This document shows positions 1 through 44,126 of a stretch of 44,126 nucleotides of DNA, piece by piece. The position numbers were made by a program, and so were the translations under genes. This DNA is from Lachnospiraceae bacterium. GTDB lineage: Bacteria > Bacillota > Clostridia > Lachnospirales > Lachnospiraceae. Below the pieces are notes generated by a model. It saw nothing but the letters and a program-made list of their open reading frames with translations, was not told where the DNA came from and did not search any database. The stretch is from positions 35,523 through 79,648 of the forward strand of contig JAAUZD010000015.1 in assembly GCA_014804785.1 (NCBI GenBank), read 5' to 3'. The first letter of the stretch is position 1; each line of letters begins with the position of its first letter.

Positions 1-41
1 ACTAAAACCTTGGTCCCGTTAATTTTCGTTACCTCTATCAT
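1..41 (-). CDS. flbD: FlbD family flagellar protein, N-terminal fragment
   Basis: Only the first 13 codons are inside the window (MIEVTKINGTKVL). They match the typical FlbD opening, a short protein (usually 60-80 residues) encoded just after the hook gene in Gram-positive flagellar operons; in Bacillus the homologue SwrD supports flagellar torque. The ATG at 39-41 is preceded on the minus strand by AGAGGAG with 9-nt spacing. It lies about 150 bp downstream of flgE in the same direction, as expected for the next gene of the operon. The rest lies beyond position 1, so intactness cannot be judged. Confidence 0.75.
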   Translation of the reverse strand, partial: MIEVTKINGTKVL

Positions 42-98
42 ACCACGTTACTCCTCTCACCGCCACTGCAATTTTTTCCAGTTACGCGGCACGCTAAA

Positions 99-122
99 GG
101 GAACCAGTGAATGCCTGGTCCC
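99..122 (-). other. Hairpin in the flgE-flbD gap
   Basis: GGGAACCAG and CTGGTCCC form an 8-bp stem with one bulged A around a 7-nt loop. No T-tract follows on either side, so it is not a convincing intrinsic terminator. It may be an RNA-processing or stability hairpin separating flgE from flbD. Apart from it and the flbD ribosome binding site, the 148-bp gap holds nothing recognisable. Confidence 0.4.
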
Positions 123-189
123 CTCTGCCTTATGCATCGCCTCTGCTTACATTTCTTATACTGTGTATACCCTGCACAGCCTTCATTCA

Positions 190-1605
190 TTATCTCTTCA
201 GATTGGTCAATTCTTCAAGCAGCGTATCAGAAACAGTAATAATACGGCTGTTTGCCTGGAAACCTCTCTGCGTCGTAATCATTTCCGTAAATTCTGCCGC
301 CAGATCTACGTTACTCATTTCCAGAACACCTGATTCCATACGTCCGCCGCCTACTGTGATGTCTTCCCCCATTCCGTCAAAATCACCTGAGTTCGTAGTA
401 GCAGAGTAAAGATTATCACCTTCCTTTGCAAGACCTGAAGGATTTGCAAAAGAAGCTGTAGCTATCTGCCCAAGCAGTCTTCTCTGCCCATTATCATAGG
501 AAGCATAAATCATACCATCCTTCTGAACTGTAATACCGCTCATTTCACCTGGTGCACGTCCTGAGCCTTCACCTATACCTACTCCGGCAATAGCACTGAT
601 GGTTGATGTACCATTTTTATCATAATTATATGTAGCAGAAAAATCCAATTCGATTTCATCCGGGAAATTAGGAAGACCACCTAACGCCAATGTAGCTGTC
701 TTCTTTCCTATCTCAGTGTCTGTTCCATTGAAAGCTTCTCCGACATTTTGGAACGTTCCCGCTCCTTCCCTGTAATTCAGTGTAATGCTGTTAGCTACAT
801 CATTGCCCTCCGCATCTTTCCCTTGTGTCGGGTCGCCGGTAAATTCAAATCCAGGCAGAAGATCTCCATTCTCATCTTTTGCAATAGATTTACCGTTGGC
901 ATCAATAACATCATCAAGTTTCACATAAAACTGCCCTTTGTCACCATCTGTCGCGTGTACGCTCAGCCTTATAGTATATTTATATCCCTGATTGTCATAG
1001 ATTTCCAAATTCATCATTCTGCCGCTGTCACTGTTAATATCAGTATCGTTTTTATCAACAATTCCGCTGACGGTTGCCTTTGTAGTTGCTTCTGGCGGAT
1101 ATGACATATTTGCCTCTGTCATAATGCGTAACGGGGTTACCTGTGCTTTTTTGATAATGCCTGGATTATCAGGATCTACCTGCCACCCCATTACATTGTA
1201 ACCAGTACTGGTCATGGCAAGATTTCCCTTACCGTCAATGTAGAAAGACCCGTCTCTTGTAAAGTAATTCTCCGAACCGTTGCTGACAATAAAAAATGCA
1301 TCCCCGCTGATCATAATATCAAAGGGATCGTTGGTACTTTGGGCAGAGCCCTGGCTGGAAATTGCTGTTTTGATTGCAGCAGTCTTAGAACCAAGACCAA
1401 TCTGTCTCGCATTAATACCGCCCACGCCTGTAGTTGCATTAGCTCCGGATGCTGCCTGTGTTGTCTGATACATCAGATCGCTGAATGTCATAGACTGTGA
1501 TTTATACGCTGTTGTGTTTACGTTGGCGATGTTATTACCGATAACATCCATCCTTGTCTGGTGTGTTTTAAGACCTGCCACACCAGAGAATAATGATCTC
1601 ATCAT
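190..1605 (-). CDS. flgE: Flagellar hook protein FlgE
   Basis: FlgE polymerises into the flagellar hook, the flexible joint between rod and filament outside the cell. The 471-residue protein has both diagnostic ends. The N-terminal rod/hook motif is near residues 4-35 (SLFSGVAGLKTHQTRMDVIG, then NNIANVNTTAYKSQ). The C-terminal coiled segment is at about 430-471 (NVDLAAEFTEMITTQRGFQA, then NSRIITVSDTLLEEL). The variable middle corresponds to the surface-exposed hook domains. The start ATG (ATGATG) follows AAGGAGG at 10 nt. It lies downstream of fliK, flgD and the TIGR02530 gene, the usual order for hook assembly. FlgG and FlgF share both ends, but the length and the flgD neighbour favour FlgE. 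Confidence 0.95.
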   Translation of the reverse strand: MMRSLFSGVAGLKTHQTRMDVIGNNIANVNTTAYKSQSMTFSDLMYQTTQAASGANATTGVGGINARQIGLGSKTAAIKTAISSQGSAQSTNDPFDIMISGDAFFIVSNGSENYFTRDGSFYIDGKGNLAMTSTGYNVMGWQVDPDNPGIIKKAQVTPLRIMTEANMSYPPEATTKATVSGIVDKNDTDINSDSGRMMNLEIYDNQGYKYTIRLSVHATDGDKGQFYVKLDDVIDANGKSIAKDENGDLLPGFEFTGDPTQGKDAEGNDVANSITLNYREGAGTFQNVGEAFNGTDTEIGKKTATLALGGLPNFPDEIELDFSATYNYDKNGTSTISAIAGVGIGEGSGRAPGEMSGITVQKDGMIYASYDNGQRRLLGQIATASFANPSGLAKEGDNLYSATTNSGDFDGMGEDITVGGGRMESGVLEMSNVDLAAEFTEMITTQRGFQANSRIITVSDTLLEELTNLKR

Positions 1606-1684
1606 AATGAAATGACCTCCTTAAGCTTGTATGCCGTCTCATTCCTTCTGTCATTCAGGAATTTTCAGCCTCCATAAGGTCCGG

Positions 1685-2083
1685 CTAAATAATCACGGCT
1701 CCATCAATGTTTGTAAAAATGTTTTCCGCTGCGTCTTTCTGATTCATTGCTGTCACTACCGTATTGTTTGGAATATTTACAATAAATGCCAGCTGATCGA
1801 CTAAAACCAGCGATTCTTTGATTCCTTTCATCTGCGCCTTCTGCGCACCTTCCTGCAAGCGTTCCATCTGACTGCTCGTAAGTTCTATATTCCGATCTGC
1901 CAGCCTTCCTGCGGCATGTTTGGAAAATTTCACTTCCTCTGCGGTCTTTTCCCGGCTGTTTTCCAGAATATCCAGAAACGATTTTCCTTCCGGCGTCTTA
2001 TTTGATGCTGCGCTTTTATTCTGGTTTAAATATTGATCTTGTAACTGTTCAATTGAAAGGAATCCATTATTTTGAATCTTCAT
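1685..2083 (-). CDS. Flagellar operon protein, TIGR02530 family
   Basis: A 132-residue protein without signal peptide or membrane segment. The central motif (about residues 50-85, KFSKHAAGRLADRNIELTSS) and the C-terminal VLVDQLAFIVNIPNNTVVTA segment are typical of the short flagellar operon protein family TIGR02530, found between flgD and flgE in Firmicutes. Its biochemical role is not established; a link to hook assembly is inferred from position. The start ATG is well supported by GGGAGGAGAGG just upstream. It is the penultimate complete gene of the operon here, 79 bp before flgE and 48 bp after flgD. Confidence 0.85.
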   Translation of the reverse strand: MKIQNNGFLSIEQLQDQYLNQNKSAASNKTPEGKSFLDILENSREKTAEEVKFSKHAAGRLADRNIELTSSQMERLQEGAQKAQMKGIKESLVLVDQLAFIVNIPNNTVVTAMNQKDAAENIFTNIDGAVII

Positions 2084-2131
2084 ATTCCTCTCCTCCCTGA
2101 GCAGTAACCATGCATCCTGCTATTTTACGTC

Positions 2132-2866
2132 TTACTCCGTGGGTTCCGCCGATTCTGTCGATTCTACAGTATCTCCATCGCCCTCGCCGCTTCCTTCTGT
2201 ATCTGTTTCCCCATCATCCTTATTCTGGGATTCGTAAAACTCTACCAGTTCTGCCATTTTTGCAACATAATCCTGCAGCTTTTTGATGTACTCGTCACTG
2301 ATAAAGGACTGCTGATAAGACGTCATGTTGTTGAATGCACTCTGCAGCGCTTCAACGCTTTCCCTGTCTTGAATTGTCAGTCCATCCACTCTGGGAAGCT
2401 TATCCATAGCTGTCACAAATGCCACTGCCAAATCGAATGCTGCTTGATAAGTATCATCTATGATTGCCGTCACATCATCAGCGGAATAAAGATTTCCTTC
2501 GATAGACACATAAGCCTTTCCATTTTCGTAGGTTACATACTGCACCATGCCCTGAAGCTGCTTGACATCTCCCGCCTTATCTGTGGTCTCAACTGCCACC
2601 AGTTTGCCGACCATTGCTGATGCTCTGGTAAGTTCCATGGTTGCTGCCATGTTCTGCATCTGTTCTACTTGGGAGAACGTTGCATACTGTGAAATAAACT
2701 CGGTATTTGAAGTAGGCTCAAGGGGATCCTGATATTTCATCTGTGCTACTAAAAGCTGTAAGAACGCATCTTTATCCATCCCTGTCGTGGAAGCCGCTTT
2801 CTTGACGGAGCTCTCTGACTGTGTCTCTTCAATCATACCATTTTTAACTACTGCTGATACTGACAT
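2132..2866 (-). CDS. flgD: Flagellar hook assembly scaffold FlgD with extra C-terminal domain
   Basis: FlgD caps the growing hook and allows FlgE subunits to add. The N-terminal signature is clear at about residues 28-70 (MDKDAFLQLLVAQMKYQDPL, then SNTEFISQYATFSQVEQMQN). A short beta-rich segment at about 90-115 fits the reduced FlgD tudor-like domain of Firmicutes. The protein then continues for about 125 residues: a predicted helical stretch (LPRVDGLTIQDRESVEALQS to YVAKMAELVEF) resembling small three-helix modules of clostridial surface proteins, and a highly acidic Ser/Thr/Glu tail. I chose the ATG at 2866, preceded by AAAGGAG with 5-nt spacing, over an ATG six codons upstream that lacks a site. 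FliK is encoded just upstream. Confidence 0.92.
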   Translation of the reverse strand: MSVSAVVKNGMIEETQSESSVKKAASTTGMDKDAFLQLLVAQMKYQDPLEPTSNTEFISQYATFSQVEQMQNMAATMELTRASAMVGKLVAVETTDKAGDVKQLQGMVQYVTYENGKAYVSIEGNLYSADDVTAIIDDTYQAAFDLAVAFVTAMDKLPRVDGLTIQDRESVEALQSAFNNMTSYQQSFISDEYIKKLQDYVAKMAELVEFYESQNKDDGETDTEGSGEGDGDTVESTESAEPTE

Positions 2867-2897
2867 ATAAACTCCTTTCTGCACTCAAAGTGCCTCT

Positions 2898-4334
2898 TTA
2901 TGCGGTATAATCTACCGTATTTCCATTTGCTTCCATCATTTTTGCTGCCAGAAGCTCTTCTTCGCCTGCCTCTTCCACAAATGTTCCATCCAAATCATTT
3001 AGATTGATTCTTCTGGGAGACTTCCTGCTATTATTGTGAGAGGAAGCATTTTCTTCTCTTCCCTGTCCCTGCCAAAGATTGCTTTCAAATCCATGGTTTT
3101 CAACAGTAACTTGAACCGCTTCTACCTTTATGCCCTGTTCCTTCAGGCTCTCCTGAAGTGATGCTATCTGGCTTTCAATGGCTGCTTTTACAGTCTCGTT
3201 CTGTACCTGGAACTGTGCTGTAACCTCGCCGCCCTTAGATGAAAGCTGGATATGTACTGTTCCAAGACTTTCCGGGTGTAGCTGCATCTCCAGCTGATCC
3301 ATACCGGGCTTTAACTGAATCTTCATATAATCCATAATCTGATCCATGATTTCTCTGGTCTGTTCGCTGAAAACTGTTGCTGTCTGCTCAAAAGACACCT
3401 CTGCTGTCTGCACTCTGTTCTGGATAAGCGCATCCATTTGCAGATTTCCAGTCTGCAGTCTGCCTTCTGATTCTTTCCGACTGTTTCCATTGCCCTTTTG
3501 TTCATGCTCTCCGGCATGTTCTTTTGTAACATCTGCTTCTAATTCTGACGGTACTGCATCCACCACTCCAGTAATATTGCCCTTTTCATCAGCTGATAAT
3601 CTGACAGTTTCATCTCCCGCCTTTACTTCTACCGTAATCTTAGGAGCTTCCTCTGCCTTCTCTGCCATCTGTGCGCTGTCGGCAATATCCGCAAAAGACT
3701 CTCCGTCCATAATATCAGACTCTTTGAGACTGTTTTGCTGCTCTTCAAGCAATGCCTGAAGTTCCTTTGGTTCAATTCCAAGTTCCCCGGCAAGATCTGC
3801 TTTTACATCTGCTGCCATGTTAATAATATTCTGCAGCTTTGCAAAAAGATTTTCATCCGTAAGAAGCGCCGTAGCATCCGCTCCGCCCTCCAGTTCCAAG
3901 ACAAGTTGTCTTAAATTGGAAGGTTCAAAGAGTTCATATACAGAAAGACCAAGTACTTCCATCGCCTCTTCTACTTCTTCCGGCGAAACTTCAAGTTCTT
4001 CCGCAATTTCTTTGATAACTTCATTACCTGCTTCTTCCAGCACCTTGCTCTGCTCTTCGGTCATGCCTTCAACTTTCAATTCATCTGCAGACTTTTCAGC
4101 TGTCTCTTTCGGCTTTACCGTCGCTTTAGGACTCCTTACCGTATCCGCCACTGGCGTCTTTCTGGTGTCCTTCCCTGCCACAGTCTGATTCTGACTGTTT
4201 GAACTTCCGCTCTGGGTTTTACTCATTAAATCTCCAAAGCCACCCGGCTGGGTTGTACCGCCTGTTTTCGTGAGATTTCTTCCTCCAACGAAGTTCATCA
4301 GAGAACTCACATCCTTTACAGGTGCACTCGTCAT
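2898..4334 (-). CDS. fliK: Flagellar hook-length control protein FliK
   Basis: FliK is the secreted ruler that sets hook length and switches the export gate from hook to filament substrates. The 478-residue protein has a long, low-complexity, Glu/Lys/Ala-rich N-terminal two thirds and a conserved Flg_hook-type C-terminal domain at about 335-425. Its hallmark is LKPGMDQLEMQLHPESLGTV, followed by QFQVQNETVKAAIE and LKEQGIKVEAVQVTV. Low N-terminal conservation is normal for FliK. The ATG follows AGGAGGGATGTGA. The gene lies between the MgtE_N protein gene and flgD, the standard clostridial position. Confidence 0.92.
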   Translation of the reverse strand: MTSAPVKDVSSLMNFVGGRNLTKTGGTTQPGGFGDLMSKTQSGSSNSQNQTVAGKDTRKTPVADTVRSPKATVKPKETAEKSADELKVEGMTEEQSKVLEEAGNEVIKEIAEELEVSPEEVEEAMEVLGLSVYELFEPSNLRQLVLELEGGADATALLTDENLFAKLQNIINMAADVKADLAGELGIEPKELQALLEEQQNSLKESDIMDGESFADIADSAQMAEKAEEAPKITVEVKAGDETVRLSADEKGNITGVVDAVPSELEADVTKEHAGEHEQKGNGNSRKESEGRLQTGNLQMDALIQNRVQTAEVSFEQTATVFSEQTREIMDQIMDYMKIQLKPGMDQLEMQLHPESLGTVHIQLSSKGGEVTAQFQVQNETVKAAIESQIASLQESLKEQGIKVEAVQVTVENHGFESNLWQGQGREENASSHNNSRKSPRRINLNDLDGTFVEEAGEEELLAAKMMEANGNTVDYTA

Positions 4335-4415
4335 TCACATCCCTCCTGTCTTTATAAATCCTTTCAGACTCTTTTTCAAGGTACAAAATTTATATCGGTT
4401 TAAGGCGCAGATTTC

Positions 4416-5297
4416 TTAAGATTCCGGATCCATGATCTTCGTAATCCTTGCAGCAATTTCCGGATCCATAACCCCCAGAATATTGCCTCTGTCATCTGCA
4501 TCCATTACACCCAGTATCCTGGCTACCAAATTCAGATTATCTGTCATCTCCTCAAAAATGGCAGCTGCCTCCTTAGGCTTCATTTCTGAATATGCTTTGG
4601 CATAATCTATAATTTCCTGACTTTCCTCCAGCTGTGTAACAACCTGTTTATATAAATATTCTGCGGTTGCAGGATCCATCTCTTCGTAATATTTCCTATA
4701 TTCCTCTATTCCCGGTCCCTTATCCGCATAAACTACTTCCTCATAAAACTCTGTTTTGACCTTCTGGAACTCCACCTGGCTGTCCTCGAAAGTCTTAAGG
4801 CGCTCCACCTCCGCCTTTAACTGTGTCACCTCATCCGAACTATCTGAATGTGCAGACTGGGCGCGTTCCAACTCTAACTCCAGCTCCTTGATGTAATCCA
4901 CCGCCTCGCGGAGATTACTGTATCCTCCATAGGCTTCGCTCTCTCCTTCATCCACTACAACCTCTTTATTGCTTGGCAGAATCAGATTCAGAACCGGCAC
5001 ATCTTTCAGAATTGGTGTAAGTACATTGCTTCCAAAGCCGCCAAAATCGAGCTTGACAATCAAACATAAAATTGCAATCCAAATTAACACGATGATAAAT
5101 GTGACCAAAAAAACGGAACCGCTTCCTGATTCTTCATCCTCCATCAGATCCGCTTCCTGACTGGCAATCTCTTTCGCCCTTTCCTTTGCCGCTTTTCGCT
5201 GCGCTTTCTGTTCATTTTTTAGTTTTTTCTTTTCTTCCTTCAGACGCTGTTTTTCCAATTTCGCGTCCTTTGGCTCTAATTCATTATCGATAGGCAT
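4416..5297 (-). CDS. Membrane-anchored MgtE_N-domain flagellar protein (MotE/FlbB/YlxF-like)
   Basis: A 293-residue single-pass protein. There is a charged Lys/Glu-rich cytoplasmic N-terminus (1-60), one transmembrane helix at about 62-85 (VFLVTFIIVLIWIAILCLIV), then an external coiled-coil region (about 130-190). A C-terminal helical superhelix at about 225-293 contains the repeated pattern YSEMKPKEAAAIFEEM, ARILGVMDADDRGNILGVMD, PEIAARITKIMD. This pattern is that of the MgtE intracellular N domain, also found in MotE/FlbB-type motor proteins and Bacillus YlxF. It is encoded between fliJ and fliK, so a motor or export-linked role is likely and magnesium transport is not. The exact orthology is unclear. 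Confidence 0.85.
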   Translation of the reverse strand: MPIDNELEPKDAKLEKQRLKEEKKKLKNEQKAQRKAAKERAKEIASQEADLMEDEESGSGSVFLVTFIIVLIWIAILCLIVKLDFGGFGSNVLTPILKDVPVLNLILPSNKEVVVDEGESEAYGGYSNLREAVDYIKELELELERAQSAHSDSSDEVTQLKAEVERLKTFEDSQVEFQKVKTEFYEEVVYADKGPGIEEYRKYYEEMDPATAEYLYKQVVTQLEESQEIIDYAKAYSEMKPKEAAAIFEEMTDNLNLVARILGVMDADDRGNILGVMDPEIAARITKIMDPES

Positions 5298-5316
5298 ACT
5301 TTACTTCCACACCTTC

Positions 5317-5757
5317 CTATTTCCGTCCGTGGGTGTAACTTGTCAGTTCATCCACTTCCTTTGCCTCTTTGGCATTTTCCTCACGCATAAACTCATCAAA
5401 TGCTTTTTCTCTGAGTTTTTCCTGCGTCTTACTTTCCTGTCGTGCAACCTGTAATTTATATCTGGCATCCTCAAGACGTTCTTCAGCAAGTCTTACCTGC
5501 CCGTTCTGGAAAGCAATAAACTCTTCCATTCTCGTGATAGCTTCCCGATTTTCCATGATTTCCATGACCTTTAAGCTATCCTTTCTAAGTTCTCTGCCCT
5601 TATCCTCATAAGCTGCTTTCCTATCCATTAAAATCTGCAGCTTTTCCTCTTCTTCATCCAGATGCATTCTGGCAGATGCAAATTCCATCTTTGCCTGATC
5701 TTCCATTTTTGTTTTAATATCCAGAATACTCTGCATTCTGTATATAAATCTTGCCAT
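5317..5757 (-). CDS. fliJ: Flagellar export chaperone FliJ
   Basis: FliJ is the small coiled-coil stalk that links the FliI ATPase ring to the export gate. The 146-residue product is almost wholly charged helix with heptad-like spacing (FIYRMQSILDIKTKMEDQAK at the start; long Glu/Arg/Lys-rich helices to residue 135), as expected for the family. FliJ is poorly conserved in sequence, so the call leans on length, coiled-coil character and its place directly after fliI. The ATG sits one codon beyond the fliI stop (TGA TAG ATG), with GGAG inside the fliI end as probable ribosome binding site, implying tight coupling. Confidence 0.9.
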   Translation of the reverse strand: MARFIYRMQSILDIKTKMEDQAKMEFASARMHLDEEEEKLQILMDRKAAYEDKGRELRKDSLKVMEIMENREAITRMEEFIAFQNGQVRLAEERLEDARYKLQVARQESKTQEKLREKAFDEFMREENAKEAKEVDELTSYTHGRK

Positions 5758-5760
5758 CTA

Positions 5761-7092
5761 TCACTCAGCTCCATCAGCAAAAATTTCTTCCATAAGCGAT
5801 ACTGATTCTTCAAACGTAAATTTTTCATCAACATCCTGCATAAGGAACTTGTTCACCGCATCAATCTTCTGGATCGCATAATCGATTCCCGGATTACTCC
5901 CGGCTTTATATGCTCCGATATTGATCAAATCCTCCGCTTCATTGTAGGTGGCAAGTATATTTTTCAGCCTGCCGGCACAATTTTTGTGTTCCCTCTCCGC
6001 AATCTGGCTCATACATCTGGAAATGCTCTGTAACACATCAATTGCAGGATAATGATTCTTATGTGCCAGTTTTCTGTCAAGCATAATATGTCCGTCCAGA
6101 ATACTTCTTGCAGTATCCGTAATGGGTTCATTAAAGTCATCTCCGTCTACCAGAACGGTATACAGACCTGTAATAGATCCCTTGTCTGACCTTCCTGCCC
6201 GCTCTAAAAGCTTCGGCATCTCCGAATAAACACTCGGCGGATAACCTCTGGACACCGGGGGCTCCCCGCTGGCAAGACCAATTTCTCTTTGCGCCATGGA
6301 AAAACGGGTAAGGGAATCCATCATCAAAAGAACATCCTTCCCCTTATCACGGAAATATTCTGCTATAGCTGTAGCTGTCTGGGCTGCTTTCTTACGCTCT
6401 AAGGCAGGTTTATCAGAGGTGGCAACTACCACCACGGACCTTTTCATTCCCTCGGGGCCTAAATCTCGCTCAACAAATTCCCGAACCTCTCTGCCACGCT
6501 CTCCAATCAAGGCAATTACATTGATATCCGCCTTTGTGTTTCTCGCAAACATACCCATAAGTGTGGATTTTCCTACACCGGATCCGGCAAAAATACCAAT
6601 TCTCTGCCCCTTTCCCACAGTGATAAGCCCATCTACTGCTTTTACTCCCAACGGAAGGACTTCATCGATGATTTTTCTGCTCATTGGATCAGGGGGCTTT
6701 GCCTCCACTGAATACTCTTCCCCTGTGAGGATCATGCCATTATCAGGTCTTCCAAGTCCATCCAGAGTATGTCCCAGAAGGCTTTCATCCACTCGGACCA
6801 TTAAAGGTTCTCCGGTATTTTCCACACTGCTTCCGGGACCAATTCCCTCCACATTCTGGTAAGGCATAAGAAGATTTTTCCCCTCTTTAAAACCAACCAC
6901 TTCAGCCAGAGCAGACTGACCGCTTCCGTCTTTGGAAGATGGATAAACCCTGCAGATGTCTCCCAGCTTTGCAGCCGGTCCCACAGACTCAATCGTAAGT
7001 CCTACTACATTAACCACCTTGCCTTTAAATTTGAAAAGGGGTTCATCCAGCACATTTATGTATTTTGCGAAATTGATTTCTGGTATTGTCAA
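5761..7092 (-). CDS. fliI: Flagellum-specific ATPase FliI
   Basis: FliI is the hexameric ATPase of the flagellar type III export apparatus. The 443-residue sequence shows the F1-beta/FliI fold: Walker A GIFAGSGVGKSTLMGM at about 165-180, the GERGREVREF motif soon after, Walker B VLLMMDSLTRFSMAQREIGL at about 255-275, and the export-ATPase segment GEPPVSRGYPPSVYSEMPKL. Length is normal. The start is TTG at 7090-7092 with a weak GGGCGG site upstream. Neighbours fliH (its regulator) and fliJ (its stalk) are adjacent on both sides. Confidence 0.97.
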   Translation of the reverse strand: MTIPEINFAKYINVLDEPLFKFKGKVVNVVGLTIESVGPAAKLGDICRVYPSSKDGSGQSALAEVVGFKEGKNLLMPYQNVEGIGPGSSVENTGEPLMVRVDESLLGHTLDGLGRPDNGMILTGEEYSVEAKPPDPMSRKIIDEVLPLGVKAVDGLITVGKGQRIGIFAGSGVGKSTLMGMFARNTKADINVIALIGERGREVREFVERDLGPEGMKRSVVVVATSDKPALERKKAAQTATAIAEYFRDKGKDVLLMMDSLTRFSMAQREIGLASGEPPVSRGYPPSVYSEMPKLLERAGRSDKGSITGLYTVLVDGDDFNEPITDTARSILDGHIMLDRKLAHKNHYPAIDVLQSISRCMSQIAEREHKNCAGRLKNILATYNEAEDLINIGAYKAGSNPGIDYAIQKIDAVNKFLMQDVDEKFTFEESVSLMEEIFADGAE

Positions 7093-7113
7093 CTTATATT
7101 CCGCCCTTTATCT

Positions 7114-7968
7114 TTACATTGATCTGTAAGAGAACAGCTTCAGCTTTCTCTTAAGTTCTTCAAGCTCTACTCCAAGGGAGCAGTCATAAATTCCGCTCTC
7201 CGTCTCAATCATACACTGGGAAGGAGAAAGCGTCATATCTGATACAATTTCCAAATTATCTGCTAAGGTGCCTGTTTCCTCCTGGATCCTTTCTCTCTCT
7301 TCACAAACCTTTGCATAATCCTTCTTCGAAACATGCACGATATAGTTTTTCGCGCTATCCGTTTTCTGCATGGCATCTATCAGTAAATTAGAAACTATCT
7401 GACTATATACACTTAAATCCACTTTAAAAACATGTTCATATATTTCTGTCAGATTTCTAACAAATTCCGGTTCCAGTTCTTCTATCTTATGATGATACTC
7501 TCTCTCAAGTTCTTCCTTTTGGGAAAGATAATCATCCTTCATTGCCTGAACCTGTGCCATTCCCTGCTCATATCCGTCCTTATAGCCCTGATCTTTTGCT
7601 TCTTCCAGGGTATTCCTACGCATTTCTTCTATCTGGGCGCTTGCATTTTGAAGCATCTGGTCTGCCTCAGCACGGACTCTCTCAAGCTCATTTCTGGCTT
7701 TCTCAAGTTCCCTGTCAAGCGCCGCCTGTTCTTCCAGCGCAGCATTTTTAATAATCTCACCACTTCCATCCGGTGAAAGGAGCACATCCACCGTATCTGC
7801 ATCCAGACCGGATTGAAATCCCTCTTCCTTTTCTTCCTGCTGCTTTTCCTCACAGGCATGGCTTTCTGCCGCTTTCTTAAGCCTCTGTTCCATCAGTTTA
7901 TTACTGTCGATTACGCGGGCACTGTCATCTACAACAAACCACCCCGCCTTATAAAGATTACTAGACAA
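7114..7968 (-). CDS. fliH: Flagellar assembly protein FliH
   Basis: FliH binds and regulates FliI and tethers it to the C-ring. The product is about 284 residues, rich in Glu/Gln and coiled coil through the first two thirds, with a C-terminal FliH/HrpE-like domain at about 165-284 (FVRNLTEIYEHVFKVDLSVY to VELEELKRKLKLFS). I place the start at a TTG (7968), eight bases downstream of a perfect GGAGGTGA inside the end of fliG. The alternative GTG at 7980 overlaps that site and has none of its own. The fliG and fliH frames overlap by 8 bp with this start. FliH is weakly conserved, so synteny is part of the evidence. Confidence 0.88.
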   Translation of the reverse strand: MSSNLYKAGWFVVDDSARVIDSNKLMEQRLKKAAESHACEEKQQEEKEEGFQSGLDADTVDVLLSPDGSGEIIKNAALEEQAALDRELEKARNELERVRAEADQMLQNASAQIEEMRRNTLEEAKDQGYKDGYEQGMAQVQAMKDDYLSQKEELEREYHHKIEELEPEFVRNLTEIYEHVFKVDLSVYSQIVSNLLIDAMQKTDSAKNYIVHVSKKDYAKVCEERERIQEETGTLADNLEIVSDMTLSPSQCMIETESGIYDCSLGVELEELKRKLKLFSYRSM

Positions 7969-8977
7969 CGATCTCGTCACCTCCGCCTCTGGAAATGACT
8001 ATTTCTCCTGAATCTTCCAGTTTTCTAATAATATTTACAATCTTCTGCTGTGCCTCTTCCACATCCTTCATACGTACAGGACCCATGAATTCCATATCTT
8101 CCTTAATCATAACAGCAAGACGCTTGGACAGGTTGTTAAAGATGACACCCTGTACCTGCTCATTTGCTCCCTTAAGAGCAAGACCAAGATCATTGTTATC
8201 CACATCACGCAGCACTCTCTGAATCGCACGGTCGTCCAGAAGAAGAATATCCTCGAATACGAACATTTTCTTTCTGATTTCGTCCGCAAGTTCCGGCTCT
8301 TCGATTTCCAGAGTCTCCATAATATGCTTTTCTGTACCGCGGTCTACCGTATTTAAGATATCTACAACAGCATCCACACCGCCGATAATCGTGTAATCCT
8401 GATTTACCAGTGATGCAAGTTTTGATTCCAGCACTTTTTCAACTTCCTTTACTACATCAGGACTGGTTCTGTCCATAACGGCAATACGCTTTGCCACATC
8501 TGCCTGCCTATCCGGCGGCAGTGCCGAAATGATAAGCGCTGACTGTGATGCCGACAAGTAAGATAAAATGAGCGCTATCGTCTGTGGGTGTTCATCCTGT
8601 ATAAAGTTAAGGAGCTGTGCAGCATCTGTCTTACGTACAAACTCAAAAGGCTTAACCTGCAAAGATGCGGTCAGCTTGCCAATCACATCCAATGCTTTCT
8701 CGTTGCCCAATGCCTTTTCCAAAAGCTCTTTAGCGTAATTAATACCGCCCTCCGCAATGTACTGCTGTGCAAGACATACCTGATAAAACTCGTCTATGAC
8801 TTCATCCTTAACCTGCGGAGTGACACTCCTTGTATTTGCAATTTCAAGCGTCAGCTCCTCAATTTCTTCTTCTTTTAAATGTTTAAAAATTGTAGCTGAC
8901 TTTTCGGGTCCTAACGCAATCAGTAATATTGCGGCTTTCTGGACTCCCGATATTTTTTCATCGGTAGTTTTAGACAT
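7961..8977 (-). CDS. fliG: Flagellar motor switch protein FliG
   Basis: FliG is the C-ring protein that interacts with the stator and generates torque. The 338-residue length is typical. Visible signatures are the N-terminal FliF-binding domain (VQKAAILLIALGPEKSATIF, residues 12-31), the middle-domain EHPQTIALILSYLSASQSAL at about 128-147, and the C-terminal torque helix region FEDILLLDDRAIQRVLRDVD at about 245-265, holding the charged residues that contact MotA. The ATG is preceded by GGGAGG. It is followed with overlap by fliH and preceded by fliF, the canonical order. Confidence 0.97.
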   Translation of the reverse strand: MSKTTDEKISGVQKAAILLIALGPEKSATIFKHLKEEEIEELTLEIANTRSVTPQVKDEVIDEFYQVCLAQQYIAEGGINYAKELLEKALGNEKALDVIGKLTASLQVKPFEFVRKTDAAQLLNFIQDEHPQTIALILSYLSASQSALIISALPPDRQADVAKRIAVMDRTSPDVVKEVEKVLESKLASLVNQDYTIIGGVDAVVDILNTVDRGTEKHIMETLEIEEPELADEIRKKMFVFEDILLLDDRAIQRVLRDVDNNDLGLALKGANEQVQGVIFNNLSKRLAVMIKEDMEFMGPVRMKDVEEAQQKIVNIIRKLEDSGEIVISRGGGDEIVV

Positions 8978-9012
8978 ACCTGACTAACCTCCCTTGAAGA
9001 TCTGTTGTCCGA

Positions 9013-10617
9013 TCAACCCCATCCCTCATTTAACCAGTTACGCAAAAGACTTGCCACAGCCTCAGGGTTTTCATCCACAAACTTTTCTATTAGTCTTCTG
9101 GTCTCAGACATAGGCTCTGCGCCAATGTCCTCCAATTCAACATCCGGCTGTGACTGAAGCAGGCTTTCCACTGATAATTCTTCCTGCTGCTCTGTCTCCT
9201 TTTCTGAACGCATGCTGCGGATTACTACAAAAGCAAGTAACGCTAATATCACAACAATCAGAACAATCTGTACGATATCGGAGCCGGATACATTTAAGCC
9301 TTCTTTGTCAAAGAAAACATTTTCAGAATAAGCTACGATAGCAATGTTCTCTGTCGGGAATCCTGTGGCCTTGGAGACCACATCATATAATTCCTCCGGA
9401 ACCTCCACCTGGCTCTGTCCTGCATTTGCAAGCTTATACTCCTCCCACGAAATGCCATCCAGAAGTCCCTGGGCACGCACATCCTCTTCTCTTATCACAT
9501 TCATATTCGTGGTGGCAAGAGAAATCGTCGAAAGCTCATAATTAATCGTTCCGGGAGGTGTATTCCGATTTGTGACTGTTTCCGAAGGAAGATACTCCCT
9601 TTCTTCCTCCGTAGTTTCCGAATTGCTCTCCGCGTTATCCTGATATACATATTCCGTCTGCTGTCCATTGGAATCCGTTCCGGGTATATCTGAACTTCCA
9701 TTGGTCGCAGAAGAACTGAAAGTCCTTTCAGATGCCAGATATCCCTGCGTGTTTCCGTCTTCCACCCAATATCTGTGCTCTGTCTCATCAGCAGATGAGA
9801 AATCCATATTTAAATTTACTGCCACTTCCACTTTGCTAAAAGTGTTCGTACCAAGCAGAACCTGTCTGACGTCATTTTTGATCTTTGTCTCCCATTGGGA
9901 CTTCACACCCATATTGGAGTTTACCGCACCTGCCACACTGTAACTGTCGTCTCCGGAAAAAAGCATATTTCCGTTCACATCCGTGATTACTATATTTTCG
10001 GCCGTTTTATTACCAATTGCCACAGAAACAGCTTTTGCAAGATTCGACGCCATTTCTGTAGTAAATTCGCCGTCAAGTTCAAGCACGATCCATAAGCCAG
10101 ATTCTTCTTCTGAATCAATCAATGTTCCGGTTCTCTCCGGTATGTATAAATCTACCACTGCACTTTTGACTGATGTAAATTTCCCAAGAATGTCATTGGC
10201 CAGCCGCGTTTCAATGTACAGTTCGTATCTTTTTTGTTTATCCGCTTCTGTTGTGGTAAAGCCTCCATCCGTCACATTGTCAATCGTATAAGCATAAGAC
10301 TGGATGTCGTTGGCTCCCAGAAGCAGGTTCGCCTCAGATTGCTGCTTTTTGTTGATTTTAATCTGATAACCATCATTCGAAACCCGATATTCAAGACCAG
10401 CACCATCCAGCAGTTCCGTTACCTGCGCTGCCTCCTTGGTGCTCTCACAATTAAGCAGTAAAATGTATTGAGGCCGAAACAATATGGAAATCAAAATTGC
10501 AAAGGCTAAAACAATTCCTGCCCCTGCCGAAATGATAAATGTTTTTTGCCTGGTAGAGAACTTATTCCACCACTCAAGGATCTTATTTAAAAGTTCCTTA
10601 ACTCGTTCTGCCATCAT
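9013..10617 (-). CDS. fliF: Flagellar MS-ring protein FliF
   Basis: FliF forms the MS-ring in the cytoplasmic membrane, the base on which the flagellum is built. The 534 residues include a first transmembrane helix at about 26-47 (FIISAGAGIVLAFAILISIL), ring-building domains related to YscJ (about 50-220), and a long Ser/Thr/Asn/Glu-rich periplasmic middle (about 290-345). A second membrane helix lies at about 446-468 (IVQIVLIVVILALLAFVVI). The acidic C-terminal tail ends in LIEKFVDENPEAVASLLRNW, the FliG-binding helix. The ATGATG start has AGAAGG upstream. A 105-bp gap with hairpins separates it from fliE. Confidence 0.96.
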   Translation of the reverse strand: MMAERVKELLNKILEWWNKFSTRQKTFIISAGAGIVLAFAILISILFRPQYILLLNCESTKEAAQVTELLDGAGLEYRVSNDGYQIKINKKQQSEANLLLGANDIQSYAYTIDNVTDGGFTTTEADKQKRYELYIETRLANDILGKFTSVKSAVVDLYIPERTGTLIDSEEESGLWIVLELDGEFTTEMASNLAKAVSVAIGNKTAENIVITDVNGNMLFSGDDSYSVAGAVNSNMGVKSQWETKIKNDVRQVLLGTNTFSKVEVAVNLNMDFSSADETEHRYWVEDGNTQGYLASERTFSSSATNGSSDIPGTDSNGQQTEYVYQDNAESNSETTEEEREYLPSETVTNRNTPPGTINYELSTISLATTNMNVIREEDVRAQGLLDGISWEEYKLANAGQSQVEVPEELYDVVSKATGFPTENIAIVAYSENVFFDKEGLNVSGSDIVQIVLIVVILALLAFVVIRSMRSEKETEQQEELSVESLLQSQPDVELEDIGAEPMSETRRLIEKFVDENPEAVASLLRNWLNEGWG

Positions 10618-10652
10618 CTAAACCTTCTTCCGTTCAAACATCTATATTGCCA

Positions 10653-10706
10653 AATACGGCACATTCTGCGAGCCGTATTATTGACCCAAACGCTGGCATG
10701 CCCAGC
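10653..10706 (-). other. Two hairpins in the fliE-fliF gap
   Basis: AATACGGC (10653-10660) pairs perfectly with GCCGTATT (10672-10679) around an 11-nt loop. GCTGG/CCAGC (10692-10706) forms a second 5-bp stem with a 5-nt loop. Neither is followed by a T-run, so these look like intra-operon RNA stability or processing elements rather than terminators. They occupy one of the longest gaps inside the operon. Confidence 0.45.
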
Positions 10707-10722
10707 AAGCTAACTCATTGAA

Positions 10723-11040
10723 TTAAATCTGCATTTGCATAATTTCCTTATATGCTTCAAGGAATTTATCGCGGACTGCTACTGTATATTGAAGTGCAGT
10801 TGACGCTTTCTGAAGCGCATTGGTAAGTTCATGGGTGTTCTCCGTTTCTCCCAGAGCCCATCTTATCTTTTCATTTTCAGCATCAGAAAGATATGCATTG
10901 GTGGTATTTAGATTTTCTACCGCCTTTTCAAAAAGATTACCAAATTCTCCAGTGGATTTTATTCCCTTTGCCGCATTAGAACGTTCCACTGCCTCCTTTA
11001 TGACACCGGACGATATGTTATAAAAAGATGAAATATCCAT
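10723..11040 (-). CDS. fliE: Flagellar hook-basal body complex protein FliE
   Basis: FliE links the MS-ring to the rod. The 105-residue protein matches the family in length and in the C-terminal motif TNALQKASTALQYTVAVRDK FLEAYKEIMQMQI (about residues 74-105). The preceding GNLFEKAVENLNTTNAYLSD segment is also typical. The start ATG is preceded by AGGAGG at 9 nt. Position between flgC and fliF is canonical. Confidence 0.95.
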   Translation of the reverse strand: MDISSFYNISSGVIKEAVERSNAAKGIKSTGEFGNLFEKAVENLNTTNAYLSDAENEKIRWALGETENTHELTNALQKASTALQYTVAVRDKFLEAYKEIMQMQI

Positions 11041-11068
11041 TTATGTAAACCTCCTATTTATATCTGTT

Positions 11069-11518
11069 TTATGATTGTCCCATCTCCAGTCCCTTCATGG
11101 CAATGCTCTTACTTGCATCAAAAGCAGTTGCATTAGCCTCGTAGGAACGGCTTGCATCAATTAAATTGGTCATTTCTGTAACAATGTTTACGTTAGGTCC
11201 CATCACATAACCGTTTTCATCTGCGTCAGGATGGGAAGGATCATAAACCATGTTCATCTGGGTCCATGTATCTTCCACCACCTTGCCCACTCTGACTCCC
11301 TGCCCTTTAAATCTGCTGGAAGCGCTGCTAAGGAAACTGCTGAACGTCCCCACTCTCTCTCCCCGCTCCTCGAAGGTGACTACCTTACGTCTGTACGGCG
11401 TCCCGTCCTCGGTTCTCGTCGTATTAGCGTTTGCTATATTCTGAGAAATCGTATCCATTCTAAAACGCTCTGCTGTCATACCGGATGCATTGATATTAAA
11501 TGAATTAAAAATACTCAT
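11069..11518 (-). CDS. flgC: Flagellar basal-body rod protein FlgC
   Basis: FlgC is a proximal rod subunit. The 149 residues contain the rod/hook N-terminal motif FNINASGMTAERFRMDTISQ followed by NIANANTTRTEDGTPYRRK, and the C-terminal NLIDASRSYEANATAFDASK with the MKGLEMGQS end. The ATG has AGGAGG at 6 nt. It lies 16 bp after flgB and 28 bp before fliE in one transcription unit. Confidence 0.96.
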   Translation of the reverse strand: MSIFNSFNINASGMTAERFRMDTISQNIANANTTRTEDGTPYRRKVVTFEERGERVGTFSSFLSSASSRFKGQGVRVGKVVEDTWTQMNMVYDPSHPDADENGYVMGPNVNIVTEMTNLIDASRSYEANATAFDASKSIAMKGLEMGQS

Positions 11519-11534
11519 ATTCTGCCTCCTACGT

Positions 11535-11924
11535 CTACTTCAAAACTAATTTTAAGTTTGCAAATTCCTGATTGATACTGTCTATCAGACCATTATACTT
11601 AATCTGATTAGAAGCAAGTTCAACGCCTTCTGTATCCACATCCACATTATTGCCGTCCAGACGATAGGAAAAATTGGCAGAATCCGTATACACTCTCGCC
11701 TCTAGTTCCGTACTGGTTACATGTGCCACTTTGGCATCCACGGTCTCATATCTGGAATTCCCCAGTGCTCTGCGGAGCTGGGTTTCAAAGTCAATATCCT
11801 GCCTCTTATATCCCGGTGTATTCACATTCGACATATTATTTGACAGGATCTCATTTCTCTGCCATGCCGCATCTGCTGCTTTACTGAGTACATTTACATA
11901 ATCAAATACGTTGCTATTAATCAT
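11535..11924 (-). CDS. flgB: Flagellar basal-body rod protein FlgB
   Basis: FlgB is the most proximal rod subunit and the first gene of this flagellar operon. From the chosen ATG (11924) the product is 129 residues, the normal family length, with the N-terminal motif NVLSKAADAAWQRNEILSNN MSNVNTPGYKRQDIDF and a C-terminal helix (ASNQIKYNGLIDSINQEFAN). GGGAG stands 6 nt before this ATG. An in-frame GTG at 12008 would add 28 unrelated residues and lies at the expected transcription start, so it is unlikely. The promoter is about 100 bp upstream. Confidence 0.94.
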   Translation of the reverse strand: MINSNVFDYVNVLSKAADAAWQRNEILSNNMSNVNTPGYKRQDIDFETQLRRALGNSRYETVDAKVAHVTSTELEARVYTDSANFSYRLDGNNVDVDTEGVELASNQIKYNGLIDSINQEFANLKLVLK

Positions 11925-12016
11925 TCTCTGCTCCCTTCCCGGAGAATAAGCAGTGCTGAAAAACCATCGTTCCCAATCCATACGATTGCTCCTACGCACT
12001 CCACCCACCTTATTAC

Positions 12017-12044
12017 ATTATAGATTATTTGCATAAAAAGACAA
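12017..12044 (-). promoter_or_regulatory. Sigma-A-type promoter of the flagellar operon
   Basis: On the minus strand TTGTCT (12039-12044) and a perfect TATAAT (12017-12022) are separated by 16 bp. Transcription would begin near 12010, giving a leader of roughly 85 nt before the flgB ATG. The presence of a housekeeping-type promoter suggests the operon is expressed by the main sigma factor and modulated by other factors. Three copies of the iterated motif lie 27-70 bp upstream of the -35. Confidence 0.75.
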
Positions 12045-12070
12045 GGCTTTTTTTATAAAAAAACTCCTAT

Positions 12071-12113
12071 GGAATTTATTACTATGAAATTTATTTCCAT
12101 TGAAATATATCCC
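12071..12113. repeat. Iterated 16-bp motif, cluster I (upstream of the flgB promoter)
   Basis: One exact copy of the partly palindromic motif GAAATTTATTTC lies at 12086-12097. Degenerate copies lie at 12071-12082 (GGAATTTATTAC) and 12102-12113 (GAAATATATCCC). The start-to-start spacing is 15-16 bp. The arms GAAAT/ATTTC are self-complementary, as in operators for dimeric regulators. The regulator is unknown; it does not match the CodY box or the cre consensus. Confidence 0.55.
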
Positions 12114-12139
12114 AACTGCAATTTTCCTTATAAACACGC

Positions 12140-12179
12140 AAAAGGATTCATGCATGCCAAATGCCCCATAAATCCTTTT
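12140..12179 (-). terminator. Long hairpin downstream of codY, candidate terminator
   Basis: A 13-bp stem (AAAAGGATTTATG with CATGAATCCTTTT on the minus strand, one G-T wobble) closes a 14-nt loop. The stem ends in TTTT but no long T-tract follows, so termination may be partial and some codY transcripts may continue into flgB. It lies between the two iteron clusters. Confidence 0.5.
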
Positions 12180-12225
12180 ATCCAAAAACCATAATCCATT
12201 ATGCTTTCATATTAAATTTTAGCAT

Positions 12226-12269
12226 GAAATTTATTTCTCATGAAATTTATTTCTCATGAAATCTATTTC
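12226..12269. repeat. Iterated 16-bp motif, cluster II (overlapping the codY stop)
   Basis: Two exact GAAATTTATTTC copies (12226-12237 and 12242-12253) and GAAATCTATTTC (12258-12269) are spaced exactly 16 bp apart. The separating sequence is TCAT each time. The last copy covers the codY stop codon (12263-12265). Together with cluster I this makes six copies in about 200 bp. Confidence 0.7.
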
Positions 12270-13048
12270 ATGTTTTCTTTTTTCAGCTTTTCCACTTCGC
12301 CAAAAACCATATCATTTAAAACTTTGATATAGGTTCCCTTCATTCCTGAAGATCTTGATTCAATCACTCCTGCACTTTCAAATTTTCTAAGCGCATTCAC
12401 TATGACAGAGCGGGTGATTCCCACACGGTCTGCAATCTTGCTTGCCACCAGGATTCCTTCCATGCCGTTCAATTCTTCAAATATATGAACAGCCGCTTCC
12501 ATCTCTGAATACGACAATGTGTTGATTGCCGATTTAATGACAGCCAACTTACGACTCTCCTCCGCATTTTCTTCATTAACTGCGCGGAGCATCTCGAGTC
12601 CCACTACAGTCGTTCCGTATTCACACAGGATGATATCATCAATATCATACTGCTGTGCACACTTGTAGATAAACAGGGTTCCCAGTCTTTCACCAGCAAT
12701 CTCAATCGGAGTGATAATCGCTTGGAATTTTCTGATGTCCACTTCCTCAAATCCAAGCGTTTCAAGATTCACATTTTCCTTCGTGGATAAAACTGCCAAC
12801 AGCCTTTCATTCAGCATAGCGTCAATAAAACCACCTACTTGACCCACAATCAACTCTGTAATGGAGTCCACGCCGGGAGCGTCTCCCACGCCAAGCACTT
12901 TCCCCTTCCTGCTGATCACCAAGACATTGGACGACAGTATTTCACACAAGACAGAGCAAATGTCATTAAAAACAACCTTGCTAGAATTATTGTTGTGAAG
13001 AAGCTTCCCAATCTTTCTGGTCTTATCTAATAACTGTACGCTGCTCAT
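12263..13048 (-). CDS. codY: GTP- and branched-chain amino acid-sensing global repressor CodY
   Basis: CodY represses nutrient-limitation genes when GTP and branched-chain amino acids are plentiful, often including motility and sporulation genes. The 261 residues match the family in length: an N-terminal GAF ligand-binding domain (about 1-155), a long linker helix, and a winged helix-turn-helix at about 195-250 (VASKIADRVGITRSVIVNAL, then RKFESAGVIESRSSGMKGTY). The ATG has AGGAGG at 6 nt. It has its own promoter and sits directly upstream of flgB, as in Bacillus, but here directly downstream of topA. Confidence 0.97.
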   Translation of the reverse strand: MSSVQLLDKTRKIGKLLHNNNSSKVVFNDICSVLCEILSSNVLVISRKGKVLGVGDAPGVDSITELIVGQVGGFIDAMLNERLLAVLSTKENVNLETLGFEEVDIRKFQAIITPIEIAGERLGTLFIYKCAQQYDIDDIILCEYGTTVVGLEMLRAVNEENAEESRKLAVIKSAINTLSYSEMEAAVHIFEELNGMEGILVASKIADRVGITRSVIVNALRKFESAGVIESRSSGMKGTYIKVLNDMVFGEVEKLKKENMK

Positions 13049-13117
13049 GCCATACCTCCTGCCAAACGCCGGTGTGTTTTATGAACTCTTTTACTAAATC
13101 AAAAACGCTTCTAGGGT

Positions 13118-13146
13118 ATTGTATCACAGCCTTAAAGCAATTTCAA
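13118..13146 (-). promoter_or_regulatory. Sigma-A-type promoter of codY
   Basis: TTGAAA (13141-13146) and TACAAT (13118-13123) are separated by exactly 17 bp on the minus strand. Transcription should begin near 13111, giving a leader of about 60 nt to the codY ATG. Confidence 0.75.
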
Positions 13147-13176
13147 TAATTACTCAAAAAAACAATAATATTTACC

Positions 13177-13194
13177 ATAATTCAAATGAATTAT
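13177..13194. other. AT-rich palindrome upstream of the codY promoter
   Basis: ATAATTCAAATGAATTAT is a perfect 8-bp inverted repeat around a 2-bp centre. It lies between the topA stop and the codY -35. It may be part of a weak topA terminator (a T-rich stretch follows on the minus strand) or an operator. It does not closely match the CodY box. Confidence 0.35.
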
Positions 13195-13199
13195 CTGAC

Positions 13200-15275
13200 T
13201 CATTTTCCAATTTCCGGGTTTTTCTCCACATAACCGCAGGTTTCATTCATGCAGACCAGCTTTCCGCCTTTAATCAGCAACATGGATTCGCACTTGGGAC
13301 ACTTTTTCCCCGAAGGCTTCTGCCAGACCATGAAATCACATTCAGGATTATCAATACACCCGTAATACTTTCTTCCCTTTTTGGTCTTTTTAAATACAAT
13401 ATCTTTACCGCATTTAGGACAGGAAACACCTATTTTCTCATAGTACGGTTTGGTATTACGACATTCCGGAAAGCCCGGGCAGGCAAGAAATCTGCCATGA
13501 GGTCCATATTTGATGACCATCTGCTTTCCGCACAGCTCACACACCTCGTCAGACACCTCATCCGCAATATCCACTTCTTTTAGTTCCCTTTCCGCCGTCT
13601 GCACTGCTTCGTCCAGATCAGGATAAAAGTTAGACACTACCGTTTTCCAGTTTACCGTTCCTTCCTCGATACCATCTAAAAGCGTTTCCATATTAGCTGT
13701 AAAATTAACATCGACAATGCTGGGAAAAGCCTCTTTCATCATACTGTTGACAACCTCTCCTAATTCCGTCGTATAGAGGTTCTTATTTTCTTTTACCACA
13801 TACCGTCTTGCAAGAATCGTCGTAATGGTGGGTGCATAAGTACTAGGACGTCCTATACCGAGTTCCTCCAATTCCCTAACCAGAGAAGCTTCTGTATAAT
13901 GGGGGGCCGGCTGTGTAAAGTGCTGCTTTTCCTCGAACCCGGTAAGTGTTAAAGGGGTAGACGTATCCACTCCTTTCACCAGCATATTAGATTCTTCTTT
14001 ATCTTCTTCCTGTGTATATACACTCATAAATCCATCAAACAAGACCTTGGAGGCTGCTACCGTAAACCGGTGCTCGCCGGCATCAATCTTAACGGAAGTA
14101 GTTTCATATCTGGCAGGCTGCATCCTGCTGGCTGTAAAACGTTTCCATATAAGCTGATAGAGCCGGAACTGATCCCTGCTTAAAGACTCCTTCATTTCGA
14201 TCGGAGTCCTGCCGATATCCGTAGGACGGATTGCTTCATGAGCATCCTGAATCTTTTTGTCCTTCCTAGATTCGGTTCCTCCCTTCTGTGCATATTCCTC
14301 CCCATAATTTCCCTTGATGTACTCTTCAGCCATATCTTCCGCTTCTTTAGAAACTCTGGTGGAATCTGTACGAAGATAAGTGATGATACCTACCGTACCA
14401 TTTCCCTTTATTTCAATTCCTTCATAAAGCTGCTGTGCCAGACGCATTGTCTTCTGTGTAGAAAAATTAAGGACCTTACTTGCCTCCTGCTGCAGCGTCG
14501 AAGTGGTAAACGGAAGAGGCGCTTTCTTGCTTCTCTCTCCCTTCTTCACCTCGCTCACTTTAAAATCCGCTTCCTTGATTTCCTTTAAAATCCGATCCAG
14601 TTCCTCTCTGGATGATATCGTGACTCTGCCGCTCTTTTTTCCATAATATTTCGCCGTCAGCGGTTTCTTTTCTCCCGGCAGAGAAAAAGAAGCATCCAAT
14701 GTCCAGTATTCTTCCGGTATAAAATTGTTGATTTCCTCTTCTCTGTCGCAAATAATGCGAAGTGCCACAGACTGTACACGCCCGGCGCTTAATCCTCGCT
14801 TTATCTTTGCCCAAAGCAACGGGGAAATACGATACCCCACCATCCGGTCAAGAATACGCCGTGCCTGCTGGGCGTTTACCAGATCCATATCAATTTCTCT
14901 GGCATTCTTCAAGGATTCCTTTACCGCGTTCTTTGTAATCTCATTGAATGTAATACGATAGACTTTTTTATCTTCCAGCTTAAGCGCCTTCTGAAGGTGC
15001 CATGAAATTGCTTCTCCCTCGCGGTCAGGGTCAGTAGCCAGATAAATCTTTTCTGCTTTTTTTACTTCTTTTCGCAGATTGGCTAATATATCGCCCTTGC
15101 CTCTGATTGTAATATATTTAGGTTCATATTCATGTTCAACGTCAATTCCCAACTGGCTCTTTGGCAGATCGCGGACATGCCCGTTGCTGGCAGCCACTTC
15201 GTAATTGGCACCTAAAAATTTCTTGATTGTCTTAACTTTTGCCGGTGATTCCACAATTACCAGATATTTTGCCAT
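13200..15275 (-). CDS. topA: DNA topoisomerase I
   Basis: A type IA topoisomerase that relaxes negative supercoils. From the ATG at 15275 it is 691 residues. The N-terminal Toprim domain starts YLVIVESPAKVKTIKKFLGA. The acidic DPDREGEAI motif and the active-site segment IITYLRTDSTRVS (catalytic Tyr at about 300) are present. The C-terminus carries three four-cysteine zinc ribbons (CELCGK...CPGFPEC, CPKCGK...CIDNPEC, CPKCES...CMNETC). AGGGG lies 8-9 nt before this ATG; the 22 extra codons of the longer frame contain the ribosome binding site itself and are not expected to be translated. Confidence 0.97.
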   Translation of the reverse strand: MAKYLVIVESPAKVKTIKKFLGANYEVAASNGHVRDLPKSQLGIDVEHEYEPKYITIRGKGDILANLRKEVKKAEKIYLATDPDREGEAISWHLQKALKLEDKKVYRITFNEITKNAVKESLKNAREIDMDLVNAQQARRILDRMVGYRISPLLWAKIKRGLSAGRVQSVALRIICDREEEINNFIPEEYWTLDASFSLPGEKKPLTAKYYGKKSGRVTISSREELDRILKEIKEADFKVSEVKKGERSKKAPLPFTTSTLQQEASKVLNFSTQKTMRLAQQLYEGIEIKGNGTVGIITYLRTDSTRVSKEAEDMAEEYIKGNYGEEYAQKGGTESRKDKKIQDAHEAIRPTDIGRTPIEMKESLSRDQFRLYQLIWKRFTASRMQPARYETTSVKIDAGEHRFTVAASKVLFDGFMSVYTQEEDKEESNMLVKGVDTSTPLTLTGFEEKQHFTQPAPHYTEASLVRELEELGIGRPSTYAPTITTILARRYVVKENKNLYTTELGEVVNSMMKEAFPSIVDVNFTANMETLLDGIEEGTVNWKTVVSNFYPDLDEAVQTAERELKEVDIADEVSDEVCELCGKQMVIKYGPHGRFLACPGFPECRNTKPYYEKIGVSCPKCGKDIVFKKTKKGRKYYGCIDNPECDFMVWQKPSGKKCPKCESMLLIKGGKLVCMNETCGYVEKNPEIGK

Positions 15276-15312
15276 AATACATCCCCTTATCTTTTTACTC
15301 ATAACGTGCTCA

Positions 15313-15341
15313 ACTATACACCACTTTTTGCGCGGTTGCAA
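15313..15341 (-). promoter_or_regulatory. Proximal topA promoter
   Basis: TTGCAA (15336-15341) and TATAGT (15313-15318) with a 17-bp spacer on the minus strand, about 40 bp upstream of the topA ATG. Confidence 0.65.
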
Positions 15342-15388
15342 GTAAAAATTTTATTAACTTCATCTGATATCATGACGGATTTCTTCTT

Positions 15389-15417
15389 ATTATATGCATA
15401 CTTCGTCCACAGATTAA
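15389..15417 (-). promoter_or_regulatory. Possible distal topA promoter
   Basis: TTAATC (15412-15417) and a perfect TATAAT (15389-15394) with a 17-bp spacer on the minus strand. Tandem promoters are common for topA, whose expression responds to supercoiling, but use of this one is unproven. Confidence 0.45.
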
Positions 15418-15439
15418 CCCAAAATCAAAAAATGCAGTC

Positions 15440-16045
15440 TTAAAATCCCTCTCCACACAGCATGGCAGTAAAAATTCCAAAAGCAAGATAAGGACCAAAT
15501 GCCAATACCCTGTCTTTCCTTTGGAATCGCATACGCAATATATGAATGACCGCTCCAGATACAGATCCTATAAAAAGAGCTAGCATTATGTTTTCCCATC
15601 CAAGCAAAAGACCTGCTGCCGCCATCAGCTTAATATCCCCTCCGCCGATTCCCTTCCCTTTGGAAAGGAAATAAGCTGCTCCAAGCAGACCGCTTGCAGC
15701 AAACAATCCTGCCAAATATTCCTGCCAGTGCGGTAAATCAAGAAGAAGGTGTATACCGCCCAGAATCCCGATTAACATGTTACAGCCTATGGGGATTTCA
15801 AAGGTCTTCTGGTCGGCAATCCCCACTGCCAGCAATACGGAAGTACAGATACAGAAAAATCCTCCTTTCACCGTCCATCCTGCTGCCAGAAGCACCAGCA
15901 CATAGAGCAGCCCGTTTGCACATTCCACAAAAGGATAACGTTCTTCTATCTTTATTTGCCAAACGATACAAAGACACCGTTTCAAAAAGCTGCCAAAGAA
16001 AATGCCTGCAGTAAAGATAAGCAGTATATCTTTTGCATCTACCAT
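15440..16045 (-). CDS. Type IV prepilin peptidase (A24 family)
   Basis: A polytopic aspartic peptidase that cleaves leader peptides of type IV pilins or competence pseudopilins. The 201-residue protein is hydrophobic throughout with about six membrane helices. Both catalytic aspartates are visible: GIADQKTFEIP (about residues 76-86) and the family hallmark GGGDIKLMAAAG (GxGD, about 133-144). The N-terminal cytoplasmic methyltransferase domain of longer PilD proteins is absent, as in TadV/CpaA-type enzymes. The ATG is 9 bp after the preceding small gene, whose AAAGGAG end supplies the ribosome binding site. No pilin gene is nearby, so the substrate is unknown. Confidence 0.85.
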   Translation of the reverse strand: MVDAKDILLIFTAGIFFGSFLKRCLCIVWQIKIEERYPFVECANGLLYVLVLLAAGWTVKGGFFCICTSVLLAVGIADQKTFEIPIGCNMLIGILGGIHLLLDLPHWQEYLAGLFAASGLLGAAYFLSKGKGIGGGDIKLMAAAGLLLGWENIMLALFIGSVSGAVIHILRMRFQRKDRVLAFGPYLAFGIFTAMLCGEGF

Positions 16046-16054
16046 ACCTTCTTG

Positions 16055-16231
16055 TTACTCCTTTATGATCTCGTACTGCATCCACTCATATTTCAGCCTG
16101 GTTCCTTCCGCTGTCTCTGGCGGCAGAAGTGCCCTTGCCACTAACTTCAGGTCATCACTTTCTATATCTGTCCGCTTCAGATTTGCATAATCACCGTCCA
16201 GACTTACCACTTCATAAAAAAATGTATTCAC
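16055..16231 (-). CDS. Small DUF3006-like beta-rich protein
   Basis: From the GTG at 16231 (GGGAGG about 10 nt upstream) the product is 58 residues: an N-terminal VNTFFYEVVSLDGDYANLKR segment and a C-terminal ARALLPPETAEGTRLKYEW segment. The pattern 'xxDGDYAxLxR...ALLPxxxxEGTRLxxE' resembles DUF3006-type small beta-barrel proteins of unknown function, but I am not certain of the family. No membrane segment is present. It is translationally close to the prepilin peptidase gene and has its own promoter. The longer TTG-initiated frame contains the ribosome binding site and is disfavoured. Confidence 0.6.
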   Translation of the reverse strand: MNTFFYEVVSLDGDYANLKRTDIESDDLKLVARALLPPETAEGTRLKYEWMQYEIIKE

Positions 16232-16264
16232 TTTGATTGCACCTCCCTGCAAAAGATTTTTGAT

Positions 16265-16293
16265 ATTGTATCATATTCCATCACTGCAAGTCA
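16265..16293 (-). promoter_or_regulatory. Extended -10 promoter for the small gene and prepilin peptidase
   Basis: TGATACAAT on the minus strand (TACAAT at 16265-16270 with the TGn extension) and a poor -35 (TGACTT, 16288-16293) at 17 bp. It lies about 35 bp upstream of the GTG start. Confidence 0.55.
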
Positions 16294-16315
16294 TCTTTAA
16301 ATGGCTATTATCTCA

Positions 16316-17425
16316 TCAAACTTTTACAAAATGACTCCCCGCCACCTGTTTTGCCCTTCCCTCCATACAAAGTCCAATCAGTTCTGCCAATAGAGCGGGC
16401 ATTTCGACTGATATACCCGCATTTCTCATTTCTTTTAGTATTTCATCCGCCGGCTTGGGATAAAAATCCAGGAATCCCAAGCATTCCGCAATGTTCTCGG
16501 TATCCTTCTTTTTCCTGTCACTGCTTTTCCTGCTCGTATTTCCCTGCCGATTCGTAAGAACCACCAATTCTGCCAGAATGTCCTCCGGTGCCAGTGCAAT
16601 ACCAGCTCCCTGTCTTATTAAAAGGTTGCATCCATCACTGAGACGGTCTGTAAGCCGCCCCGGCACAGCATAAACATTCTTTCCCTGTTCAAGCGCCATA
16701 TCCACGGTAATCCATGTACCGCTCTTCGCCCTTGCCTCCACTACCAGAATCACATCTGACAGCCCCGCCACGATACGATTCCTCTCCGGAAACTGTGTTT
16801 TCTGTGGGGAGGTCCCCGGCGGAAAGACGGACAGAATTCCCCCTCCTGTACTCTGGATATCCTGATACAACTTCTTATTTGAAGCAGGATAACAAACATC
16901 CACACCGCTGCCAAGCACAGCGTAGGTTCTGCCTTTTTTATCAACTGCTGCCCGCTGGCTGATTCCATCAATTCCCCGCGCCATCCCGCTTACCACAGCT
17001 ACCCCCGCATCCGCCATTTTTCCGGCAAAAGCCTCTGCCATGTATCTCCCATATTCGGAGCATTCCCTTGCCCCTATAATCGCTATGGAAGGGCACTCTT
17101 CCTCCGGCATGTTTCCCATACAGTACAGCGCATAGGGCGGATGTGTCAGCTTCTTAAGCCTCATGGGATATTCCTCATCTTCCAGCGAATAAAACCGGAT
17201 TCCTCTTTGCCGTAATTTTGCATATTGCTTCTCAATCTCCCATGACTTTGAAAATTCCTCTATGCTTTCTGACGCATTTTTTCTCAGCATCTGCTTTGGC
17301 AGGTGATTCCTTGCACGGTAAACATCCTTTGCACTTCCAAATTCCTTCAGCAGTTTCTCTATCGTTCTATCCCCTATCCCCGGCAGGTTGTGCATCCAGT
17401 ACCGATATGCTTTTTCATCCTCCAC
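16316..17425 (-). CDS. dprA: DNA processing protein DprA (Smf)
   Basis: DprA loads RecA onto incoming single-stranded DNA during natural transformation. The 369 residues show an N-terminal helix-hairpin-helix-like segment (LPGIGDRTIEKLLKEFGSA, about 14-32) and the Rossmann core at about 110-300. Its motifs are GARECSEYGRYMAEAFA, VVSGMARGIDGISQRAA, AVLGSGVDVCYP and FPERNRIVAGLSD. A C-terminal winged domain follows at about 305-369. The start is GTG with GGGAGG 7 nt upstream, five bases after the comM stop, so the two are probably co-transcribed. Confidence 0.95.
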   Translation of the reverse strand: MEDEKAYRYWMHNLPGIGDRTIEKLLKEFGSAKDVYRARNHLPKQMLRKNASESIEEFSKSWEIEKQYAKLRQRGIRFYSLEDEEYPMRLKKLTHPPYALYCMGNMPEEECPSIAIIGARECSEYGRYMAEAFAGKMADAGVAVVSGMARGIDGISQRAAVDKKGRTYAVLGSGVDVCYPASNKKLYQDIQSTGGGILSVFPPGTSPQKTQFPERNRIVAGLSDVILVVEARAKSGTWITVDMALEQGKNVYAVPGRLTDRLSDGCNLLIRQGAGIALAPEDILAELVVLTNRQGNTSRKSSDRKKKDTENIAECLGFLDFYPKPADEILKEMRNAGISVEMPALLAELIGLCMEGRAKQVAGSHFVKV

Positions 17426-17429
17426 CAGT

Positions 17430-18986
17430 TCACCTCCCTATCCTATTTCCCGTCTGATAACACACTGCCTCCATAAGATGTTCTTTCAAAATCTGCTCGC
17501 TTTGTTCAAGATCCGCTATGGTTCTGGCAACCTTTAAAAGCTTATGATAGGCTCTTGCACTCAGTTCAAGCGTCCCAAACAGCTTCTCGATTGTACCCAT
17601 CTCCTCTTTCTCCAGATGACAGTATTTTTCTAGATCTCCGACGGCAAGCTCCGAATTAAACCGATAGCGGCTTTCCCGATAGCGCATTTCCTGCCTTTTT
17701 CTCGCCATCATCACCTTTTTCCGCATGCTTTCACTGCTTTCTCCTCTTTGTGCTGACTGCAGCTGACTGATTTCCACCTTGTGCGCTTCAACGCAAAGAT
17801 CGATTCTATCCAGTATCGGTCCCGATATATGACTTAAATAATGATGTACCTCAAAGGGCGTGCAGCGGCATTTATTCATATCCGGATAATACCCGCAGGG
17901 ACAGGGATTCATAGCGCCCACCAGCATTACATCTGCGGGATAGGTAAAGGAACCTCCTGTACGAGCGATCTGTATTTCCCGGTCTTCCAGAGGCTGACGC
18001 AGTAAATCCAAGGTCTGCCTTTTAAACTCTGGCAGTTCATCCAAAAAAAGGACACCTCTATGCGCCAGGCTGACAATGCCCGGCTTTGGAATTTTACCGC
18101 CGCCGGAAAGCGCCTGGGGCGAAATTGTATGATGAGGACTTAAAAAGGGTCTTCTGGTGAGCAGACCGCTGCCGGCAGGAAGGTTCCCTGAAATGCTGTA
18201 AATAGAGGAAATTTCAAGGCTCTCCTCCAAAGACAATGGCGGCAGAATGGTTGGTATACGCTTGGCTATCATGGTTTTCCCTGATCCCGGAGGACCCATA
18301 ATCAACATATGATGAAACCCGGCTGCTGCTATCAGCGCCGCCCGCTTCACACCCTCCTGACCGACAATTTCCGAAAAATCTCCTCTGTGTTTTTTTTCGA
18401 TATCATCCCCATCATCACAAAACATCGCCTCCTGAAAGATTTCTTCTGTCGGCAGCATGGCTTCTCGTTCCTTTTCCGGGCATTTTAAATAATCTATTAC
18501 CTGACGGAGATCCGAAATTCCTACCGCCTTCATGCCTGCAGCCGCTGCTGCTTCCTTCACGTTTTCCTTCGGGACAAGGCATCTTTTTATCCCCTCACGC
18601 ACTGCGCCTAATGCCACTGGGAGAACGCCTCTTACAGGCTTCACCTCCCCGTCTAACCCCAACTCACCTAGTATAAGCAGATTGTCCGCACAGTCACTGG
18701 GAAGCTTTTCCATTGCAATAAGAACTCCCACCGCAATAGACAAATCAAACCCGGCTCCTTCCTTCCTTAAATCCGCTGGAGACAGATTGACGGAGATATG
18801 CATAGGCGGTATGGTGATACCGGTATTCTTTAAGGCAATCCTTACCCTTTCCCCTGACTCCTTTACTTCTCCTCCGAGACTCCCCACCATGACAAAGCAA
18901 GGCAGTCCTGATGACAGATCCACCTCCACGTGTACCAGATGACTCTCGATACCATAAATCGTCCCTGATAAAATCGTACTGAACAA
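17430..18986 (-). CDS. comM: YifB/ComM family Mg-chelatase-like AAA+ ATPase
   Basis: ComM-type hexameric helicases promote branch migration during integration of transformed DNA. The 518 residues comprise an N-terminal Lon-protease-like (ChlI) domain with LRKEGAGFDLSIAVGVLIAM at about 74-95, an AAA+ core with Walker A MGPPGSGKTMIAKRIP at about 228-243, LFLDELPEFKRQTLDLLRQP around Walker B, NPCPCGYYPD, and a C-terminal Mg-chelatase domain (about 410-510). The start is TTG with AAAGGGGG about 8 nt upstream. Pairing with dprA is frequent in Firmicutes and fits a DNA uptake role. Confidence 0.94.
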   Translation of the reverse strand: MFSTILSGTIYGIESHLVHVEVDLSSGLPCFVMVGSLGGEVKESGERVRIALKNTGITIPPMHISVNLSPADLRKEGAGFDLSIAVGVLIAMEKLPSDCADNLLILGELGLDGEVKPVRGVLPVALGAVREGIKRCLVPKENVKEAAAAAGMKAVGISDLRQVIDYLKCPEKEREAMLPTEEIFQEAMFCDDGDDIEKKHRGDFSEIVGQEGVKRAALIAAAGFHHMLIMGPPGSGKTMIAKRIPTILPPLSLEESLEISSIYSISGNLPAGSGLLTRRPFLSPHHTISPQALSGGGKIPKPGIVSLAHRGVLFLDELPEFKRQTLDLLRQPLEDREIQIARTGGSFTYPADVMLVGAMNPCPCGYYPDMNKCRCTPFEVHHYLSHISGPILDRIDLCVEAHKVEISQLQSAQRGESSESMRKKVMMARKRQEMRYRESRYRFNSELAVGDLEKYCHLEKEEMGTIEKLFGTLELSARAYHKLLKVARTIADLEQSEQILKEHLMEAVCYQTGNRIGR

Positions 18987-19102
18987 AAAATGCCCCCTTT
19001 CCTCTTTCAGACCTAATATTCCCTCAGGTCAAGGTAACAAATATAAAATTGAACTTGGAAAAATTAAAATAATGAACTCAAATAAGAATGATAAAATCAG
19101 AC

Positions 19103-19139
19103 AAAAAAAGTAGATCTATCTTTAAGATACATCTACTTT
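19103..19139 (-). terminator. Intrinsic terminator of pilT
   Basis: AAAGTAGAT (19107-19115) pairs with ATCTACTTT (19131-19139). The loop itself carries a smaller TATCTT/AAGATA stem, and a run of seven T residues follows on the minus strand. It lies 60 bp after the pilT stop. The rest of the 212-bp gap to comM (18987-19198) is AT-rich and holds no clear promoter that I can defend. Confidence 0.85.
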
Positions 19140-19198
19140 ACTAGATTTTTAACTGAAAAGCAATTAAATTTTTATAAAAAAACAGGATATGTTCTTGC

Positions 19199-20254
19199 TT
19201 AAAACAATTTGTTCTGCATTACATCCGAATCCTGGGCGAACTGAACTGCCATTTCCTTGCTGATCCGTCCTTCCGCATAGAGCTGCGCTATGGTTTCATC
19301 CATTGTAATCATCCCCAGCTTACGATTAGTCTGCATCACTGTCTTTAATTGATGAGATTTGCCTTCCCTAATCAGATTGCGCGCCGCCTGATTTGCATGG
19401 AGCACCTCAAATGCTGCTATCCGCCCATTCTCGTCTTTCCGCGGTATCAATTGCTGGGAAACCACCGCTTCAAGAACATTGGCAAACTGTACTCTTATCT
19501 GCTGCTGCTGGTGGGATGGGAAAACATCAATGACACGATCCACCGTACTTGCTGCCCCTAATGTATGCAGCGTGGATAAGACCAGATGACCTGTTTCCGC
19601 CGCCGTGATTGCCACACTGATGGTTTCAAAATCACGCATTTCACCTACCATGATTACATCCGGATCTTCCCGCAGCGCCACCCGCAGCGCATTGGCATAA
19701 GTCTGTGTATCGAGACCGATTTCCCTTTGATTGACCATGGAAAGCTTATGCTGGTGAAGATACTCGATTGGATCCTCAAGGGTAATAACATGGCACTCCC
19801 GATTATTATTTATCTTATCAATAATCGCCGCAAGCGTCGTTGATTTACCGCTGCCGGTAGGTCCTGTCACCAATACAAGTCCTCTTTTTTTCTCGTATAA
19901 GTTAATAACGGAATCAGGAACACCAAGTTCCTCCGGCGACGGCACATGGGTACCCACAAGCCGGAGGGCTATCGCCACTGATCCCCTTTGCTTATAGGCA
20001 TTCACACGGTACCTGCCCATATTCGGTATGGAAAAGGACATATCATATTCGCCACGTTCATCAAAGCGCCGCCTTTGTTCCTCATTCATAATCTCCAGCA
20101 GCATCTGCTGGGTATCGTTTGGCATAAGTCTGTCAAAATCCATAGTGATCAAATTGCCATTGACCCGCATCTTAGGCGGTATTCCCACTGTGACGTGTAC
20201 GTCAGAAGCACCTGCCGTTTTCGCGATTCGCAGCATTTCTTCTATTGTAGGCAT
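19199..20254 (-). CDS. pilT: PilT-type twitching/retraction ATPase
   Basis: A hexameric secretion ATPase that in type IV pilus systems drives pilus retraction. From the ATG at 20254 (GAGG 9 nt upstream) it is 351 residues. Motifs are the N-terminal PAS-like domain (ASDVHVTVGIPPKMRVNG), Walker A TGPTGSGKSTTLAAIID (about 125-140), the Asp box ITLEDPIEYLH, Walker B LREDPDVIMVGEMRD, the His box HLVLSTLHTLGAASTVDR, and the PilT C-terminal AARNLIREGKSHQLKTVMQT. No pilus assembly genes (pilB, pilC, pilM) are nearby, so the partner system must be elsewhere or absent. An ATG ten codons upstream lacks a good site. Confidence 0.92.
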   Translation of the reverse strand: MPTIEEMLRIAKTAGASDVHVTVGIPPKMRVNGNLITMDFDRLMPNDTQQMLLEIMNEEQRRRFDERGEYDMSFSIPNMGRYRVNAYKQRGSVAIALRLVGTHVPSPEELGVPDSVINLYEKKRGLVLVTGPTGSGKSTTLAAIIDKINNNRECHVITLEDPIEYLHQHKLSMVNQREIGLDTQTYANALRVALREDPDVIMVGEMRDFETISVAITAAETGHLVLSTLHTLGAASTVDRVIDVFPSHQQQQIRVQFANVLEAVVSQQLIPRKDENGRIAAFEVLHANQAARNLIREGKSHQLKTVMQTNRKLGMITMDETIAQLYAEGRISKEMAVQFAQDSDVMQNKLF

Positions 20255-20335
20255 CTTAAAAACCTCATCTTTCTTCTTTGGCATCTGTTGTATTTGCCTG
20301 CCAAAAGCATATTACCTAAGCATTTCCCTGCTTCC

Positions 20336-20968
20336 TTAAGCCGTAAAGCCTTCCCGCAGTTTCAGCAATGCTTTCTTTTCTATTCGTGAAACATAACTTC
20401 TGGAAATATGAAGAAGTTCTCCGATTTCCCGCTGCGTCACTTCTTTTCCAGTCAAGAGCCCATATCGCAGATAAATAATTTCCCGCTCTCTGTCGTTCAG
20501 CACTTCATCCAGCAGTTTAACCAGTTTTCTGGTATTTTCGTATAATTCCATCTGTTCTGTAATATCTTCCTGTTCATGCTCTATGATATCCAGCAGATTA
20601 ATTTCATTCCCTTCCTTGTCTGTGCCAATCGGCTCAAATAAAGATACTTCTCCTCTGCTCTTTTTCTTAGACCGAAGCAGCATCAACAGTTCATTGTCAA
20701 TGCATCTGGAAGCATAAGTACTAAGTTTTCCTTTACCTGCATCGAAAGAAGAAATTGCCTTGATAAGTCCAATCGTTCCAATGGATATCAAATCTTCCAT
20801 ATCTTCATCAACATTTTGATATTTTTTGGCAATGTGGGCTACCAGGCGAAGATTCCGTTCAATCAGGATTTCTCTTGCCGCAGCAGCTTCGTCGCTGTTT
20901 CCCTTCTGTAGCGCCTGTATATAATGGGCTTCCTCCGCTGCTGTTAAAGGTTTCTGAAAGGTTTTCAA
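20336..20968 (-). CDS. sigK: Late mother-cell sporulation sigma factor SigK, uninterrupted
   Basis: SigK directs late mother-cell transcription (coat, cortex, spore release). The 210 residues match it closely: region 2 ERNLRLVAHIAKKYQNVDED, DLISIGTIGLIKAISSFDAG, and STYASRCIDNELLMLLRSKK; the linker PIGTDKEGNEINLLDIIE; and region 4 VTQREIGELLHISRSYVSRI. The N-terminus begins just before QKPLTAAEEAHYIQ, so the roughly 20-residue inhibitory pro-sequence of Bacillus SigK is missing and there is no skin-type insertion. The start appears to be TTG with a GGGGG-type site. SigE is related, but the linker sequence favours SigK. Confidence 0.9.
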   Translation of the reverse strand: MKTFQKPLTAAEEAHYIQALQKGNSDEAAAAREILIERNLRLVAHIAKKYQNVDEDMEDLISIGTIGLIKAISSFDAGKGKLSTYASRCIDNELLMLLRSKKKSRGEVSLFEPIGTDKEGNEINLLDIIEHEQEDITEQMELYENTRKLVKLLDEVLNDREREIIYLRYGLLTGKEVTQREIGELLHISRSYVSRIEKKALLKLREGFTA

Positions 20969-20993
20969 AAGGCGCCCCCAAAGTCTTTTTTAT

Positions 20994-21002
20994 TATTCTA
21001 TG
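20994..21002 (-). promoter_or_regulatory. Possible SigE/SigK-type -10 element before sigK
   Basis: CATAGAATA on the minus strand fits the SigK -10 pattern CATAnnnTA and differs at one position from the SigE -10 CATACAAT. An AC dinucleotide lies about 17 bp upstream. Known sigK genes are transcribed by SigE and then SigK, so this is plausible, but the match is short. Confidence 0.4.
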
Positions 21003-21038
21003 ACCTCAAAAGCGCTGTAGTGCCTTTCCAACAAACTT

Positions 21039-21067
21039 ATTATACAAATTTGCACATCAAAAAGCAA
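21039..21067 (-). promoter_or_regulatory. Possible sigma-A-type promoter before sigK
   Basis: TTGCTT (21062-21067) and TATAAT (21039-21044) with a 17-bp spacer on the minus strand in the hemW-sigK gap. A vegetative promoter for a sporulation sigma factor would be unusual, so this may be a chance AT-rich match. Confidence 0.35.
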
Positions 21068-21079
21068 TCCCGTATTACT

Positions 21080-22291
21080 TCATGAGATGAGGAACTGCGC
21101 CATCACCACGTTGCTCACATCAATACCACGCCGTGTAAGCGCAATCCTAATATCCCCTGTTTCCGGCTCCCTTCTTCTTTCGAGCAGACCCTTTTGGCAA
21201 AAGTCTTCGACAATTCCCGGATACACATGATCAATCGTGGCTCCGAAAGTATGGAAAAACTCCGAATAGCTTATTCCTTTTATCATACGAAGCCCCAGGA
21301 ACATGAACTCTTCCATCTGCTCCTGCCTCGAAAGCGTCTGCCTCGCTTCTTTTATTCTTTCATCCTTTGTAAGAGCTTCTTCTTTCTTTTGTACGCTTTC
21401 TTTTTCTTGTAAATAGTAATTACAATAACGAGTGATATTATTTGTATTCTGGAATCTTTCATTATCTATCATTGAAGCAGCTCCGATCCCAAAACCCACA
21501 TAATTTCCCCTTTCCCAGTAACGCCTATTATGAACACATTCATATCCAGGAAAGGCATAATTTGAAATTTCATACTGTCGATACCCCAGATTCGTTAAGA
21601 AATCACCTGTAATTTTATACATTTCCCTTTCACAATCCTCATCCGGAAGTACAGGCGTATCTTCATAAAAAGGTGTCCCCTCCTCAATCATAAGGCTGTA
21701 CGAGGAAATATGGACAGGCATGGGCTGCAGGTTGGTCACCACTCTTAATGTATCTGTATAGCTCTCCAGGGTCTGTCCCGGAATTGCAGACATCAAGTCG
21801 ATATTTATATTATTAAATCCTGTTTTAATCGCGAGCGCATAGGTGTCAAAAAAATCTTTGCTGGTATGAATTCTCCCAAGCACTTTCAACTCACTGTCAT
21901 CTGCTGATTGAAGACCAATGCTGAGCCTGTTCACCCCGCTCTTTTTCCAGGATGAAAGCTTTTCCAACGTGACCGTTCCGGGATTGACTTCCATGGAAAT
22001 CTCACATGCTTCATCCACATCAAAGCAATCATATACTGTATCCAGTATCTCTTCAATGCTTTCAGCCGGAAGAAGAGAAGGAGTGCCTCCCCCCAGAAAT
22101 ACCGACTTTACAATATCACCTGCATAATTGCTGCTTTCTCCTCTGATTTCTCTTATGAGAGCGGCTACATAGCGCTCCATTTCCTCTAGGTCTGCCGGTG
22201 CTGAGAGGAAATCACAATACAGGCATTTCCGGACGCAAAAGGGAATATGAATATAAATACCAAGGGTCTTTTGGGTGCTTTTTTCCATCAT
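21080..22291 (-). CDS. hemW: Radical SAM heme chaperone HemW (formerly HemN-like)
   Basis: HemW binds heme and inserts it into respiratory proteins; it is not the coproporphyrinogen oxidase. The 403 residues start with IYIHIPFCVRKCLYCDF, containing the radical-SAM CxxxCxxC cluster at about residues 19-27, followed by FLGGGTPSLL and ISMEVNPGTV. A C-terminal HemN-like domain is at about 310-400. The sequence lacks the N-terminal extension of true HemN. It starts 9 bp after the lepA stop, as in Bacillus, so the pair is probably one operon. Confidence 0.93.
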   Translation of the reverse strand: MMEKSTQKTLGIYIHIPFCVRKCLYCDFLSAPADLEEMERYVAALIREIRGESSNYAGDIVKSVFLGGGTPSLLPAESIEEILDTVYDCFDVDEACEISMEVNPGTVTLEKLSSWKKSGVNRLSIGLQSADDSELKVLGRIHTSKDFFDTYALAIKTGFNNINIDLMSAIPGQTLESYTDTLRVVTNLQPMPVHISSYSLMIEEGTPFYEDTPVLPDEDCEREMYKITGDFLTNLGYRQYEISNYAFPGYECVHNRRYWERGNYVGFGIGAASMIDNERFQNTNNITRYCNYYLQEKESVQKKEEALTKDERIKEARQTLSRQEQMEEFMFLGLRMIKGISYSEFFHTFGATIDHVYPGIVEDFCQKGLLERRREPETGDIRIALTRRGIDVSNVVMAQFLIS

Positions 22292-22300
22292 AATGCCGCT

Positions 22301-24115
22301 CTACTTATCATCCAGCTTCAGTACGCTCATAAATGCTTTCTGCGGAATTTCCACGCTGCCAATCTGGCGCATGCGCTTCTTTCCCTCTTTCTGCTTTTCC
22401 AACAACTTCTTTTTACGGGTGATATCACCGCCGTAACATTTGGCAAGTACGTCCTTTCGCATGGCCTTGACAGTCTCTCTGGCAATGACTTTTCCACCGA
22501 TTGCCGCCTGTATAGGAATTTCGAACAAATGTCTTGGTATTTCGTCCTTCAGCTTTTCACACATTTTCCTGCCTCTTTCATAGGCACTGTTTTTATGAAC
22601 GATAAAAGAGAGAGCGTCCACCTCTTCTTTGTTGATCAATATATCCAGTTTGACAAGCTCTGACTGCTCATATCCCTTTAATTCATAATCAAAAGATGCA
22701 TATCCTCTGGAACGGGACTTTAGTGCATCAAAGAAATCATAGATAATTTCATTCAAAGGAAGTTCGTATTTCAGCAATGCTCTGGTTTCTTCCATATATT
22801 CCATGCCAAGATATCTGCCCCGCCGCTCCTGGCAAAGTTCCATAATGGAACCAATGAACTCTGTTGTGACCATGATTTCTGCTGACACCACCGGTTCCTC
22901 CATAAACTCTATTTCTGAAGGATCCGGCAGATTGGAGGGATTTGTAAGTTCTATCACATCGCCGTCTGTTTTATGCACTTTATAAATAACACCTGGTGCG
23001 GTTGTCACCAGATCCAGATTATACTCCCTCTCCAGACGCTCCTGAATGATTTCCAGATGTAATAATCCCAAAAAGCCGCATCGGAATCCAAATCCAAGGG
23101 CTATGGAGGTTTCCGGCTCATAGCGCAGGGATGCATCATTTAACTGCAGCTTTTCAAGTGCATCTCTTAGATCGGGATATTTTGCCCCATCCGCCGGATA
23201 TACCCCGCAATATACCATGGAATTTACTTTTTTATAGCCGGGCAGCGGCTCCGCACAGGGATTTTTGCCATCTGTGATGGTATCTCCCACAGCTGTATCC
23301 TTTACATTTTTTATGGAAGCAGTAATATAGCCCACCATACCTGCCGAAAGTTCCTCACAGGGAATGAACTGACCTGCTCCAAAATATCCAACCTCCACTA
23401 CATCCGCCGTGGCGCCGGTAGCCATCATCCGGATGCTTGTCCCTTTCGCTACCCTTCCTTCCATCACACGGCAGAAAACAATGACCCCTTTGTAAGAATC
23501 ATACAAAGAATCAAAAATCAGCGCTTTTAGCGGATTGTCCGGACTGCCTCCGGGCGCCGGAATCTTCTGCACGACCGCTTCCAGCACCTCGTCGATTCCA
23601 ATGCCATTTTTAGCGGAAATCAAAGGCGCATCCTGGGCTTCTATTCCAATCACATCCTCAATTTCATTCTTTACCCTGTCGGGTTCTGCACTGGGAAGAT
23701 CAATCTTGTTAATCACAGGAAATACTTCAAGATCGTGGTCAAGGGCAAGGTACACATTGGCAAGCGTCTGGGCTTCTATTCCCTGGGCAGCATCCACCAC
23801 CAGAATCGCACCGTCACAGGCTGCCAGACTTCTACTGACTTCGTAATTAAAATCCACATGTCCCGGCGTATCGATCAGATTCAGAATATACTCTTCTCCA
23901 TCCTTTGCCTTATAAATAGTGCGGACAGTCTGGGCCTTAATCGTAATGCCCCGCTCCCTTTCCAGCTCCATATTATCAAGAACCTGGGCCTGCATCTCCC
24001 TGCTGGTCAAAAGCCCTGTTTTCTCTATAATCCTATCCGCCAATGTGGACTTGCCATGATCAATATGTGCCACAATGCAGAAGTTTCTTATTTTACTTTG
24101 ATCTATGTTTGCCAT
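22301..24115 (-). CDS. lepA: Elongation factor 4 (LepA)
   Basis: A translational GTPase that acts on ribosomes, affecting initiation and back-translocation. From the ATG at 24115 (GGAGG at 5 nt) it is 604 residues. G motifs are visible: [14 protein letters not shown] (G1), [16 protein letters not shown] (G3), [11 protein letters not shown] (G4) and [11 protein letters not shown] (G5). The LepA-specific C-terminal domain ends [29 protein letters not shown]. The order gpr-spoIIP-lepA-hemW is conserved with Bacillus. Confidence 0.97.
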
Positions 24116-24171
24116 AGGTACCTCCATAAGTATCTGATATGCATTTTCATGCGCTTTTGTATTACATCATA

Positions 24172-25494
24172 TCACATCCCATCCCCTAAAACAATGGCAA
24201 TGATGTGTGCTAATGGGTCGCAGGCATTCATAATTTCCTCTACTGTATTGTTCTGGGCACCTAGTTCAATCAGCATGCACTTGGGCTTTAAATGCATATT
24301 GAACCGATACGCCTTAAGATATATTTTTCTTGCAATTCCCGGATAATACTCATTGGCTGCCACCTGCGCTTGAAATGAGAATGCCAGGTTTTCCTGTATG
24401 TAAGGATTCTCAAGATATGTGATGTCGCCGCTTTTACGGCTATAGCTTAAACCGTTAAAGAACATGAATCTTGCCGTAGGACGTCCCTGCAGGTCCATGA
24501 CCAGTTTCCTGTCTCCAGACACTGCATCCCGATGAAGATCGATCACCACCTCAATGGTAGGATTTTCTTCCAGAATCTGGGTAATGGCAGGCAATGATTC
24601 ATTGTAAGCATCATCTCTCACGCTGTCATATTCCCCTGTGTGATGAAGCACCTTGAACCCGTATTTATTCTGCAGAAGATCTGCCAGTTTTTCTCCAGCC
24701 CCCACAATGGTAGTGGAAGGATCCCCCGGCACTGAATCAATAAAGCTTTCTCTGGAATGCGTGTGATAAATTAAAATCTGAGGTCCGTCTGTCTCTTTGT
24801 CAACAGTTAAATCTTGATATAATAATTGATTCAGATTTGCATATTCTTCTTTCAGCATAGTGGAACTGTCCACCGCATAGAAGTTGGATACCAGTGCCTC
24901 ATAATCCCATTTTTCTGACCAGTCATATGTATAGGCAGGATAAGACGCCACTTCGAACTCTCCCTTAATAGCATTTTCTTCTTGGATTTCACTTTCTGCC
25001 TCCCAATCCAAATTTTCCTCTGCCTCGCCGCTGTGCAAGCTGTTTTCCCGTTCCATCTCTTCCAACATGGATTTTTCAATGTGCAGTGCATCATCCCCGT
25101 AATCTAAATGTTCTTCATCAATGTTTTTATAATCCTCATCCGTTCCCTCCTGCCGCCCTATCAGTTCTGCCATCAGAGAATCTTCCTGCTCTATTTCCGG
25201 TTCCTTTGTAAAAACTGCATAATCATAAAACAGGAACTGCCGTGCAATAAGCTGTTCCATAACCGGGAGCATTTCATCCTCTTTGCCCGTTTCCAGATAT
25301 CTGGGTATCTGAAAATATTCCCGTTCCATCTGATGATTTACGAATACTGTCATATGTTTCTGCCATCCGGGGGTGGTATCGCTGCCTGTCTCCGCATTTT
25401 TCAGAAAGCTGATCATACCGCATATACCGCATGCTGACAGCATCACCAATATCCCCCACTTTTTTACCACTGATTTCCATTTTTTAATTGTCAC
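24172..25494 (-). CDS. spoIIP: Stage II sporulation protein P (SpoIIP)
   Basis: SpoIIP is a membrane-anchored peptidoglycan amidase/endopeptidase that with SpoIID and SpoIIM drives engulfment. The product has about 440 residues, an N-terminal membrane anchor at about 13-32 (GILVMLSACGICGMISFL), and a Glu-rich low-complexity linker (about 100-175). The catalytic domain runs from about 240, with ILIYHTHSRESF, VVIDLHRDAVSGDR and MLIELGAQNNTVEE, whose His and Glu residues bind zinc in this family. I prefer the GTG at 25494, with GGGGTG 6 nt upstream, to the GTG three codons earlier. It follows gpr directly. Confidence 0.92.
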   Translation of the reverse strand: MTIKKWKSVVKKWGILVMLSACGICGMISFLKNAETGSDTTPGWQKHMTVFVNHQMEREYFQIPRYLETGKEDEMLPVMEQLIARQFLFYDYAVFTKEPEIEQEDSLMAELIGRQEGTDEDYKNIDEEHLDYGDDALHIEKSMLEEMERENSLHSGEAEENLDWEAESEIQEENAIKGEFEVASYPAYTYDWSEKWDYEALVSNFYAVDSSTMLKEEYANLNQLLYQDLTVDKETDGPQILIYHTHSRESFIDSVPGDPSTTIVGAGEKLADLLQNKYGFKVLHHTGEYDSVRDDAYNESLPAITQILEENPTIEVVIDLHRDAVSGDRKLVMDLQGRPTARFMFFNGLSYSRKSGDITYLENPYIQENLAFSFQAQVAANEYYPGIARKIYLKAYRFNMHLKPKCMLIELGAQNNTVEEIMNACDPLAHIIAIVLGDGM

Positions 25495-25558
25495 GGCAAG
25501 CACCCCACTATGGAAGTATATGCTTATCCATTCTCATTCATTCCCGCGGAAGAAAATC

Positions 25559-25590
25559 AGATGGACATGCCTGCTGCAAGATATCCATCT
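25559..25590 (-). terminator. Hairpin abutting the gpr stop, weak terminator
   Basis: On the minus strand AGATGGATAT pairs with CATGTCCATCT-type sequence (a 7-bp outer stem plus an inner pair, one mismatch), followed by GATTTTCTT. It begins at the gpr stop codon. The T-tract is poor, so it would give partial attenuation before spoIIP at most. Confidence 0.35.
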
Positions 25591-26498
25591 CAGGCTTCAA
25601 GCGCACTGTTTAAGGCATTACAGATAATGTGACTAATCTGCTTGATTTCATAATCCACATCTTTTCCTGTCACATACATATTATACAGTTCACCTAGTCC
25701 TGCAAGCAGTTCATCCTGTATCTCCAGAGGCTCCTCACCGCTCTGGCGCATCATTTTTTCAAATGCATCGCTCACAATCGTGGCCGCATCCACTACTGTA
25801 GGGACACCAATTGCAATTACCGGAACCCCAAGCGCTTCCACAGTGATGGCATTCCTGTGATTCCCCACCCCGGAACCTGGATGAATGCCGGTATTTGTAA
25901 TCTGAATGGTTCTGTTAAGACGTTTTGTAGAACGCGCTGCCAAGGCATCTATCACCACTACCACATCCGGCTTTGTCTTTTCCACCACACCTTTGATAAT
26001 TTCCTGGGATTCCATGCCAGTCTTTGCCATAACCCCCGGTATTAATCCACTGATCATGTGCATGCGCTTCTTATTAAACGCTGCCTTTCCATATTCCTTC
26101 ACCATATGTCTGGTAATCGTAAGGTTGTCAACCACATTTGGTCCTAATGCATCTGCCGTCACATCCCTGTTCCCAAGTCCTACCACCATAACCGAAAGTT
26201 CCTTATCGATATCAGGGATAATACTTCTAAGCTGCCTCGCCAGCTCCACTGATATTTCTTCGTGATAATCCTCATCCGGCTGCGCCATGGCGGGCGCTTC
26301 CAGTGTAATATATGTGCCGATTGGCTTTCCCATTGCCTTTGCGCCGTTCATGGTCTCAATCACCACCTTGGTGATACGCAGTTCACTCTCTTCCCGATAC
26401 TCCTCTTCCACCGATACTCCTCTGCACTCCCTAGCATTTTCTTCCATGCTCTCCCGTACTTCAAGCGCTAAGTCTGTCCTTACTTTTAAATTGCTCAT
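25590..26498 (-). CDS. gpr: Germination protease GPR
   Basis: GPR degrades small acid-soluble spore proteins during germination. The 302 residues start with the pro-sequence typical of the zymogen (MSNLKVRTDLALEVRESMEE) and continue with MVVGLGNRDVTADALGPNVV, MHMISGLIPGVMAKTGMESQ, VVVIDALAARSTKRLNRTIQ and GSGVGNHRNAI, the conserved core of the A25 peptidase family with its Asp residues. The start ATG has GGAGGAGAA directly upstream. It is expected to be SigG-controlled, but I could not identify a convincing SigG promoter in the short gap to rpsT. Confidence 0.95.
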   Translation of the reverse strand: MSNLKVRTDLALEVRESMEENARECRGVSVEEEYREESELRITKVVIETMNGAKAMGKPIGTYITLEAPAMAQPDEDYHEEISVELARQLRSIIPDIDKELSVMVVGLGNRDVTADALGPNVVDNLTITRHMVKEYGKAAFNKKRMHMISGLIPGVMAKTGMESQEIIKGVVEKTKPDVVVVIDALAARSTKRLNRTIQITNTGIHPGSGVGNHRNAITVEALGVPVIAIGVPTVVDAATIVSDAFEKMMRQSGEEPLEIQDELLAGLGELYNMYVTGKDVDYEIKQISHIICNALNSALEA

Positions 26499-26572
26499 TT
26501 CTCCTCCATACTGTAACGTTTTTTCTACGAAACCTTAAAAACAGTATTTTCCAAATATTCTCCAATTATGTA

Positions 26573-26601
26573 TTGACAGATGCTCTTTTTGCGGATAAAA
26601 T
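26573..26601 (+). promoter_or_regulatory. Strong sigma-A promoter of rpsT
   Basis: A perfect TTGACA (26573-26578) is followed after 17 bp by TAAAAT (26596-26601). Transcription should start near 26608, giving a leader of about 80 nt. This is the best promoter in the window, fitting a ribosomal protein gene. Confidence 0.85.
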
Positions 26602-26617
26602 AATATGCGTGTGTTTA

Positions 26618-26648
26618 CATTAAAACGTCCGTGTCTCCGGCTTTAATG
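26618..26648 (+). promoter_or_regulatory. Possible S20 leader structure
   Basis: CATTAAA (26618-26624) pairs with TTTAATG (26642-26648) in the rpsT leader, enclosing a GC-rich loop with further short complementarity (CGTCC to GGAC just downstream). Ribosomal protein S20 is autoregulated through its leader in several bacteria, so an autogenous control element is plausible. Identity with a known leader class was not tested. Confidence 0.4.
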
Positions 26649-26689
26649 AAACATCTGGACAATGATGATTATAATAGGAGGTGTACATC

Positions 26690-26953
26690 GTGGCTAACAT
26701 TAAATCTGCAAAGAAGAGAATTTTAGTAAACAGAACCAAGGCTGAAAGAAATAAAGCAATCAGGTCCGGCGTGAAGACTGCTGTTAAGAAGGTAAACGCT
26801 GCTATCGAAGCAAACGATAAAGATGCTGCTGCTAAGGCTTTAGTTGCTGCTACAGCTACCATCGATAAGGCTGCTACTAAAGGTGTTTATCATAAGAACA
26901 CAGCTTCCAGAAAAGTATCTCGTTTGGCTCAGGCTGTAAATAAGATGGCTTAG
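26690..26953 (+). CDS. rpsT: 30S ribosomal protein S20
   Basis: S20 binds 16S rRNA early in small-subunit assembly. The 87-residue Lys/Ala-rich product begins ANIKSAKKRILVNRTKAERN and ends HKNTASRKVSRLAQAVNKMA, the family signatures. The start is GTG at 26690, eight bases after AGGAGG; a GTG three codons earlier overlaps that site. It is divergent from gpr, as in Bacillus, and has its own promoter and terminator. Confidence 0.98.
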   Translation: MANIKSAKKRILVNRTKAERNKAIRSGVKTAVKKVNAAIEANDKDAAAKALVAATATIDKAATKGVYHKNTASRKVSRLAQAVNKMA

Positions 26954-26983
26954 TTTTTGGTATTTATATAGAAGATAGGGGAG

Positions 26984-27018
26984 AACCAACTCATACCGTC
27001 ATGTGAGTTGGTTTTTTT
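26984..27018 (+). terminator. Intrinsic terminator of rpsT
   Basis: AACCAACTCA (26984-26993) pairs perfectly with TGAGTTGGTT (27004-27013), followed by a run of T to 27018. It ends 17 bp before structured repeat 1. Confidence 0.93.
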
Positions 27019-27035
27019 GTTATTGAATGGTGGGG

Positions 27036-27325
27036 GTGTCAAAAGGGGATGGGGGAAAAGGATGGACCGCCCTGTATAAAAAAAACTTCCGGCTCCTATG
27101 TACAGGGATAAGAAGTTCTAAAAATCCCGTGTTAAGGTATTTGGTATAGGACGCAAACGGCACCTTTGGTCATCCATGACCAAGTGGTGCCTTAATCGGA
27201 CATCCTGTCCGATTATTGCTGGTGGTTGAACGGGGTTTTAAGAACTTCTAATCCCTTCCCATAAGGAGCCGGAAGTTTTTTTTATACAGGGCGGTCCATC
27301 CTTTTCCCCCATCTCCTTTTGACAC
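27036..27325. repeat. Structured palindromic repeat, copy 1
   Basis: A 290-bp element with 61-bp outer arms (27036-27096 and 27265-27325) that are inverted repeats with a single mismatch. Inside is a 180-bp core (27091-27270) carrying a hairpin at 27159-27191 (GGCACC and TTGGTCAT stems) and another at 27193-27215 (TAATCGGACA/TGTCCGATTA). The core matches copy 2 in opposite orientation; the outer arms do not. No protein is encoded. It fits a MITE-like mobile element or a structured RNA/ssDNA element. It lies directly after the rpsT terminator and before the end of the protease gene. Confidence 0.85.
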
Positions 27326-27348
27326 TTTCATCATAGTGGTGCAGCTTT

Positions 27349-28170
27349 CTACTCTTTGTTTGAAATGATATTTTCATATTCTTTGGTGATGGTTTCGGCG
27401 GGGACGGCGGCAAGTTCGTTTTGGAGGGTGGCTCCGGTGAGCATTCCAAGGTAATTTCCATAAGCATCGAAGATGCCTCCGCCGGACATTCCGGGAATGG
27501 CTTCGCCTTTGGCATAGAGCATTTCTGTTTGGAAATCTTCTAAATATATGAGCGGGGAAATGAGTTGTCCTTCCATCATGACGGGGGTATTCCACTTAGA
27601 AGCTATATCCACCAGAAAAAGTTTACTGCCCTCGGCAGGGACTTTTTCTGATACAGTTTCATTTTCTGGAATCTGGGGTATTCGGATATTTCGGAAAGCG
27701 AGGAGTTCTTCATAGGTAAAGCCCTTGGTGGGTATACGGATGAAGCCTAAATCTGCCTCCTCGGAAACTCCGAGGAGGGCTCCTCCTGCTGCTCTTCCAT
27801 TAAAAAAAGTCACGTAACTGTCCTCATTCCAGTACTGCAGTACGTGTCTGTTCGTTACAATAATTATATCATCTTCCAGCATCTTATAAATACTCCCGCT
27901 GCCATAATGCCCTTCCACCTTTATCCGGACACAGCTGCAAAGCACATTTTCAAACGCCTCCTGCACCTCTCCTCCCACAGTCTTCCGGGTGACCAATAAT
28001 CCCAACTTAGCAGCCCCTCTATAATCCTCCTCCAGGCTAGTCACCTGAATCAAATGCCGCATCTCCCCCTCTCCCGCTGCCATAACATTACTGCCTTCCA
28101 TCCCTCCCAACACACTTCCCCATACAACAACCACCCCCAAAAAACAACAAACCCTTTTTCTCCAATCCAT
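27349..28170 (-). CDS. Secreted trypsin-like serine protease
   Basis: From the ATG at 28170 (GGGGGTG 6 nt upstream) the product is 273 residues. A signal peptide (MDWRKRVCCFLGVVVVWGSV to about AMAAGE at 32) suggests export. The S1-type catalytic triad is visible: His in IIIVTNRHVLQYW, Asp in SEEADLGFIRIP, and Ser in GEAIPGMSGGGIFDAYGNYL, followed by GMLTGATL. GSGSIYK before the His strand is typical of HtrA-like and V8-like folds. No PDZ domain or C-terminal membrane helix is present, unlike HtrA. The gene stands alone between two inverted copies of a structured repeat, and its base composition changes sharply between its 5' and 3' halves. Substrate unknown. Confidence 0.85.
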   Translation of the reverse strand: MDWRKRVCCFLGVVVVWGSVLGGMEGSNVMAAGEGEMRHLIQVTSLEEDYRGAAKLGLLVTRKTVGGEVQEAFENVLCSCVRIKVEGHYGSGSIYKMLEDDIIIVTNRHVLQYWNEDSYVTFFNGRAAGGALLGVSEEADLGFIRIPTKGFTYEELLAFRNIRIPQIPENETVSEKVPAEGSKLFLVDIASKWNTPVMMEGQLISPLIYLEDFQTEMLYAKGEAIPGMSGGGIFDAYGNYLGMLTGATLQNELAAVPAETITKEYENIISNKE

Positions 28171-28255
28171 ACCACACACCCCCAACTTAGAAAACCCTCA
28201 AAAATAGCCACATCCCCCAAATAATCACACATAAAAAATAGGAATAACGTAGAAC

Positions 28256-28493
28256 GGCATCATACGCAATTGGATGTCCTTTTGCGAGGCTTATGGAAAG
28301 GGATTAGAAATTCTCAGAATCCCGTTCAACCACCAGCAAGAATCGGACAGGACGTCCGATTCAGGCATCACTTGGTCATGGATGACCAATGATGCCGCTT
28401 GCGTCCACCGCCAATCCCCCTTATACGGGATTCTCAGAATTTCTTATCCCTGCACATAGCCGCGCAAAAGGACATCCAATTGCGTATGATGCC
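28256..28493. repeat. Structured palindromic repeat, copy 2 (inverted)
   Basis: A 238-bp element with perfect 31-bp outer arms (28256-28286 and 28463-28493) around a 174-bp core (28288-28461). The core is the reverse complement of the copy 1 core with scattered substitutions. It keeps the same two inner hairpins, at 28340-28362 (GAATCGGAC/GTCCGATTC) and 28364-28396 (GGCATC...GATGCC with TTGGTCAT/ATGACCAA). The outer arms share no sequence with those of copy 1. It lies 37 bp downstream of the RNase P RNA 3' end. Confidence 0.85.
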
Positions 28494-28530
28494 CCACCAT
28501 CCCCATTTATCCTTCATTATTTATAGAAAA

Positions 28531-28903
28531 ATCAAGCAGGACGATAAGCCGGGTTATGTCGTAGAATGATCATCTATCTAGGACTGCCGTTGCCGACAGT
28601 CTCAAGCGACCTACCTGAAAGCTCGCCGGGCAAGCTAAAACGCTCTCTGTTTGGTCTTGCTTCGGATGGGGTTTACATGTGCCCTGTCCGTTACCGTACA
28701 GGCGGTAGTCTCTTACACTGCCTTTCCACCCTTACCACAAGACTCAGAGTTGCGGCAAAGCCTCCGCTCTGAGCCCTGGGCGGTTTATTTCTGTTGCACT
28801 AGCCTTGGAGTCGCCTCCACCGGACGTTATCCGGCATCCTGCCCTGTGAAGCCCGGACTTTCCTCACCTGTTATAAAACAGCCGCGATCATTTATCCTAC
28901 TTG
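28531..28903 (-). ncRNA. rnpB: RNase P RNA, type A
   Basis: The catalytic RNA of RNase P, which matures tRNA 5' ends. On the minus strand the conserved elements appear in order: GAGGAAAGTCCGGGCTTCAC, AGGGCAGGATGCCGGATAAC, GTGCAACAGA, AAACCGCC, GGTAAGGGTGGAAAGG, AGAGAGCGTTTTAGC, and the 3' segment CATAACCCGGCTTATCG. The terminal P1 helix is formed by AATCAAGTAGG (5') and CCTGCTTGATT (3'); a T-run follows and probably terminates transcription. The architecture is type A, as expected for Clostridia, and not the Bacillus type B. Ends are estimated from P1 to within a few bases. Confidence 0.95.
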
Positions 28904-28908
28904 ATTTT

Positions 28909-28937
28909 TATTTAAACATTAAAATAACTTCCGCCAA
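28909..28937 (-). promoter_or_regulatory. Candidate rnpB promoter overlapping the kinase stop codon
   Basis: TTGGCG (28932-28937) and TAAATA (28909-28914) with a 17-bp spacer on the minus strand. The -10 contains the kinase TAA stop. The predicted start near 28903 coincides with the 5' strand of P1, which supports it. Confidence 0.55.
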
Positions 28938-30567
28938 TAAATTCTCTACATATAGAATTAGCGGGAACGTTCTGACTGTCAATTCCCTGGAAATATTCAA
29001 GGAATTTCAGCAGTCGCTTTGCCTCATAATATTCGGGCTCTCCTTTTGGAATACCAAAGAGTAAAGGCTCTGCATATTGCTTAAGCACCGCCAATTCATA
29101 AATAAGCGCTGAATTGAACATTTCATCTGCGCTCTCCTGAAAAGGAAAAATATATTGTTCCTCTCCTCTTCTGACAGAGGGCCACATCTCAACGGTCCTT
29201 TTTGCACAGGTGCCTCTGGTTCGTGCATCCCGCACCATTCTGCGCAGAAGCCTTCCGTCTGTGGTGGGGATTCGATTATGTTCATCAACATTCAGACTGG
29301 TAAGCGCGCTGATATATATTTTAAACTTACTTTCATCTGGCAAAAACTGAGTGGTAGCCGGATTGAGTCCATGAATTCCCTCAATGACAAGCACATCATC
29401 CGGTCCCAGTTGTTTATAATTGCCATGATACTCCCGCTTTCCGATTTTGAAATTAAACTGCGGAAGTTCGACCCTCTCGCCTTTTAGAAGTCTGTTCATA
29501 TCTTCATTAAACTTCTTAATGTCGATTGCCTCTAAACATTCAAAATTGTAATCCCCATTCTCATCCTTTGGGGTATCCTCCCTGTTTACGAAATAGTCAT
29601 CAAGGGCAATCGGGTGCGGAATCATGCCGTAGCTTCTCAGCTGAATGGACAATCTGTGGGAAAAGGTGGTTTTGCCCGATGATGAAGGTCCTGCAATCAA
29701 CACGAACTTCACATTTCCCCTGTCCACAATTTCTTTTGCAATCTCTCCGATCCTTCGCTCCTGCAGTGCCTCCTGTACCAGAATCATGTCACTGATCTGA
29801 CCGTCACGTATGGCATTGTTCAAATCCCCAACAGAGTCAATTCCCATTCTCTCTCCCCACTCGGAGGCCGTTGAAAGGGTTTTAAAGAGCTTTTCCCTTG
29901 GCTCAAAATAATCTATTTTCGTGGGATTCTCACTGCTTGGAATAAGAAGAAGGATTCCATTTTCATAAAGCATCAGGTCATAATATTTGAAATAACCGGT
30001 ACTGGGAAGCATATAACCATAATAATAATCATAATATCCATCCAGACAGTACACATTCACAAGAGAACTTCTGCGATAATGGAAAAGCTTTTCTTTATCA
30101 TGCATTTTATGCTGACGGAAAATTTCTATAGCTTCATCAATCGGATAGGACTTCTTAGTGATTGGCAGATTGCTTTCTATGAGTTCATGCATCCTGCGGT
30201 TAATCTGCTCCACAGACGCGCTGGTAAGCTTCTCCTCCATCTTAAGGCTGCAGTAGTATCCCTGTCCAATGGCAAATTCTACCTTCACCTTTTTTACCTC
30301 TTCGGCTCCAAGGACATCATAAATCGCTTTTATGAGTATCATAATCCCTGTCCGAACATAAGTTTTGTGCCCGCTACTGTCCCTGCGGGTTAAAAAAGAT
30401 AATTCGCAATTCTTTTCCGCTGTCTTAAATAATTCTCTGATTTTGCCATTTTCAAGCACCAACACTATCATATCTTTATATTGTGGCTGATATTCTCTGG
30501 CTATTTCCTCAAAAGTAATCCCCTTAGGGTATTCCTTTGGGACACCGTCAATTGTAATCGTTACCAT
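28912..30567 (-). CDS. Nucleoside kinase with N-terminal TGS/ThrRS-like domains
   Basis: A 551-residue fusion. The N-terminus (1-60) looks like a TGS domain (ITIDGVPKEYPKGITFEEIA). Residues about 70-270 resemble the second additional domain of threonyl-tRNA synthetase. The C-terminal half is a uridine-kinase-like P-loop domain with Walker A VLIAGPSSSGKTTFSHRLS at about 290-306, HPIALDDYFVNREDTPKDEN, and VLVIEGIHGLNP. This architecture is common and conserved in Clostridia; the natural substrate is not settled. Its ATG overlaps the trmK stop (TAATG), so translation is coupled. An rnpB promoter appears to lie in its last codons. Confidence 0.9.
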   Translation of the reverse strand: MVTITIDGVPKEYPKGITFEEIAREYQPQYKDMIVLVLENGKIRELFKTAEKNCELSFLTRRDSSGHKTYVRTGIMILIKAIYDVLGAEEVKKVKVEFAIGQGYYCSLKMEEKLTSASVEQINRRMHELIESNLPITKKSYPIDEAIEIFRQHKMHDKEKLFHYRRSSLVNVYCLDGYYDYYYGYMLPSTGYFKYYDLMLYENGILLLIPSSENPTKIDYFEPREKLFKTLSTASEWGERMGIDSVGDLNNAIRDGQISDMILVQEALQERRIGEIAKEIVDRGNVKFVLIAGPSSSGKTTFSHRLSIQLRSYGMIPHPIALDDYFVNREDTPKDENGDYNFECLEAIDIKKFNEDMNRLLKGERVELPQFNFKIGKREYHGNYKQLGPDDVLVIEGIHGLNPATTQFLPDESKFKIYISALTSLNVDEHNRIPTTDGRLLRRMVRDARTRGTCAKRTVEMWPSVRRGEEQYIFPFQESADEMFNSALIYELAVLKQYAEPLLFGIPKGEPEYYEAKRLLKFLEYFQGIDSQNVPANSICREFIGGSYFNV

Positions 30568-31307
30568 TATAATCCCTCCATGCCATTATCCACGCCTATT
30601 ATCTGTGCTGCTTTTTTTATGTACAGCATCTCCCCATTAAGTTCCTTCATGCGGGCATTGGCACGGGAACTTCCGCTGCCCTGCATGAGTCTTTCTTTGA
30701 TCTTAAGACTATTTTCCAACTCTCTCTTCAAAAACTTACCGAGCACCGGATGTCTTCGCTGTAAAAGCACCGGTCCAAAACGGTCGCAAATCTCCCGGTC
30801 ATATGGCAGACTTCCTTCCTTGGAAAAAACCGCCTTTATCACCGGATAAAACTTATCTTCCTCCAATATCATATCTTCCCAAACGATAGAATATCCCTCA
30901 TTTCTTAAAAATCTTCGGAAAAAGGGAACATCAGACTGAGGCTGGAGAATCAATTCTTTAAAATCCTTTGTCTTTGAGGGATACTGTGCAAGAATCCTCT
31001 GCATCAGTCGCCCCCCCATTCCTGCACAGATGAGGGTATCCGCCTCCCCCTCCTCATATGCCGTCAGCCCGTCAGAAAGACGCAATGTTATGTATTCCTT
31101 AAGCCCGGCATCTGCCACATGCTCCCTTGCACGCAGAAGCGGTCCCTTATTAACATCCATAGCAAGCACGCTGGGGGACGTTTTACCCTGCACCAGATAA
31201 ATAGATACATATCCATGATCACATCCCACATCACAAACCCGGCTGCCTTTTGTCACCATATCCGCCACCGCCTGCATCCTTGCCGACAAAATCACGTTTC
31301 CCGCCAT
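30567..31307 (-). CDS. trmK: tRNA (adenine(22)-N1)-methyltransferase TrmK
   Basis: TrmK methylates adenine 22 in the D-loop of tRNA using S-adenosylmethionine. The 246 residues have the SAM-binding motif SRVCDVGCDHGYVSIYLVQG at about 22-41, VLAMDVNKGPLLRAREHVAD, and ADTLICAGMGGRLMQRIL (motif IV region), followed by a helical C-terminal domain typical of the family. The ATG at 31307 overlaps the rpoD stop by one base (TGATG). rpoD-trmK order is widely conserved in Firmicutes. Confidence 0.92.
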   Translation of the reverse strand: MAGNVILSARMQAVADMVTKGSRVCDVGCDHGYVSIYLVQGKTSPSVLAMDVNKGPLLRAREHVADAGLKEYITLRLSDGLTAYEEGEADTLICAGMGGRLMQRILAQYPSKTKDFKELILQPQSDVPFFRRFLRNEGYSIVWEDMILEEDKFYPVIKAVFSKEGSLPYDREICDRFGPVLLQRRHPVLGKFLKRELENSLKIKERLMQGSGSSRANARMKELNGEMLYIKKAAQIIGVDNGMEGL

Positions 31308-32533
31308 CAATCCAGATAATCCTTCAGTTTCCTGCTTCTGCTTGGATGGCGCAGCTTGCGCAGGGCTTTAGCCTCAATCTGCCTGATACGCTCTCTGGTC
31401 ACATTGAATTCTTTTCCTACTTCTTCAAGCGTCCTGGCTCGTCCATCATCCAGTCCAAAACGCAGGCGGAGCACCTTTTGTTCTCTCTCTGTAAGCGTTC
31501 CTAAAACCTCCACAAGCTGTTCCTTTAACAGTGTAAATGCAGCTGCATCTGCCGGGACAGGCACATTGTCATCCTGAATAAAGTCACCTAAATGCGAATC
31601 TTCCTCCTCACCGATTGGTGTTTCCAGCGAAACAGGTTCCTGAGATATTTTCAGAATTTCGCGCACACGCTCAACAGGCAGGCTCATCTCCTCCGCAATC
31701 TCTTCCGGTGTAGGTTCACGCCCAAGTTCCTGCAAAAGCTGTCTGCTGACACGAATCAATTTGTTGATTGTTTCTACCATATGCACAGGGATACGTATGG
31801 TCCTTGCCTGGTCGGCAATTGCCCTAGTGATGGCCTGACGGATCCACCATGTTGCATAGGTTGAGAACTTATACCCTTTGCGGTAATCAAACTTTTCAAC
31901 AGCCTTAATCAGACCAAGATTACCTTCCTGAATCAGATCCAGAAAGAGCATCCCCCTGCCCACATATCTTTTGGCAATGCTGACTACAAGACGTAAGTTC
32001 GCCTCCGCCAGACGCTTTTTCGCCTCATCACCAGCATCCACGTCTTTTTGCAGTTCGATGATTTCCTGACGCAGTTCCTCTGCTTCGTTTTCATCTGCAC
32101 CATCTATCTTTTTCTGTAAAATGACAACTTTTTCCCTGCCCACAACGCCTGCTTCCATTTTCCTTGCAAGCTCGATTTCTTCCTCGGCGCTTAAAAGGGG
32201 CACCTTACCAATTTCCTTCAGATACATTCTGACAGGGTCTTCGATGCTGATTCCATCAGGAACAGACAGGTCAATGTTCTCAACATCCACCTCATCTTCC
32301 TCTGAAAGAATGATTTCCTCATCATCTACATCATCCACCTCTGTGATCCGAAGAACATCCACACCGTTCTGCTCAAGCGTTTCCAGTGTTTTCTCAAATT
32401 GTTCTTCACCCATTGCAATATCAGCAAAATAGTCTACAATTTCCTGATATTCCAAAACGTTTTTCTTCTTTTTGGCAATTGCTAAAAGCCCTGTCAGCTT
32501 CTCGTCAAACTTTGCCTGTGTGTTTTCATCCAT
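31307..32533 (-). CDS. rpoD: Primary sigma factor RpoD (SigA)
   Basis: The housekeeping sigma factor. The 408 residues have a region 1.1-like N-terminus, region 1.2 [20 protein letters not shown], region 2 [20 protein letters not shown] and [20 protein letters not shown] (the -10 recognition helix), region 3 [14 protein letters not shown], and region 4 [20 protein letters not shown], ending [22 protein letters not shown] site stands about 13 nt before the ATG. It follows dnaG by 48 bp, the classical macromolecular-synthesis operon. Confidence 0.98.
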
Positions 32534-32581
32534 TCCGGTTTTCCGTCCTTCCTAACTTTATAAACATTACCATTATTAGCC

Positions 32582-34354
32582 TTAATCTAAGGAAATATGC
32601 GTTTTGCTAAGTTCTTCCAGTGCTTTTTTCCCCTCAATCACCTGACCAAGTGCCTGAACATCTGTCCCCAGCTGAGATGAGAAGTACTCAAGACTATTTC
32701 TCTTAACTGCAACTACAATATCGTGGAATGCCTTTTCCTGTTCCGCCCTGGTGCCCAGATGCGCCAATTTTGTATTGAATACACCTGCCGCCTCCCTCTG
32801 CTGCTCTTCATCTGTAAAAAGACTGATGATTGCTGCCGGGTTAAAGGAACCGCTCTCCAAATCCTCAAAAAGCTTTTCGGCTATTTTTCTATATAAATCC
32901 TCCGTAAAATCCCTGGGGGAAATATACTTTTTAATCTTCTGATATAATGCTGGTTCATCCACCAACCAGGTAATCAGAAGCTTCTGGGGCTTCTTTTTGT
33001 TTTCTTCCGGATCATTTTTCTTTTGAATCCCTGATTTCGGTCTGACTGCCGGCGCTGCCAGTCCCGTCTGGGCTGCATAGGAAGTAACCAGCTTACGCAG
33101 GTTGTCAAAACCAATATGATATTTTTGTGCCACCGCCTCTATATAATTCGCCCGTTCAACTTCCTCTGAAAATCCGCAAAGTTTTTTAGCGATTTCCCTG
33201 TGAAATCTGGTTTTCGATTCGGGGTCGTTTAAATCATAATCTCTCTGCAGCATACGCAGTTCAAAGAAGAAGCTGTTTTCCGCTTTCCGAATTCGTTCCT
33301 CAAAGGCTTCCTTTCCCAGATTCTTCATAAATTCATCGGGATCCTTATAGGGTTCCAGATTCAGCACTTTTCCGGTCAGACCGACTTCCTTCAGTATTCC
33401 GATTGCCCGCAGAGCTGCCGTAACTCCTGCCCCGTCGCTGTCATAAGCAAGTATCACTTCCTGTGCATACCTGCGCAGGAGATTCGCCTGCCCCGCCGTA
33501 AATGCCGTTCCAAGGGACGCCACCGCCTGGGTAAAGCCTGCCTGATGCATGGCGATTACATCCATATAGCCTTCGCACAAGATGATATTGTTTGTGCGGG
33601 CTGTCCTTGCAAAATTCAGACCATACAGATTACGACTTTTATCAAAAATCATGGTTTCCGGAGAATTCAGGTACTTCGGCTTTGCATCTCCCATCACACG
33701 CCCCCCGAAACCAATCACCTTATGATTGATATCCTGAATGGGAAACATCACACGATTCCAGAATTTATCGTGCATACCGTATTTCTCATCAAAAGTGGCA
33801 AGTCCGGCTTCCTGTATCAGCTTGTCCTCATAACCCTTGCTTTTCAGGTATCTGGTGAGATCATCACTGGTCACATTAGAAAAGCCCAGACCAAACCTGC
33901 GTATGGTTTCATCCGATAGCTGCCTCTTTCTAAGATACTGATAACCTGCCTGTCCATGCTCACTGCGCAGTTGGTAATAAAAGTACTTTGCGGCTTCCTT
34001 ATTCACTTCAAGAAGCTTTGAACGCCTGCTCTCCTTCTTTCTTGCTTCCTCGTTATATTCCGCTTCAGGCAGATTGATGCCAGTCCTCTCAGCCAGGGAT
34101 TTTACTGCCTCCGGAAAGGAATAGTTTTCATACTCCATAAGAAAGGTGAATACATTTCCTCCTGCCCCGCAGCCAAAGCAATAGTACATCTGCTTGCCCG
34201 GTGAAACGGAAAAGGACGGCGACTTTTCATTATGAAAGGGGCAAAGTCCGAAATAACTGCTTCCCTTTTTTTGTATCTTTACATATCCTGAAATGACATC
34301 CACGATGTCATTTTTCATGCGCACTTCTTCAACCAACTCTTCAGGATAATACAT
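32582..34354 (-). CDS. dnaG: DNA primase DnaG
   Basis: Synthesises RNA primers at the replication fork. From the ATG at 34354 (GGAGGAGGAAC upstream) it has 590 residues. The CHC2 zinc finger is at about 39-70 (FGLCPFHNEKSPSFSV, YYCFGCGAGGNVF). The Toprim core has IILCEGYMDVIAMHQAGF and VILAYDSDGAGVTAALRAIG. A C-terminal helicase-binding domain spans about 440-590. An in-frame upstream ATG that would add 11 residues has no ribosome binding site. Confidence 0.97.
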   Translation of the reverse strand: MYYPEELVEEVRMKNDIVDVISGYVKIQKKGSSYFGLCPFHNEKSPSFSVSPGKQMYYCFGCGAGGNVFTFLMEYENYSFPEAVKSLAERTGINLPEAEYNEEARKKESRRSKLLEVNKEAAKYFYYQLRSEHGQAGYQYLRKRQLSDETIRRFGLGFSNVTSDDLTRYLKSKGYEDKLIQEAGLATFDEKYGMHDKFWNRVMFPIQDINHKVIGFGGRVMGDAKPKYLNSPETMIFDKSRNLYGLNFARTARTNNIILCEGYMDVIAMHQAGFTQAVASLGTAFTAGQANLLRRYAQEVILAYDSDGAGVTAALRAIGILKEVGLTGKVLNLEPYKDPDEFMKNLGKEAFEERIRKAENSFFFELRMLQRDYDLNDPESKTRFHREIAKKLCGFSEEVERANYIEAVAQKYHIGFDNLRKLVTSYAAQTGLAAPAVRPKSGIQKKNDPEENKKKPQKLLITWLVDEPALYQKIKKYISPRDFTEDLYRKIAEKLFEDLESGSFNPAAIISLFTDEEQQREAAGVFNTKLAHLGTRAEQEKAFHDIVVAVKRNSLEYFSSQLGTDVQALGQVIEGKKALEELSKTHISLD

Positions 34355-34411
34355 GTTCCTCCTCCACGTGTTTCCCGGATACTCCATACTCTGGTCTTAA
34401 CCGCGTCTATA

Positions 34412-35416
34412 TCAGACATGCCATGATTTGGGAATATAAATTTCCTCATACTTTGCTATGGCAAAACGGTCCGTCATGGCTCCTATGTAATCGCACACTA
34501 CTTTCTCTTCCGGCTCTCCTCTTTTCACCAGATTAATATAATCCTCTGGCAAAAGTTCTAAGTGATGCCTGTAATAGCTATATAGCGTCTGGACCAGCAT
34601 TTCAGCCTTCCCCTCTTCACTTTTGGCTTCTTTATTCTGATATACCCGCTCAAACATAAACCGCCGCAGTTTCTTCATTGCCTCCGCCACCGGCTCTGAC
34701 ATCTGTATATCATCCTTGCCGTAACTGGTGGTGACAAGGTCATGGATAAAATGATCTAGTCTCTCTCCTGTCGTATACCCAATCACATCCCCAATCTCTT
34801 TCGGCACGTCAGCTTCTTTTAAAATCCCTGCTCTTAAAGCATCATCCATATCATGATGAATATAAGCAATCTTATCTGAAAAACGGACAATCTTTCCCTC
34901 CAGCGTGAAAGGCATCCCCTTCGTCTGGTGATTCCGGATTCCGTCCCTTACCTCCATGGTGAGATTCAGCCCCAGTCCCCCTTTTTCAAGCAGGTCAACG
35001 GTGCGGACACTCTGATCACTGTGGCAAAATCCATAAGGACTCACTGCATTTAACGCTCTTTCTCCTGCATGTCCAAACGGAGTATGACCCAGATCATGCC
35101 CTAGTGCAATCGCTTCCACCAGATCCTCATTCATCCGAAGTGCCTTCGCAATCGTCCTTGCATTCTGGGAAACCTCCAACGTATGCGTCAGTCTGGTTCT
35201 GTAATGATCTCCCTCCGGCGATAAAAACACCTGGGTTTTATCTTTCAGCCTTCTAAAAGACTTGGAATGCAGGATTCTGTCCCTGTCCCTTTGATAGACA
35301 GGACGGATATCGCACTGCTCCTCCATACGCATCCTGCCCTTTGAGTCCTTGCTATGGGCCGCATAAGGGCTCAGATATTCCATTTCAAGCTGTTCAAGAT
35401 TCTCTCGTATGTTCAT
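34412..35416 (-). CDS. dgt: Deoxyguanosinetriphosphate triphosphohydrolase-like protein
   Basis: An HD-domain enzyme that hydrolyses dNTPs to nucleoside and tripolyphosphate. The 334 residues belong to the short, type 2 Dgt-like group. HD motif parts are visible: DHYRTRLTHTLEVSQNARTI (first His), IALGHDLGHTPFGHAGERAL (His-Asp), and IVRFSDKIAYIHHDMDDALR (last Asp). The start ATG follows TAGGAGCGTAA. The gene lies just before dnaG, a frequent clostridial arrangement. Confidence 0.92.
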   Translation of the reverse strand: MNIRENLEQLEMEYLSPYAAHSKDSKGRMRMEEQCDIRPVYQRDRDRILHSKSFRRLKDKTQVFLSPEGDHYRTRLTHTLEVSQNARTIAKALRMNEDLVEAIALGHDLGHTPFGHAGERALNAVSPYGFCHSDQSVRTVDLLEKGGLGLNLTMEVRDGIRNHQTKGMPFTLEGKIVRFSDKIAYIHHDMDDALRAGILKEADVPKEIGDVIGYTTGERLDHFIHDLVTTSYGKDDIQMSEPVAEAMKKLRRFMFERVYQNKEAKSEEGKAEMLVQTLYSYYRHHLELLPEDYINLVKRGEPEEKVVCDYIGAMTDRFAIAKYEEIYIPKSWHV

Positions 35417-35553
35417 TTACGCTCCTATACTTAAGCTCATAAAATGTTACCGTTTGGTCTTCGACTTCACAGTAACACAAAAACTCCCTACTATCATTAT
35501 TCGGCACAAATTGGTAAAATCCTTTTTTTTCTTCAAAAAACACCACAAAGAGA

Positions 35554-36501
35554 TCAGCGGCAGATATCGTAAATAAATTCTGCATTCTTCTCCATAGCAT
35601 CGTATGCCGTCTTTAGAGGGGACATCTGGAAGACATGCCACATTCCTTTGAATACGTCCAGTTTTACGGATACATTTTCCTGTATCATCTTTTTGTGAAG
35701 CATGGTAGAATCCGAAAGCAGTATCTCATTGTCCCCTACCTGAATGTAAGTAGGCGGAAAACCTGTAAAATCGCCGAAAAGAGGAGAAATCATAGGATTC
35801 TTCAAATCCAATGATATCTCCATATCCTGTGCCGGAACGTATCCCTGAATCATCCGCTCCAGATATGCGGCATCAAGAACCGGGTCTACTTCCGCCCTCG
35901 ACTGGTGGGTCTTCCCGGAAGAAGTCAAATCTGTCCATGGTGACATGAGAACCAGTCCTCTCGGAAGAAGACGCTCTTCCTCTTTCAACTTAAGAACCAT
36001 GGATAGTGCCATATTACCGCCTGCTGAATCTCCGGCAACAATCACATCTCTTGCCCCATACCCTAAGAGCATCAAGTAATTCCATGCTTTCATGGCATCC
36101 TGAACTGCCGCCGGATAAGGATTTTCCGGTGCCAGACGATAGTCAAAGCAAAACACATCCATGGAAGTACTTGCTGCCAGTTTCGTGGTAAGGGTTCTTG
36201 CGTAGAGGCTGCTTCCCGTAGAGTAACCGCCCCCGTGACAGTAGAGAATGACATATTTTTTCATGTGGGCACGATTTACAGATACCCACTCCCCTTCCAT
36301 CCCCTGAATATCCACGCTTCGAATCAGGATATCTTTGGAATTTCCAAAAAGAGCTCCTACGTGGTCCTGGGATTGGCGGTGTTTTTCAATGTCTGAATTA
36401 TCAATCATTCCGTGTACTTTTCGGATCATTGCCATCATATTCTGATTTTTTATTTCAGGGTCTTTTTTCTTGGTGCGTATTTTTTTCGTTGTGATTGCCA
36501 T
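35554..36501 (-). CDS. Alpha/beta hydrolase, HSL-like esterase
   Basis: A 315-residue esterase/lipase of the hormone-sensitive-lipase group. The oxyanion motif HGGGYSTGS is at about 89-97, the nucleophile in VIVAGDSAGGNMALSM at about 159-174 (Ser of GDSAGG), and the catalytic Asp/His in the C-terminal IQVGDNEILLSDS and FKGMWHVFQM. No signal peptide is apparent; the N-terminus is Lys-rich. The start ATG has GGAGGAATT. It is divergent from the acetyltransferase-like gene with closely spaced promoters. Substrate unknown. Confidence 0.9.
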   Translation of the reverse strand: MAITTKKIRTKKKDPEIKNQNMMAMIRKVHGMIDNSDIEKHRQSQDHVGALFGNSKDILIRSVDIQGMEGEWVSVNRAHMKKYVILYCHGGGYSTGSSLYARTLTTKLAASTSMDVFCFDYRLAPENPYPAAVQDAMKAWNYLMLLGYGARDVIVAGDSAGGNMALSMVLKLKEEERLLPRGLVLMSPWTDLTSSGKTHQSRAEVDPVLDAAYLERMIQGYVPAQDMEISLDLKNPMISPLFGDFTGFPPTYIQVGDNEILLSDSTMLHKKMIQENVSVKLDVFKGMWHVFQMSPLKTAYDAMEKNAEFIYDICR

Positions 36502-36552
36502 AATTCCTCCAAATAGTATGTCTGGGTGGGTGTGTGAAAGATGATTGCGTAT

Positions 36553-36586
36553 ATTTTAACACAATTCTCTATTTTTGTGGTATACT
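36553..36586. promoter_or_regulatory. Back-to-back extended -10 promoters
   Basis: On the plus strand TGGTATACT (36578-36586) and on the minus strand TGTTAAAAT (36553-36561) are both extended -10 elements with poor -35 boxes. They read away from each other: plus into the acetyltransferase-like gene, minus into the hydrolase. Their overlap suggests joint control of the two transcription units. Confidence 0.5.
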
Positions 36587-36615
36587 AGTTACTGATTTAG
36601 GGTAATAGTAAATCA

Positions 36616-38067
36616 ATGCTGGCAATGGAGGATGTATTTGGGGTAATTCGAGCAGGCTCTCTCCTTTGCTATATGGAATGGGATTATATTTTGAAAAAGA
36701 AGAATGATGCATATATTAATGTAGAAAAAGAATTAGATAACGGTTGCAATTTGACGAAGCGGCGGTCTCGCAGAGAGGGGAAGGTGTGGTATAAGCTGGA
36801 TTTGTCTGCTATTGTTTATCCGACTTTGCAGCGCAGGGATTTTTCTTCTGTCTATCGGTTGTCAGTGGTATTAAAGGAACCTGTGAAACCGGATGTTCTG
36901 CAAAAGGCGGTGGATATCGCGCTGATCCGTTTTCCTACTTATAAAACCGCTATGCGCAAGGGGTTGTTCTGGCGGTATTTAGAGCCGAATCATCGTCCCG
37001 GTCCCTTTGTTCAAAAAGACATCCGCAACTTCTGTATGCCTATGCCATTTAAGGCTGGGAGCCGTTATCTTCTGCGGGTTTATTATTATGACTGCAGGAT
37101 TTCACTGGAAGCGCACCACTGTCTGGGGGATGGAACAGGGGGAATGTGTGTATTGCAGACTATTACAGCCGTCTACTTAAGGCTGCTTGGACATTCTATC
37201 TCTAATGGCTATTTTGTGCTGGACGTAAATGAAGCGCCTGATCCTGAAGAGCTTGAAGATGCTTACATGCGCTATGCCAATGCCAAGGTATGTCCTCCCC
37301 GCCCCGGTGAAAAGACTTACCGTGTCAGAGGCACCAGAGAACCTTTCTATACATTTAATATTGTTGACGGAATCATGTCTGTAAAAGAAGTAATGGAAGT
37401 TGCCGGGAAGTATCATGCAACCATCACGGAATACTTAAATTCTGTGCTACTCTATGCACTTCTTAAGAAGCAGAACAGCGAATGGCATTTGAAGCTTCGC
37501 CCTGTAAAGATCGCTATGCCTGTGAATCTGCGACGCTTTTTCCCTTCAAAAACCCTGCGTAATTTTATAACGATGGTATACCCTGCCATTGATCCCAGAC
37601 TGGGCGAATATTCTTTTGATGAAATTGTAAACCAAGTGCATAATTACATGCGTTATTATATTAATGAGAAGTTCCTGCGGGGAGATATCACTACCAACGC
37701 CAGTACCCAGCGCAATCCATTAATCCGGGTGGTACCTCTTTTTGTAAAAGATTTCGTGGTTAGGCAGTTCTACACCCGGGTTCAGGACAAAAACTCTTCA
37801 GCCGGTCTTACCAATATGGGCGCTTTAAAGGTTCCTGAGGATATGAAGCCTTATATCGAACGTTTTGATATTTATATGGGGCAGCCTTTTTCTTCCCGTA
37901 CCAATTGCGCTGTCATTAGTTTTGAAGATACACTGACGATCAACTTTGCCAGCAACATCATGGAAACGGATGTAGAAAGATATTTTTTCAGAAAGCTTGT
38001 GGAAGACGGCATCCATGTAACCATAGAAAGTAACCGGGAAAGTTTGCAGGAATCTTTATCTCATTAG
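36616..38067 (+). CDS. Alcohol acetyltransferase-like protein (condensation/CAT fold)
   Basis: Up to 483 residues. The core from about residue 57 (WYKLDLSAIVYPTLQRRDFS SVYRLSV) has the acyltransferase/condensation fold, with the catalytic-type motif EAHHCLGDGTGG at about 164-175, a variant of HHxxxDG. The closing SRTNCAVISFEDTLTINFAS strand is also typical. It likely transfers an acyl group from CoA or a carrier to an alcohol or lipid, but the substrate is unknown. The first ATG lacks a good ribosome binding site; a GTG at about residue 56, next to GAGAGGGGAAG, would give a conventional N-terminus, so the first 55 residues are doubtful. It is followed by the DUF6320 gene after 32 bp. Confidence 0.8.
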   Translation: MLAMEDVFGVIRAGSLLCYMEWDYILKKKNDAYINVEKELDNGCNLTKRRSRREGKVWYKLDLSAIVYPTLQRRDFSSVYRLSVVLKEPVKPDVLQKAVDIALIRFPTYKTAMRKGLFWRYLEPNHRPGPFVQKDIRNFCMPMPFKAGSRYLLRVYYYDCRISLEAHHCLGDGTGGMCVLQTITAVYLRLLGHSISNGYFVLDVNEAPDPEELEDAYMRYANAKVCPPRPGEKTYRVRGTREPFYTFNIVDGIMSVKEVMEVAGKYHATITEYLNSVLLYALLKKQNSEWHLKLRPVKIAMPVNLRRFFPSKTLRNFITMVYPAIDPRLGEYSFDEIVNQVHNYMRYYINEKFLRGDITTNASTQRNPLIRVVPLFVKDFVVRQFYTRVQDKNSSAGLTNMGALKVPEDMKPYIERFDIYMGQPFSSRTNCAVISFEDTLTINFASNIMETDVERYFFRKLVEDGIHVTIESNRESLQESLSH

Positions 38068-38099
38068 CCAAAACTCTTGCCAGAAGAAAGGAATCTATT

Positions 38100-38804
38100 A
38101 TGTCTTATTGTGTCAATTGTGGTGTGAATCTGGAACCTTCTCTCACGGAATGTCCTCTTTGCAATACACCTGTTATTAATCCAAAAGAGTTATATGATGA
38201 GAAGAAAACTTCTCCCTATCCTAAGGAAAGAGGACAGGTGGATGTGGTAAAAAGAAAGGATCTGGCAATTCTCAGCAGTATCGTGCTGATTGCCACATCC
38301 ATAAGCTGTCTTCTCTTAAATCTCTTTGCATTTCCGGGAAATCCATGGTCGCTTTTTATTATCGGAGCCTGTCTGCTTTTATTTGTGCTGCTCTTCCCTG
38401 CAATGATTTACACCAAGCTGCCAATTTATATTTCCCTTCTGTTTGACGGGATTGCCGTAGGGCTTTACCTGTATATGATTACTTTTAATACTCAATCAGA
38501 TAGATGGTTCCTTGAGCTTGCCTTGCCGATTCTACTGCTCGTCACTATACTGGTAGAAATTTTGGCTCTGCTGCTCCGCTCCTTTTCAGTTTCATTTATC
38601 ACTACTTCCCTGTATTTCTTCGCTGAAACAGCGTTTTTATGTGTTGGAATCGAGCTTTTGATTCATCATTATATCAACAATCCTTTGAAGCTGACCTGGT
38701 CTGCAGTGGTACTCACAGTCTGCGGTGTGATTGTGGTACTTCTGATTACTGTACTATCCAGAAGGAGACTGCGGGACGCAGTGCGCAGAAGGCTTCACTT
38801 TTAA
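38100..38804 (+). CDS. DUF6320-like zinc-ribbon membrane protein
   Basis: 234 residues: an N-terminal zinc ribbon (SYCVNCGVNLEPSLTECPLC, two CxxC pairs at 4-22), a short linker, then about six hydrophobic helices (about 55-228) and a basic C-terminus (RRRLRDAVRRRLHF). This architecture corresponds to the DUF6320 group often encoded beside alcohol-acetyltransferase-like and alpha/beta hydrolase genes; its function is not known. The ATG is preceded by AAAGGAATCTATT. It is probably co-transcribed with the upstream gene. Confidence 0.8.
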   Translation: MSYCVNCGVNLEPSLTECPLCNTPVINPKELYDEKKTSPYPKERGQVDVVKRKDLAILSSIVLIATSISCLLLNLFAFPGNPWSLFIIGACLLLFVLLFPAMIYTKLPIYISLLFDGIAVGLYLYMITFNTQSDRWFLELALPILLLVTILVEILALLLRSFSVSFITTSLYFFAETAFLCVGIELLIHHYINNPLKLTWSAVVLTVCGVIVVLLITVLSRRRLRDAVRRRLHF

Positions 38805-38863
38805 AGCCTGCATCCGCTCTTCCTTAACCACAGGCAGGATGCCATAGGCAGAATCCACGCTTT

Positions 38864-39238
38864 TCAGTATTTGCCCGGATAATCCGTTCCCGTTTCCTCC
38901 GACATTTTCCGAATATACTGCTCCGGTTCCCTTCTCATATTGAGCAGGGTATCAAATGCCAGCAGCAGCATTCTGTCTCCGTTCTTTCTGGTACCGCTGT
39001 TATCCCGATCCAGTCTTGTCTTAAAATGATCCATCTGCCATACCATAACATCTATCACGGTATAGCCTTTCACTTTTGCCTTACATGCAAAATTTCCATG
39101 CTCTATGTAGTAGGAAAACTCTTCACGGATTTCATCATCTTCCTGTAGTTTCTTCCAAAAGTCATCCGCGAAAGTATCCTCTTCTCCGGCATATCTGCAT
39201 AATTGCTTGACAAATTTAAATATTAAATCTTCTTTCAA
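38864..39238 (-). CDS. Uncharacterised small acidic-helical protein
   Basis: A 124-residue cytoplasmic-looking protein with no motif I recognise. It is charged and helical at the N-terminus (MKEDLIFKFVKQLCRYAGEE) with a conserved-looking middle (KVKGYTVIDVMVWQMDHFKT RLDRDNS) and a Gly/Arg-containing C-terminus. The start seems to be TTG, with AAGGA 10 nt upstream. It ends convergent to the DUF6320 gene with 59 bp between. A candidate promoter with a palindrome at its start site lies about 140 bp upstream. Coding is likely but not certain. Confidence 0.6.
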   Translation of the reverse strand: MKEDLIFKFVKQLCRYAGEEDTFADDFWKKLQEDDEIREEFSYYIEHGNFACKAKVKGYTVIDVMVWQMDHFKTRLDRDNSGTRKNGDRMLLLAFDTLLNMRREPEQYIRKMSEETGTDYPGKY

Positions 39239-39363
39239 CTTTTTATTTCCTTATCTGTATAATATTTTTTTTGAAAAAATTCCTACTACTCTTTTTCGAA
39301 AGACCAAATCCCCCTTCATATAATTCTTAATTTGGAGGCAATTTGAATTACTATTCGATAAAC

Positions 39364-39409
39364 TGAAATATTTCAATATAATTATAATCTATTTTCAGTA
39401 GGTACACAA
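39364..39409 (-). promoter_or_regulatory. Candidate promoter with operator-like palindrome
   Basis: TTGTGT (39404-39409) and TATAAT (39381-39386) are separated by 17 bp on the minus strand. The perfect palindrome TGAAATATTTCA (39364-39375) lies on the predicted start site, a repressor-like position. The remainder of the 219-bp AT-rich gap (39239-39457) contains no gene. Confidence 0.5.
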
Positions 39410-39457
39410 TTCTGAATAGAGAGATAATTTTTTACACTCATTATCTGTTACTATTCG

Positions 39458-40660
39458 TTACTCCTTCACAAATCCCTTTTTAATGAACAATAATGCTACA
39501 ATTCCAATTACCGTATACACAATCATCGTCATAGTCACATACGAAATCACACAGTCCCCCACCGTGTAACTCACGAATGAGCCAAGCATCTCCTTCAGAT
39601 TTGCTGCTCTGACCGGGAACAGGACATTGATATGGTTCCATAAACCACTCTTTTTACTCATTGGAAAGAAAGCCGGCGCAATGATGATTGCCGCCCCAAC
39701 AGCCATCGTTGCCAATGAGGAACGCAGCTTAGATGAGAAAAAAAGCTGGATAAGGGTAATTGTGATGCCAATCAACAAAATAAGGGCAAAAAATCCCATG
39801 CACATCTGTCCTATTGTCAGATTGTAAGGTATCACAGAATTCCATAGCTGGATGGGCAGATTCACACCCGAAAATCCAAAGAGTAAACTAATCACACCTA
39901 CAGCCGACAAAATTCCAAATGATAAATATCCTGCCGTGAAGAGTACGGAAACCACAATTTTAAACCAAATTAGGCGATCCTTTCCGTATCTGGTCGTAAG
40001 TAATAAGGAGGATGCTCCCGACTCATACTCGGAGGAAAAAACTGTGCTGGTGCATATCACTATGACAAACAATAAATAAAACCCAATTGCAATACTACTC
40101 AAAACCATATCCATAATGCACTTATTTCCCCAGATAAAAGGAGTCACTGTATTTTCCGCTTTTTGAATCCAGAAATCTTTTTCTGCCTCTTTATAATTGC
40201 CATATGAAAAGTCCATATTCAGGTAATCTGTAATTTTGCCCATACGCCGCTCATAAAAATGGGCGCCGTCCGTCAGGTCAATTTCCATAAGCACATTTCT
40301 GTTTATATATTTTTCACTCATATCTGTGTAACTTCCTGCCAAAAAATAGAAAAAATCTCCTAGTGGACGGATGATTTCCACATATGCATCATCACTCTCC
40401 AAATCCATTCCATGACTTTGTATCTCCCGAATGACCTGGGAAACATATTCCTCCGAGATTATATCTGCCTGTCCTTTTGCCCATTCCTGATCAGCATGAA
40501 TCGCCTCGATTCCCTCCAGATAACTGTCTGTCTCTGCGCTATAAAATCTTGCCTGAGAAATCCAGACAAATACACATACGGCAATCAGAAGATACCCTAA
40601 TATCATAGCCACTACATTCAGTCTACGCTCGAAAATCTTCTTCCACTCAAACAGCATCAT
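39458..40660 (-). CDS. ABC transporter permease (ABC-2-like)
   Basis: From the ATG at 40660, 9 nt after GAAGGAG, the product is about 400 residues and overlaps the ATPase gene by 14 bp. It has one N-terminal membrane helix (VVAMILGYLLIAVCVFVWIS), a large external loop of about 150 residues, then five or six helices (IAIGFYLLFVIVICTSTVF onward). This topology is that of ABC-2 type permeases of export or bacitracin-like systems. The longer frame would add 24 residues read out of the ATPase gene and is disfavoured. Substrate unknown. Confidence 0.85.
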   Translation of the reverse strand: MMLFEWKKIFERRLNVVAMILGYLLIAVCVFVWISQARFYSAETDSYLEGIEAIHADQEWAKGQADIISEEYVSQVIREIQSHGMDLESDDAYVEIIRPLGDFFYFLAGSYTDMSEKYINRNVLMEIDLTDGAHFYERRMGKITDYLNMDFSYGNYKEAEKDFWIQKAENTVTPFIWGNKCIMDMVLSSIAIGFYLLFVIVICTSTVFSSEYESGASSLLLTTRYGKDRLIWFKIVVSVLFTAGYLSFGILSAVGVISLLFGFSGVNLPIQLWNSVIPYNLTIGQMCMGFFALILLIGITITLIQLFFSSKLRSSLATMAVGAAIIIAPAFFPMSKKSGLWNHINVLFPVRAANLKEMLGSFVSYTVGDCVISYVTMTMIVYTVIGIVALLFIKKGFVKE

Positions 40661-41411
40661 GTTTCTCTTCTCCTTCCTCGAAATAAAATAAATAGAGTTT
40701 TTCAAGATTAAATGGCTCAGCCTCTTTGACATGGGTCACCTCCAGATAGTGCTCCCTTAAATTCTCTAAAGTTCCCTGCGCAATAAATTGTCCTTGCTTC
40801 ATCAAAAAAATCCAATCAGCAATTTCTTCTACATCTGACACAATATGCGTTGAAAGAATGATAATCCGATCTTTGCCTAAATCTGCAATCATCCTGCGGA
40901 AACGCACCCTCTCCTTCGGGTCAAGTCCTGAGGTAGGCTCATCCAAAACGAGGATTTTGGGATCATTCAGCAGGGCCTGCGCAATCCCAAGCCGCTGCCT
41001 CATACCGCCGGAAAAAGTTTTAATTTTATGCCGCATCTCGCATTCCAGCCCCACCTCCTGTAAAAGAAGTTTACTCTTCTTTCTTGCAAATCTTCGGTCC
41101 AGACCTTTTAAAGAGGCAATATACAACATAAACTCCATGGCGGTAAAATTGGGATAATAGCCAAAATCCTGCGGCAGATATCCCAAAAGATCCCGATATC
41201 TTCCTCCCATCACCCCAATTTCTTCACCGTCATAGCAAATCTCTCCACTGCTGATTTCTGCAATCCCACAAATCATGCGCATCAGTGTGGTTTTCCCTGC
41301 ACCATTTGCGCCAAGCAGCCCGTACACGCCCTCCCTAAGCGCGGCGCTCAGACGATCTACCGCAATCTTATTCTTATATTGTTTGGTTACCCGGTCTAAT
41401 ATCAGTTCCAT
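40647..41411 (-). CDS. ABC transporter ATP-binding protein
   Basis: The 254-residue ATPase has Walker A LLGANGAGKTTLMRMI at about 31-46, Q-loop YLPQDFGYYPNF, signature TFSGGMRQRLGIAQALL at about 130-146, Walker B KILVLDEPTSGLDPKERV, and switch His in IIILSTHIVSD. This is the BcrA/YhaQ-like group typical of ABC-2 exporters. The ATG follows GGAGATGCAGG. It lies in an operon after the ECF sigma factor and the membrane protein. Confidence 0.95.
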   Translation of the reverse strand: MELILDRVTKQYKNKIAVDRLSAALREGVYGLLGANGAGKTTLMRMICGIAEISSGEICYDGEEIGVMGGRYRDLLGYLPQDFGYYPNFTAMEFMLYIASLKGLDRRFARKKSKLLLQEVGLECEMRHKIKTFSGGMRQRLGIAQALLNDPKILVLDEPTSGLDPKERVRFRRMIADLGKDRIIILSTHIVSDVEEIADWIFLMKQGQFIAQGTLENLREHYLEVTHVKEAEPFNLEKLYLFYFEEGEEKHDAV

Positions 41412-41432
41412 CCTGCATCTCCTTTTCCATTG

Positions 41433-42206
41433 TTATTGTACGATTTTCTCATAACTGGCTAATTTACTGTTCAGAAGGACAAACTGCCAAATTCCAAACA
41501 GGATGCCGGCAGCACATGCCATACACCATGTTCTGAAATACACTGGCCGATACCATCCCAAACGTTCCATATTCCCAAGAACCACCATGATTACCATCAG
41601 TATATACAGCCCTATAGCTGCATTCCGCAATCGTACCCCCTGACAATGCTGCATTATTTTCAGCAAAATGCCTGTCATGATGATCATAGGTGTAAATCCA
41701 TACACAAACAGTATTCCGATGTCGGAACCTAAATGTTTGTGCTGAAAAATGATATCGGCTGCCAGAATCAGAGCATGAAATACGCATAGAGTTGACATAC
41801 GAATCATGACCACACTTTGCAGCGAATATTTAGCAGCATATTCTATTTCCAACATAGTTTTCTGGTATATCTTTGTGATTTCCTCCACGGTAAGCACTAC
41901 AAGAACCGGCGGCAACAGGGAAACAAACGCCAAGATTTCATTCCCGCTTCCTTCCCAAGCAAGGTGCGATATTCCATACCGCATGATATACCCAAAAAGA
42001 ATCATCCAAAGTGCCTGCCAAATCAGACAATATCTTTCCAGATATCCCACCTGTTCCAGTATAAAGCTCCATAGGCTTCCCCTTGTACGGGGCTTCGGCT
42101 CTATCTGCAAAAGTTCTTTCACCCTACGCTCCTTTTCCTCTGGTAAAATCCTTATGCAGGATGCTCCATACTGCCTTAACCTCTTTTCAATCTCCTTTTG
42201 CTCCAT
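41433..42206 (-). CDS. Polytopic membrane protein following an ECF sigma factor
   Basis: From the ATG at 42206 (GGAAGGAGG upstream) it has 257 residues: a soluble N-terminus of about 50 residues (QKEIEKRLRQYGASCIRILP onward) and then about six membrane helices. No known domain is recognised. Its start overlaps the sigma factor gene by 20 bp, the usual place for an anti-sigma factor. The N-terminal cytoplasmic segment followed by membrane helices would suit that role, but no zinc-binding HxxxCxxC motif is present. It could also be a transporter partner. Confidence 0.7.
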   Translation of the reverse strand: MEQKEIEKRLRQYGASCIRILPEEKERRVKELLQIEPKPRTRGSLWSFILEQVGYLERYCLIWQALWMILFGYIMRYGISHLAWEGSGNEILAFVSLLPPVLVVLTVEEITKIYQKTMLEIEYAAKYSLQSVVMIRMSTLCVFHALILAADIIFQHKHLGSDIGILFVYGFTPMIIMTGILLKIMQHCQGVRLRNAAIGLYILMVIMVVLGNMERLGWYRPVYFRTWCMACAAGILFGIWQFVLLNSKLASYEKIVQ

Positions 42207-42657
42207 GGCCGCCTCCTTCCATTTCATACAACAGTTCCAATCCTTTTTTTACTCTGTATTTTGCCAATGAGGGACTGATTTCCAGAATGGCTGCGATATC
42301 TGCATATTTCAGATTCTGGAAATACCGCAGCATGATTGCCTCCTTGAACTCTTCCGACAGCTTCATGACCATATGTTTGATAACCATCGCCTCCTCTATA
42401 CTCTCCCCCGTTTCCTGCTCCGGAACCGTCTCCATTAACAGCGGACTCTGCTTCCTATAGTGATCCCTGCACTTATTCCTGGCAATCGTATAGAGATAAT
42501 TTTTTGCCTTCCCAATATGCCGGTACTGTTGATAGTGCTCAATAAAACTTAGAAAAGTATCCTGACATAAATCTTCCGCCAAGGCACGGCTTCCCACGTG
42601 GTGATAGCAGTACCGGAAGATTTCGTCATAATGCTTTCTTATCATTTTCTCAAGCAC
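42187..42657 (-). CDS. ECF-type RNA polymerase sigma factor
   Basis: From the GTG at 42657 (GGGAGGTGATTTT upstream) the protein has 156 residues. Region 2 is at about 8-75 (YDEIFRYCYHHVGSRALAED, LCQDTFLSFIEHY, NYLYTIARNKCRDHYRK) and region 4 at about 95-150 (LSEEFKEAIMLRYFQNLKYA, DIAAILEISPSLAKYRVKKG). Group 4 (ECF) sigma factors respond to envelope or antibiotic stress. The downstream membrane protein and ABC exporter are the likely regulator and target. The longer frame's first 17 residues cover the promoter and ribosome binding site. Confidence 0.9.
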   Translation of the reverse strand: MLEKMIRKHYDEIFRYCYHHVGSRALAEDLCQDTFLSFIEHYQQYRHIGKAKNYLYTIARNKCRDHYRKQSPLLMETVPEQETGESIEEAMVIKHMVMKLSEEFKEAIMLRYFQNLKYADIAAILEISPSLAKYRVKKGLELLYEMEGGGHGAKGD

Positions 42658-42679
42658 AAAATCACCTCCCTCTATCCTG

Positions 42680-42708
42680 TATAACGTATGAATGCAGGAA
42701 AAAGTCAA
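42680..42708 (-). promoter_or_regulatory. Candidate promoter of the ECF sigma operon
   Basis: TTGACT (42703-42708) with weak -10 choices: GTTATA (42680-42685) at 17 bp, or TATACA (42678-42683) at 19 bp, on the minus strand. No ECF autoregulation consensus is recognisable. Confidence 0.4.
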
Positions 42709-42769
42709 AACACCAAAAAAAGAAATCAGTTTTTTCCAGTCAAAATAATAGCATACTCCCCCTTATATC

Positions 42770-42778
42770 TGTTATAAT
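42770..42778 (+). promoter_or_regulatory. Extended -10 promoter of the response regulator gene
   Basis: TGTTATAAT is a perfect extended -10 on the plus strand with no convincing -35. The start would be near 42785, giving a very short leader that contains AGGAGG before the ATG at 42799. Confidence 0.6.
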
Positions 42779-42798
42779 GATTTTCAGGAGGATTTTTT

Positions 42799-43497
42799 AT
42801 GAGCGAAAAAATTTTAGTCGTTGACGACGAGCAGGAAATCACTGATCTGATTTCCCTCTACCTTGAAAATGAAAATTACACAGTTTATCCTTTTTATGAT
42901 TCTATAGAAGCATGTAAGATGGCTGAAACAGAGGAACTGGATCTTGCTATTTTAGACGTTATGATGCCGAAGATGGACGGCTTCAAACTATGTCAGAAAA
43001 TCCGGGAGCACCACAATTACCCAATTATCATGTTGACCGCCAAAGATGAAGAGACCGACAAGATTACAGGACTTACTTTGGGAGCCGACGATTACATGAC
43101 CAAGCCTTTTCGCCCCTTAGAGTTGATTGCTCGGGTAAAAGCACAGCTTCGCCGGTACAAAAAATACAATCAGATGAGTCCTGCCGAGGAATCCCAGATG
43201 ATTATCCACGGAGGGCTGATGCTCAACAGTCTTACTCACGAATGCACTCTGGATGAAAAGCCTCTTTCCCTTACTCCCACAGAGTTTACCATCCTTTACG
43301 TTCTCTGCCAGAAAAAAGGACAAGTCATCAGCGCAGAAGAGTTATTCCACGCCGTATGGGGCGAAGAATATTTCAGTAAAAGTAACAATACCATTACTGT
43401 ACACATCAGACATTTACGTGAAAAGATGAATGATTCCTTTGAGGATCCAAAATACATCAAAACCGTCTGGGGGTGTGGATACAAAATTGAAAACTAA
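42799..43497 (+). CDS. VanR-like OmpR-family response regulator
   Basis: 232 residues: a receiver domain at 4-120 with the acidic pair DD at 9-10, phospho-acceptor Asp53 in LAILDVMMPKMDG, and conserved Lys in DDYMTKPFRPLEL. An OmpR/PhoB winged helix follows at about 132-230 (LTPTEFTILYVLCQKKGQVI, NTITVHIRHLREKMND, IKTVWGCGYKIEN). The C-terminal sequence and overlap with the kinase gene resemble VanR-VanS and related Clostridia systems. Similarity to VanR does not imply vancomycin resistance; no van resistance genes are visible in the window. Confidence 0.92.
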   Translation: MSEKILVVDDEQEITDLISLYLENENYTVYPFYDSIEACKMAETEELDLAILDVMMPKMDGFKLCQKIREHHNYPIIMLTAKDEETDKITGLTLGADDYMTKPFRPLELIARVKAQLRRYKKYNQMSPAEESQMIIHGGLMLNSLTHECTLDEKPLSLTPTEFTILYVLCQKKGQVISAEELFHAVWGEEYFSKSNNTITVHIRHLREKMNDSFEDPKYIKTVWGCGYKIEN

Positions 43498-44126
43498 AGA
43501 TAAGACGAAATTTGTCCTGTTTCTGGTGATTTTTCTTGTAATTGCACTGGGTATCGGCTATGGAATCTATTACCTGGCGGATGTTGTTTTCAATGGGTCA
43601 ATTCTCGAATGGTTTGCGGAAAATTATTTCTACATAGAAACCAAACATATTGATGGCAAGAACGGACCTTTTTATTATCACCGGCCCGACTGGCCAAAAT
43701 TAAAATTACTTGCACTGACCATATTTTTTATTTTGATGGTTCTTTTTGTAGTTTCCATTTATCTGACGGCACATTTCCACGCCAAGAAACAGGTTCGGAA
43801 GTCTATTTCAAAGACCAGCCGCATGCTGTTGACCTATATGCACAATGATATTGACTCAAACGAAGTCTTTCCTGCTTCCTATGCGGAGGTGGCTTCACAG
43901 ATTGTACAGATCAAATCTACCATGCAGCGTCACGAGCAGGCCATGAGGGATGAGACAGACCGCCGGAACGATTTAATCACCTACCTTGCCCATGACCTCA
44001 AGACGCCTCTTACCTCCGTGGTCGGTTACCTTGACCTGCTTGAGGAGGCGCCGGACATGCCGGATGCACAGCGCAAAAAGTATATTCATATTACTCTGGA
44101 AAAAGCGCTTCGCTTAGAAAAACTGA
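43475..44126 (+). CDS. VanS-like sensor histidine kinase, N-terminal part
   Basis: The frame is open from a GTG at 43475 to the window end (217 codons), overlapping the regulator by 23 bp; a TTG at 43487 is an alternative start. There are two membrane helices (FVLFLVIFLVIALGIGYGIY at about 15-40 and LALTIFFILMVLFVVSIYLT at about 80-105) flanking a short external loop of about 40 residues, a HAMP-like linker, and the HisKA motif YLAHDLKTPLTSVVGYLDLL with His at about 173. The catalytic ATPase domain lies beyond the window. The short sensor loop suggests detection at or within the membrane. Confidence 0.88.
   Translation, partial: MDTKLKTKDKTKFVLFLVIFLVIALGIGYGIYYLADVVFNGSILEWFAENYFYIETKHIDGKNGPFYYHRPDWPKLKLLALTIFFILMVLFVVSIYLTAHFHAKKQVRKSISKTSRMLLTYMHNDIDSNEVFPASYAEVASQIVQIKSTMQRHEQAMRDETDRRNDLITYLAHDLKTPLTSVVGYLDLLEEAPDMPDAQRKKYIHITLEKALRLEKL

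Follow-up and report, generated by a model that had tools for sequence, protein, structure and literature searches.

A trypsin-like protease gene lies between rpsT and rnpB in the 44,126-nt stretch of DNA analysed here (the window), and on both sides it is flanked by copies of a structured repeat in inverted orientation, a repeat which had been taken for the member of an undescribed family. This raises the question of what the repeats are, whether they and the protease gene belong together, and what keeps their structure.

Identity of the two copies and the position of the protease

The arrangement itself was confirmed, as the two copies share inverted arms of 170 nt (27096-27265 / 28290-28459) that are 85% complementary, the gene between them matches PF13365, and rpsT and rnpB lie outside the copies as claimed, together with a uridine kinase-type gene on the rnpB side and gpr beyond rpsT. 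Each copy also has palindromic arms of its own, 71 nt at 93% in copy 1 and 36 nt at 97% in copy 2. In the predicted fold of each copy a long outer stem leads into an inner junction that bears two main hairpins and a small third, which bears out the stem and the two-hairpin junction of the original prediction, and the folding energies were found 20 and 19 standard deviations below those of dinucleotide shuffles (z -20.1 for copy 1 and z -18.7 for copy 2).

An Rfam search of both copies returned RF01731, TwoAYGGAY, over the whole model (1-168 of 168) with 126.0 and 125.8 bits against a gathering threshold of 43. The original prediction had itself taken a match to a known Rfam family as the end of its claim, and with this full-model match of both copies the word 'undescribed' proved wrong. 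In the RF01731 alignments each window copy has, on one strand, two hairpins whose loops are of the GGA type. The repeats belong to a known but unexplained RNA family, and it is the vehicle, a miniature transposable element (MITE), that appears to be new. Two of the three guesses made at the outset, a MITE and a structured RNA, turned out to be one thing, a MITE with a structured-RNA core, and the third, a composite element, did not hold. Weinberg et al. (2010; PMC2864571, available text) listed TwoAYGGAY as a probable RNA that is unlikely to be cis-regulatory, and its function is still open since that description, going by the accessible parts of the papers on the family. The available text of Gardner and Eldai (2014; PMC4333381) reports CsrA-binding motifs in it, proposes CsrA sequestration as a candidate only, and already remarks on the poorly conserved external stem; in the accessible part of PMC11701678 the family is mentioned solely in a table of structure updates. 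In the available portions of the literature searched on TwoAYGGAY, RF01731, CsrA and MITEs we found TwoAYGGAY nowhere described as belonging to a transposable element.

The features of the locus are given in Table 1. The palindrome of copy 2 agreed with the coordinates predicted for it, and copy 1, predicted at 27036-27325, was extended to the element listed there. A scan of the window for the TIR with at most one mismatch gave three matches against 0.21 expected, the third of which, at 31246, is unrelated to the copies.

Table 1. Coordinates of the two TwoAYGGAY copies and neighbouring genes in the window
Feature	Position	Strand	Basis
Copy 1, full-length TwoAYGGAY MITE, 304 bp including terminal G and C	27029..27332	-	ends set from TIRs in register of the 7-bp duplication
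Copy 1, palindrome arms	27027-27097 / 27264-27334		inverted-repeat search
Copy 1, left TIR core GGTGTCAAAAGG	27035..27046	+	exact match to TIR of young G176 copies
Copy 1, right TIR core AGTGTCAAAAGG	27315..27326	-	one mismatch to G176 TIR
Copy 1, TwoAYGGAY RNA core (RF01731)	27097..27263	-	126 bits, model 1-168
Copy 1, hairpin, ACAGGATGT loop region, CsrA-site-like	27194..27214	-	sequence, RF01731 alignment
Copy 1, hairpin, CATGGATG loop region, CsrA-site-like	27159..27191	-	sequence, RF01731 alignment
Copy 2, palindrome around TwoAYGGAY core, without recognisable terminal repeats	28256..28493	+	inverted-repeat search, folding
Copy 2, TwoAYGGAY RNA core (RF01731)	28292..28458	+	125.8 bits, model 1-168
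Copy 2, hairpin, ACAGGACGT loop region	28341..28361	+	sequence, RF01731 alignment
Copy 2, hairpin, CATGGATG loop region	28364..28396	+	sequence, RF01731 alignment
Trypsin-like peptidase gene between the copies	27349..28185	-	PF13365, 36 bits
rpsT, flanking gene	26681..26953	+	
rnpB, flanking gene	28529..28903	-	RF00010, 304.7 bits

Inverted copies around one gene would suit a composite element in which both copies move together with the protease, and the same locus in relatives bears on this directly. We compared 23 congener loci, some of them cut by contig ends. The only one of these with cores, that of G203, has them at both sites in the same orientations, and they are of the second of the two sequence types described below (type B). 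In the other 22, which are without repeats, the protease stands between rpsT and rnpB in 16 and is absent in two, while in four rnpB lies beyond the available stretch. With the protease in place without repeats in 16 of 22 loci, the composite element that had been proposed is refuted for the window locus and we give it practically no credence; the protease is a resident gene and not cargo. The very close relative G243 (L123; rpsT 100%, protease 85%) has cores of type A at the two sites. Cores are missing from G208 and G213, yet their site 2 retains a hairpin of the same outer arms as copy 2 (GCATCATACGCAA...). The site in G208 is best understood as the outcome of a deletion between short direct repeats within the arms, and on this reading the copies at this locus are probably not new in the species of the window but old and in part lost. 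A clean empty site for the window copies was not found among the congener loci compared.

Ends, target duplication and outer arms of the element

The genome of the window holds 39 TwoAYGGAY copies over the cut-off, which form two sequence types, the window-like type A (28 copies) and type B (11), and 25 and 11 of these, respectively, were taken into the alignments. The 36 congeners have 0-53 copies each, and a match was present in 17 of the 37 genus genomes (own genome included), over the cut-off in 16, with no more than 55 candidates scored per genome. The many copies, their lack of coding capacity and their patchy presence among relatives are all traits of a MITE.

Some single copies deserve separate mention. 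At orthologous sites the core differs in type, A or B, between species despite common outer arms or flanks (window 28256-28493 and L101; also L052, L137, L147 and L153). One copy, L057:1501-1705 (G000 C41:8864-9068), has an insert of about 37 nt in its first GGA hairpin, and matches of 35-38 nt to the insert part occur twice in L117, one of the 22 congener loci without repeats, so that it looks like a small repeat of its own. The arms do not pair in two copies, L056 (G000 C41:31560) and L063 (G000 C8:40091); the left arm and flank of L063 are common to a copy in L061, owing either to recombination between copies or to an assembly join.

The ends of the element were read from young copies in another genus of the same family (G176), whose cores are 0.96 identical and whose arms are 0.93 identical between six copies. 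When aligned, these copies have sharp ends, GATTCGGGTGTCAAAAGGT ... ACCTTTTGACACCCGAATC, the TIR core TGTCAAAAGG is found with at most two mismatches at both ends of all 13 copies, and the element measures 308-312 bp, the terminal G and C not counted. A target duplication of 7 bp was seen in 19 young copies, namely all 13 retrieved from G176 and six from G122, with a mean per-position match of 0.77 as against 0.32-0.40 at lengths of 4-6 and 8-13; it is exact in eight of the 19 and matches in at least 6/7 positions in 13. Seven of the 12 copies retrieved from G122 had a visible TIR and were given to this test, one of them being skipped, and five of the 12 have other ends. A second TIR variant, GATGTTGGGGTCAAAAGGTCGC, was noticed in G122 (L222, L224, L225 and L227), with 7-bp duplications that are exact in three and 6/7 in L222.

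Copy 1 of the window has the TIR core at both ends (Table 1), and its flanks agree in 3/7 positions of the target duplication by reading of the sequence, which is either a decayed duplication or none. A Roseburia plasmid carries a TwoAYGGAY copy with one exact TIR (CCTTTTGACACCCGAATC) and one imperfect; on the plasmid of Roseburia sp. 831b a cobalamin riboswitch lies close to the TwoAYGGAY element (L416:2811-2980). In viral contigs no transposase with the ends of the element was found: three pattern scans returned 182 stretches, of which 142 were checked for both ends, and this gave five weak two-end matches, none convincing; there was no phage match. We consider it very probable that TwoAYGGAY is the RNA core of a MITE. 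The TIR and the target duplication would equally belong to a purely selfish MITE, whose GGA hairpins are either used in transposition or incidental, and in which any link to csrA comes from common ancestry of the motile members of the class; we regard this as a possible but less likely account, and evidence on both sides of it is given below.

The outer arms behave quite unlike the core. Core identity between copies in the genus has a median of 79-85%, while the arms fall to about the shuffled baseline of 0.70 (0.68-0.72 in four genomes and 0.77 among four G241 copies), a difference that a purely selfish MITE does not readily accommodate. The two arms of one copy are nevertheless 0.95-0.98 identical in the genus. 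In the young G176 copies this relation is reversed (0.93 between copies and 0.83 within), and near-perfect arms are no general feature, as the other genera measured have a within-copy arm identity of 0.80-0.88.

If the pairing of the arms were selected in RNA, G.U would be expected to outnumber A.C among their mismatches. This was not so, as we counted 204 G.U and 219 A.C overall (own genome 44:44, other genus members 53:74, other genera 107:101), omitting three truncated or partial matches (L138:3969, L160:1989 and L174:1) and all weaker opposite-strand matches. With G.U about equal to A.C, RNA-level selection on the outer arms is not supported. The core pairs gave 61 G.U against 35 A.C in 97 rows (p = 0.01), an excess confined to copies outside the genus (43:15, as against 18:20 inside it), and arms and core differed with a Fisher p = 0.009, the core count excluding the own genome's copies and the arm counts including them.

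Nine orthologous palindromes were compared between the own genome and its sister G243, and 60 positions had changed in both arms, 22 in one arm and 6 otherwise, a tally of positions, not of events, with arm lengths hand-set from earlier pairing. Transversions, which are impossible via G.U, make up 27 of the 60 two-arm changes; the one-arm changes include 12 transitions and 6 transversions, a make-up not different from that of the two-arm changes (p = 0.43). The nine were drawn from 11 ortholog pairs, C4:81134 (which looked non-orthologous) and C20:71683 (many Ns) being left out, and the non-complementary C41:31560 was never used; for two of the nine, both at C51:23, orthology is given by a single flank. 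Template-switch maintenance of RNA hairpins, as described in the available text of PMC8794818, involves changes of several bases in both arms by which pairing is restored. Joint change of both arms without an excess of G.U points to palindrome correction at the DNA level, and from these sequence comparisons we consider such correction of the outer arms likely. Covariation in the outer stem would then be no evidence of RNA function for TwoAYGGAY.

Genomic setting, GGA hairpins and csrA

Where copies on opposite strands have cores separated by less than 2 kb, they are divergent in the RNA sense in 27 of 27 pairs (22 in retrieved loci and five in the own genome) and in none convergent, although not all of these pairs are independent, some representing one site in several species and some loci having been picked for a visible pair. 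Among the matches listed in the family, genus and class surveys there was likewise no convergent close pair, and same-strand close neighbours numbered one in the retrieved loci and two in the own genome. Spacers of 22 close pairs measure 6-263 nt; L132, L144 and L196 are examples of the divergent arrangement. A promoter of their own, or a common central one in divergent pairs, gave no signal, and some spacers are only 6-34 nt long. On the side feeding the RNA strand a simple consensus score showed no promoter enrichment in 139 copies, an absence that agrees with a purely selfish MITE.

Retrieved loci, 80 in number, were hand-picked from the best matches listed in the family and genus surveys, visible pairs included, so that they do not form a random sample. 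Of 80 single copies, 51 have the 3' end of a gene as their nearest neighbour (p = 0.018, simple gene caller), and the idea of insertion next to terminators found weak support; relative to the RNA strand, the nearest gene is on the 3' side in 51 of 80 as well. This preference for gene ends, the great stability of the palindromes, and runs of T and of A within the copy 1 arms would fit a REP/BIME-like role, in which the hairpins are retained as bidirectional terminators or to stabilise 3' ends. By reading of the sequence, however, rpsT already has its own terminator hairpin ahead of copy 1, and a consensus scan, whose loop limit of 8 hides long-loop terminators including the rpsT hairpin, found no intrinsic terminator in either window copy; conserved GGA loops and co-occurrence with csrA are also left unexplained by such a role, which we consider improbable. 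A cis-regulatory leader RNA, each copy controlling the gene just downstream, is the function implied by the Rfam type 'Cis-reg', and in 20 of the 80 single copies a same-strand gene on the 3' side is indeed the nearest. It is not so in the remaining 60, and neither window copy lies in the 5' UTR of a same-strand gene, copy 1 standing after its neighbour's stop codon and copy 2 heading towards rnpB on the other strand. Taken with the 2010 scoring of the family against such a role (PMC2864571, available text), this makes a leader function very unlikely.

The core does keep one feature. On the RNA strand at least one GGA-loop hairpin is present in 39/39 cores of the own genome (two or more in 27/39) and in 56/56 of other genus members (two or more in 51), the other strand having it in 1/39 and 7/56; in other genera it is present in 43/48 cores (two or more in 24; other strand 3/48), and five of the 48 lack a GGA hairpin under a strict definition. 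Core stems vary while the GGA loops stay, mostly on one strand, which argues against hairpins that are incidental to a purely selfish MITE. We take the GGA hairpins found here to match the CsrA consensus. A fit of TwoAYGGAY hairpins to the CsrA-binding consensus is also reported in the available text of PMC4333381. On balance, CsrA likely binds the TwoAYGGAY core, as predicted from these motifs; that the family functions as a CsrA sponge is a more tentative proposal.

The own genome has a csrA match of 91.2 bits at C43:217177. A survey of the own family with one genome per genus found TwoAYGGAY in 35 of 200 and csrA over the cut-off in 108 of 200, and csrA was present in 34 of the 35 positives as against 74 of 165 negatives (Fisher p = 1.8e-9, a statistic that ignores kinship); the exception, G168, has a single TwoAYGGAY match, near a contig end. 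In a class survey of 393 genomes at least 90% complete, 35 were TwoAYGGAY-positive, 26 of them over the cut-off, and 135 had csrA. Here csrA accompanied 33 of the 35 positives as against 102 of 358 others (p = 8e-15) and 25 of the 26 over the cut-off (p = 9e-12), both statistics again ignoring kinship, and the exceptions were G403, with matches below the cut-off, and G522. The class positives span 13 families; eight of the 35 come from the own family, five of which are also in the family survey, and of those outside it 25 of 27 have csrA. A spread over 13 families with csrA in 33 of 35 is difficult to reconcile with a purely selfish MITE.

Inside the genus the picture differs, as csrA is present in 33 of 37 genomes and the repeats are not tracked by it. 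Two of the four csrA-negative congeners are rich in repeats (G203 with 53 copies and G241 with 34) and the other two have none, and the former are the sort of genomes that a purely selfish MITE would allow; the missing csrA in G203 (86% complete) and G241 (89%) may be an assembly gap. All four also lack fliW, but flhA is present, and flhA was found in each of G203, G241 and G168, the csrA-negative genomes with repeats that were tested for it. Since csrA and flagella are inseparable in these genomes, the association of TwoAYGGAY with csrA could stem from lineage or motility, which again leaves room for a selfish element. It is doubtful, though conceivable, that we are dealing with a transposon family that spreads CsrA-binding RNA, needing or exploiting CsrA, nearly restricted to csrA-bearing members of the class, and setting CsrA titration by its copy number.

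A proposed mobile CsrA-type RNA and its relation to known systems

The explanation that we favour, with moderate confidence as a whole, combines a TwoAYGGAY MITE, re-copying of its arms, CsrA-type hairpins, and dispersed sites or decoys. TwoAYGGAY would be the RNA-coding core of a non-autonomous MITE of about 310 bp with TIRs GATTCGGGTGTCAAAAGGT and a 7-bp target duplication; ends and duplication are seen in the young copies of other genera, and for the window copies they are suggested by the TIRs of copy 1. A transposase would presumably move the element in trans. Once a copy has inserted, its arms drift, and the long palindrome would be re-copied from arm to arm, as the pattern in the genus indicates, by a mechanism that may be template-switch correction; repeated re-copying of this kind would leave old copies with unique yet almost perfect stems. 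The core would be conserved because its transcript, if made, offers a pair of GGA-loop hairpins like those to which a CsrA dimer binds, and, least certain of all, dozens of copies might serve as dispersed CsrA binding sites or decoys.

Such a transposable-element core would explain the copy number, the scatter and the long variable outer stem of TwoAYGGAY. Near-restriction to csrA-bearing genomes makes of what was a guess from motifs a connection, open to testing, of a mobile element with a global regulator, and if this is true the copies would be among the first CsrA RNA sponges outside Gammaproteobacteria, in the form of dispersed mobile copies kept structured by palindrome self-correction. 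Its palindromes, being of different ages, also form a naturally occurring series on which template-switch correction could be measured in bacteria.

Bacterial MITEs and REPIN/BIME doublets are short and non-coding, with TIRs, target duplication, many copies and inverted doublets. The TwoAYGGAY element has those traits and in addition a conserved RNA with CsrA-type sites, and, compared with REPIN/BIME doublets, its doublets are divergent in the RNA sense. RF01731 as published (Weinberg et al. 2010; PMC2864571, available text) is the same model, matched here at all 168 positions far above the cut-off, to which we add its probable place as the core of a transposable element, much longer palindromic arms, TIRs and target duplications. 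The candidate CsrA-binding RNAs TwoAYGGAY and Bacillaceae-1, as set out in the accessible part of PMC4333381, concern the same family and the same two GGA hairpins, with CsrA sequestration already proposed; added here are the genome-level co-occurrence with csrA, the strand-specific loops and the mobile vehicle, CsrA binding being still predicted. The sponge RNAs CsrB/CsrC/RsmX/Y/Z of Gammaproteobacteria resemble it in their GGA-loop hairpins able to sequester CsrA (PMC4333381, same portion), whereas TwoAYGGAY has two hairpins per unit, dozens of dispersed copies and no promoter signal. Finally, the multi-base two-arm changes that restore pairing are shared with the template-switch hairpins of PMC8794818, which in its available text deals with RNA genes, while here a single genome has dozens of palindromes and other genomes contain younger copies.
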